Shown: piece by piece, positions 1 through 37,967 of the stretch
Layout: each line of letters opens with the position of its first letter
Numbering within the stretch: position 1 is the stretch's first letter
Assembly (NCBI GenBank): GCA_902775485.1
Contig: CACYMJ010000020.1
Span: forward strand, 1-37,967
Reading direction: 5' to 3'
Source of the DNA: an uncultured Lachnospiraceae bacterium
GTDB lineage: Bacteria > Bacillota > Clostridia > Lachnospirales > Lachnospiraceae
DNA: 37,967 bases
Notes under the pieces: generated by a model
Databases searched by the model: none
The model's input: the letters and a program-made list of their open reading frames with translations, nothing else
What the model was told of the DNA's origin: nothing
Position numbers and translations under genes: made by a program

Positions 1-68
1 CGCAGGCCTGCCACAGTAAAATGTTGGAGATAAATGAAATCATTGTATTCTCAGAACATCTCTTTTTA

Positions 69-122
69 TTTCCAACCAACAATAAGTTTACGCTATCACG
101 CCGTGTGATTTTCTGTTGGAAA
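69..122. repeat. Inverted repeat overlapping the -35 box
   Basis: TTTCCAAC (69-76) and GTTGGAAA (115-122) are perfect 8-base inverted arms 38 bases apart, and the right arm contains the -35 hexamer of the promoter at 116. A smaller pair, ATCAC and GTGAT, lies between them near 95-109. This could be an operator with two half-sites or a chance pairing; no regulator is identified. The rest of bases 1-68 shows no gene or other recognisable signal. Confidence 0.3.
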
Positions 123-144
123 ATCTCTTGAATTCTGATATTAT
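116..144 (+). promoter_or_regulatory. Sigma-A promoter of the EAL/HDOD gene
   Basis: TTGGAA (116-121), a 17-base spacer, and TATTAT (139-144), with the extended -10 dinucleotide TG at 136-137. Transcription should start near 151, giving a leader of about 20 bases that carries an AAAGGAGGAG ribosome binding site just before the ATG at 171. Confidence 0.75.
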
Positions 145-170
145 AAAGACAGAAAAAGGAGGAGAGTAAA

Positions 171-1412
171 ATGCTTGCAACTTTAATTCCTTTGTTTGAT
201 GAGAATACGGCCGTAAAGGCTTATTCTGTATTCGCGCAGAAACAGAATTATCTTCTCAATCCCAGTATGCTCGGAACCGGCGCATTGGACGGAGCCGGAT
301 CGATACTCGGTCTTGAGGTCGTTGATAGTCTGGGTGCGGGAACACTTTCGGACAATCAGGAAGTTTTCGTGGAATTATCCAAGATCTCCATGTTCTCGCC
401 CATAGAAGAAAATTGTCAAATGCCCCACGAGAAGGTTGTTCTTCTGTTCGATCACAGCGTTCCTCCGGAGGACATGTATATTAAGAGACTTCAGCAGCTG
501 AAGTTCATGAAATACAAGCTTGCCATCAGGAATCTGGCTATCGAACAGTTCAAGGAATACGGCCCTATCCTGGGACTCCTTGATTATATAATGCTTGACT
601 ACAAGAAGCTTGATATGACGGCTGCCAAGAACTTTTTCTCCAAGGTGTATCCCGATATGAAGCTTATTGCGGTCAATGTGGATTCGCTTGAAGATTATGA
701 GAAGCTTGCCCAGGGACAGGCATATTCACTGTACGAGGGTGATTTCTACAGACTCCCGGTCACTAAAGGAACTACAAAGGTAGCACCTTTGAAGGTCAAT
801 TATATCGAGCTTCTCAAGATCGTGAACAATCCTGATTTTGAACTTACAAAGGCCGCAGACATAATCGGAAGAGATACGGCACTTGTTATCGAACTGCTGC
901 GAATGGTCAATCATATGGCCGTCAATTCGGAGATAACATCCATCAGGCACGCTGCCGCAATGCTTGGACAGAAGGAACTTAAGAAATGGATCAATGCCGT
1001 GGTTTCGCACGAACTGTGCGCCGATAAGCCGAATGAGATCACGAGACTGTCGTTGCTGCGTGCAAAGTTCTGCGAAAATCTTGCACCGACTTTCGAGATG
1101 GCAGCCATTTCGTCGGAGCTGTTCCTGATGGGACTGTTCTCGGTACTTGATATCATCCTTGATAAGCCGATGAAGGAAGCGCTGGCGATGGTCAATGTTT
1201 CCAAGGAGATAACGGAAGCGCTTGTCGATAAAAAGGGCAATATGGCCAAGGTTCTTGATTTTGTCGAGAATTATGAGTTCGCTTCATGGTCTGAGCTTTC
1301 AAGACAGATGATCGTCTACAACATAAAAGAGGCGCCGGTCTATGAGGCATATACCGAGGCGCTTTCATGGTACAGAGATCTGTTCGGAACAATAGAAGAG
1401 TCAAGGAAGTAA
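171..1412 (+). CDS. EAL-like/HDOD domain signalling protein
   Basis: A 413-residue cytosolic protein with the two-part layout of the YuxH family. Residues 1-200 resemble an EAL c-di-GMP phosphodiesterase fold, but the catalytic EAL signature is absent; only a degenerate LDYIMLDYKKLD strand remains, so it is probably not an active phosphodiesterase. Residues about 210-400 form an HDOD domain (NYIELLKIVNNPDF, then HAAAMLGQKELKKW), a metal-free HD-like domain used in signalling. The start is fixed by a strong GGAGGAG site eight bases upstream. The gene has its own promoter and a terminator directly after its stop, so it is a single-gene unit. The partner or signal cannot be read from the sequence. 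Confidence 0.85.
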   Translation: MLATLIPLFDENTAVKAYSVFAQKQNYLLNPSMLGTGALDGAGSILGLEVVDSLGAGTLSDNQEVFVELSKISMFSPIEENCQMPHEKVVLLFDHSVPPEDMYIKRLQQLKFMKYKLAIRNLAIEQFKEYGPILGLLDYIMLDYKKLDMTAAKNFFSKVYPDMKLIAVNVDSLEDYEKLAQGQAYSLYEGDFYRLPVTKGTTKVAPLKVNYIELLKIVNNPDFELTKAADIIGRDTALVIELLRMVNHMAVNSEITSIRHAAAMLGQKELKKWINAVVSHELCADKPNEITRLSLLRAKFCENLAPTFEMAAISSELFLMGLFSVLDIILDKPMKEALAMVNVSKEITEALVDKKGNMAKVLDFVENYEFASWSELSRQMIVYNIKEAPVYEAYTEALSWYRDLFGTIEESRK

Positions 1413-1426
1413 CCCCGAATACCCAC

Positions 1427-1455
1427 AAAGCTCCTCCCCGGACGGAGGAGCTTTT
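1427..1455 (+). terminator. Rho-independent terminator after the EAL/HDOD gene
   Basis: A perfect 11-base-pair stem, AAAGCTCCTCC (1427-1437) with GGAGGAGCTTT (1444-1454), a six-base loop and a short T run. It separates the EAL/HDOD gene from priA, whose ATG follows 15 bases later. As I see no clear promoter in 1413-1469, the priA operon may depend on read-through or on a promoter inside the upstream gene. Confidence 0.85.
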
Positions 1456-1469
1456 GCTATGTAAGGATC

Positions 1470-3707
1470 ATGAGCGGAAAATTTGCGGATATTATAGTTG
1501 ATATTTCACATGAAAATCTGGATCGTACTTTCCAGTACAGGATAGGAGACGCTCTTGAAGGACGCGTCGCCGTGGGAGACCGCGTCCTTATCCCTTTCGG
1601 CAAGGGCAACAGACAGATAGCCGGCTTTGTGCTGGAGATAAGCGATAAGGCAAAGTTTGATCCGGCCAGGACCAAGGAGATCATATCCGTGCTGTCCGAT
1701 GATTCGCTTGTGGAGCAAAAGCTCATAATGCTTGCTTACTGGATGAAGACCAGATACGGATCAACAATGAACCGTGCACTGGCAACGGTTCTTCCGATCA
1801 AGAAAAAGGTCAGGGCCGTTGAAAAGAGGGACGTGGTCCTGCTGCTCGGTGCAGACGAAGCAGCGCAAAAACTTGAAGAATACAGGAAAAAGAAAACCAC
1901 TGTCGCAAGGGCAAGACTTCTTGAGGAACTTATCAGGGAGGGATCGCTTGATTACAGGCTGGTCACGGGTAAGCTTAATATATCGCCGGCCACGATCAGG
2001 GCTCTTTGCGAGCAGAAGGTCGTGGATGTTGTAAATGAGCGCGTATACAGAAAAACGGTAACCGAATACTCCCGTCAGGACGGACCAAAACTAACTTCCG
2101 ATCAGCAAAGGATCGTTGATGAGATTTCCGGACAGTACAGGGACGGGGTAAGGGATACGTATCTTTTGTACGGTATTACCGGGAGCGGGAAGACCGAAGT
2201 ATACATGGAACTGATAGATCAGGTGGTGACGGCCGGACGGCAGGTGATCGTACTGATACCCGAGATATCGCTGACATACCAGACCGTCATGAGGTTTTAC
2301 AAAAGATTCGGTGACAGGGTCTCGACACTTCATTCCAGACTTTCTGACGGCGAGAAATACGATCAGTTTGAAAGAGCGAAAAAACATGAGATAGATATTA
2401 TGATCGGTCCGAGGTCAGCGCTTTTCACACCGTTTGATGATATCGGACTCATTGTGATCGATGAGGAGCATGAGCATACATACAAAAGCGATCAGATGCC
2501 GCGATATCATGCGCGTGAAGTGGCAATAAAGCTTGCACAGCTCCATAATGCATCCGTTATACTCGGAAGCGCAACTCCATCCGTTGAATCATTTAATGCG
2601 GCAAAGAACGGAATGTATAAACTGTACACTCTCGATAAACGGGCAAAAGGCGCCGCGCTGCCAAAGGTAAGTGTCGTTGACATGCGGGAGGAATTAAAGC
2701 ACGGCAACAAGAGCGTTCTGTCGGCAGATCTGAAGCAAGCGATCGAAGGGAGGCTCCTTGCCGGGGAACAGGTCATGCTGTTCATAAACAGGAGGGGATT
2801 GTCGGGCTGCGTGGCATGCAGATCATGCGGTCAGAGCGTAAAGTGTCCGCATTGCGATGTTACGCTGTCCAGGCACAGGAACGGGGTTCTTAAATGTCAT
2901 TACTGCGGATACGAACAAAGTGATGTCCGGGAATGCAAAAACTGTGGAAGTAAGCTTATAGGTGCAATGGGAACAGGCACGGGAACACAGGCGATCGAAG
3001 ATATGATAAGATCAGTTTTCCCGTACGCTTCCGTATTACGCATGGATGCCGACACGACAAGGCAGAAGGGCGATTACGAGTCCATTCTGTCTGCCTTTTC
3101 AAACCGTGAGGCTGATATACTTGTCGGAACACAGATGATAGTAAAAGGGCATGATTTTCCGTTTGTTACCCTTGTGGGCATTTTGGCGGCTGATATGTCG
3201 CTTAATGCCAATGATTACAGGGCCGGGGAGAGAACGTTCCAGCTCCTCGTGCAGGCTGCGGGAAGAGCCGGCCGTGACAGCCGCCCGGGAGAGGTTATCA
3301 TACAGACGTATCAGCCGGAAAACTATGCGATAAGGTCTGCGATCACACAGGATTACGGAGCTTTTTTTGAGGAAGAGATAGGATACAGAAAGCTTCTTTC
3401 ATACCCTCCGGCCGGCCACATGCTGGCAATACTTGTCGAGAGCAGGGAAGAAAACGAGGGCGCGTCATATGCAGCCTCGTTGGCAGATGTTGTGACTGAT
3501 GGTATAATAGGCCGTGTATCCGTGATAGGACCTACGGCAGCGACCATACGGAAACTAAAGGATATCTATCGACAGATGATATATGTAAAAAGCCCCGATA
3601 CGGATATATTAACGAGCGTAAAGGACAGGGCAGAAGCATATTGTGACACGAACAGAAAAAAAGATGTCAGGATAAGCTTTGATCTTGATCCGGTAAACGG
3701 ATATTAA
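1470..3707 (+). CDS. priA: Primosomal protein N' (replication restart helicase PriA)
   Basis: A 745-residue 3'-to-5' DNA helicase that reloads the replisome at stalled forks. The N-terminal 110 residues fit the 3'-DNA-binding domain. The helicase core shows Walker A GITGSGKTE near residues 235-243, a DEEH box near 330, and late helicase motifs GTQMIVKGHDFP and QAAGRAGR. Between them, near residues 446-497, lie eight cysteines in four CxxC-type pairs that bind two zinc ions, diagnostic for PriA. Length is normal for the family. The AAGGA site is only two bases from the ATG, closer than usual, but the N-terminus aligns well with the family. First gene of the long plus-strand operon. Confidence 0.97.
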   Translation: MSGKFADIIVDISHENLDRTFQYRIGDALEGRVAVGDRVLIPFGKGNRQIAGFVLEISDKAKFDPARTKEIISVLSDDSLVEQKLIMLAYWMKTRYGSTMNRALATVLPIKKKVRAVEKRDVVLLLGADEAAQKLEEYRKKKTTVARARLLEELIREGSLDYRLVTGKLNISPATIRALCEQKVVDVVNERVYRKTVTEYSRQDGPKLTSDQQRIVDEISGQYRDGVRDTYLLYGITGSGKTEVYMELIDQVVTAGRQVIVLIPEISLTYQTVMRFYKRFGDRVSTLHSRLSDGEKYDQFERAKKHEIDIMIGPRSALFTPFDDIGLIVIDEEHEHTYKSDQMPRYHAREVAIKLAQLHNASVILGSATPSVESFNAAKNGMYKLYTLDKRAKGAALPKVSVVDMREELKHGNKSVLSADLKQAIEGRLLAGEQVMLFINRRGLSGCVACRSCGQSVKCPHCDVTLSRHRNGVLKCHYCGYEQSDVRECKNCGSKLIGAMGTGTGTQAIEDMIRSVFPYASVLRMDADTTRQKGDYESILSAFSNREADILVGTQMIVKGHDFPFVTLVGILAADMSLNANDYRAGERTFQLLVQAAGRAGRDSRPGEVIIQTYQPENYAIRSAITQDYGAFFEEEIGYRKLLSYPPAGHMLAILVESREENEGASYAASLADVVTDGIIGRVSVIGPTAATIRKLKDIYRQMIYVKSPDTDILTSVKDRAEAYCDTNRKKDVRISFDLDPVNGY

Positions 3708-3716
3708 GGAGGAAAG

Positions 3717-4235
3717 ATGGCACTTCGTCAGATAAGAGAATTGGGAGACCCGTGCCTGTTAAAGGTCTGCAAACCCGTGAAGGAGATGAATGAGAGGACC
3801 GCTGAACTGATAGAGGATCTTATTGATACAATGTATGATGCCGAGGGGGTTGGGCTTGCCGCTCCACAGGTCGGTATTTTAAAGCGTATCGCCGTAATAG
3901 ATGCGGGCGAGGAATACCAGGATGGGCCGCTTGTGCTGATCAATCCGGAAATAATAGAAACGGCGGGAGAGCAGACGGATTATGAAGGATGCTTAAGTGT
4001 TCCCGGAAAGGTTGGGGAGGTCACACGTCCCAATTACGCAAAGGTTAAGGCGTACGATGCCGAAATGAACGAATACACCGTGGAGGGCGAGGGATTGCTT
4101 GCCAGAGCCCTTCTGCATGAGATAGAACATCTTGACGGTATGATGTACGTGGAAAAGGTTCACGGACCGCTGCTTACCAATGAGGAACTTGCTGAGATGC
4201 TGAGGCAGCAGGAACAGCAGGAAGAGGAGAACTGA
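3717..4235 (+). CDS. def: Peptide deformylase
   Basis: A 172-residue metalloenzyme that removes the formyl group from the initiator methionine of new proteins. All three family motifs are present: GVGLAAPQ (residues 44-51), EGCLS with metal ligand C92, and HEIEH with H134, E135 and H138 (metal ligands and catalytic glutamate). The tail is rich in Q and E. The ATG follows a good AAGGAGG site nine bases after the priA stop, and the stop overlaps the fmt start by one base (TGATG). It works directly opposite to Fmt, encoded next. Confidence 0.97.
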   Translation: MALRQIRELGDPCLLKVCKPVKEMNERTAELIEDLIDTMYDAEGVGLAAPQVGILKRIAVIDAGEEYQDGPLVLINPEIIETAGEQTDYEGCLSVPGKVGEVTRPNYAKVKAYDAEMNEYTVEGEGLLARALLHEIEHLDGMMYVEKVHGPLLTNEELAEMLRQQEQQEEEN

Positions 4236-5170
4236 TGAAGATCCTGTTCATGGGGACTCCGGATTTTGCGGTCGGGATCGCAGAAGCCATATATGAGAGC
4301 AGCCACGAGATCGTTGCCGTTGTTACGCAGCCGGACAGGCCGAAAGGAAGGAGCGGCGCATCCGTCGCATCTCCGGTCAAGGAATTTGCGCTGTCTCATG
4401 ATATTCCGGTGCTTCAGCCGTCTGCCGTAAAAAAACCGGAGGAAGTGGAAAAACTTAAGAATATCGATGCCGATATATGCGTGGTAGCTGCTTTCGGTCA
4501 GATACTTTCAAAAGAGATACTCGATATATGGCCGAACGGATGTATAAACGTTCATGCCTCGCTGCTTCCCGAATATCGCGGCGCGGCCCCGATCCAGTGG
4601 GCGATAGCGGATGGCCGGCAGACAACAGGAGTTACCGTTCAACAGATGAATGAGGGTGTCGATACCGGAGATATAATATCATCTGTTGCAGTAAATATAG
4701 ACAGTAACGAGACCGGAGGCTCTCTTTTTGATAAGCTTGCAAAGGCCGGAGCCGGACTTATAGTTGAGACGCTCGATCTGATCGCGCAGGGCAGGGCCAT
4801 TAGAACACCTCAGGATGAATCAGCGGCTACATATGCAAAGATGCTGAAAAAAGAGATGGGATGCATCGATTTTACGCAAAGCGCTCAAAGGAATGAACGG
4901 CTCGTCAGAGCTTTTTCCCCGTGGCCGGGCAGCTATACATATCTTGACGGCAGACTGCTCAAGATAAAAAAATGCACGGCGGTTCCGGAAGGCGGACACG
5001 CTGAGCCCGGAACGATCACGAAGGTGACAAAGGATGAACTGTTCATCGAATGCGGAAAAGGAACATTGATCGTTACGGCAGTTCAGCCGGAAGGCAAAAG
5101 GGAAATGCCTGTACATGATCTGTTACTCGGACGAAAAATAGAAGAAGGGACCGTTTTGGGTCGTCATTAA
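4235..5170 (+). CDS. fmt: Methionyl-tRNA formyltransferase
   Basis: A 311-residue enzyme that formylates Met-tRNA(fMet) with 10-formyl-tetrahydrofolate. The N-terminal Rossmann part starts MKILFMGTPDFA, and the catalytic folate-binding motif NVHASLLPEYRGAAPIQWAI starts at N105 with H107. Residues from about 205 form the C-terminal tRNA-binding barrel. Family-typical length. It is translationally coupled to def through a one-base overlap, the usual def-fmt pair. Confidence 0.97.
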   Translation: MKILFMGTPDFAVGIAEAIYESSHEIVAVVTQPDRPKGRSGASVASPVKEFALSHDIPVLQPSAVKKPEEVEKLKNIDADICVVAAFGQILSKEILDIWPNGCINVHASLLPEYRGAAPIQWAIADGRQTTGVTVQQMNEGVDTGDIISSVAVNIDSNETGGSLFDKLAKAGAGLIVETLDLIAQGRAIRTPQDESAATYAKMLKKEMGCIDFTQSAQRNERLVRAFSPWPGSYTYLDGRLLKIKKCTAVPEGGHAEPGTITKVTKDELFIECGKGTLIVTAVQPEGKREMPVHDLLLGRKIEEGTVLGRH

Positions 5171-5183
5171 AGGCAGGTGGAAC

Positions 5184-5900
5184 ATGAATATGTTAAACGG
5201 CGGATATTATTATATGGATTCAAGTTATATTCTCGTTATAATCGGAGCGCTGTTGTGCCTGATCACTTCCGGCATGGTAAAGAGCACTTTCAACAGGTTT
5301 GCCAAGGTAGCTTCGGCATCCGGACTTACGGGCAGCCAGGTTGCTGCCGCGATCCTGAAAAGAGAGGGCATATATGATGTTTCCGTAGCCAGGGTCGCCG
5401 GAAGTCTTACGGATAATTTCAATCCCGCGACAAAGGTCGTCAATCTGTCAGAGTCGGTATTCGACAGTACGAGTATTTCGGCGATAAGCGTTGCGGCCCA
5501 TGAGTGCGGGCATGCCATGCAGCACAATGAAGAATATTTCCCGCTCAAGATCAGAAGCTCGATACTTCCGGTCGCCAATTTCGGATCGAAGTTCGGACTG
5601 TGGATCGTTGTGGCGGGTCTGATCATCAGCTTTTTCAGACCACTGATATTTATAGGAGTGCTGCTGTTTTCCTTCGGTGTTCTGTTCCAGATCGTGACCC
5701 TTCCGGTGGAATTTGACGCTTCGAAAAGGGCGCTGGCCACACTTTCCGAAATGGGTATCCTGGCGGATAACGAGATAACGGGAGCACAAAAGGTCCTTAA
5801 AAGTGCGGCAATGACATATGTTGCCTCAGCCGCGGCCTCAATACTGTCGCTTATAAGGCTTATTCTTATCGCGCAGGGAGGCAGGAGAAGAAGTGACTGA
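5184..5900 (+). CDS. YugP-type membrane zinc metallopeptidase
   Basis: A 238-residue integral membrane protein of the Zn_peptidase_2 (YugP) family. A hydrophobic helix spans about residues 13-33, and the zinc motif HECGH lies at 106-110 (H106, E107, H110) followed by AMQH. Two further hydrophobic stretches run from about 132 to 180, and one more ends the protein. The conserved LPVEFDASKRAL segment after the second helix pair is typical of the family. Its substrate is not known. It often sits between fmt and rsmB in Clostridia, as here. The ATG follows a weak AGGTGG site; the stop overlaps rsmB by eight bases. Confidence 0.88.
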   Translation: MNMLNGGYYYMDSSYILVIIGALLCLITSGMVKSTFNRFAKVASASGLTGSQVAAAILKREGIYDVSVARVAGSLTDNFNPATKVVNLSESVFDSTSISAISVAAHECGHAMQHNEEYFPLKIRSSILPVANFGSKFGLWIVVAGLIISFFRPLIFIGVLLFSFGVLFQIVTLPVEFDASKRALATLSEMGILADNEITGAQKVLKSAAMTYVASAAASILSLIRLILIAQGGRRRSD

Positions 5901-7212
5901 CATCAGATGGATAGCGTATGAAGCACTTACGCTGGCGGATGAGGGAAAATACAAAAGCTCACTAACAAAAGATCTGCTTGCCAAGTATTCGTATCTTGAC
6001 AGGCAGGACAGAAAGTTCTTAAAAAGACTGGTAGAGGGCACGATCGAGAGGAGGATTACCATCGATCATGTCCTTGATCTTTATAGCAGTGTTCCAGTTA
6101 AAAAGATGAAAAAGCAGGTCAGAACGCTTCTGCGTATGGGAACCTACCAGCTCATGTTCATGGACGGCGTTTCGGATCATGCAGCCGTCAATGAGACGGT
6201 CGCACTTTCAAAAAGGACAAATGTCCGCGCACTGTCCGGATTTATCAATGCCATTCTCCGTGCCGTATCCAAAAATAAAGACAACATCAGCTACCCCGAC
6301 AGGAAAGCGGATCCGACAGGATTTCTGTCGGTATATTACTCGTGTCCCGAATGGATAGTTAAAAAACTCGTCAGAGAGCAGGGAGAGGAAAAGGCCGAGA
6401 TACTGCTCAGACTGTCCGTAAGCACAAGGCCGATAACCGGGCGCATCAACCTGTCAAAAACAACACCGGATGAGGTTTTGGCATCATGCAATGCGCAGAT
6501 CTCGGATATATGTGACTGTGCCGTTGTTCTGAAGGATCCGGATATCATTGCCGATATACCTGCCGTATCAGCAGGTCTTATATGTATTCAGGATATAAGT
6601 TCCATGCTTGTGTGCATCGCTGCGGGTATAAAAAAGACGGATACCGTACTGGACCTTTGCGCATCTCCGGGCGGAAAATCAATGCATGCCGCAGATATCG
6701 CAACGGACGGAAAGATACTGTCATACGATGTTTCGGAAGCTAAAGTGTCAAAGATACTTGAGAATGCCGGGAGGTGTTCATTTGCAAACATAGAGGCGCA
6801 CATGATGGATGCGACCGTATATGATCCGGCTCTGGAGCAAAGTGCCGACGTTGTCATAGCCGATGTGCCGTGTTCCGGCCTGGGTGTTATGGGCAGAAAG
6901 AATGATATTAAATACAATATCACGGAGGATTCGATCGAAGAACTGGTAAGGATCCAGCGGAGCATTCTTAAAAACGCGGCACGCTATGTAAAACGCGGAG
7001 GAACTCTGATGCTTTGCACTTGTACGTGTTCCGAAAGCGAGAATGCGGGAAACTTTGAATATCTGACAAATGAGCTGGGCTTAAAGGGAGTGGATTTCTA
7101 TGATCTCCTTCCGGAAAAGATCCGCAGCGACAGTGCGCATGACGGGTATATTCAGTTGTACGGGCAGGATATGCAAACGGACGGATTTTTTATAGGAAAA
7201 CTGACAAAATGA
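5893..7212 (+). CDS. rsmB: 16S rRNA (cytosine-967-C5)-methyltransferase
   Basis: A 439-residue SAM-dependent enzyme that makes m5C967 in 16S rRNA. The first 140 residues are a NusB-like RNA-binding domain (LLRMGTYQLMFMDGVSDHAAVNE). The catalytic domain has the SAM loop LDLCASPGGKSMH from L253, the DVPCSG motif with C327, and a cysteine-rich motif MLCTCTC with C377 at the catalytic position. The start is GTG at 5893 after AGGAGA, inside the end of the metallopeptidase gene. It overlaps rlmN by four bases (ATGA). Confidence 0.95.
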   Translation: MTDIRWIAYEALTLADEGKYKSSLTKDLLAKYSYLDRQDRKFLKRLVEGTIERRITIDHVLDLYSSVPVKKMKKQVRTLLRMGTYQLMFMDGVSDHAAVNETVALSKRTNVRALSGFINAILRAVSKNKDNISYPDRKADPTGFLSVYYSCPEWIVKKLVREQGEEKAEILLRLSVSTRPITGRINLSKTTPDEVLASCNAQISDICDCAVVLKDPDIIADIPAVSAGLICIQDISSMLVCIAAGIKKTDTVLDLCASPGGKSMHAADIATDGKILSYDVSEAKVSKILENAGRCSFANIEAHMMDATVYDPALEQSADVVIADVPCSGLGVMGRKNDIKYNITEDSIEELVRIQRSILKNAARYVKRGGTLMLCTCTCSESENAGNFEYLTNELGLKGVDFYDLLPEKIRSDSAHDGYIQLYGQDMQTDGFFIGKLTK

Positions 7213-8258
7213 GTGAAAAGGCAGATATCAGATCATATACATATGACGAATTGTGCCATCTTATCACGGATATGGGCCAGAAGCCCTTCAGAGCCGCGCA
7301 GATCTTCGAATGGCTTCACGGCAGGTCCGCCGTGGATATCTCGGACATGACGAACCTGTCAAAGGAATTACGCAGCAGACTTTCGCAGGAATATGTCATT
7401 GCCGGTCTGAAACCGGTAAAAAAGCTTGTATCCGGGATCGACGGCACAAGGAAATACCTGCATGCATTAAATGACGGAAACATAATTGAAACCGTATTGT
7501 TAAGATACGATTACGGGAACAGCATATGTATCAGCTCACAGGTCGGATGCCGGATGGGATGCAGATTCTGCGCATCAACGACAGGGGGGCTTGTAAGAAA
7601 CCTTACGGCAGGAGAGATGGCCGGACAGGTCTATTCGGTAGAGGCGGATATAGGCGAGAAGATCAGCCATGTTGTGGTCATGGGGAGCGGGGAGCCGCTT
7701 GACAATTATGACAATTTCACTCGATTTGTTGATATCATAACGGATCCAAGGGGAAAGGGACTTAGCGGCCGCAATATCACGGCAAGCACATGCGGAATAG
7801 TGCCGCGGATACGGGAATTGGCCGACAGAAAGTATTCATTTACGCTGGCACTGTCACTCCATGCCGTCAGCGATGAAAAGAGAAAAGAGATCATGCCCGT
7901 TGCATCGTCATATCCCCTTGAGCAGGTACTGGATGCATGCCGGTATTATTTTGACATGACGGGAAGACGCATAACCCTGGAATACAGCCTTATCGAAGGG
8001 TTTAACGATACGAAGGAGGATGGGGAAAGACTGGCTGTGATCGCATCAGGTCTTAAAGCACATGTCAACCTCATTCCGGTCAATCCGATAGAGGAGAGGA
8101 AATACCGTGCAACAGGCCTTCAGGGCATAGCGCAGATCAAGAATATACTTGAAAAAAACAGGATAAATGTTACTATAAGAAGGGAAATGGGGCGGGATAT
8201 CAACGGCGCCTGCGGGCAGCTGCGCCGCAGCTTCATAACGGGAGAAGAAAATGCTTAG
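7209..8258 (+). CDS. rlmN: Dual-specificity 23S rRNA/tRNA adenine-C2 methyltransferase
   Basis: A 349-residue radical-SAM enzyme that methylates C2 of A2503 in 23S rRNA and A37 of some tRNAs. The Fe-S motif CxxxCxxC is at C114, C118 and C121. The family motif GRNITASTCGIVPRIREL follows, and the second mechanistic cysteine is C335 in NGACGQLR. Length is normal. It is encoded between rsmB and the phosphatase gene with overlaps on both sides, so translation is coupled. Confidence 0.96.
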   Translation: MSEKADIRSYTYDELCHLITDMGQKPFRAAQIFEWLHGRSAVDISDMTNLSKELRSRLSQEYVIAGLKPVKKLVSGIDGTRKYLHALNDGNIIETVLLRYDYGNSICISSQVGCRMGCRFCASTTGGLVRNLTAGEMAGQVYSVEADIGEKISHVVVMGSGEPLDNYDNFTRFVDIITDPRGKGLSGRNITASTCGIVPRIRELADRKYSFTLALSLHAVSDEKRKEIMPVASSYPLEQVLDACRYYFDMTGRRITLEYSLIEGFNDTKEDGERLAVIASGLKAHVNLIPVNPIEERKYRATGLQGIAQIKNILEKNRINVTIRREMGRDINGACGQLRRSFITGEENA

Positions 8259-8976
8259 GACTTATTCAATGACGGATATAGGCAGGAAGAGGAAATTGAA
8301 CCAGGATACTGTCTATTCCTGCGAAAACCCGCTGGGTAATCTTAACAATCTGTTCATTGTCGCAGACGGGATGGGAGGCCATAAGGCCGGTGATTATGCT
8401 TCGGCATATACCGTTAAGGCAATAGAACGTGAAGTTGAGGTGTGTGAGGATAAATCACCGATCAAGATACTTCGTGAAGCTATCACGGTAGCCAACAGTG
8501 AGATATATGAAAAGGCATCAACGGAAGCGGATTTTGCCGGCATGGGCACGACAGTCGTTGCGGCTACTATAGCCGATGACACTTTATATGTGGCAAATGT
8601 CGGAGACAGCAGGCTGTATCTTATAGATAAGGGAATAACCCAGGTTACGAAAGATCATTCGCTTGTAGCGGAACTTGTCAGAAAGGGTTCTCTTGATGAG
8701 ACCCAGGCAAAAGGCCATCCGGACAAGAATATCATCACCAGAGCGATAGGGGCCGCTCCGAAGGTTGATATCGACTTTTTTGAGGTGGAGCTCTCACCCG
8801 GGGACATTATCCTGATGTGTACCGACGGGCTCACAAATATGGTCGACGATGATGAGATACTGCGGATCGTAAGAACGGGTATGGATGTTCCGGATATCAC
8901 GGATAATCTGATCAAGCTTGCGAACCACAATGGCGGGAAGGACAACATAGGGGTTGTAATAATCGAGAATTCTTAA
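8251..8976 (+). CDS. prpC: PP2C-family serine/threonine phosphatase
   Basis: A 241-residue cytosolic metal-dependent phosphatase that reverses phosphorylation by the PASTA kinase encoded next. Metal-binding and family motifs are complete: RKLNQD, ADGMGGHKAG, GTTVVAA, NVGDSRLY, CTDGLTNMV and GGKDNIGVV. The length matches B. subtilis PrpC and Stp. It overlaps rlmN by eight bases and is ten bases from prkC, the usual phosphatase-kinase order in Firmicutes. Confidence 0.95.
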   Translation: MLRTYSMTDIGRKRKLNQDTVYSCENPLGNLNNLFIVADGMGGHKAGDYASAYTVKAIEREVEVCEDKSPIKILREAITVANSEIYEKASTEADFAGMGTTVVAATIADDTLYVANVGDSRLYLIDKGITQVTKDHSLVAELVRKGSLDETQAKGHPDKNIITRAIGAAPKVDIDFFEVELSPGDIILMCTDGLTNMVDDDEILRIVRTGMDVPDITDNLIKLANHNGGKDNIGVVIIENS

Positions 8977-8986
8977 GGAGACATAG

Positions 8987-11227
8987 ATGCTTGAAATTGG
9001 TACGATTTTAGGTGACAGATACGAAATACTCGAACTGATCGGAAGCGGAGGCATGGCTGATGTTTATAAGGCCAAGTGCCATAAGTTGAACCGTTTTGTT
9101 GCGATCAAAGTTTTAAAGAGCGAGTTTTCATCGGATTCGAGTTTCGTGGGAAAGTTTAAGGCTGAGGCACAATCTGCCGCAGGTCTTATGCATCCCAATA
9201 TAGTAAACGTATATGATGTCGGCGAAGAAAACAGGATGTACTACTTCGTCATGGAACTTGTGGAAGGGATCACTCTCAAACATTACATTGAGAAGAAGAT
9301 CCGCCTGACGGCAAAAGAGGCTGTCAGCATAGCGATACAGGTATCCATGGGTATTGAGGCCGCTCATAACAACGGTATCATACACCGCGATATCAAACCT
9401 CAGAATATCATCATTTCCAAAGAAGGCAAGGTAAAGGTCGCCGATTTCGGTATAGCAAAGGCAGCCACCAGCAATACCGTGACCAGCCATGCGATGGGAA
9501 GTGTTCATTATACGTCTCCGGAGCAGGCAAGAGGCGGGTATTCGGACGCCAAGAGTGATATATATTCCATAGGTATCACATTGTTTGAGATGATAACGGG
9601 TCATGTACCGTTTGACGGTGAGACTACGGTAGCTGTTGCGATCAAGCATATTCAGGAAGAGATGCCCTCACCGCGTGTGTATGTTCCGGATGTCCCGATA
9701 AGCGTTGAGCAGATAATCGCAAAGTGCTGTCAGAAGAATCCGGACAGAAGATATGCCAACGTTGGCCAGCTTATACGCGATCTGAAGCACTCCCTGACGA
9801 ATCCCGACGATGAATTTGTCGTGATACAGGAGCCGGCATCCGAGGGCGGGACCAAGAATATTTCAGATGCGGAAAAGAGCGAGATCAGAAAACATACCGC
9901 ACCTGTAACGCCTATCGCATCCCCTCCCGTTCAGCCGGTCGCAGATGAGGTCCGTCCCGCCAAGCCGATGGAGCAGTTCGACGACGATGATGATTTTGAG
10001 GATGTATTCGGAGTTCGCGGATCAAGACCGAAGGCTGCGCGTAAAGAGGAAAAGCGCGAGAGCGTAAGACCCAGGGAGAAAAAGGTTACACCTGAGAGGC
10101 CGAAACAGACCAGGGTCAAATCCTCCAAAAACACACGCAGAGATTCATACAGAAGCAGGGACGACGATTATTACGATGATGAACTTGATGATGATGTAGA
10201 TCCCAAGATGGAAAAGGCCGTGACCATACTTCTTGTTGCGGCAGCCATTGTGATAACCATCATCGCGGTTGTTGTTATAGGCAAGGTATTCGGAGCATTT
10301 TCGGGAAGCGCCTCAACGGATGACGGTGAGGAACTGACCATATCGACATCTGCGGGTACTACGACGGTACCGAACGTAGTGGGTATGACGGTTGCAGAGG
10401 CGGGAGATGCCCTGACGAAGGCCGGACTTACGGCAAAGGCAACCTACAAGGAGTCCACCGAGTACGAGAAGGACTATATCGTTTCCCAGGATATAGAGGG
10501 AAATACCGAAGTTGCGAGCGGAACCGTATTAAACCTTGTTGTATCAAGCGGTAAGATCGTAGGTGTTACGGTGCCGGATGTTGTCGGCATGACGGAAGCC
10601 GAGGCAAAGGTAATGCTTGACAACGAAGGCTTTGCGATGCAGAAACAGCTTCAGGAAAGCGATACCGTGGAAAAGGGCAAGGTAATATCCCAGAACCCTC
10701 TCGGTGCAACCACAGCGGCAAAGGGAAGCCAGGTTACGGTTGTCATCAGCTCGGGTACCAATGTGGAACAGGTGACAATGCCTGACCTTTCCGGCAAGAC
10801 CGAGGAAGAGGCAAAGGTGGTCATCGAAGAAGAGGGACTTTCGATAGGAACGGTAGCTGAGGAAGAAAGCGATACCGTGGAAAAGGGCAAGGTAATATCA
10901 CAGGCCCCGGCTGCGGGAGGAATGATAGATAAGGGAACGGCTGTCGATCTGAAGATCAGTCTCGGTAAAAAGACCAAGACATATTCATGTTCGGTTGAGG
11001 TCGGCGCACCGGCAAATTATATGGCCGGTTCCGAAGCGGTCATTGTTCTGCTGAGCCCTTCGGGAGAGGAACTGGGAAGATTTTCCGCAAGTTCATTCCC
11101 TTATACGGTAAGCAAGAGCGGTATAACCGATATACCTTCCGGCGTCATCACGATAACCTATCTGTCCGCTGAGGGCACATGGGAGACGACCAATCCGACG
11201 GCAGTGACCTTTACGGCGGAAGAGTAG
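8987..11227 (+). CDS. prkC: PASTA-domain Ser/Thr protein kinase
   Basis: A 746-residue membrane kinase that senses cell-wall fragments and controls growth and division. The cytoplasmic kinase domain (about 10-270) has IGSGGMADVYKA, K41, HRD with D135, and VADFGIAKA. A charged, low-complexity linker rich in D, K and R (about 290-405) leads to one membrane helix (about 412-434). Outside are three PASTA repeats (about 459-525, 527-593, 596-662), each opening with VP-V/L-GM-like motifs. After them is an 80-residue C-terminal domain of beta-rich character that is not PASTA. A preceding AAGGAG site supports the ATG. Confidence 0.96.
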   Translation: MLEIGTILGDRYEILELIGSGGMADVYKAKCHKLNRFVAIKVLKSEFSSDSSFVGKFKAEAQSAAGLMHPNIVNVYDVGEENRMYYFVMELVEGITLKHYIEKKIRLTAKEAVSIAIQVSMGIEAAHNNGIIHRDIKPQNIIISKEGKVKVADFGIAKAATSNTVTSHAMGSVHYTSPEQARGGYSDAKSDIYSIGITLFEMITGHVPFDGETTVAVAIKHIQEEMPSPRVYVPDVPISVEQIIAKCCQKNPDRRYANVGQLIRDLKHSLTNPDDEFVVIQEPASEGGTKNISDAEKSEIRKHTAPVTPIASPPVQPVADEVRPAKPMEQFDDDDDFEDVFGVRGSRPKAARKEEKRESVRPREKKVTPERPKQTRVKSSKNTRRDSYRSRDDDYYDDELDDDVDPKMEKAVTILLVAAAIVITIIAVVVIGKVFGAFSGSASTDDGEELTISTSAGTTTVPNVVGMTVAEAGDALTKAGLTAKATYKESTEYEKDYIVSQDIEGNTEVASGTVLNLVVSSGKIVGVTVPDVVGMTEAEAKVMLDNEGFAMQKQLQESDTVEKGKVISQNPLGATTAAKGSQVTVVISSGTNVEQVTMPDLSGKTEEEAKVVIEEEGLSIGTVAEEESDTVEKGKVISQAPAAGGMIDKGTAVDLKISLGKKTKTYSCSVEVGAPANYMAGSEAVIVLLSPSGEELGRFSASSFPYTVSKSGITDIPSGVITITYLSAEGTWETTNPTAVTFTAEE
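10655..10899. repeat. Exact 35-base direct repeat within the PASTA repeats
   Basis: Bases 10655-10689 and 10865-10899 are identical and 210 bases apart, exactly one PASTA unit. They encode the ESDTVEKGKVISQ segment of PASTA repeats 2 and 3. The flanking DNA of the two units has diverged, so the identity is local. Confidence 0.85.
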
Positions 11228-11228
11228 G

Positions 11229-12101
11229 ATGCGGGGAAGGATAATCAAAGGCATCGGCGGATTCTATTACGTTCATACCGATGAAGGCCTTTATACGTGT
11301 AAGGCAAAGGGAATATTCAGACTGGACGGTACAAAGCCCCTGGTCGGAGATAATGTCGATATCGATGTGCTGGCGGATGAGGATATGACCGGAAGCATCA
11401 CGACGATATATGACAGGACAAATGATCTTATAAGACCGAATGTGGCGAACGTGGACCAGGCACTTATAATATTTGCCCTTGTGGATCCGCTGCCTAACTT
11501 CGTTACCCTAGATAAGATGATCCTTCAGTATAAAGCACAGGGAATACCTGTGCTCATATGCTTTAATAAAGACGATCTTGCCGATGATGCCCTGATAAAC
11601 GATACGATAAACATATACAGCGGATGCGGATGCAGATCGTTTGTAACAAGCGCCAGGGACAATGAGGGCATCGGTGATCTGTTAAATGCTCTCCTGGGGA
11701 AAACGACTACGGTCGCAGGGCCTTCCGGCGTTGGTAAATCGTCCATCATAAACTGTCTTACGAAGGACCGTGTACAGGAGACGGGTGAGATATCACGGAA
11801 ACTGTCGCGCGGCCGGCATACAACGAGACATTCGGAGATCATTCCGATCGGAGATAATACGTTTATAATTGACACGCCGGGATTCGGATCCTTTGATCTG
11901 TTCAATATCAGACCGGAAGATCTGTCAGAACATTACGAGGAATTCAATGACGCTCCGGCGTGTCGTTTTATGCCGTGCTCTCATACGCATGAACCCGAAT
12001 GCTCGGTAAAGGCAATGGTGGATGAGGGAAAAATATCGCGGCAAAGATACGACAACTATGTGTATATTTACAATGAACTGACAAAAGCAAGGAGATACTG
12101 A
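11229..12101 (+). CDS. rsgA: Small ribosomal subunit biogenesis GTPase RsgA
   Basis: A 290-residue circularly permuted GTPase that checks late 30S subunit maturation. An N-terminal OB fold is followed by the permuted motif order: G4 NKDD comes before the P-loop GPSGVGKSS (from G164), then the RHTTRH switch and DTPGFGSFD. A C-terminal zinc knuckle CRFMPCSHTHEPEC ends the protein. It starts one base after the prkC stop. In many Firmicutes it sits in this prpC-prkC-rsgA-rpe order. Confidence 0.96.
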   Translation: MRGRIIKGIGGFYYVHTDEGLYTCKAKGIFRLDGTKPLVGDNVDIDVLADEDMTGSITTIYDRTNDLIRPNVANVDQALIIFALVDPLPNFVTLDKMILQYKAQGIPVLICFNKDDLADDALINDTINIYSGCGCRSFVTSARDNEGIGDLLNALLGKTTTVAGPSGVGKSSIINCLTKDRVQETGEISRKLSRGRHTTRHSEIIPIGDNTFIIDTPGFGSFDLFNIRPEDLSEHYEEFNDAPACRFMPCSHTHEPECSVKAMVDEGKISRQRYDNYVYIYNELTKARRY

Positions 12102-12103
12102 TA

Positions 12104-12778
12104 ATGGTCATTTTGTCACCTTCCATACTTGCCGCGGATTTTACGATCCTCGGACAGCAGATGGAAAAGGCCGAAGAAGGTGGGAACGATTACTTTCATT
12201 TTGATGTCATGGACGGAATGTTCGTGCCTAATATATCATTCGGGATACCTGTCCTGGCTTCGGTAAGACGTGCCACAAAGAAGATACTTGATGTGCATCT
12301 TATGGTGCAGGCACCGGAAAGATATATCGACAAGTTCATAGATGCCGGAGCGGATATACTGACCGTGCATCAGGAGGCATGCGTACCGCTGGAGGAAACG
12401 CTCAGACACATACACGAGCGCGGAAAACGGGCAGGTATAGCGATAAAACCACATACGGACATTGCCGTGCTTGAAAAATATTTCGGTCTTGCGGACATGT
12501 TCCTGGTGATGACGGTGGAACCCGGATTCGGAGGACAGGAATACCTCGATTCCTGTACGGATAAGGTACGATCCCTCAGAGATAAGCTCACACAGCAAGG
12601 CCTTGATACCGATATTCAGGTTGACGGAGGAGTGACAAGAGATAACGTCGATACTGTCGTAAAAGCGGGTGCGAACGTTATCGTGATGGGCTCCTCGATA
12701 TTCAGGGGTGATATTACCGGGAACACAAGATACTTTGCGGATCTTTTTGCCAACTACAACAAAGGAGACAGATCATGA
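12104..12778 (+). CDS. rpe: Ribulose-phosphate 3-epimerase
   Basis: A 224-residue TIM-barrel enzyme that interconverts ribulose 5-phosphate and xylulose 5-phosphate. Motifs are complete: LSPSILAADF, HFDVMDGMFVPNISFG with metal-binding H and D, HLMV, and the phosphate loop DGGV followed by GSSIF. Length is normal. The stop overlaps the following prenyltransferase gene by four bases (ATGA). In related genomes thiamine pyrophosphokinase commonly follows rpe; here the accessory sugar cluster begins instead. Pentose phosphate made here could feed PRPP for the next enzyme, which is inference. Confidence 0.96.
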   Translation: MVILSPSILAADFTILGQQMEKAEEGGNDYFHFDVMDGMFVPNISFGIPVLASVRRATKKILDVHLMVQAPERYIDKFIDAGADILTVHQEACVPLEETLRHIHERGKRAGIAIKPHTDIAVLEKYFGLADMFLVMTVEPGFGGQEYLDSCTDKVRSLRDKLTQQGLDTDIQVDGGVTRDNVDTVVKAGANVIVMGSSIFRGDITGNTRYFADLFANYNKGDRS

Positions 12779-13701
12779 AGAATTACATCAAGATAGCGCG
12801 GCCGGACCACTGGGTGAAAAATGCGTTCATAGTACCCGGACTTGCCATAGCGGTGCTTCTGACTGATTTTACATTCACACCGGACGTTATAGTCAGGTTT
12901 ATAGTCGGTTTTTTTGCAACATGTTTTATCGCATCGGCCAATTATGTGATCAATGAATGGCTTGATGCCGAATTCGACAAGTATCATCCGACCAAGAAGT
13001 TCAGGCCGGTCGTATCGGAGAACATGAAGCTTTCGCTTGTTCTTACGGAGTATGCGATACTGATCGTTCTGGGACTCGGCCTGTCATTGTATGTCGGAAA
13101 ACCGTTCACTTACATGGAACTGTGGCTTCTGATCATGGGAGTGCTCTATAATGTCAAGCCGATAAGGACCAAGGATATTCCCTACCTTGATGTTCTTTCC
13201 GAATCCATCAATAACATGATAAGGCTGCTGCTCGGATGGTTTATCATAACCCAGGATTTTCAGCCGCCCATCAGTATACTGATAGGATACTGGTTTGCCG
13301 GCGCATTCCTGATGGCAACCAAGCGCTTCGCGGAATACAGGATGATAGGCGATCCTTCCGTGGCCGGGTTGTACAGAAAGAGCTTCGCGCATTATTCGGA
13401 AACAAGCCTTCTGGTGTCATCGTTCTTTTATGCCATGTGTGCAACGTTCTTCATCGGTGTGTTCATGATCAAATACAGGATGGAGTACATAATTGCCATG
13501 CCGTTTGTCTTCGGGCTATTCTGCTTTTACCTGTATATAGCATTTAAGCCGGACTCGGCGGTGCAAAAGCCCGAAAAACTGTACAAGGAAAAGCCGCTGC
13601 TTGCCTATATCGCGGTTCTGGTAGTGATACTGCTGGTACTTACCATAGTGGATATACCGATGCCGTCATACTGGGTAAATCCGACTTTGTTTGACATGTG
13701 A
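12775..13701 (+). CDS. UbiA-family phosphoribosyl-polyprenyl-phosphate synthase-like protein
   Basis: A 308-residue polytopic membrane protein with about eight hydrophobic helices. It opens with RPDHWVKNAF, like the actinobacterial decaprenyl-phosphate phosphoribosyltransferase Rv3806c, and its first catalytic motif NEWLDAEFDKYHPTKKFRP (N60-P78) follows the NDxxDxxxDxxHPTKxFRP pattern with the first Asp replaced by Glu. The second acidic region is TKDIPYLDVLSE. By family it should join PRPP to a polyprenyl phosphate, giving lipid-linked ribose 5-phosphate; a different prenyl acceptor is possible. A HAD phosphatase follows immediately, matching the known HAD-UbiA fusions. Four-base overlap with rpe couples it to the housekeeping operon. 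Confidence 0.8.
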   Translation: MKNYIKIARPDHWVKNAFIVPGLAIAVLLTDFTFTPDVIVRFIVGFFATCFIASANYVINEWLDAEFDKYHPTKKFRPVVSENMKLSLVLTEYAILIVLGLGLSLYVGKPFTYMELWLLIMGVLYNVKPIRTKDIPYLDVLSESINNMIRLLLGWFIITQDFQPPISILIGYWFAGAFLMATKRFAEYRMIGDPSVAGLYRKSFAHYSETSLLVSSFFYAMCATFFIGVFMIKYRMEYIIAMPFVFGLFCFYLYIAFKPDSAVQKPEKLYKEKPLLAYIAVLVVILLVLTIVDIPMPSYWVNPTLFDM

Positions 13702-14342
13702 TGAAAAAAAACATTAACGATTACAGTCTGTATGTGTTCGATCTGGACGGAACGCTGTACGACCAGCCGAAGCTGCGTCTTATCATGGCGTCCCGGCTTA
13801 TCGGCTATTATATATGCCATCCGTTTGCGATACGGGATCTGTTCATCCTGATGCATTTTCGCAGCGTGAAGGATTCATGGAAAGACGGATCCGGCGAAGA
13901 TAAGATCATTGAAAAAACTGCTGCGGATCTTAAGACGACAACCGAAAGAACTGCAAGAGTTGTCAGAAAATGGATATATGACAATCCGCTTTCGGCCCTC
14001 GAAAAAACAAGGGATGAAAAACTGATCGGACTGATCGGGAGGCTTAGGGAAAACGGAAAAAAGGTAGTGATATTGTCCGATTATCCGACCGCTGACAAAC
14101 TGAAAGCACTTTCTGTTGAGGTTGACGGACAGTACGGACCTGATGATGAAAGAATAGATGCGTTAAAACCGTCACCGAAGGGGCTTGAGGTCATTATGGA
14201 GGATACGGGATTTTCACCGTCTGACATACTCATGATCGGAGACAGACCGGAAAAGGACGGAGAGTGTGCAAAAGCGGCCGGAGTCGATCATCTGATACTC
14301 GAACGTAATGTCAGGAAGAGAAATCTGAATGAAGAAATATAA
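13701..14342 (+). CDS. HAD-family hydrolase, candidate lipid-linked phosphate phosphatase
   Basis: A 213-residue HAD phosphatase: motif I YVFDLDGTLYDQ, motif II VVILSDYP, Lys at KPSPKG, and motif IV MIGDRPEKDGECAKAAG. The ATG at 13701 overlaps the prenyltransferase stop by one base (TGATG); a GTG three bases earlier is a possible alternative. No separate ribosome binding site is visible, so translation is likely coupled. Because HAD domains are fused to UbiA domains in related proteins, the likely job is removal of the 5-phosphate from polyprenyl-phosphoryl-ribose 5-phosphate. That role is inference from context. Confidence 0.82.
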   Translation: MKKNINDYSLYVFDLDGTLYDQPKLRLIMASRLIGYYICHPFAIRDLFILMHFRSVKDSWKDGSGEDKIIEKTAADLKTTTERTARVVRKWIYDNPLSALEKTRDEKLIGLIGRLRENGKKVVILSDYPTADKLKALSVEVDGQYGPDDERIDALKPSPKGLEVIMEDTGFSPSDILMIGDRPEKDGECAKAAGVDHLILERNVRKRNLNEEI

Positions 14343-14721
14343 ATATCTTGTGATACTTCACATACTCCTGGCGGTTTATTCGCTTACGGGAATCGCGTCA
14401 AAGTTTGCGGCACAGGAAGAATTTCTGTCATTTAAGTTCATCCTGTACTATGGCCTGTCGCTTCTGGGACTGTTCATATACGCATTCGCATGGCAGCAGA
14501 TAATCAAACGCATGCCTCTTATTACCGCATATGCCAATAAAGGCGCTACGGTGATCTGGGGGATCATATGGGGATATTTTGTATTTCACGAGCCGGTCAC
14601 GGTAAAGAAGGTCATCGGAGCGGTAATAATACTGTGCGGAGTGATCCTTATCGTTACGGCGGATGCAAAGGAAGAGACGGAGAAAGAAGCCGACAATGGA
14701 AACAAAGATAAAGCTGCTTGA
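14329..14721 (+). CDS. Small EamA/SMR-like membrane protein (possible flippase subunit)
   Basis: A 130-residue protein with four hydrophobic helices (about 6-24, 36-54, 66-84, 92-110) and a charged tail. The third and fourth helices carry ANKGATVIWGIIWGYFVFHEP and KVIGAVIILCGVILIV, the pattern of half-size EamA/SMR transporters such as ArnE and ArnF, which flip undecaprenyl-phosphate sugars as a heterodimer. A second, dissimilar SMR gene lies in the same cluster at 19687. Start overlaps the HAD gene by 14 bases. Substrate is not determined by sequence. Confidence 0.72.
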   Translation: MKKYKYLVILHILLAVYSLTGIASKFAAQEEFLSFKFILYYGLSLLGLFIYAFAWQQIIKRMPLITAYANKGATVIWGIIWGYFVFHEPVTVKKVIGAVIILCGVILIVTADAKEETEKEADNGNKDKAA

Positions 14722-16303
14722 TTGTACTTTGAGGGACGGCGGTTACCTGAATGACTGGGAATTCGGTAACAGCAACATCGTCAATATTTTCGAGCGTCTT
14801 GTAAGCGCGGGGATAGACATAATCGAGACGGGATTTATCGATGAGAGACGCCCCTTCGATGAAAACAGGACCATTTTTCCCGATACCGAAAGCGTAAACA
14901 GGATATACGGGAAGCTCGACAAGGGATCATCAATGATCGTCGGGATGATCGATTACGGAACATGTTCCATCGATCACATCATGCCTGCAAAAGAGTGTTT
15001 TCTGGATGGGATCAGGGTCATATTCAAAAAGCAGAAGATGCATGAGGCCATAGATTTTTGCCGCTGCATCAAGGATAAAGGCTATAAGGTTTTTGCCCAG
15101 GCGGTATCCATAACGAGCTATAACGATGAGGAACTGAGCCGGCTCATAGATCTTGTTAACGATCTTGAACCATATGCTTTTTCGCTTGTGGATACATACG
15201 GACTGCTTCATAAGGGGCAGCTCCGCCATTATTTTGATTTTGCGTGTGCACATCTGAAGAGCACTATCGGTATCGGTTATCATGCCCATAATAATTTCCA
15301 GCTTGCATATGCCAACTGTATAGAACTGCTCGACGATCCGCCGGCGGGAAGACTGCTTATCGTAGACGGAACATTGTACGGAATGGGCAAGAGCGCCGGA
15401 AATACCCCGATAGAACTGCTTGTCATGCATATGAATTCATATCACGGAACGCTCTATCATAACAGTCAGATACTTGAAGCCATAGAAGTTACGATACTTG
15501 ATATGAACAGAAAGATCGGCTGGGGATATTCATTTAAATTCTTCCTTGCGGCCTCACACGACTGTCACCCGAACTATGTCAATTATCTTATGGATATCGG
15601 GAAACTGTCGGTAAAGTCGATCAGCGAAGTACTCGATTCCCTTGAAGGCGAGAAAAAGCTTCTGTATGACCGTGAATATATTAAGGAACTGTATTTTGAA
15701 TATCAGAAGAAACACTGCGCCGATTCCGGTTCCGTGGGAGGTCTTATAGATGATCTTTCGGGTAAGGATGTGCTTCTGATGGGACCCGGCAAAAACATAT
15801 ACGACCAGAGAAAAAGAGTTGATGATTATATATCGTCGAATAATTGCGTAACGATATCGATCAATTATATACCAAGCGGTTACGATCCGGATTATGTTTT
15901 CATGAGTAACGCAAAGCGCTATGTCCAGCTGTGTTCGGCGCTTAACGAGCAGAAGAAAAAATCGCGCCTTATAGCAACTTCAAACATAACGAGAACACTC
16001 GGCGAGTTTGATTATACACTTAATTACAGTGCGCTGCTTGATGAGGATGCGCTTATGCCGGATAATCCGCTCATCATGCTTCTGCGGCTTTTAAAGAAGG
16101 CAGGGGTCAGATCGGCCGGACTTGCCGGATTTGACGGATACAGACAGACACCGGTGTCAAACTATGTCAATCCGAATATGGAATATTCATACAGCAGCGA
16201 GGAAGCGGATAATATAAACCGTGATACGGTAAAGAGTATGCAAAAACTCGAACTTCCTTTTGAGGTTGTGTATGTAACGGAGAGTATTTATGAGAGATTA
16301 TGA
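14696..16303 (+). CDS. HMGL-type aldolase with extra C-terminal domain
   Basis: A 535-residue protein. Residues 1-280 are a DRE-TIM/HMGL barrel: LLDCTLRDGGY with D14, and metal-binding HAHNN at 196-200, as in 4-hydroxy-2-oxovalerate aldolase, so it probably cleaves or joins a 2-oxo acid and an aldehyde. Residues about 345-535 form a separate domain with DVLLMGPGKNI and NYIPSGYDPDYVFMSN, resembling the MptE/DUF115-like fold; its role is unknown. I chose ATG 14696 over an in-frame ATG at 14663 because family homology begins METKIKLLDC and the earlier start adds a basic stretch inside the upstream gene. Overlaps neighbours by 26 and 14 bases. Homologues of this type occur in surface-polysaccharide loci. 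Confidence 0.75.
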   Translation: METKIKLLDCTLRDGGYLNDWEFGNSNIVNIFERLVSAGIDIIETGFIDERRPFDENRTIFPDTESVNRIYGKLDKGSSMIVGMIDYGTCSIDHIMPAKECFLDGIRVIFKKQKMHEAIDFCRCIKDKGYKVFAQAVSITSYNDEELSRLIDLVNDLEPYAFSLVDTYGLLHKGQLRHYFDFACAHLKSTIGIGYHAHNNFQLAYANCIELLDDPPAGRLLIVDGTLYGMGKSAGNTPIELLVMHMNSYHGTLYHNSQILEAIEVTILDMNRKIGWGYSFKFFLAASHDCHPNYVNYLMDIGKLSVKSISEVLDSLEGEKKLLYDREYIKELYFEYQKKHCADSGSVGGLIDDLSGKDVLLMGPGKNIYDQRKRVDDYISSNNCVTISINYIPSGYDPDYVFMSNAKRYVQLCSALNEQKKKSRLIATSNITRTLGEFDYTLNYSALLDEDALMPDNPLIMLLRLLKKAGVRSAGLAGFDGYRQTPVSNYVNPNMEYSYSSEEADNINRDTVKSMQKLELPFEVVYVTESIYERL

Positions 16304-16943
16304 TGCGGTCATATTCGATCTGGACGGAACGCTTCTTGACACTTCTGAGGGAATATTCAGATCCGTGTCATATGTTATCGAGCATTCGGCTCTTACACCT
16401 CTGTCCGACGAGATCATGCGAACCTTTATAGGTCCGCCCATACAAAGATCGTTTGCGAGAGTATACAGCCTGTCGGATGAGGAAGCCCAAAAGGCTGCGG
16501 GGATGTTTCGCGACAGATACAAGGAGCATGATCTGCTGCTTGCAAAACCTTACGAGGGTATCATCGATACCATGAAGGAACTTCGGCAGGCAGGCATCAA
16601 AACCGCCGTCGCAACATACAAACGTCAGGACTATGCCGAGAAGCTCCTTCGTCATTTCGGTTTTGACGAAGTTGCCGAGGTTATCTGCGGGTCGGATGCC
16701 GAGGGAAAACTGACCAAAAGAGACATCATAGAAAATGCCATCAGGTATATGGGAATATCGGATAAAAAACGTGCAGTCATGGTCGGGGACAGTGACAATG
16801 ATGCACTGGGAGCAGATGAGATAGGAGTCGATTTTATCGGCGTGACTTACGGCTTCGGGTTTTTCTGCGGACAGGATGTAAACGAGTATAGAAATATCGG
16901 GGTTGCCGTCTCGCCCCGGGATCTGGTTGGGTTGATAATATGA
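16290..16943 (+). CDS. HAD-family phosphatase, phosphoglycolate-phosphatase-like
   Basis: A 217-residue HAD hydrolase with an alpha-helical cap: motif I VIFDLDGTLLDTS, motif II VATYK (Thr position), Lys in GKLTKRD, and motif IV MVGDSDNDALGADEIG. It belongs to the Gph/PpaX branch that removes phosphate from small sugar or glycol phosphates. The position between the aldolase and the ThDP enzyme, with overlaps of 14 and 4 bases, suggests that it dephosphorylates an intermediate of the sugar pathway. It is clearly different from the HAD gene at 13701. Confidence 0.82.
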   Translation: MRDYDAVIFDLDGTLLDTSEGIFRSVSYVIEHSALTPLSDEIMRTFIGPPIQRSFARVYSLSDEEAQKAAGMFRDRYKEHDLLLAKPYEGIIDTMKELRQAGIKTAVATYKRQDYAEKLLRHFGFDEVAEVICGSDAEGKLTKRDIIENAIRYMGISDKKRAVMVGDSDNDALGADEIGVDFIGVTYGFGFFCGQDVNEYRNIGVAVSPRDLVGLII

Positions 16944-18751
16944 AGATAAAGGTTTCGGAATATATAGCGGAGTTCCTTGTCAGGAATAACGTTACCGACG
17001 TGTTTATGATAACAGGCGGAGGTGCGATGCATCTTGATGATGCCATAGGGCATAAGGAAGGGATAAAATGCACCTACAATCATCATGAACAGGCATGTGC
17101 GATCGCGGCTGAGGGATATGCCAGGCTTACCGGAAAGGTTGCTCCCGTATGCGTTACAAGCGGTCCGGGCGGTACAAATGCCATTACGGGCGTGATAGGC
17201 GCATGGCAGGATTCGATCCCCATGTTTGTCCTATCCGGACAGGTAAAGAGGGAGACGACCACCGAATATTCGGAGGTACCGCTCCGACAGCTCGGAGACC
17301 AGGAATTCCAGATAACGGATTCCGTCAGTAACTGTACGAAATATGCGGTCATGGTGACTGATAAGGATTCAATAAGATATCATCTTGAAAAAGCATGGTA
17401 TCTGTGCCAAAACGGACGTCCCGGACCTGTATGGATAGATGTGCCGCTCGATATCCAGGCCGCTGTTGTGGATGAAGACGAACTTGAAGGATTTGATGCC
17501 CGGTCAGCGGAAAAAGTGACATATGATACCGCACTTACCGCGCAGATAGTCGAGAAGATAAAAAGGGCAAAACGTCCCGTGATACTTGCCGGAACGGGCA
17601 TAAATGTTGCGGGGGCGAGAGAGCAGTTCCTTGAATGTGCCAACGCTTTGTCCGTGCCTGTACTGACTGCGTGGAACGCTCATGATGTCATGCCTACGGA
17701 TCATCCGCTGTTTTGCGGAAAACCGGGAACCGTCGGACTGCGTGGAGGCAATTTCGTCGCCCAGTCGGCCGATCTGCTCCTTGTTCTCGGGTGCAGGATG
17801 AACATAAGGATCATAAGCTACAACAAGCATGCTTTTGCGCATGATGCGGAAAAGATCGTTGTGGATATAGACGAAAACGAATTGAGAAAGCCCACCGTCA
17901 AGGTCGATCTTCCGGTTCATGCAAATGTTCTTGATGTGATGGAGGACATTACCGGATACATCAGATCATCCGGAAACTATGACGGGGTTATCCATAAAGA
18001 CTGGCTCGAGCGTGCACGAAGCGTCAACCTAAGATATCCTGCCGTGCTTGACAGTTACCGCGGGACCGAAAAACTCAACCCGTATGTCTTCATGGAGGCG
18101 CTGTTCGAAACTCTTGAAGAAGGCGATGTTACCGTGACCGGTAACGGCGGAGCCTGCGTGATCGGTTTTCAGAGCGCGATAGTAAAAAAAGACCAGAGGC
18201 TGTTCACCAATTCGGGATGCGCGGCAATGGGATACGGATTCCCTGCCTCGATCGGTGCTGCCGTTGCAGTGCGCCGGCAGGATAAACGCGTGATATGCAT
18301 AGACGGTGACGGAAGTTTTATGATGAACATACAGGAACTTCAGACCGTCGTATATAATAATCTTAACATCAAGATAATCATACTTAACAACAACGGATAT
18401 CATTCGATCAGACAGACGCAGCAGAACCTGTTCTCATCAAGACCGCTGATCGGTGTATGCGACGGAAACGGACTGTCATTTCCCGATTTTGAAAAGATCG
18501 CGTATGCGTTCGATATTCCGTATCGCAGGATCGATAAGGAGGATGGCCTGAAGGAGGCGATAGCAGCTGCCCTGTCTTCGGACGGACCGATCATGATCGA
18601 GGCGGTCGTTGACGAGGATCAGAACTTTGAGCCGAAGCTCTCGTCAAAAGTGCTGCCGGACGGCACGATGGTATCCGCGGCTAACGACGATATGTTCCCG
18701 TTCCTTCCGAAGGAAGAATACGAAAGTGTCAGAGAATACTTAAGAGGATGA
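16940..18751 (+). CDS. Acetolactate-synthase-like ThDP-dependent enzyme
   Basis: A 603-residue thiamine-diphosphate enzyme with the three-domain layout of acetohydroxyacid synthase. The catalytic glutamate is E50 in HHEQACAIAAEGYAR, followed by SGPGGTNAITGV and the long flexible segment. The cofactor site GDGSFMMNIQEL through LNNNGYHSIRQTQ lies about residues 455-490. Genuine IlvB would normally be beside ilvN, ilvC or ilvD; none is here, and the neighbours are sugar and glycosyltransferase genes. It probably transfers a two-carbon unit to, or decarboxylates, a 2-oxo acid in unusual sugar synthesis. It starts with an ATGA overlap and ends three bases before the GT2 gene. Confidence 0.82.
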   Translation: MKIKVSEYIAEFLVRNNVTDVFMITGGGAMHLDDAIGHKEGIKCTYNHHEQACAIAAEGYARLTGKVAPVCVTSGPGGTNAITGVIGAWQDSIPMFVLSGQVKRETTTEYSEVPLRQLGDQEFQITDSVSNCTKYAVMVTDKDSIRYHLEKAWYLCQNGRPGPVWIDVPLDIQAAVVDEDELEGFDARSAEKVTYDTALTAQIVEKIKRAKRPVILAGTGINVAGAREQFLECANALSVPVLTAWNAHDVMPTDHPLFCGKPGTVGLRGGNFVAQSADLLLVLGCRMNIRIISYNKHAFAHDAEKIVVDIDENELRKPTVKVDLPVHANVLDVMEDITGYIRSSGNYDGVIHKDWLERARSVNLRYPAVLDSYRGTEKLNPYVFMEALFETLEEGDVTVTGNGGACVIGFQSAIVKKDQRLFTNSGCAAMGYGFPASIGAAVAVRRQDKRVICIDGDGSFMMNIQELQTVVYNNLNIKIIILNNNGYHSIRQTQQNLFSSRPLIGVCDGNGLSFPDFEKIAYAFDIPYRRIDKEDGLKEAIAAALSSDGPIMIEAVVDEDQNFEPKLSSKVLPDGTMVSAANDDMFPFLPKEEYESVREYLRG

Positions 18752-18754
18752 AAA

Positions 18755-19690
18755 ATGTCTAAGATATCGATAATAATACCCGTATATTATAATGCCGACA
18801 CACTTATGCTCCTCTACGAGGATATGAAGGAAAAAACACTTGGTGATCTCGGCGATTACGAGATCGTCATGGTGGATGACGGTTCAAAAGATGATTCGTG
18901 GACAGTCATGAATCAGATCAGGGACAGGGATGAAAACGTAAAGCTTGTCAAACTGTCCAGAAACTTCGGCGAGCATGCCGCATTGCTTGCGGGATTTGCG
19001 AACTGCAGCGGAGACTGTGCCGTTACAAAACAGGCTGATCTTCAGGAGGATTCCGAACTGATAGTCAGACTGTACGAAAAGTGGAAGGAAGGAAATAAAG
19101 TTGTACTTGCGGTAAGACAGGAGCGCGATGAGCCTGCTGTAAAAAAGTTCTTTGCGAATCTGTATTATTCGATAGTACGAAAGACCATAGATAAGAATAT
19201 GCCAAAGGGCGGATGCGACTGCTATCTTCTTGACCGGCAGGCCATAGATGTTCTGCTGAAGCTGGACGAGAAGAACTCTTCGCTGACTCTTCAGGTGCTG
19301 TGGATCGGATTCAAGTCAGATAATGTTTATTTCCACAGAAAGGACAGGGAAATAGGCGAGTCCAAGTGGACGCTCTCCAAGAAGATCAAGCTTGTGATAG
19401 ACTCAATGATGAGCTTTTCGTATTTCCCGATCAAATTCATGTCAAGCCTCGGTGTTATCATGGCGATTCTGGCATTTATCTGGATCATTGAGGTACTGAT
19501 AGAATTCTTCTGGCTCGGTGTTCCGGTACAGGGATGGTCTACGCTTATGTGCCTCGTACTTTTCTCATCCGGAATGATCTTGCTGATGCTTGGGGTTCTC
19601 GGTGAATATCTGTGGAGAACGCTTGATGCCACAAGAAACAGACCCGTATATATAGTTGATAGTATTAAAGAGGCCGGAACGAAAGAATGA
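18755..19690 (+). CDS. GT2 polyprenyl-phosphate glycosyltransferase (ArnC/DPM1/GtrB-like)
   Basis: A 311-residue family-2 glycosyltransferase. The catalytic part has ISIIIPVYYNAD, EIVMVDDGSKDDS and the DLQ motif in KQADLQED (residues 92-99; the first Asp of the more common DADLQ is Gln). The GESKWTLSKKIKL segment precedes two C-terminal membrane helices (about 228-255 and 265-287), as in proteins that load a sugar from a nucleotide donor onto undecaprenyl phosphate on the cytoplasmic face. It overlaps the SMR gene downstream by four bases, a pairing also seen in Arn and Gtr systems. Confidence 0.87.
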   Translation: MSKISIIIPVYYNADTLMLLYEDMKEKTLGDLGDYEIVMVDDGSKDDSWTVMNQIRDRDENVKLVKLSRNFGEHAALLAGFANCSGDCAVTKQADLQEDSELIVRLYEKWKEGNKVVLAVRQERDEPAVKKFFANLYYSIVRKTIDKNMPKGGCDCYLLDRQAIDVLLKLDEKNSSLTLQVLWIGFKSDNVYFHRKDREIGESKWTLSKKIKLVIDSMMSFSYFPIKFMSSLGVIMAILAFIWIIEVLIEFFWLGVPVQGWSTLMCLVLFSSGMILLMLGVLGEYLWRTLDATRNRPVYIVDSIKEAGTKE

Positions 19691-20025
19691 TGACAGCATA
19701 TATCGTTATATTTTTATTATGCTCGCTTATTTCGTCTTTTTCCCAGATACTTCTAAAGACAGCGGCCAAACAGCAGTATCCTTCATGGATCAGGGAATAC
19801 ATGAACGTAAGGGTGATCAGTGCTTATGCGATCTTTTTTGTGGCTACCCTTATCACGGTATACTGCTACAAAGTTCTGCCCCTGTCGCTTGGTGCAATGC
19901 TTGAGTCGAGCGGATATGTGTTTGTGACCGTCCTCGGGTATCTGATACTTAAGGAACGTATTTCAAAAAACAAGCTCATCGGAATGGCACTTGTCATAAT
20001 CGGTGTTATAGTGGTGGCAGTATAG
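19687..20025 (+). CDS. SMR/ArnE-like membrane protein (possible flippase subunit)
   Basis: A 112-residue protein with four hydrophobic helices. The N-terminal FLLCSLISSFSQILLKTAA and the LESSGYVFVTVLGYLILKERIS segment match half-size SMR/EamA transporters of the ArnE/ArnF kind. It lies between the GT2 that loads the lipid carrier and the GT-C that uses lipid-linked sugars outside, which fits a flippase role. It differs in sequence from the SMR protein at 14329. The ATG at 19687 overlaps the GT2 stop; a second ATG follows directly. Confidence 0.78.
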   Translation: MMTAYIVIFLLCSLISSFSQILLKTAAKQQYPSWIREYMNVRVISAYAIFFVATLITVYCYKVLPLSLGAMLESSGYVFVTVLGYLILKERISKNKLIGMALVIIGVIVVAV

Positions 20026-20030
20026 ATATT

Positions 20031-21830
20031 ATGAGATTCATCAAAAACAACCGGATCTACATCTGTTTTTTCATATGTTTTCTGTTCCTGTTATGGCGCA
20101 GCTTCAAGGGTTTTTGCTGGTCGGACGAAAGCTTTTATATTTCAACGGCAGACAGATTTTACAGAGGTGCCGTACCTCTTGTCGATGAGTGGTACAGGAC
20201 TCAGATGTCTTCGATACTCATGCTCCCGTTTTATTCTGTTTATGTTTTGTTATCGGGTGGAACGGATGGGATCGTTTTGTATTTCAGGCTGTTATATCTG
20301 ATACTTACCGTGATCATCGCCGTGGTGTATTTTCGCGTATTGAGAAAAGATTATCCTGACACGGTATCTGCCGTTCCCGCATTGTTTGTTATGTGTTATG
20401 CGCATCTTAACAATGCGACCTTTTCGTATTATATGCTCTCTAATCTTCTGCTCATACTCGGTCTTATACTGATATATGACTACAGGAACACCTGCAGGAA
20501 GAGTGAACTTGTATTTGCGGGAGTTGTGATCGCACTTGCGGTATTCTGCATGCCGCTTATGGCGGTGGGATATATCGCCGTAATGGCAGCGGTATTTATC
20601 GTGCTGACGGTTAACCGTATTTTTGATCTTCCGGATAATGTAAAAAAAGCCATAGATAATATCAGACTGGGAGATATCGCGCTTTATACCGTCATCGGTG
20701 TTGCTGTGCCTGCAGTTTTATTCCTGGTTTATCTGTTTACGCATACGGATATTGATTATCTGATAAACACGCTTCCGGTCGCACTTGTCGACAATGAACA
20801 TGCCGAGTCGCTCGGATACTTTATACGCAAACCGAACAGATGCCTTGTCGAGGTATATGGGACGTATACAACATATGCTTCGTATCTTCTGATAGCGGTC
20901 TCATTTGTGTTTCAGAAGCTTCTGAAAAAAGATCCGTTTCGCACGGTGGTGGTACTTGCCGATGTTGCGGTGTTTGTAATTATGGCATCACACAGCATCG
21001 GACGCGTGGGATACATACAGGTCGCGTTTTTTATGTTCATGATCCCCGTCTTTTTTGTTTCGGAAAGGAAAAATCATTTTCTGTTTTTCCTGACAACGGT
21101 TCCGGCAGTGCTTGTCGCATTGATCTATTGTTTTGCATCAAGCGATTTTTTGTACGTTATGGCAATAGGTGCGGCTGTTGCGACAGGAGCGGGTGTTGCG
21201 GGCATATATGATCATATCGCAGGCAGCCGCGATGATCAGACGAAAAACGGCGTGCCGGCGAAGATAACGGGTATTTTACTGACCGGTGTTGTTGCATTCA
21301 GTCTTTGCATAACGTTCGTTTTGAGGATGACCAATGTGTACCGCGACGCACCGATACCCAAGCTTAACCAAAAGATAACAACCGGAGTCGCGAAGGGACT
21401 TTATACGACCGGAGAGCATCTTGAGCAGTATACGGACGTATATGACATGATCGATGAGTATTGCCAAAATACAGACGGTTATGAGGTGATTAGCGGTTCG
21501 GACAGGGGAAATGTTCTGTTTTCAAAGATCCTGCCGTGGGGATATACGGCTTCCGCACTTAACTGCGGGTATCCTACCACATGGAGGGCAACGGCATATG
21601 ATGAGGATCAGTTAAAAAGATATTACGAAGTCAATCCGGAAGCCGTTCCGGATATCATAGTAGTCCTTGACAGCAAATACGGTTCATACGATGCCGCAGG
21701 TGATGTGGAAGACGATCATGAACCGAACCTTGACGAGATGAACGATTTCTGGAAGAAGTATATAACGGACAACGGTTTTACCGAAAAAAAAGTGAAATGC
21801 GCAAAAGTATATTGTAAAATAAAGCAATAG
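20031..21830 (+). CDS. GT-C family membrane glycosyltransferase
   Basis: A 599-residue polytopic protein with about eleven hydrophobic helices in the first 430 residues and a soluble C-terminal domain of about 160. The first extracellular loop has WSDESFYISTADRFYRG (D32, E33) followed by VDEWYRTQ, the acidic early-loop motif of GT-C enzymes such as the PMT/GT39 and ArnT groups, which use lipid-phosphate sugars outside the membrane. It therefore probably transfers the sugar made by this cluster to a wall, teichoic-acid-like or exopolysaccharide acceptor. Acceptor is unknown. Five bases separate it from the SMR gene. Confidence 0.75.
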   Translation: MRFIKNNRIYICFFICFLFLLWRSFKGFCWSDESFYISTADRFYRGAVPLVDEWYRTQMSSILMLPFYSVYVLLSGGTDGIVLYFRLLYLILTVIIAVVYFRVLRKDYPDTVSAVPALFVMCYAHLNNATFSYYMLSNLLLILGLILIYDYRNTCRKSELVFAGVVIALAVFCMPLMAVGYIAVMAAVFIVLTVNRIFDLPDNVKKAIDNIRLGDIALYTVIGVAVPAVLFLVYLFTHTDIDYLINTLPVALVDNEHAESLGYFIRKPNRCLVEVYGTYTTYASYLLIAVSFVFQKLLKKDPFRTVVVLADVAVFVIMASHSIGRVGYIQVAFFMFMIPVFFVSERKNHFLFFLTTVPAVLVALIYCFASSDFLYVMAIGAAVATGAGVAGIYDHIAGSRDDQTKNGVPAKITGILLTGVVAFSLCITFVLRMTNVYRDAPIPKLNQKITTGVAKGLYTTGEHLEQYTDVYDMIDEYCQNTDGYEVISGSDRGNVLFSKILPWGYTASALNCGYPTTWRATAYDEDQLKRYYEVNPEAVPDIIVVLDSKYGSYDAAGDVEDDHEPNLDEMNDFWKKYITDNGFTEKKVKCAKVYCKIKQ

Positions 21831-21852
21831 ATAAGAACGGAAGGATCTGACA

Positions 21853-22953
21853 ATGATACCTGTAAACGAACTTGCAAGAGGGTTTAGGCTGTATCAGGAT
21901 GAATATGAGCAGAAGGCGCTTGAGGTACTTCGAAGCGGCTGGTATGTTCTGGGCAAAGAGATGACTGCATTTGAAGAAGAGTTCGCTCAAAAGCTCGGAA
22001 GCGGATGTTACTGCGCCGGAGTCGACAACGGACTTGATGCCATCTGGCTGGGACTTCAGGCTGCCCAAATAGGTGAGGGCGATGAAGTGATAGTTCAGGC
22101 AAACGGTTATATCGCCACTATGCTCGGGGTTATGAACTGCGGAGCTACACCTGTGTTTGTAGAGCCGGATGAGTATTTCCAGCTCGATGCCGCAAGGATA
22201 GAAGCTGCCGTTACGGACAGGACAAAGGCTGTGCTCGTAACACATCTGTACGGGCAGGCGACCCGTATGGATCCGATCATTAAGATATGCGAAAAACACG
22301 ATCTGCAATTGTTTGAAGACTGTGCCCAGTCTCATTTTGCCGCATACAGGGGAACGAATACCGGTCTGTTCGGAAAGGCTTCTTTTTTCTCATTTTACCC
22401 GACCAAAAATCTCGGAGGGTTCGGCGACGGAGGTGCGGTAGTATCAACCGACCCTGATCTTATCGACCGGGTTAAGATACTGAGAAATTATGGCAGTGAC
22501 AGAAGATACCATAATATTGCCGTCGGGTATAATATGCGTCTTGACGAACTTCAGGCAGGACTTTTGCGCATAAGGCTTTCACATATGGACGAACTTATCG
22601 CCAACAGACGGCATATTGCAAACAGGTATCTTAAGGAGATATACAATCCGAAGATCACGCTTCCGGCTGTGGCTGAGGGGTGTGACCATACATGGTACCA
22701 GTTCATAGTAAGGGCAGACGATCAGACAGCGTTTATGGCACATATGAAGGATAAGGATGTGGCCACGGATATATCATGGCAGGTGCCGCCGTATCTTCAG
22801 CCGTGTATGCGTGAAAAGTTCGGATTTTCGGAAGGAGATTTTCCGGTTACCGAAGATATATGTGCTCATATAGTGACGCTTCCGATGATGGAGTATATGA
22901 GCGAAGAAGAGATCGGACATGTAACAGATGCGGTAAACAGTTATGAGGGATAG
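21853..22953 (+). CDS. DegT/DnrJ/EryC1/StrS-type sugar aminotransferase
   Basis: A 366-residue PLP enzyme of the nucleotide-sugar aminotransferase family. The PLP lysine is K185 in SFYPTKNLGGFGDGG. The segment GVDNGLDAIWLGLQ with GEGDEVIVQANGYIAT is close to the FdtB/QdtB/TylB type that aminates the C3 keto group of dTDP-6-deoxy-ketohexoses. No sugar dehydratase or isomerase for its substrate lies in this window, so the keto-sugar must come from elsewhere or from the cluster's own aldolase/ThDP chemistry. It has its own GGAAGGATC site, 22 bases after the GT-C gene, and is the last gene of the cluster. Confidence 0.88.
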   Translation: MIPVNELARGFRLYQDEYEQKALEVLRSGWYVLGKEMTAFEEEFAQKLGSGCYCAGVDNGLDAIWLGLQAAQIGEGDEVIVQANGYIATMLGVMNCGATPVFVEPDEYFQLDAARIEAAVTDRTKAVLVTHLYGQATRMDPIIKICEKHDLQLFEDCAQSHFAAYRGTNTGLFGKASFFSFYPTKNLGGFGDGGAVVSTDPDLIDRVKILRNYGSDRRYHNIAVGYNMRLDELQAGLLRIRLSHMDELIANRRHIANRYLKEIYNPKITLPAVAEGCDHTWYQFIVRADDQTAFMAHMKDKDVATDISWQVPPYLQPCMREKFGFSEGDFPVTEDICAHIVTLPMMEYMSEEEIGHVTDAVNSYEG

Positions 22954-22965
22954 AAGGGAGACAGC

Positions 22966-23925
22966 GTGAACGATATTATAAATGAAGAGGAGATCGCACG
23001 GATCGTCAATAATATATTTGATGATTACAAAGGCGACAAGAATATTGACAGGATAAACATCTATGATAAACCTGACAAGGCAAAGGTCCATGAACTTGTA
23101 GAGAACCTTTTCAGGATAATCTATCCCGGTTATTTCCGCGACAGATCATACAAAATATACAATCCGGGAAACAGCCTTGCGGTCACCATCGAGGATGCAT
23201 TTTATCATTTGAGCAAGGAAGTGTATCTGGCGCTTGATTACGGACCGAACCGCGGCAAAATGTCGGATGAGGCAAGAAAACAGGAGAGTTACCGTATATG
23301 CAAGGGCTTTTTTGACAGGATTCCCAGGATACGCGAATATATAGACACGGATCTTGAGGCGACCCTTGACGGCGATCCTGCGGCAACGTGCATGGAAGAG
23401 ATCATACTTGCTTATCCGGGGCTGATGGCCATAACAGTATACCGTATAGCCCATGAGCTGTATGTTGAAAATGTCCCGATGCTTCCGAGACTCATGACAG
23501 AATATGCACATTCGCGCACAGGTATCGATATCCACCCGGGAGCGACTATAGACAAGTATTTCTTTATCGATCACGGTACAGGGATCGTTGTGGGCGAAAC
23601 ATCGGTCATAGGAAGAAATGTCAAGATATATCAGGGTGTTACCATTGGTGCTCTTTCGACAAGAGGAGGACGAAAACTGTCGGGTAAAAAACGTCATCCG
23701 ACCATTTGCGATAATGTCACGATATACGGCGGTGCAACCATTCTCGGTGGAGAAACCGTGATCGGAGAGAATGCGGTGATAGGCGGTAATACATTTATCA
23801 CGCGATCCGTTGAGGCCAATACCAGGGTCAGCATGAAGAATCTTGAGATGGAATACCGGACCGAATCTGACGTGATAAAGAGCAGGGAATTCAGTCAGGG
23901 TGACGAATGGTATTATATGATCTGA
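22966..23925 (+). CDS. epsC: Serine O-acetyltransferase (EpsC/SrpH type)
   Basis: A 319-residue enzyme making O-acetylserine, the precursor of cysteine. The C-terminal left-handed beta-helix of hexapeptide repeats includes GIDIHPGATID (H190) and IDHGTGIVVGETSVIG (H203), the catalytic and acetyl-CoA-binding parts. The long helical N-terminal domain is typical of the EpsC/SrpH subtype rather than short CysE. The start is GTG after an AGAAGGGAG site. Neighbours mnmA and sufCB suggest a sulfur-supply role rather than polysaccharide O-acetylation, although it directly follows the glycan cluster. Confidence 0.9.
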   Translation: MNDIINEEEIARIVNNIFDDYKGDKNIDRINIYDKPDKAKVHELVENLFRIIYPGYFRDRSYKIYNPGNSLAVTIEDAFYHLSKEVYLALDYGPNRGKMSDEARKQESYRICKGFFDRIPRIREYIDTDLEATLDGDPAATCMEEIILAYPGLMAITVYRIAHELYVENVPMLPRLMTEYAHSRTGIDIHPGATIDKYFFIDHGTGIVVGETSVIGRNVKIYQGVTIGALSTRGGRKLSGKKRHPTICDNVTIYGGATILGGETVIGENAVIGGNTFITRSVEANTRVSMKNLEMEYRTESDVIKSREFSQGDEWYYMI

Positions 23926-23929
23926 TCAG

Positions 23930-23946
23930 CGGTTTGGTATAAACCG
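23930..23946. repeat. Short perfect inverted repeat between epsC and mnmA
   Basis: CGGTTT (23930-23935) and AAACCG (23941-23946) flank a five-base centre. There is no T run, so it is not a terminator; it could be an operator, an RNA processing hairpin or chance. Confidence 0.4.
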
Positions 23947-23960
23947 GTCCGGGGTATTAG

Positions 23961-25025
23961 ATGGAACGTGTTGTTGTGGGGATGTCGGGTGGCGTTGACA
24001 GCGCTGTAGCGGCATATCTGTTGAAAAAGAAGGGCTATGATGTCGCAGGCGTCATGCTGCGCACATGGACATCCGACAGCGGAGAGATGAGCCGCTGCTG
24101 CGAGATAGACGATGCAAGACATATCGCCGATGTGCTCGACATACCTTTCTATGTCAAAAACTGTGAGGATCTGTTTGATAAAACGATATGCCGTCCGTTT
24201 ATGGATGCTTATATAAACGGGATCACTCCGAATCCATGTATTATCTGTAACCGCTATGTCAAATGGGAAAAGATGATAGAGATGGCGGATATACTGGAAG
24301 CGGATCTTGTGGCAACGGGGCATTACGCCAATGTTGTCGCCACGGACTCCGGCAGGTATACGCTAAGGAGAGCGGATCATGCGCAAAAGGACCAGACATA
24401 CATGCTCTACGCTCTTACGCAGGAAATGCTCCTGCGGACGTTGATGCCGCTAGGCACCCTGTCGAAGGATGAAGTGCGGCGCATCGCAAAAGAGGCAGCC
24501 ATTCCTGTCGCCGATAAGGCCGATTCACAGGAGATATGCTTTATACCGGATGACGATCATGTCAGGTATATTACCGAAAATCATGACGGACCGCTGCCGG
24601 GCCCGGGAAACTTTGTCGATGAGTTGGGCAGCATACTCGGAAGACATGCCGGTATCATAAATTATACGGTGGGACAGCGCAAGGGACTCGGAATCGCTCT
24701 CGGACATCCGATGTATGTCAAAAGGATCGACAGTAAGACCAACGAGGTGGTGCTTGCTGAAGATGAGGCACTTTATGTCAGCACAGTCAGATGCTCTGAT
24801 GTGAATTTTATGGGCATTGCCACAGCAGATGATAACGATATCAGATGCTTTGCCAAGATAAGATACAGACATGATCCGCAAAGTGCAGCGGCGCATATGG
24901 AAGGTGAAGATCTGGTGATAACATTTGATGAACCTGTAAGGGCTGCAGCTCCCGGACAGTCAGCCGTGCTTTATGATGAAGCAGGCTGCGTTATATGCGG
25001 AGGAATCATCAAAAAGGGATATTGA
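23961..25025 (+). CDS. mnmA: tRNA-specific 2-thiouridylase MnmA
   Basis: A 354-residue ATP pyrophosphatase that puts sulfur on U34 of tRNAs for Lys, Glu and Gln. The PP-loop is GMSGGVDSA (7-15). The active-site cysteines are C96 in NPCIICN and C193 in DSQEICFIP. The position of Asp99 in the E. coli enzyme is Cys here (C93), making a CxxC plus C triad. The GQRKGLG and C-terminal barrel motifs are complete. Context with serine acetyltransferase and SufCB links it to sulfur and Fe-S supply. The start follows a weak GGGG site; the stop is 18 bases before sufC. Confidence 0.95.
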   Translation: MERVVVGMSGGVDSAVAAYLLKKKGYDVAGVMLRTWTSDSGEMSRCCEIDDARHIADVLDIPFYVKNCEDLFDKTICRPFMDAYINGITPNPCIICNRYVKWEKMIEMADILEADLVATGHYANVVATDSGRYTLRRADHAQKDQTYMLYALTQEMLLRTLMPLGTLSKDEVRRIAKEAAIPVADKADSQEICFIPDDDHVRYITENHDGPLPGPGNFVDELGSILGRHAGIINYTVGQRKGLGIALGHPMYVKRIDSKTNEVVLAEDEALYVSTVRCSDVNFMGIATADDNDIRCFAKIRYRHDPQSAAAHMEGEDLVITFDEPVRAAAPGQSAVLYDEAGCVICGGIIKKGY

Positions 25026-25043
25026 TCAAAGAAAGAGACGGAT

Positions 25044-25796
25044 ATGCTTGAACTTAAAAACATTTCATTTAACGTAAACGAAGACGGAAAGGATAAGGAG
25101 ATCATCCGCGACATTTCGCTGAAGATCGAGGATGACAGACTTGTTGTCATAACCGGACCAAACGGCGGAGGTAAGTCAACACTTGCCAAGATAATCGCCG
25201 GAATAGAAAAACCCGACCGGGGAAGTATCATTTTAAACGGAGAAGACATAACGGAGCTGTCCATTACGGAGCGCGCAAACAAGGGAATAGGATTCGCATT
25301 CCAGCAGCCGGTAAGATTTAAGGGGATACAGGTATTTGACCTTATAAAGCTTGCGACAGGAACCGATATCACAATGACCGATGCCTGCAATTATCTGTCG
25401 GCCGTGGGGCTGTGCGCCAGAGATTATATCGACAGGGAAGTCAATTCAAGCCTGTCCGGAGGAGAACTTAAAAGAATAGAGATCGCGACCGTACTTGCAA
25501 AGGGATCAAATCTGTCGATCTTTGATGAACCCGAAGCAGGTATCGATCTGTGGAGTTTCCAGAATCTGATAGAGGTTTTCCAGGGGATCAGAAGAAGGAT
25601 ACGCACCGGCTCCGTCATCATAATATCCCATCAGGAAAGGATACTTGATATAGCGGATGAGATCGTTGTGATCAAAAACGGAAAGGTAGGCGCACACGGT
25701 CCGAAGGACGAGATACTCCCTACACTTAACGGCACGACTGATGCGATGAAGGAGTGCAGGATGAGCGGATCTTATAAAGGAGACGAGACATGCTGA
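25044..25796 (+). CDS. sufC: Fe-S cluster assembly ATPase SufC/SmsC
   Basis: A 250-residue ABC-type ATPase: Walker A GPNGGGKST (38-46), Q-loop FQQPVRF, signature LSGGELKR, Walker B LSIFDEPEAGID and switch His in IISHQ. The FDEPEAGIDLWS sequence is typical of SufC from anaerobes and archaea. It powers the scaffold protein encoded next. No sufS, sufU or sufD is in the window, so this is the minimal two-gene form. It overlaps sufB by seven bases. Confidence 0.93.
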   Translation: MLELKNISFNVNEDGKDKEIIRDISLKIEDDRLVVITGPNGGGKSTLAKIIAGIEKPDRGSIILNGEDITELSITERANKGIGFAFQQPVRFKGIQVFDLIKLATGTDITMTDACNYLSAVGLCARDYIDREVNSSLSGGELKRIEIATVLAKGSNLSIFDEPEAGIDLWSFQNLIEVFQGIRRRIRTGSVIIISHQERILDIADEIVVIKNGKVGAHGPKDEILPTLNGTTDAMKECRMSGSYKGDETC

Positions 25797-26716
25797 ACAT
25801 GGATGAGATACAGAAAAGACTGATAAGTGAGGTCGCCGATCTTCACAAGGTTCCGGAAGGAGCTTATAACATCCGGTCTAACGGTCAGTCTGTCGGAAGG
25901 CAGTCCACCGAGAATATAACGATCACACCCCGCGAAGACGGAAAGGGACTTACTATCACGATAAAAGCGGGCACAAAGAACGAGAGTGTTCATATTCCGG
26001 TGGTCATATCGCAGACAGGTATAAAAGAGGTTGTCTATAATGATTTTTACATAGGCGAGGATGCGGATGTGACGATAGTTGCGGGATGCGGGATCGATAA
26101 CTGCGGCAGCCAGGATTCACAGCATGACGGCATACATACTTTTCATGTCGGAAAAAATGCCAGCGTGAAGTATGTTGAGAAACATTACGGATCCGGAAAC
26201 GGCGCCGGAAAAAGGATACTCAATCCCGTCACGGAAGTTTTCCAGGAAGAGGGAAGCCATGTTGAGATGGAGATGGTTCAGATCAAGGGTGTTGATGATA
26301 CGAACCGTACGACAAATGCCAAGCTGGCCGAAAACGCATCTCTTATCGTACGCGAAAGGCTTATGACACATGATGATCAGAAGGCATACAGCACCTATCT
26401 CGTAAACCTCGACGGTGAGGGCGCAAGTGCTGATGTTGTATCCCGATCTGTTGCAAGGGATACATCCTATCAGAAGTTTGATGCGAAGCTTGTCGGCAAT
26501 GCACCGTGCAAGGGACATACGGAATGTGATTCGATCATAATGGACAGCGGCCGGATACTGGCCGTACCGGCACTTGAGGCAAACGATACGGATGCGGCAC
26601 TCGTACATGAAGCTGCAATAGGAAAGATCGCCGGAGATCAGATCATAAAACTGATGACGCTGGGTCTTACGGAACAGGAAGCGGAAGAGCAGATCATTAA
26701 CGGATTTTTGAAATGA
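25790..26716 (+). CDS. sufB: Short SufB/SufD-family Fe-S scaffold (SmsB-like)
   Basis: A 308-residue protein of the SufB/SufD family, about 150 residues shorter than classical SufB because it lacks most of the N-terminal region. The beta-helix core and the C-terminal motifs are intact: NAPCKGHTECDSIIMDSG with two cysteines, and ALVHEAAIGKI with His and Glu at the Fe-S assembly site. This matches the minimal SMS (SmsC-SmsB) systems of archaea and anaerobic bacteria, where one protein replaces SufB and SufD. It ends the co-directional run that starts with priA. Confidence 0.9.
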   Translation: MLNMDEIQKRLISEVADLHKVPEGAYNIRSNGQSVGRQSTENITITPREDGKGLTITIKAGTKNESVHIPVVISQTGIKEVVYNDFYIGEDADVTIVAGCGIDNCGSQDSQHDGIHTFHVGKNASVKYVEKHYGSGNGAGKRILNPVTEVFQEEGSHVEMEMVQIKGVDDTNRTTNAKLAENASLIVRERLMTHDDQKAYSTYLVNLDGEGASADVVSRSVARDTSYQKFDAKLVGNAPCKGHTECDSIIMDSGRILAVPALEANDTDAALVHEAAIGKIAGDQIIKLMTLGLTEQEAEEQIINGFLK

Positions 26717-26743
26717 TCATACTGATATTGTCTTTTTGAGGTC

Positions 26744-26749
26744 TATAAT
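26744..26749 (+). promoter_or_regulatory. Candidate -10 box of the MscS-like gene
   Basis: A consensus TATAAT ends 14 bases before the ATG at 26764. No good -35 is seen at the proper distance. If used, the transcript would have a leader of only about seven bases and no ribosome binding site. Confidence 0.45.
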
Positions 26750-26763
26750 ATATTATTTGCCAT

Positions 26764-28143
26764 ATGGAACCGTCTACGATAAAGATAATTAAGATAATAC
26801 TGACGATCGCAATCGGTATCGGAGTACTGATAGCGATGCGCATCTTTGTAAAAAAGGTGGTCAAAAAGAGCGATAAGATACATCAGAGATTTCTCGGAAA
26901 ACTCTTCAGTCTTATCGTTATCATCGCGTGTCTTGTTAACATAGTGGAAGTTGTCGATCCGAGCCGGGGAGTTTACGCAACGATGCTCAAAGGTTCGGCG
27001 CTTATCGTCGCCATACTCGGTTTTGCGGCACAGCCCGCCATTTCGGACCTTATATGCGGTTTTCTGATAAGTATCAACAAACCGTTTGAGATAGGAGACA
27101 GGATAATCGCGGAGGGGATCGAGCCGGGTATCGTGGAGGATATCACGCTCAGGCATACGGTCATACGTATATACGACGGACTTCGCATCATAGTTCCCAA
27201 CAGCGTGTTAAATTCCAAGACCGTGATTAATACGACCAGGGGTGATGAGAGAGGTATCCATATGACGTTCTCGGTAAGTTATGATACCGATGTTCATACC
27301 GCTGTCGAAGCGATCCGTGACTGCGTTGCGGCAAGCCCCTACACACTGCCGGTCGAGACAAACGGGATAATGGAAGATTCGGGACCGGTGTATTTTCTTA
27401 AGTTTGCGGACAGTGCACTTGTGCTTGAGACAACGATCTGGATAAAAAAAGAATCGAACAGTTATGTTGCGGTCTCCGATATCAACATGAGAGTCATCAA
27501 TATGTTCAGACAGCTCGGAATAGAGATACCTTATGATTACATCAATGTGGTCGAAAGGGAGTATATCGCCGACGATACGGAAATTGTTAAGAAAAAGAAG
27601 AAAACATCTCCTTCTAAACGAAGCGTAAGGTCCGATACGGTAAGAGTAACGGCAGGAGGAGATCGTATAAGTGAGGCTGTTGAAACCGCGCGTGAATTTG
27701 CCCAAAAGCAGAGGCTTGATCAGAAGTCGACGCTCCAGCTTGAACTGATGACCGAGGAGACGATAAGGATACTCGGGTCGATCGCGGAAAGTGCCAAGGC
27801 AAAACTGTGGATCGACGGCAGCGGTCTGAAGTACAGGATACATCTGACGTTCCCGGCAAGCGTCGGAAGCGATGAATACAAAAAACTGCTTTCTCTCGCA
27901 TCATCGGGAAAGAATGAAGCGGTAAAGACCATTTCCGCCAAGATCTGGGAAACCATGGTGACCGGACTCGGATCAGGAAGTGACAGCGCGACAAAAAGCG
28001 ATCAGTTTGAGTGGTCTCTTCGAAATGACGAGCCGGATATCAGCCAGATCGCCGAATCGATACTCGTCGCTCTTGCCGATGATATCAAGGTCAGCGTGAC
28101 AAGGGATCAGGTACAGCTTCTTGTGATCAAATCCGTTCAGTAA
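26764..28143 (+). CDS. MscS-family channel with C-terminal GHKL-ATPase-like domain
   Basis: A 459-residue membrane protein. Three hydrophobic helices occupy residues 5-102; the third, ALIVAILGFAAQPAISD, is the Gly/Ala-rich pore helix of small-conductance mechanosensitive channels. The cytoplasmic beta domain follows (PFEIGDRI, IVPNSVLNSKTVIN). From about residue 295, after a KKKKK linker, an unusual 160-residue extension begins; its TAREFAQKQRLDQKSTLQLE and TEETIRIL stretch resembles the start of an RsbW-like GHKL ATPase, but the N-box Asn is not clear. The ATG lacks a ribosome binding site; an internal ATG at residue 21 would delete part of helix 1. Released turgor during osmotic downshock is the family role. 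Confidence 0.78.
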   Translation: MEPSTIKIIKIILTIAIGIGVLIAMRIFVKKVVKKSDKIHQRFLGKLFSLIVIIACLVNIVEVVDPSRGVYATMLKGSALIVAILGFAAQPAISDLICGFLISINKPFEIGDRIIAEGIEPGIVEDITLRHTVIRIYDGLRIIVPNSVLNSKTVINTTRGDERGIHMTFSVSYDTDVHTAVEAIRDCVAASPYTLPVETNGIMEDSGPVYFLKFADSALVLETTIWIKKESNSYVAVSDINMRVINMFRQLGIEIPYDYINVVEREYIADDTEIVKKKKKTSPSKRSVRSDTVRVTAGGDRISEAVETAREFAQKQRLDQKSTLQLELMTEETIRILGSIAESAKAKLWIDGSGLKYRIHLTFPASVGSDEYKKLLSLASSGKNEAVKTISAKIWETMVTGLGSGSDSATKSDQFEWSLRNDEPDISQIAESILVALADDIKVSVTRDQVQLLVIKSVQ

Positions 28144-28146
28144 ACG

Positions 28147-28848
28147 TTATTCGATCGTAATGTTTATCTGCGCATCATCTGCAATGTCAACATCCTTGAA
28201 CCGTTCGTAATAGTTCATGGCTTTGTTTATCCTGGCAGATAGTTTCTGGTAGTGGTTTCCGTAGAATTCGGGATAAATCGAACCCATATATACATCCTTG
28301 GCCTTGCCGGAGTCTGATACACACCTTTCAAAACCAGCCGTAAACTCTGCGGCCGCTGCATATGCATTATCGGTTTCTTTAAGAAAATCATCAAGTCTGC
28401 ATGCTATCGGATCAGCACCGGAAAGCTCATATATGGCGAACGCTATCTGAGCGTCCATTGAATTCCAGTTAACCTTTTGCTGCCTGCAAAACTCTTTGAA
28501 ATGCGCCTTGCGCTCCCCGACATCATTCCACTGAAAGAGACCGAGTGTTCCTGCTAATTCATTAACGGCAGCGGGATCAAAGTCGGGGGATTCAACGGCT
28601 ATATTTCCCATTATCCCGCAGGCGCCGGCCGGTGAATAACCGGCTTTTATCAGCGTACGATATACAATGTCTTCCTTCTGCTCAAGAGGGATATTGGCAG
28701 GTGCATCGATAGTGAGCGTGACGACACGCGGCTCTTTGGGCTGTGATCGCCGGCCGGTGATCAACACAACACCTGTTACAACGGCTGCAATAATAACAGC
28801 AGCCGCAGATGCAAGTATTATGATCTCTTTTTTCTGAAGTCTTCGCAT
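28147..28848 (-). CDS. Membrane-anchored phage-tail-lysozyme-like protein
   Basis: A 233-residue protein on the minus strand. A basic start (MRRLQKKE) and one hydrophobic helix (about 9-31) anchor it outside the membrane. Residues about 55-190 match the phage tail lysozyme family (Phage_lysozyme2): IVYRTLIKAGYSPAGACGIMGNI, AVESPDFDP and GTLGLFQWNDVGER, with E89 of AVES the likely catalytic acid. It probably cuts peptidoglycan. The gene converges on the MscS gene with a three-base gap and no terminator. A minus-strand TATAAT at 28856-28861 is so close to the ATG that the mRNA may be leaderless. Confidence 0.83.
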   Translation of the reverse strand: MRRLQKKEIIILASAAAVIIAAVVTGVVLITGRRSQPKEPRVVTLTIDAPANIPLEQKEDIVYRTLIKAGYSPAGACGIMGNIAVESPDFDPAAVNELAGTLGLFQWNDVGERKAHFKEFCRQQKVNWNSMDAQIAFAIYELSGADPIACRLDDFLKETDNAYAAAAEFTAGFERCVSDSGKAKDVYMGSIYPEFYGNHYQKLSARINKAMNYYERFKDVDIADDAQINITIE

Positions 28849-28914
28849 ATTCGTGATTATAACAGATTCTGGCCCGACATAATACTGTGATGTTTGGCCG
28901 GATTATACAGGGTA

Positions 28915-28943
28915 TTGATTTTTGAAAAGAGGAGTGATATTAT
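28915..28943 (+). promoter_or_regulatory. Promoter of the feo operon
   Basis: TTGATT (28915-28920), 17 bases, and TATTAT (28938-28943) with extended -10 TG at 28935-28936. The operator at 28951 lies over the expected start site, so binding there would block transcription. A second possible -10 (GATAAT near 28993) precedes the second operator. Confidence 0.72.
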
Positions 28944-28950
28944 CTTTAGC

Positions 28951-28970
28951 TGGTTAGCGATAACTAACCA
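28951..28970. promoter_or_regulatory. feo operator 1 (GTTAG-N6-CTAAC palindrome)
   Basis: TGGTTAG, six bases, CTAACCA: perfect seven-base arms, seven bases after the -10 box. The half-sites resemble those bound by DtxR/IdeR/MntR-type metal repressors, although those sites usually have a one-base centre. Gene context (feoAB) points to an iron-dependent repressor. Confidence 0.8.
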
Positions 28971-29013
28971 AATAACGGCAAATGATCGAGCTGATAATAT
29001 TTTTTTGCCGGAC

Positions 29014-29031
29014 GGTTAGCATAAATTAACC
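29014..29031. promoter_or_regulatory. feo operator 2 (GGTTAG-N6-TTAACC)
   Basis: The same palindrome with one arm mismatch, 63 bases after operator 1 and 53 bases before the feoA start. Two copies suggest cooperative control or two start sites. Confidence 0.7.
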
Positions 29032-29083
29032 ATACGGCAGACATTTGTTTAATATGCGAATGCCGGATATTAAGGAGGATATG

Positions 29084-29320
29084 ATGAAAAAATTGTCAGA
29101 GCTGAAAAAAGATTCAGTGGCCGTGATCAAAGCACTGGGCGGGGATCAGAGATTTATGAGCAGGATCACATCCATAGGTCTTACTCCGGGCAGTACGGTA
29201 ACGGTAATCAAAAATGAAAAGAACAGGCCGCTCCTCGTGTATTCGAGAGATACGATGATCGCGCTCAACAGATCCGAGTGCGAAATGATAGAGGTTGAGG
29301 CGGGAGGAAGAACAGCATGA
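29084..29320 (+). CDS. feoA: Ferrous iron transport protein FeoA
   Basis: A 78-residue cytosolic SH3-like protein that assists FeoB. It shows the family signature ITSIGLTPGSTVTVI and ends with IALNRSECEMIEVE. A perfect AAGGAGG site at 29072-29078 favours ATG 29084 over the adjacent ATG 29081 or the farther 29045. The stop overlaps feoB by four bases (ATGA). It is the first gene behind two metal-type operators. Confidence 0.92.
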   Translation: MKKLSELKKDSVAVIKALGGDQRFMSRITSIGLTPGSTVTVIKNEKNRPLLVYSRDTMIALNRSECEMIEVEAGGRTA

Positions 29321-31341
29321 ACAACAATGGTGAAACCGTAATAGCGCTTCTTGGCCAGCCTAACTCCGGAAAATCAACTCTTTTTAATGCACTTACCGGA
29401 ATGAAACAACATGTCGGAAACTGGCCCGGCAAAACCGTAGAAAAAAAAGAGGGAAGTTTTGTACATAACGGAAAAAACTATCTGGTAGCCGATCTTCCGG
29501 GAACTTACAGCCTGTCTGCCAATTCGGATGAGGAAATGATAACCCGTGACTATATCGCATCGGGAAAGGCGGATGTGATCTGCATACTTGCCGACAGCTC
29601 GCAGCTTGAGAGAAGTCTGTATATGCTGGCTGATTATGCAGGCATTACCGTTCCGTGCTTCCTGGTGCTTAACATGAGCGATGTTGCGCGTGAACAGGGA
29701 AAAACGGTTGATGCTTCAAAACTGGAAGAAAAACTGGGAATTCCGGTCGTATCGTTTACCGCAACAGATACGCGTTCTTACGATGACTTTTATAAGGCGT
29801 TGGAGTATGCGCTCGGAGAGGAGACGGTGGTTTTTGCCGATGATCTTGAAAAGAAGTACTCAGATCTTGATGCTTACGATACGATCAGGTCGGCGATCCC
29901 GGATAATGTTATACCGGGGTATTCAAAGATGTGGCTTGCCGCCAAAGCTGTTGAAGGCGATGCTCCGGTCATCGCGAGGATCAGGAACGCGGTATCGGCA
30001 GATAACGTTAAAACGCTGGATACCGCACTCTCTAAGGTCAATAAAGGCGTGGTTGCCACGGGAGAATGTAAATTCGCCTGGATCGATGAACTTCTTTCTG
30101 ATGCGGCAACAAACAGGCAGTCAAAGGTCTCGCTCGGAAAGTTCGACAGGCTTATCACGCATCACATATGGGGCAAACCGGTCGTTGTCCTGATCGTTAT
30201 ACTCGGACTGATCGCATCCTTTATCCCGGCACTTCCGCTGATGGGGATCGGACAGCTGATAGGCAACATACCCGATCCGCTCAACGAAACGCTTCTGGCT
30301 GCAGGGTGTCCTGCGTTTATAGCAGCGATATTATGCGATGTCATTCTGCGATCCGTGGCTTTCATCGTACAGATGCTCGGATTTGTATTCGGGGTCACGC
30401 TTGTGTTCGGCCTGCTCGAAGAGATCGGAGTGATGGCAAGGATATCATACGTATTTGACAATACCATGGCCCGGTTCGGCCTTCAGGGTAAATCGGTCAT
30501 GCCTTTCCTCATCAGCTTCGGATGTACAATGGGCGGAGCTGCCGGAACAAGGGTCATAGATAACTGGGGACAGAAGGTGCTTACGATCGCTCTTGCATGG
30601 GCTGTTCCTTGCGGTGCGGCATGGGCGGTCATACCAATGCTCTCAACGCTGTTTTTCGGTGCGTGGATGCCCCTCATCATTGCGGTAATACTGCTTGTCA
30701 TGCTCCTTCATATGTGGATCACCGCAAAGGTTTTCGGACGCTCACTGGTCAAGGCCGAAGACAGATACGGAATGATCATGGAACTGCCTCCATATCATAA
30801 GCCGAAGTGGGGCGCTCTTTTACGATATGTTTTCGGACGTACAAAAGATACCTTTATAAGAGCATTAAAAGTCGTACTGATCGTTGCCCTTGCGTTCTGG
30901 CTCCTTTCCTATACATCCTCGGGCGATATCAGTGCGAGCATCCTTTATAAGCTGGGCCGTTTCATAGAACCGGTAACGTCCTTCTTCGGTATGAGATGGC
31001 AGACATTCATGGCCTTTATTGCTTCGAGCCTTGGTAAAGAAGGTGCGCTCGGAGTACTCAGTACGATATTTACAGGTGCCGGGACCATATCCGTAGGTTC
31101 GGTCGTAAGCGGAGTCGCTGCGGATAACATAAACGAACTGCTTGTTGCTAATATACCCAAGCCGGAGGCGCTTGCCCTGATCTTTGCGATGACATTTAAC
31201 ATGCCATGTATCGTTGCACTTGCAGCAACATATCAGGAGACGCACTCAGCAAAGTGGACCGCAAGGATAGCGCTGTATTATACAGCGGTCGCACTGATAA
31301 TCGCAGGGATCGCGTACCGTATCGGCCTGCTCATCTGGTAA
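29317..31341 (+). CDS. feoB: Ferrous iron transporter FeoB
   Basis: A 674-residue GTPase-coupled Fe(II) importer. The N-terminal G domain has GQPNSGKST (13-21), DLPGTYSLS and NMSD as G1, G3 and G4; a helical linker follows; the membrane domain has about eight to ten helices with two Gate modules. The first Gate motif reads GCTMGGAAGTRVIDNW in place of the common GCNVPAIMATR, with the Cys and TR kept and a PCGAAWAV segment after it. It is about 100 residues shorter than the E. coli protein because of a reduced linker and C-terminus. Confidence 0.95.
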   Translation: MNNNGETVIALLGQPNSGKSTLFNALTGMKQHVGNWPGKTVEKKEGSFVHNGKNYLVADLPGTYSLSANSDEEMITRDYIASGKADVICILADSSQLERSLYMLADYAGITVPCFLVLNMSDVAREQGKTVDASKLEEKLGIPVVSFTATDTRSYDDFYKALEYALGEETVVFADDLEKKYSDLDAYDTIRSAIPDNVIPGYSKMWLAAKAVEGDAPVIARIRNAVSADNVKTLDTALSKVNKGVVATGECKFAWIDELLSDAATNRQSKVSLGKFDRLITHHIWGKPVVVLIVILGLIASFIPALPLMGIGQLIGNIPDPLNETLLAAGCPAFIAAILCDVILRSVAFIVQMLGFVFGVTLVFGLLEEIGVMARISYVFDNTMARFGLQGKSVMPFLISFGCTMGGAAGTRVIDNWGQKVLTIALAWAVPCGAAWAVIPMLSTLFFGAWMPLIIAVILLVMLLHMWITAKVFGRSLVKAEDRYGMIMELPPYHKPKWGALLRYVFGRTKDTFIRALKVVLIVALAFWLLSYTSSGDISASILYKLGRFIEPVTSFFGMRWQTFMAFIASSLGKEGALGVLSTIFTGAGTISVGSVVSGVAADNINELLVANIPKPEALALIFAMTFNMPCIVALAATYQETHSAKWTARIALYYTAVALIIAGIAYRIGLLIW

Positions 31342-31347
31342 GAGAAG

Positions 31348-31623
31348 ATGGAAGAACTTGTAAGATTATTAAAAGACGGAAGATCAAGGACTACCGAAAT
31401 GCTCGCTTCCGAGCTGAACACAACCGTTGAAAGAATCGAGCGTGACATTGAGTTCCTGGAAAAAAGCGGGATCATAAAACGGATCGATCTTGGCGGGGCC
31501 GGTAACGGGCAGTATTCATGCGAAGGGTGCAGCGGATGTACTTCGGGAAATAAAACATGCAGCGCCTGCATGCCGGAAGGCGGATTTAAAAACATGGGAG
31601 TCATGTGGGAAGTCGTCGGCTGA
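31348..31623 (+). CDS. FeoC-like winged-helix protein with cysteine cluster
   Basis: A 91-residue protein: residues 1-50 are a winged-helix fold (SRTTEMLASELNTTVERIERD), and residues 58-76 hold five cysteines in the spacing CxxCxxCx6CxxC, then KNMGVMWEVV. FeoC-type proteins of this design bind an Fe-S cluster and modulate FeoB. It lies six bases after feoB, with an AGAGAAG site. Confidence 0.85.
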   Translation: MEELVRLLKDGRSRTTEMLASELNTTVERIERDIEFLEKSGIIKRIDLGGAGNGQYSCEGCSGCTSGNKTCSACMPEGGFKNMGVMWEVVG

Positions 31624-31641
31624 TAAAAAAGAGAGAGAACA

Positions 31642-32016
31642 ATGGGAAACGTAATTATAATCACGGCTCTTATCGCGATAGTGATACTTGCAGTATATTC
31701 CACAGTAAGGAGGATCCGCTTCGGCTCCTCCTGCTGTGGCGAAAAGACCCCGGCGGACAAAAAGGTCAGGGTAAAGGATAAGGATAAGTCCAATTATCCG
31801 TATGAGTATGTTTTAAAAGTTGACGGGATGCACTGTTCAAACTGCGCACGCAGGATAGAGAACGCATTCAATTCGACGGACGGAAGATGGGCAAGGGCGG
31901 ATATCTCAAACAATGAAGTCACGCTTTTGTCCAAACACGATGAGACGCAGCAGGATCTTTCGGGCATTGTCTCTTCAGCCGGCTATGTGATGCTCTCATA
32001 TAAAGCCGCACCATGA
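31642..32016 (+). CDS. FeoB-associated Cys-rich membrane protein fused to a heavy-metal (HMA) domain
   Basis: A 124-residue protein. One N-terminal helix (about 3-21) leads to FGSSCCGEK, the hallmark of the small FeoB-associated Cys-rich proteins. Residues about 54-122 form a ferredoxin-like HMA domain with the metal motif GMHCSNC. Such small proteins normally end soon after the Cys-rich part, so the HMA domain is an addition. It may receive or deliver a metal at FeoB; this is inference. Confidence 0.8.
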   Translation: MGNVIIITALIAIVILAVYSTVRRIRFGSSCCGEKTPADKKVRVKDKDKSNYPYEYVLKVDGMHCSNCARRIENAFNSTDGRWARADISNNEVTLLSKHDETQQDLSGIVSSAGYVMLSYKAAP

Positions 32017-32036
32017 CAGTAAAGAGGTGAGTGAAA

Positions 32037-32681
32037 ATGACAGACAAAGAGTATAAGGATCTGTCGCGCAGGGAGTTTGCAAAAGCTGCCCGGGTGTATG
32101 AAACAGACAAAGGCGGAGTGTATAAGATGTGCAAAAAGGACTACCCCGATGTTCTTGAAGAACTCGAGAAGGAGCCTTTTGATGACCTTCTTGACTGCGG
32201 CTGCGGTCCGGCTCCGATGCTTACGCTGTTACATGAAAAATATCCTCAAAAGCACTATACAGGCATAGACCTGACCCCTGAAATGATAGAAACGGCAAGG
32301 TCTAAAAATATGAAGGATGTCGAGCTTGTGGTGGGAGACTGTGAGAAACTGCCGTTTGATGACGAGTCATATGATGTTGTCATATGCTGCCAGAGTTTTC
32401 ACCATTACCCGAACGTACAGGATTTCTTCGACAGCGTATACCGCGTCCTGCGCCCGGGAGGAAGACTCATACTGCGTGATATGACAGCTAAAACGGCGCC
32501 GGTAAGATGGTTTTTCAATCATATCGAAATGCCGATCATCAATCTCGCCGGACACGGTGATGTCCACGTGTACGGTGTGGATGAGGTCAGAAAACTGTGC
32601 GACAGGGCGGGGCTTGTACTCGAGCGGGGAGAGAAAAGAGGCTTTTTCAGACTCCACTGCGTTGCAAGAAAACCGGCCTGA
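32037..32681 (+). CDS. Class I SAM-dependent methyltransferase
   Basis: A 214-residue enzyme of the UbiE/Methyltransf_11 type: LLDCGCGPAPML (SAM loop), IDLTPEMI (acidic residue for ribose), VVGDCEKLPFDDESYDVV and RVLRPGGRLI. The N-terminus REFAKAARVYE is common in Firmicute relatives. ATG 32037 is favoured over GTG 32031 by the GAGGTG site seven bases upstream. Substrate unknown; as last gene of the feo operon it may act on a metal-related metabolite or be a passenger. A CGGCC-TGAA-GGCCG hairpin spans its stop. Confidence 0.8.
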   Translation: MTDKEYKDLSRREFAKAARVYETDKGGVYKMCKKDYPDVLEELEKEPFDDLLDCGCGPAPMLTLLHEKYPQKHYTGIDLTPEMIETARSKNMKDVELVVGDCEKLPFDDESYDVVICCQSFHHYPNVQDFFDSVYRVLRPGGRLILRDMTAKTAPVRWFFNHIEMPIINLAGHGDVHVYGVDEVRKLCDRAGLVLERGEKRGFFRLHCVARKPA

Positions 32682-32748
32682 AGGCCGATGTAAAGCAAGA
32701 TGAAGATCCGCTCGGATCACATGGATTCATAAAAGAGAAGGGATAGCT

Positions 32749-32844
32749 GATAAGATCACGCAGGATATACTCATCATCGGCGGCAGGGATGATCATATGA
32801 TAATGCCGCATCTGTTCAAGGAGGAATATGAAGTTGATACTTGA
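32749..32844 (+). pseudogene. Remnant of an alpha/beta hydrolase
   Basis: A 31-codon stretch without start reads TQDILIIGGRDDHMIMPHLF, the late beta strand and catalytic-Asp loop of alpha/beta hydrolases, then stops. Just downstream another frame gives MVSWIENMNEKKS before a stop. No complete gene lies in 32682-32980, so this is a decayed fragment; the rest of the gap carries the promoter and operator of the next operon. Confidence 0.55.
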
Positions 32845-32897
32845 TACAATGGTATCGTGGATAGAAAACATGAATGAGAAAAAATCGTGAGGTGAAG

Positions 32898-32926
32898 TGG
32901 ACTTTTCTTTAAACAAGTGATATTAT
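32898..32926 (+). promoter_or_regulatory. Promoter of the ATC-hydrolase operon
   Basis: TGGACT (32898-32903), 17 bases, TATTAT (32921-32926) with extended -10 TG. The AGTGATATTATTT region is almost identical to the feo promoter, which suggests copying of a regulatory cassette. Confidence 0.65.
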
Positions 32927-32930
32927 TTCG

Positions 32931-32946
32931 GTTAGCAAAGACTAAC
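32931..32946. promoter_or_regulatory. Operator of the ATC-hydrolase operon (GTTAG-N6-CTAAC)
   Basis: GTTAG CAAAGA CTAAC, four bases after the -10 box. Same half-sites, spacing and position as the feo operators, so the downstream operon should respond to the same regulator. Confidence 0.75.
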
Positions 32947-32980
32947 GCAAGAAATAAACCCGATAAGCGAGGAATCTGTG

Positions 32981-33616
32981 ATGAAATACATTGGAAAGCC
33001 GGCCGGAATGTGGATGCTTTATAAAAACTCATTTAAGGACAGGCTGACTGCCGACCTTGGTATCGATCCGGTAGATGCGTCGCGGATCATGAAACAGGCC
33101 AAGGCCGAGTACAGAAAGATAATCGAAAAACTGCCGGAGTTTGAAAAGGGCGACAGGTTCACCATGAACATCATAAACTGTTCGCTTCTTACCTCAGTCC
33201 TTCTGTGCCTGAAAAGGCGGCACTCGGTGGAGGAACTTACAGCATATTACGAGCACGCCATGAGCAATACTCCTACGAAGATATTCTGCCGTCTGGCAGG
33301 AAAAAAGAAGTTTTCGCAAAAGGATATCGAAGGAATGAAGGCTACGGCTGCTTTCAATGCAGCCAACAGGAATCCGTATTCCTGGAACATGGACTATATT
33401 CCGTATGAAGACGGCAGCGGTTATGAGGCAAGATTTTTTAAATGCGGGATATGTACGCTTATGAAGGAATACGGATTTTATGATCTGGTACCGGCCATGT
33501 GTCATCTGGACTATACGATGAGCGAAATGGGAGGCGTATCTGATTTTGTCAGGGAATATACCCTGGCATCGGGCGGTCCTTACTGTGATTGCGGATATAA
33601 GAAAAGGATAAAATGA
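32981..33616 (+). CDS. ATC-hydrolase-family protein
   Basis: A 211-residue protein resembling the L-2-amino-thiazoline-4-carboxylate hydrolase family. The C-terminal half has the cysteine pattern FKCGICTLMKEYGFYDLVP, AMCHLDY and LASGGPYCDCGYKK. The founding member opens a thiazoline ring on the way to cysteine; most relatives are untested. A GAGG site eight bases upstream favours ATG 32981 over GTG 32978. First gene behind the GTTAG-type operator, and one base from the hydrolase gene downstream. Confidence 0.72.
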   Translation: MKYIGKPAGMWMLYKNSFKDRLTADLGIDPVDASRIMKQAKAEYRKIIEKLPEFEKGDRFTMNIINCSLLTSVLLCLKRRHSVEELTAYYEHAMSNTPTKIFCRLAGKKKFSQKDIEGMKATAAFNAANRNPYSWNMDYIPYEDGSGYEARFFKCGICTLMKEYGFYDLVPAMCHLDYTMSEMGGVSDFVREYTLASGGPYCDCGYKKRIK

Positions 33617-33617
33617 A

Positions 33618-34385
33618 ATGACATTTGAAGAGTTCGGAAAAGAAAACGAAAAAACGATGATGCTGCTGCCGGGCACATGCTGTGACTGGCAGACAAACTT
33701 CGGAAGCGTTTTTTCAAGACTGTCATCAAAGTATCATCTGATATGTGTGAACTATGACGGATTTGACGGCAGTGACAGTATATTCGGCGATATGATCACA
33801 GTCACCGGAAAGATCGAGGATTATATAATCAAAAATCATAACGGACGACTTGATGCCGCGCTCGGATCGTCACTCGGATCCAGTTTCGTAGGGCAGTTGA
33901 TACAAAGAAGAAACGTACATATCGATCACGGGATTTTCGGCAGCCCCGATCTTGACCAGAGCGGAAAGATATCGGCAAAGCTGCAGTCGATGCTTGTAGT
34001 ACCTTTACTTACGAGCTTTACCAAAAACGAGAAAAAACAGAAGAGATCAAAAGATCTTCTGATGAAAACATTTCTTATGGATCAGGAGACGGCGGACAGG
34101 TTCATGGAGTGTTTTGCAAAGTTTTCTCCCGTATCGATTAGGAATGAGTATTATACCGATCTGCTCACACATCTGGAAGACGATATCAGCGTTGAGCATA
34201 CAAAGGCTCATTTTATCTACGCAAACAAAATGGGAGAAAAATATATGAGACGCTATAAAAAATACTTCCATGATCCCGATATAAGGGAGTTTAACATGCA
34301 GCATGAGCAGTGGCTGTTCGGGGGAGAAGAATACGCAGGTCCTGTTCTTGATGTGATTGATGAATTTATGCAGATGCCTGTGTGA
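33618..34385 (+). CDS. Alpha/beta hydrolase
   Basis: A 255-residue hydrolase. The nucleophile elbow is GSSLGSS (Ser after ALGS), with an early oxyanion region MLLPGTCCDWQTNF and a probable catalytic His in MQHEQWLFGG near the end. No signal peptide or membrane helix. It follows the ATC-hydrolase-like gene directly, with AAAGGA as ribosome binding site, so the two are probably co-translated. Substrate unknown. Confidence 0.75.
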   Translation: MTFEEFGKENEKTMMLLPGTCCDWQTNFGSVFSRLSSKYHLICVNYDGFDGSDSIFGDMITVTGKIEDYIIKNHNGRLDAALGSSLGSSFVGQLIQRRNVHIDHGIFGSPDLDQSGKISAKLQSMLVVPLLTSFTKNEKKQKRSKDLLMKTFLMDQETADRFMECFAKFSPVSIRNEYYTDLLTHLEDDISVEHTKAHFIYANKMGEKYMRRYKKYFHDPDIREFNMQHEQWLFGGEEYAGPVLDVIDEFMQMPV

Positions 34386-34427
34386 AGAAGTTTAAAGAAG
34401 TACATATCAGACAGGGAAGGAGTATAT

Positions 34428-35033
34428 ATGGCAGATCTTGACAAAAGGACAGCGATCAAAGAGAGACTGATCGAGAAAGTGGGTAAGGAAGAGGCGGAAA
34501 AGATATGGCTTCGCGCAAAAGAGAATCTGAGAAAGATCGAGGAAAGATATCCTGACATTTCAAAAGGTGAGCGTATGCATACTGATTTCATCTTCCCTTC
34601 CGCGGCGATACAGTTGGCGATAAAAGAGATAGAGAATGATCCACAGATCGGTTATGAAGCCATTTCCGAACACTCGTGGGAAAAATCGAGGAAAATAGGT
34701 GAGAAACTTAAAAAGATGGCCAGAATCCCCGGATTTAAGAGTTTCTTTGTAAAACTCTGGGATCCGATCAGCAGAAAATCGTTCGGGTCTGATTCGGGAT
34801 TTAAAAATGTGTTTTATCCGAAGAAAAAAGGCGAATATAAGATGGATATAACACAGTGTCCGTATAACAGGTATTTTAACGAACTGGGCACGCCGGAACT
34901 TACAAAGATATTCTGTATAAATGATGAATGCACTTATGGTGATATTCCGGGGCTGGAGTTTATAAGGCATACAACTCTGGGCACCGGCGGTGATAAGTGC
35001 GACTTCTATATCCGCGTCAAAAAATCTGGATGA
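34428..35033 (+). CDS. Second ATC-hydrolase-family protein
   Basis: A 201-residue protein with the family pattern TQCPYNRYFNELGTPELTKIFC, then NDECTYG, IPGLEFIRHTTLGTGGDKCDF. Its N-terminal half differs from the copy at 32981. A clear GGAAGGAG site precedes the ATG. The 3' end runs into a hydrolase fragment in another frame, marking a recombination joint. Confidence 0.72.
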   Translation: MADLDKRTAIKERLIEKVGKEEAEKIWLRAKENLRKIEERYPDISKGERMHTDFIFPSAAIQLAIKEIENDPQIGYEAISEHSWEKSRKIGEKLKKMARIPGFKSFFVKLWDPISRKSFGSDSGFKNVFYPKKKGEYKMDITQCPYNRYFNELGTPELTKIFCINDECTYGDIPGLEFIRHTTLGTGGDKCDFYIRVKKSG

Positions 35034-35286
35034 GAAGTTTGATGATTACAGAAGGGAACATCCCGGAGCTGCAATGCCGACATGGGACAGTATGAGAAAA
35101 TGGGCTGAAGCAGCATTTGAAGCGATGGATCCGGATGATATCAGAGAAAAGGCGATCGATCATAAACCGCCGTTTGGAGCAGCCCCGGTCATCGGGTGGA
35201 TATGCATGATCTTGTGCATGCTCGGCTTTGCCGGAAATGATGATATAACAGATTATTACAGGATATATTATCAAAGGAGGAATCAA
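35023..35286 (+). pseudogene. C-terminal fragment of a lost gene
   Basis: The frame overlapping the end of the ATC gene reads NLDEKFDDYRREHPGAAMP, then a WDSMRKWAEAAFE stretch, clearly related to YLDELFEEYRKEHPGRQMP in the gene piece at 36570-36914. No start with a ribosome binding site is visible and the frame runs into the CPBP gene. The second half (GWICMILCMLGF) looks unrelated. I take it as a truncated remnant. Confidence 0.55.
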
Positions 35287-36102
35287 TTGGTTAAAAATAC
35301 AAGGAAGCATTCATTATGCGAAAAGAGGCCGTATATTGCAGTTGCGCTTGCCATGATCGTTCCTGCGTTTATCGTAGGAGTCGGAGGAATATTAGGCGGG
35401 AAGGTTTCCGGTGATGCCGGGAATATGGGTATGTGTATTTTTGCGATAATAACGATGCTCGTATTTAGACTATGGTTTTTGCCGGATTTTAAAGGATTTG
35501 TTAAACCCGGGTGTTCGGCAAAGGATATATGCATCGTAATGATCCCCTGGGGGATCCTTCTTGTCTTCACACTGATCGAGCCTGTATTTTTGCAACGTCC
35601 GTTTTATTTTAATCCATCTCTTAGTGCGGTCATTATGGGTCTTGCCGCCGGATTTGGAGAAGAGACAATGTTCAGAATACTGTCCCTGGCTATTGTCATG
35701 AGATATGTTAAGAAAGAAAAGAGATTTGCTGTGATGATCATCCTTGCGGTGATCTTCGGACTTGCCCATGCAGGAAATGTGACACAGGGTGCGGATACGT
35801 TTATGACAGCAACTCAGGTGGTCCATTCGATATTTATTGCGTTTTTGTTTACCGGTTTGTATTTGGGAACAGGCAGTGTGGTATTTCCCATATTTGCACA
35901 CGGATTACATGATTTCATCTGTTTTACAACGGATCCGTCTCTTTCCGGGGAAGGGATAATTACTCAGCAATATGGCACGGGGCAATTATTGTATGAACTT
36001 GTTCTGGCTGTGATAATCGGAATTGCTTCGCTCTGCCTGCTTAATAAAAACAAACTTGCCAAAGCAGATGAGCTGTGGAACAAAAAATGGTCAAATACAT
36101 GA
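35287..36102 (+). CDS. CPBP-family intramembrane metalloprotease
   Basis: A 271-residue membrane protein with seven or eight hydrophobic helices. The three CPBP/Abi motifs are present: GFGEETMFR (EExxxR), IFGLAHAGN (His) and FAHGLHDF (HxxxD). Relatives include CAAX proteases and bacteriocin self-immunity proteins. The start is TTG at 35287, chosen because a perfect AAAGGAGG lies six bases upstream; the reading frame is open farther back only through the fused fragment. No bacteriocin gene is visible nearby. Confidence 0.85.
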   Translation: MVKNTRKHSLCEKRPYIAVALAMIVPAFIVGVGGILGGKVSGDAGNMGMCIFAIITMLVFRLWFLPDFKGFVKPGCSAKDICIVMIPWGILLVFTLIEPVFLQRPFYFNPSLSAVIMGLAAGFGEETMFRILSLAIVMRYVKKEKRFAVMIILAVIFGLAHAGNVTQGADTFMTATQVVHSIFIAFLFTGLYLGTGSVVFPIFAHGLHDFICFTTDPSLSGEGIITQQYGTGQLLYELVLAVIIGIASLCLLNKNKLAKADELWNKKWSNT

Positions 36103-36134
36103 TTCCGATAATCAATTGTCTAATAAGGCGGCTT

Positions 36135-36197
36135 ATGGTAAAATCCCATAGGTCGCTGTTTGCGAAAGGAAATGGGCGTAAAAAGGGCGTAAAATGA
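36135..36197 (+). pseudogene. Possible integrase 3' remnant with tandem repeats
   Basis: A 20-codon frame ends KGNGRKKGVK then stop, like the C-terminal tails of some tyrosine integrases. Its DNA contains GGGCGTAAAA twice (36174-36183 and 36185-36194) with an 11-base period, reminiscent of arm-site repeats. Evidence is short, so the call is tentative. The stretch 36103-36383 holds no other gene. Confidence 0.3.
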
Positions 36198-36222
36198 AAC
36201 TGCCAACAGGGCTCAGTATAAC

Positions 36223-36257
36223 AAAAACTGCCAAATAATTATCTGGCAGTTTTTTTG
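36223..36257 (+). terminator. Rho-independent terminator
   Basis: AAAACTGCCA (36224-36233) pairs with TGGCAGTTTT (36244-36253) around a ten-base loop, followed by a run of seven T. It closes the CPBP operon or the lost element before it. Confidence 0.85.
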
Positions 36258-36342
36258 ATTGGCGAGATGGAAGAGTAGCGTTTGCCTGCAGTAATAAAAA
36301 TGCGAAAAGCCTGGTGGTCACCCGGTATTTGTATGTATACTA

Positions 36343-36370
36343 TGGACAGAGATGAAAAGAGTATTATAAT
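36343..36370 (+). promoter_or_regulatory. Promoter before the truncated esterase
   Basis: TGGACA (36343-36348), 16 bases, TATAAT (36365-36370). The operator at 36375 follows directly. Intact although the gene behind it is broken. Confidence 0.72.
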
Positions 36371-36374
36371 ACTG

Positions 36375-36392
36375 AGTTAGACATTGCTAACT
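36375..36392. promoter_or_regulatory. Fourth GTTAG-N6-CTAAC operator
   Basis: AGTTAG ACATTG CTAACT: perfect six-base arms, six-base centre, five bases after the -10. Fourth member of the set at 28951, 29014 and 32931. Confidence 0.75.
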
Positions 36393-36409
36393 ATAGAGGA
36401 CGACGATAT

Positions 36410-36583
36410 GCCAAGGTGTGGTTCCCACAATATCCAATGGCTCCTGAGCACAGACTTGCAGAGACCCTGCAAAGCACACTTAAAGTTTATCAGGACATAC
36501 TATCCGAATATGATGCATCGTCGGTACGCTTTTTCGGAACATCATACGGTGGCGGACAGGAGTATTTTGAAGCATTACGATAA
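36410..36583 (+). pseudogene. Internal fragment of an HSL-type esterase
   Basis: In this frame the DNA reads KVWFPQYPMAPEHRLAETL and RFFGTSYGGGQEYFEALR, then TAA. These are the YPLAPEH and nucleophile GxSxGG motifs of alpha/beta-hydrolase-3 esterases. The N-terminal part with HGGG and everything after the nucleophile region are missing, and no start codon exists in the frame. A deletion has placed the promoter and operator against the middle of the gene. Confidence 0.7.
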
Positions 36584-36914
36584 AACAAAAAGAAACGGAG
36601 AGTGTTTTGACTATCTGAAGGAACAGCGTATACCGGTAATGCCACCGGGAGAAGACAGTTATTATGCAGGAGGCGCGAAGAAAAAAGCAATGCACATGCT
36701 GTACGGCGTGATGTCCAAAACAGTTTTAGGCAAACTTATGGTATCAGATCATTGCGAAAATGGCATACGAGAGATGAAATATCTGGATGAGCTATTTGAA
36801 GAATATCGTAAGGAGCATCCCGGGAGACAAATGCCCATCTGGGATGAGATGAGGAAATGGGCGCTTCCTGTGTTTGAGAAAGAGACTGTTCATCTTGTGG
36901 AAAGAGAGGTTTAA
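36570..36914 (+). pseudogene. C-terminal piece of an unidentified gene
   Basis: About 115 codons (KHYDKTKRNGECFDYLK to HLVEREV) in a different frame from the esterase fragment and overlapping its end. The final 45 residues match the fragment at 35023. An ATG at 36384 with an ORF of 176 codons would include it, but its first 60 codons read through the esterase piece out of frame, so the ORF is a composite. Family not recognised. Confidence 0.5.
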
Positions 36915-36916
36915 GT

Positions 36917-37606
36917 ATGGAAAGAATAAAGCAGAAAAAGATACTGATCTTTGGATTCATTGCCTTATTTTTATGCGGAATAGGTGATTGGCTGATAGGT
37001 TATGAACCACAAGGTGGGATACCTTTGATTTAAGGGATAAGCAGTACCTCGATCACAGAAGTAGATACATGGTTTTATATTCTGTCTATGTGCTTCGGTA
37101 TTTTGTCAGGATTCGGGTGTTATTATTTTAAACCTGTCATGCTAAGCATCCTGAAAGAATCAGACGTATCAGAGTCATCAAAAATGGGAAAGCTGTTTAA
37201 ATTCGGAATATCATCAACTCCGCTTATGTTTATTTCATTCCATACAGCTTGCTGTGTTGTTCTTCTTATGATTCAGGCTTCATTAAGAGCAGGACTTGAT
37301 ATAGCAGCTGCAAGTGATGTGTTTCTTCTTCCTGTTGCAGCATCATTGCTCCCTTTTACGGTATGGTGTTTTCTTTGTGATATTCCTGTCACAATAGCTT
37401 TTGTTTATTTTGTTATCAAAGAAAGATTCAAACTTCCTAAAGTAATGATAGTGTTTTGCCCAATGATGATGAGCATCCTGGCAAAGATAATAGGAGCCAT
37501 ACTGATATCAATGGGAAGCCGTTTCGCGTTTATGGTCGCGTGCGGTGAATCATGGGGATGGGCATTTATGTGTCTTGCTTTTTATAGACTTGTTTCAGAT
37601 AAATGA
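36917..37606 (+). pseudogene. Membrane protein gene interrupted by an in-frame stop
   Basis: From ATG 36917 (GAGAGG site upstream) the frame reads 38 codons with a hydrophobic helix and GIGDWLIGYEPQGGIPLI, then TAA at 37031-37033, then continues in the same frame as GISSTSITEVDTWFY for 190 codons to 37606. Together they make one protein of about 229 residues with six hydrophobic helices, resembling a DUF6796-type membrane family. A translational restart at ATG 37088 would give a 172-residue remainder. The region is more A+T-rich than the core genes. Confidence 0.7.
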
Positions 37607-37655
37607 TGATTTGTAAAAAGAGAAAGCTATGTATCGTCTTGTGGGACGTTTTGCT

Positions 37656-37760
37656 GAGAACCTGAACTTTGTTAAACTGATCTTCATCAATCAGTGGTTC
37701 ATGGTTGTTCATACACTTGATCCACTGTTCCTCGGGAATTCTGACGGTTGCGGTAAGTAT
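37656..37760 (-). pseudogene. Remnant of a large serine recombinase
   Basis: On the minus strand, residues read TVRIPEEQWIKCMNN then HEPLIDEDQFNKVQ, the well-known motif at the end of the Recombinase domain of large serine integrases. No resolvase domain precedes and no Cys-rich or coiled-coil part follows. The homology stops at the promoter of the DUF3800 unit. It marks a past mobile element. Confidence 0.65.
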
Positions 37761-37788
37761 TGACAAATGCTGATATTTCCTGTATATT
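37760..37788 (+). promoter_or_regulatory. Strong promoter of the DUF3800 RNA unit
   Basis: Consensus TTGACA (37760-37765), 17 bases, TATATT (37783-37788) with a TG directly before the -10. Start expected near 37795. Confidence 0.82.
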
Positions 37789-37794
37789 TTAGAC

Positions 37795-37876
37795 AAGGTT
37801 AGCAGCAATGTTAGCTGGGGCTGGTCGAAAGACCCGGGTCCATCAAGTGCGGGGATGTTCCCCGCTTTTTCTTTGC
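37795..37876 (+). ncRNA. Candidate structured RNA upstream of a DUF3800 gene
   Basis: A transcript of about 80 bases between a strong promoter and a terminator. It holds two direct GTTAGC copies (37798, 37810), a possible CAGC/GCTG stem, a GGTC-GAAA-GACC hairpin with a GNRA loop (37823-37834), the palindrome GACCCGGGTC (37831-37840) and the terminator stem. Eleven conserved DUF3800 RNA motifs upstream of such genes have been described; this one may belong to that group, but I cannot assign a class. Confidence 0.55.
37849..37874 (+). terminator. Terminator/attenuator before the DUF3800 gene
   Basis: GCGGGG (37849-37854) pairs with CCCCGC (37860-37865), five-base loop, then TTTTTCTTT. It ends 18 bases before the DUF3800 start, so expression of that gene needs read-through. 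Confidence 0.8.
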
Positions 37877-37891
37877 AACGAGGCTGAAATA

Positions 37892-37967
37892 GTGAGTGAG
37901 TTGAGCATTTTTAATGATGAGAGTGGTGATTTCGGAACGTATGACATCCGTTCGCCATATTATATAA
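37892..37967 (+). CDS. DUF3800 domain protein, 5' end only
   Basis: The last 25 codons of the window, open to the edge, begin at GTG 37892 and read SELSIFNDESGDFGTYD then IRSPYYI. The FxDESGDFG opening with SPYYI is the N-terminal signature of DUF3800, a family with an RNase-H-like fold found near mobile elements and defence genes; its function is not established. GAGG eight bases upstream is the likely ribosome binding site. Only the N-terminus can be assessed. Confidence 0.7.
   Translation, partial: MSELSIFNDESGDFGTYDIRSPYYI

Follow-up and report, generated by a model that had tools for sequence, protein, structure and literature searches.

A putative carbon-branched deoxysugar cassette inserted into a housekeeping operon of an uncultured Lachnospiraceae bacterium

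Described systems and the layout of the operon

Among the described systems nearest to the present locus are ThDP enzymes of the YerE/ErwE/JanthE type and the pathways to yersiniose, erwiniose and caryophyllose. YerE-like enzymes branch CDP-4-keto-3,6-dideoxyglucose, and ErwE and MMAR_2332 prefer hydroxy-2-oxo acid donors (PMC12247030, accessible part of the text), the kind of donor that is proposed below for this locus. The branch of caryophyllose is a 1,3,4,5-tetrahydroxyhexyl group (PMC5706390, accessible part), and we infer that the CH2 at its position 2 is what a pyruvate aldol would leave. The accessible part of PMC4509608 places ddhA-D, yerE and yerF in Pseudomonas and holds nothing further of relevance. 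A literature search that had most subscription journals outside its scope found no paper stating an aldolase partner for YerE-like enzymes.

The window analysed here is the whole 37,967-nucleotide stretch of one contig from an uncultured Lachnospiraceae bacterium; the host is a gut or rumen bacterium. Open reading frame listing bore out the ten coupled genes claimed by a sequence-only reading of this DNA: ten plus-strand ORFs occupy positions 12775 to 22953 within a housekeeping operon, behind rpe (12104..12778, plus strand; above the TIGR01163 cut-off), which overlaps gene 1 by four bases. The gaps from rpe to the DegT gene are -4, -4, -14, -26, -14, -4, +3, -4, +5 and +22 (with the aldolase start set at 14696), and gene 10 is followed at +12 by a cysE-like gene, scoring below the cysE cut-off, and then by mnmA. 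Pfam confirmed nine of the ten family names given in that reading (UbiA, HAD, EamA/SMR-like, HMGL-like, HAD, ThDP, GT2, EamA/SMR-like and DegT); the GT-C name of gene 9 found no match in Pfam or NCBIfam. The genes look to be under selection, since pN/pS against three relatives is 0.08-0.37, with synonymous sites near saturation.

Comparison of the 37 genomes of the genus showed that the ten genes are three modules of differing history (genes 1-2, genes 3-9 and gene 10) and not a single pathway. The stretch from gene 3 to gene 9 is inserted in a single subclade, whose 13 genomes are called the carriers below.

Modules shared across the genus

Gene 1 (12775..13701; PF01040, 88 bits) encodes a UbiA-fold enzyme, probably a polyprenyl-phosphate phosphoribosyltransferase, and gene 2 (13698..14342; PF00702) a HAD hydrolase that is probably the phosphatase for its product. 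The only PDB match of gene 1 was 8j8j, to which the stretch N(D/E)xxDxExDxxHPTKxFRP aligned; the Asp-rich motif, whose first Asp is Glu in the window, is followed by HPTKxFRP. The phosphoribosyl role proposed earlier is thus upheld by the motif, but not by the NCBIfam score, which at 92.7 bits falls below the equivalog threshold of 234 for decaprenyl-phosphate phosphoribosyltransferase (NF008977). The pair shares with the DPPR synthase (Rv3806c) branch the UbiA fold, the HPTKxFRP stretch and an adjacent phosphatase gene; it differs in that the phosphatase is of the HAD type, the family score lies far under the cut-off and no DprE1/DprE2-type gene occurs among the ten.

UbiA was found in 36 of the 37 genomes, and at all 16 non-carrier loci read it is adjoined by the HAD gene, with no match there to genes 3-10. 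UbiA-HAD is therefore a core pair of the genus. As rpe is present at 15 of these 16 loci, UbiA-HAD had its position behind rpe ancestrally, and that position tells us little about the insert. Genes 1-2 would make polyprenyl-phosphate ribose in a separate, genus-wide pathway that shares the operon.

Gene 10 (21853..22953; PF01041, 330 bits) is best described as a QdtB-like 3-aminotransferase, its closest PDB relative being QdtB (3frk, 333 bits). An identity as RfbH was rejected, as the 35% identity covers only part of RfbH and QdtB is far nearer. Orthologues occur in 33 of the 37 genomes and usually lie beside FdtA, as in 18 of the 20 matches outside the carrier subclade. FdtA is also encoded in the window genome, at L179, where groEL and a gene for a hexapeptide acyltransferase adjoin it. 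Gene 10, FdtA and this adjacent acyltransferase gene are features shared with the QdtA/B/C and FdtA/B/C route to 3-amino sugars; unlike that route, the genes are split over two housekeeping loci in most carriers, and for the acyltransferase Pfam gives hexapeptide repeats only, too little to name it QdtC. Together with FdtA near groEL, gene 10 would provide dTDP-3-amino-3,6-dideoxyhexose, again in a separate genus-wide pathway sharing the operon.

The inserted aldolase, phosphatase and ThDP enzyme

Gene 4 (14696..16303; longest ORF from 14663; PF00682) encodes a long aldolase, made up of an HMGL/DmpG-type barrel, which we aligned to 3dxi and 1nvm, and a C-terminal domain of about 200 amino acids. 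We suspected an MptE/DUF115-like fold for the latter, but the six pieces searched gave no credible match to that or any other Pfam family. R24, D25, H207 and H209 (numbering from 14663) are invariant in 40 aldolase sequences and align with 1nvm, and we take the Arg-Asp pair and His-x-His to be the metal and catalytic residues of HMGL/DmpG-type pyruvate aldolases. His21, the general base of DmpG, aligns with Tyr28 in gene 4, and 3dxi also has Tyr there. Against the 4-hydroxy-2-oxovalerate aldolase equivalog (TIGR03217) the protein scored 64 bits, below the cut-off of 286. Gene 5 (16290..16943; PF13419, 123 bits) encodes a HAD phosphatase resembling phosphoglycolate phosphatase; of the 80 named aldolase loci, 50 also have such a gene, which was recognised in only 22 of the 42 full-flank non-carrier loci that have the ThDP enzyme.

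Gene 6 (16940..18751; three TPP domains) encodes a ThDP-dependent carboligase of the JanthE/YerE type. Its closest solved relative is JanthE (8rph, 374 bits); the best acetolactate synthase scored 235 bits, which makes that activity less likely, and 5ahk, which we take to be PpYerE, only 222. The enzyme has the canonical GDG motif, unlike JanthE, which has CDG. In the tree, the ThDP enzymes of the carriers form one clade (100/100) within a clade of 61 rows (97/97) that holds 30 Rfb-linked rows; six of the 'Rfb-linked' labels (L044, L046, L047, L052, L054 and L055) were assigned by eye from ORF starts.

Outside the carriers, 51 named loci span 19 kb or more; 42 of them have the ThDP enzyme and 9 do not. 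At least one of RfbF, RfbG and RfbH was encoded in 33 of the 42 (all three in 24) as against 2 of the 9 (Fisher p 0.002, with kinship ignored), and an SDR in 33 of 42 as against none of 9. The three Rfb proteins were lacking from nine of the 42 loci, four of which had no SDR either. At L054, RfbF, RfbG and RfbH exceed the NCBIfam equivalog cut-offs. The long aldolase, HAD phosphatase and ThDP enzyme are thus best regarded, from their gene neighbourhoods, as a portable cassette. Cultured bacteria that have it include [Clostridium] aminophilum and Clostridium thailandense. A JanthE-like ThDP enzyme with RfbF/G/H and an SDR near it in most full-flank relatives is what the locus shares with the YerE/ErwE/JanthE systems. 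It departs from them in two further ways: the ThDP enzyme is accompanied by an aldolase that has an additional C-terminal domain, and often by a HAD phosphatase, and in the window subclade the cassette lies away from RfbF/G/H, next to a set of putative export genes. The earlier statement that no known pathway combines these families was consequently too strong, as the aldolase-ThDP core fits a branched-sugar pathway of the YerE/ErwE type.

Within the genus, the 13 carriers had RfbG in 10, RfbH in 9 and the SDR in 9 plus a fragment, and the 24 non-carriers RfbG in 11, RfbH in 10 and a more distant SDR in 9; the difference for RfbH (9/13 versus 10/24) is alone not significant (Fisher p 0.17). 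Among genomes at least 94% complete, RfbG, RfbH and the SDR occurred together in 5 of 5 carriers and 3 of 11 non-carriers (G009, G011 and G016), and these three hold an aldolase cassette elsewhere in the genome. RfbG accompanied a long aldolase of at least 48% identity in 16 of 20 genomes as against 5 of 17 without one (p 0.003; groups set by hand from related, non-independent genomes). Two genomes (G003 and G025) have a RfbF-SDR-RfbH run with no ThDP match within the 19 kb read. The draft genome of the window itself, which is 84% complete, yielded neither RfbG nor RfbH nor the SDR. It likewise yielded no guaB, a gene found at a distance of 5-8 kb from RfbH in L093, L094 and L096, and part of the RfbH/guaB neighbourhood seems to be missing from the assembly; neither absence nor presence of RfbG, RfbH and the SDR in the window genome is therefore established.

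Putative export genes, the proposed product and competing readings

Genes 3 (14329..14721; PF00892) and 8 (19687..20025; PF00892) encode SMR/EamA small membrane proteins, probably two subunits of a flippase. The best NCBIfam model for the ArnE-like gene 3 was ArnE itself, at 30.6 bits, where the cut-off is 92. At L176, a locus with no ThDP match, a 41% homologue of gene 3 follows the aldolase and is directly followed by a 40% homologue of gene 8. Gene 7 (18755..19690; PF00535) encodes a GT2 polyprenyl-phosphate sugar synthase like PgfS (214 bits) and ArnC (169 bits), both scores being under cut-off; its PDB matches were sll0501 and ArnC, and it ends in two hydrophobic segments. Gene 9 (20031..21830) gave no Pfam or NCBIfam match, and five homologues likewise gave nothing credible. 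It is labelled a probable GT-C-like extracellular glycosyltransferase on the grounds of 11 hydrophobic segments, an N-terminal DE pair (D32-E33) invariant in 11 sequences, and replacement by a YfhO-family protein in one relative (G007).

These four proteins are predicted to load, flip and transfer a sugar, either branched or amino, and the lipid-linked chemistry first proposed for them is to this extent supported. The replacement in G007 is also a point of likeness to CsbB-GtcA-YfhO, a multi-component transmembrane glycosylation system. Common to both are a GT2 ending in two hydrophobic segments, small membrane proteins and a polytopic protein, here the putative transferase of gene 9; in contrast to that system, the small proteins here are SMR-type and not GtrA, gene 9 matches no family, and the sugar synthesis genes lie in the same operon. 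The Arn system (ArnB, ArnC, ArnE/F and ArnT) shares a DegT protein, an ArnC-like GT2, two SMR proteins and a GT-C-like protein, and differs in that ArnA and ArnD are absent among the ten, the DegT protein is QdtB-like, an aldolase-HAD-ThDP cassette is added and similarity to Arn models lies under every cut-off.

Our main reading, to which we give slightly less than even odds (about 0.45), is that the insert makes and exports a carbon-branched deoxysugar, likely a C-branched 3,6-dideoxyhexose, with genes 1-2 and 10 in separate pathways; each reaction and the acceptor is what we infer beside the observed families, module boundaries, RfbF/G/H co-location and distribution. Gene 4 would join pyruvate to a phosphorylated aldehyde in an aldol condensation, and gene 5 would strip the phosphate from the resulting 4-hydroxy-2-oxo acid. 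Gene 6 would decarboxylate this acid and attach its hydroxyacyl unit at the keto group of CDP-3,6-dideoxy-4-keto-hexose, supplied by RfbF, RfbG and RfbH encoded elsewhere, and an SDR, also encoded elsewhere, would reduce the new ketone. Gene 7 would then place the branched sugar on polyprenyl phosphate, genes 3 and 8 would flip it and gene 9 would pass it to a surface polymer. The mechanism for genes 4-6 is firmer than that for genes 7-9. Against this reading stand the failure to find RfbG, RfbH and the SDR in the window's draft, their occurrence in non-carriers, the full-flank ThDP loci that have no RfbF/G/H or no recognised HAD gene, and the tyrosine at the place of the DmpG base. The earlier guess of a branched or amino sugar is supported.

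A possible but doubtful alternative is that a 3-acylamino-3,6-dideoxyhexose is handled by genes 7-10 as an Arn-like unit, the GT2, SMR pair, GT-C-like and DegT proteins mirroring ArnC, ArnE/F, ArnT and ArnB. FdtA, gene 10 and the hexapeptide acyltransferase would make the dTDP sugar, gene 7 load it, the SMR pair flip it and gene 9 transfer it, leaving the cassette to another sugar. This agrees with the nearness of gene 10 to QdtB and with FdtA lying by the acyltransferase gene and groEL in the window genome, and also with L160, where FdtA, a GT2 (54%), a DegT protein (49%), GtrA and a hexapeptide acyltransferase are adjacent, and L126, which has FdtA and a GT2 at 50%. Three named loci outside the carriers have a homologue of gene 7 at 45% or more, and two of them, L160 and L126, also have FdtA (L160 a DegT protein as well); gene 7 may therefore carry the amino sugar, for which reason our confidence in the main reading is lowered from even odds. 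However, at L157 the gene 7 homologue (56%) is part of a cluster of Rfb, aldolase and ThDP genes in which neither FdtA nor DegT was matched, and G003 and G025 retain the GT2 and gene 8 with the cassette while gene 10 is on another contig. Gene 10 is moreover genus-wide and usually lies by FdtA, also where nothing at the UbiA locus matches genes 3-9.

The separate contig in G003 and G025 also bears on the idea that all modules converge on one branched amino sugar, with the ThDP acyl unit added to FdtA's dTDP-3-keto-6-deoxyhexose or the branch aminated by gene 10. Genes 6 and 10 do share an operon in 10 carriers, and the window genome yielded FdtA but not RfbG or RfbH; other holders of the cassette nonetheless pair with RfbF/G/H, FdtA occurring in 2 and a window-type DegT protein in 1 of the 42 full-flank loci, and we regard this convergence as unlikely. 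A single ten-gene pathway, in which polyprenyl-phosphate ribose and a second lipid-linked sugar serve the same GT-C, appears highly improbable. Although the operon is tightly coupled and, apart from losses of GT-C and DegT and contig ends, kept across the carriers, the full-length aldolase is at this place in 13 genomes only, as against 36 with UbiA, the UbiA-HAD pair stands without genes 3-10 in every non-carrier locus read, and gene 10 has a distribution of its own. The earlier reading would be refuted, by its own account, if the ten families did not travel together in other genomes, and at large scale they do not: UbiA was found in just 2 of the 80 named aldolase loci and in part at one more (L102), and each of these three loci belongs to the carrier subclade. 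Within that subclade, genes 3-6 are present in 13/13 genomes.

Returning to the branched-sugar reading, we would extend it tentatively by proposing that the long aldolase-HAD-ThDP set is a mobile donor-making cassette, which would draw on central metabolites to build a polyhydroxy 2-oxo acid to order and weld it to a keto sugar, so that each host would have its own branched sugar, and that its coupling to a paired-SMR flippase in this Lachnospiraceae subclade may give an Arn-like decoration of a Gram-positive surface polymer with a C-branched sugar. The literature searched, in so far as its text was accessible, does not say where ErwE-type enzymes obtain their unusual hydroxy-2-oxo acid donors, and a linked aldolase and phosphatase would answer this. 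If the reading is true, there would be new tertiary-alcohol-forming enzymes with matched donor synthases for biocatalysis, and the range of C-branched surface sugars would widen to include many Clostridia of gut and rumen as well as some genomes of Treponema and Fibrobacter.

Layout and distribution of the ten-gene run

The proposal of the sequence-only reading that ten coupled genes lie here was borne out: ten plus-strand genes run end to end at 12775-22953, with rpe upstream and a cysE-like gene, then mnmA, downstream. Seven of the nine joints are gaps or overlaps of at most 5 bases, or overlaps of up to 26, and the largest gap is 22 bases. Pfam placed genes 1 to 8 in the UbiA, HAD, EamA/SMR, HMGL-like aldolase, HAD, ThDP enzyme, GT2 and EamA/SMR families and gene 10 in DegT, with no match for gene 9, the GT-C-like protein. 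Among the NCBIfam matches listed, none but a generic HAD subfamily, matched by genes 2 and 5, exceeded its cut-off; ArnE, ArnC, PgfS, PseC and decaprenyl-phosphate phosphoribosyltransferase matched below theirs. Ratios of pN/pS against three relatives ranged from 0.08 (UbiA) to 0.37 (gene 2), and are rough because synonymous sites are near saturation. The draft genome holding the window is 2.33 Mb and 84% complete; named near-copies of the run occur in the Lachnospiraceae MAGs L097, L098 and L102, one of them from buffalo rumen.

That the ten genes form a single pathway did not hold, as UbiA and its HAD occur with no match to genes 3-10 in 16 loci of non-carriers (the 24 genus genomes lacking the insert of genes 3-9 at this place) and gene 10 is found genus-wide. 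UbiA is present in 36 of the 37 genomes of the genus; among 38 genomes of other genera in the family, which were those named in the aldolase search listing and so favour aldolase-positive genomes, one had a 71% match and one a distant 27% match. Around UbiA in the 16 of 24 non-carriers read, the HAD gene adjoined it in 16/16 and rpe was present in 15/16, and no tblastn match to genes 3-10 was obtained in any, some stretches ending at contig ends. The alignment of UbiA with 8j8j, a decaprenyl-phosphate phosphoribosyltransferase, spans the Asp-rich motif and HPTKxFRP, but the score against the corresponding NCBIfam model was 92.7 bits (cut-off 234). Genes 1 and 2 would, on the likeliest reading, encode a polyprenyl-phosphate ribose 5-phosphate synthase and a phosphatase.

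A full-length aldolase of at least 78% identity was found at the same place in 13 genomes, including that of the window. These carriers are exactly the genomes in which UbiA is at least 83% identical (a UbiA fragment in G020), which makes a single gain of the insert probable. All 13 carriers have genes 3-6 (the ThDP gene being interrupted by a contig end in L035) and all 12 readable ones genes 7-8, while gene 9, and gene 10 at this place, were each found in 10/12; all ten genes were called in order in seven of the 12 other carriers. Carrier locus L032 lacks gene 10, L034 lacks genes 9 and 10, and the run ends at contig ends in L035 and L036. At L043:2335-4344 (genome G007) a YfhO-family protein (PF09586) occupies the place of gene 9, the other nine genes being present.

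The nearest solved protein to gene 10 is QdtB (333 bits), and DegT homologues (E <1e-75) occur in 33/37 genus genomes. In 18 of the 20 non-carriers with a DegT match (not G023 or G026), an FdtA match lies no more than about 0.1 kb away on the same contig. Gene 10 lies within the operon in 10 carriers; G003 and G025 have it on a separate contig, and in G031 a homologue was located to contig level. Of the nine carriers in which the FdtA locus was read, eight (L179, L180, L181, L183, L184, L186, L188 and L191, not G029), among them the window genome (L179:3661-8387), have this gene between dgt and groEL, and a hexapeptide acyltransferase gene was recognised beside it in seven of these eight loci. 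FdtA was not found in carriers G007, G018, G020 and G033. The dgt-groEL locus is a second case in this genus of surface-sugar genes in a housekeeping neighbourhood.

The aldolase, HAD and ThDP genes and their partners

When named genomes were scanned with the aldolase alignment, 575 loci were confirmed; the best 80 of these, the most similar and not a random sample, were considered. At the tblastn thresholds used, these held ThDP in 59, HAD in 50, SDR in 44, and RfbF, RfbG and RfbH, makers of CDP-3,6-dideoxy-4-keto-hexose, in 37, 31 and 35; UbiA was present in two, with a fragment also in L102. Removing three carriers and loci shorter than 19 kb left 51. Among the 42 with ThDP, any of RfbF/G/H was found in 33, all three in 24, SDR in 33, and any of the four in 38; among the nine without ThDP the figures were 2/9 for any RfbF/G/H and 0/9 for SDR. 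ThDP lay a median of 154 bases from the aldolase and HAD 53, but the HAD was recognised in only 22/42 ThDP-positive loci. In L054, RfbF scores above the NCBIfam equivalog cut-off for glucose-1-phosphate cytidylyltransferase, RfbG above that for CDP-glucose 4,6-dehydratase and RfbH above its own; the SDR near the cassette matched no specific family, and is called YerF-like by position only. Among the best 80, some loci belong to other families or phyla (Selenomonas, Treponema, Fibrobacter, Clostridium). At L069:6466-9666 a 1066-residue ORF fuses an aldolase half to other sequence and adjoins a divergent ThDP gene, and at L167:2289-6367 (a Gastranaerophilales genome) two long aldolase genes lie near each other with no ThDP match.

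The best solved relative of gene 6 is 8rph (JanthE; 374 bits), the next being acetolactate synthase (235). Against 5ahk, which we take to be PpYerE, the score was only 222, and the link is therefore to JanthE and not to YerE as a whole. The structure 8rph is identified as JanthE in PMC12188165, which calls the enzyme YerE-like and gives its physiological substrates as not yet identified. In a ThDP tree of 75 rows the 14 carrier rows group as a single clade (100/100), nested in a clade of 61 rows (97/97) that includes 30 Rfb-linked rows; support is lower (89/94, 92/75) for a closer grouping with Rfb-linked rows. The aldolase barrel aligns with 3dxi and 1nvm, and all of the 40 sequences compared keep its metal and Arg residues; no family was found for the C-terminal 200 residues. 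The position of His21, presumably the base of DmpG, is Tyr in the window aldolase and likewise in 3dxi. A pyruvate aldol reaction and then a decarboxylating transfer would leave a CH2 beside the new branch carbinol, and such a CH2 is present in the branch of caryophyllose, given as 1,3,4,5-tetrahydroxyhexyl in PMC5706390.

RfbG, RfbH and SDR were also sought elsewhere in the genomes. The 13 carriers held RfbG (E <1e-60) in 10, RfbH (at least 71% identity) in nine and SDR (at least 67%) in nine, plus one 67-residue SDR fragment; the 24 non-carriers held RfbG in 11, RfbH in 10, with an RfbH fragment in G032 besides, and in nine an SDR that is more distant. In genomes at least 94% complete, all three were present in 5/5 carriers versus 3/11 non-carriers, and an aldolase cassette lies elsewhere in each of these three (G009, G011, G016). 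L095 and L096 have RfbF, SDR and RfbH next to one another and gave no ThDP match over the stretch read; L093 has SDR-RfbH and L094 RfbH. None of the three genes was found in the window's draft. RfbH in L093, L094 and L096 has guaB (IMP dehydrogenase) at a distance of 5-8 kb. As the draft offers no more for guaB than a partial match of 26%, this neighbourhood is probably unassembled there, a gap and not proof. The draft likewise has only a 34% homologue of the VTC-domain protein encoded next to RfbG in L185.

Candidate sugars for gene 7

Gene 7 resembles PgfS and ArnC (NCBIfam, below cut-offs) and the sll0501 and ArnC structures, and has two C-terminal hydrophobic segments; genes 3 and 8 bear a weak resemblance to ArnE, also below cut-off. 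Systems of a GT-A enzyme, flippase and GT-C enzyme have been described, the GT-C enzymes sometimes sharing little sequence (PMC8035078). At L176:9986-12383 homologues of genes 3 and 8 stand side by side after the aldolase, with no ThDP, UbiA or GT2 match at the thresholds used.

We tentatively favour, at a probability of about 0.45, genes 3-9 making and exporting a C-branched deoxysugar that gene 7 loads. Its weakest point is the cargo of gene 7, which could instead be an amino sugar handled by an Arn-like unit of genes 7-10. Non-carrier named loci among the best 80 hold three gene 7 homologues of at least 45%. Two of these lie with FdtA, in L160 (54%; also DegT, GtrA and an acyltransferase) and L126 (50%), but that of L157 (56%) is in a branched-sugar cluster with no FdtA or DegT match. 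This count lowered our estimate for the branched sugar from 0.5, and made the amino sugar a little less improbable, though still unlikely. The aldolase-cassette loci L126 and L135 both contain an FdtA match (75% and 68% against FdtA of L160).

Within limited literature coverage, no paper was found stating an aldolase partner for YerE/ErwE-type enzymes. The aldolase-HAD-ThDP cassette is the most informative part of the ten-gene run, and is probably a donor-making extension of the YerE/ErwE pathway.
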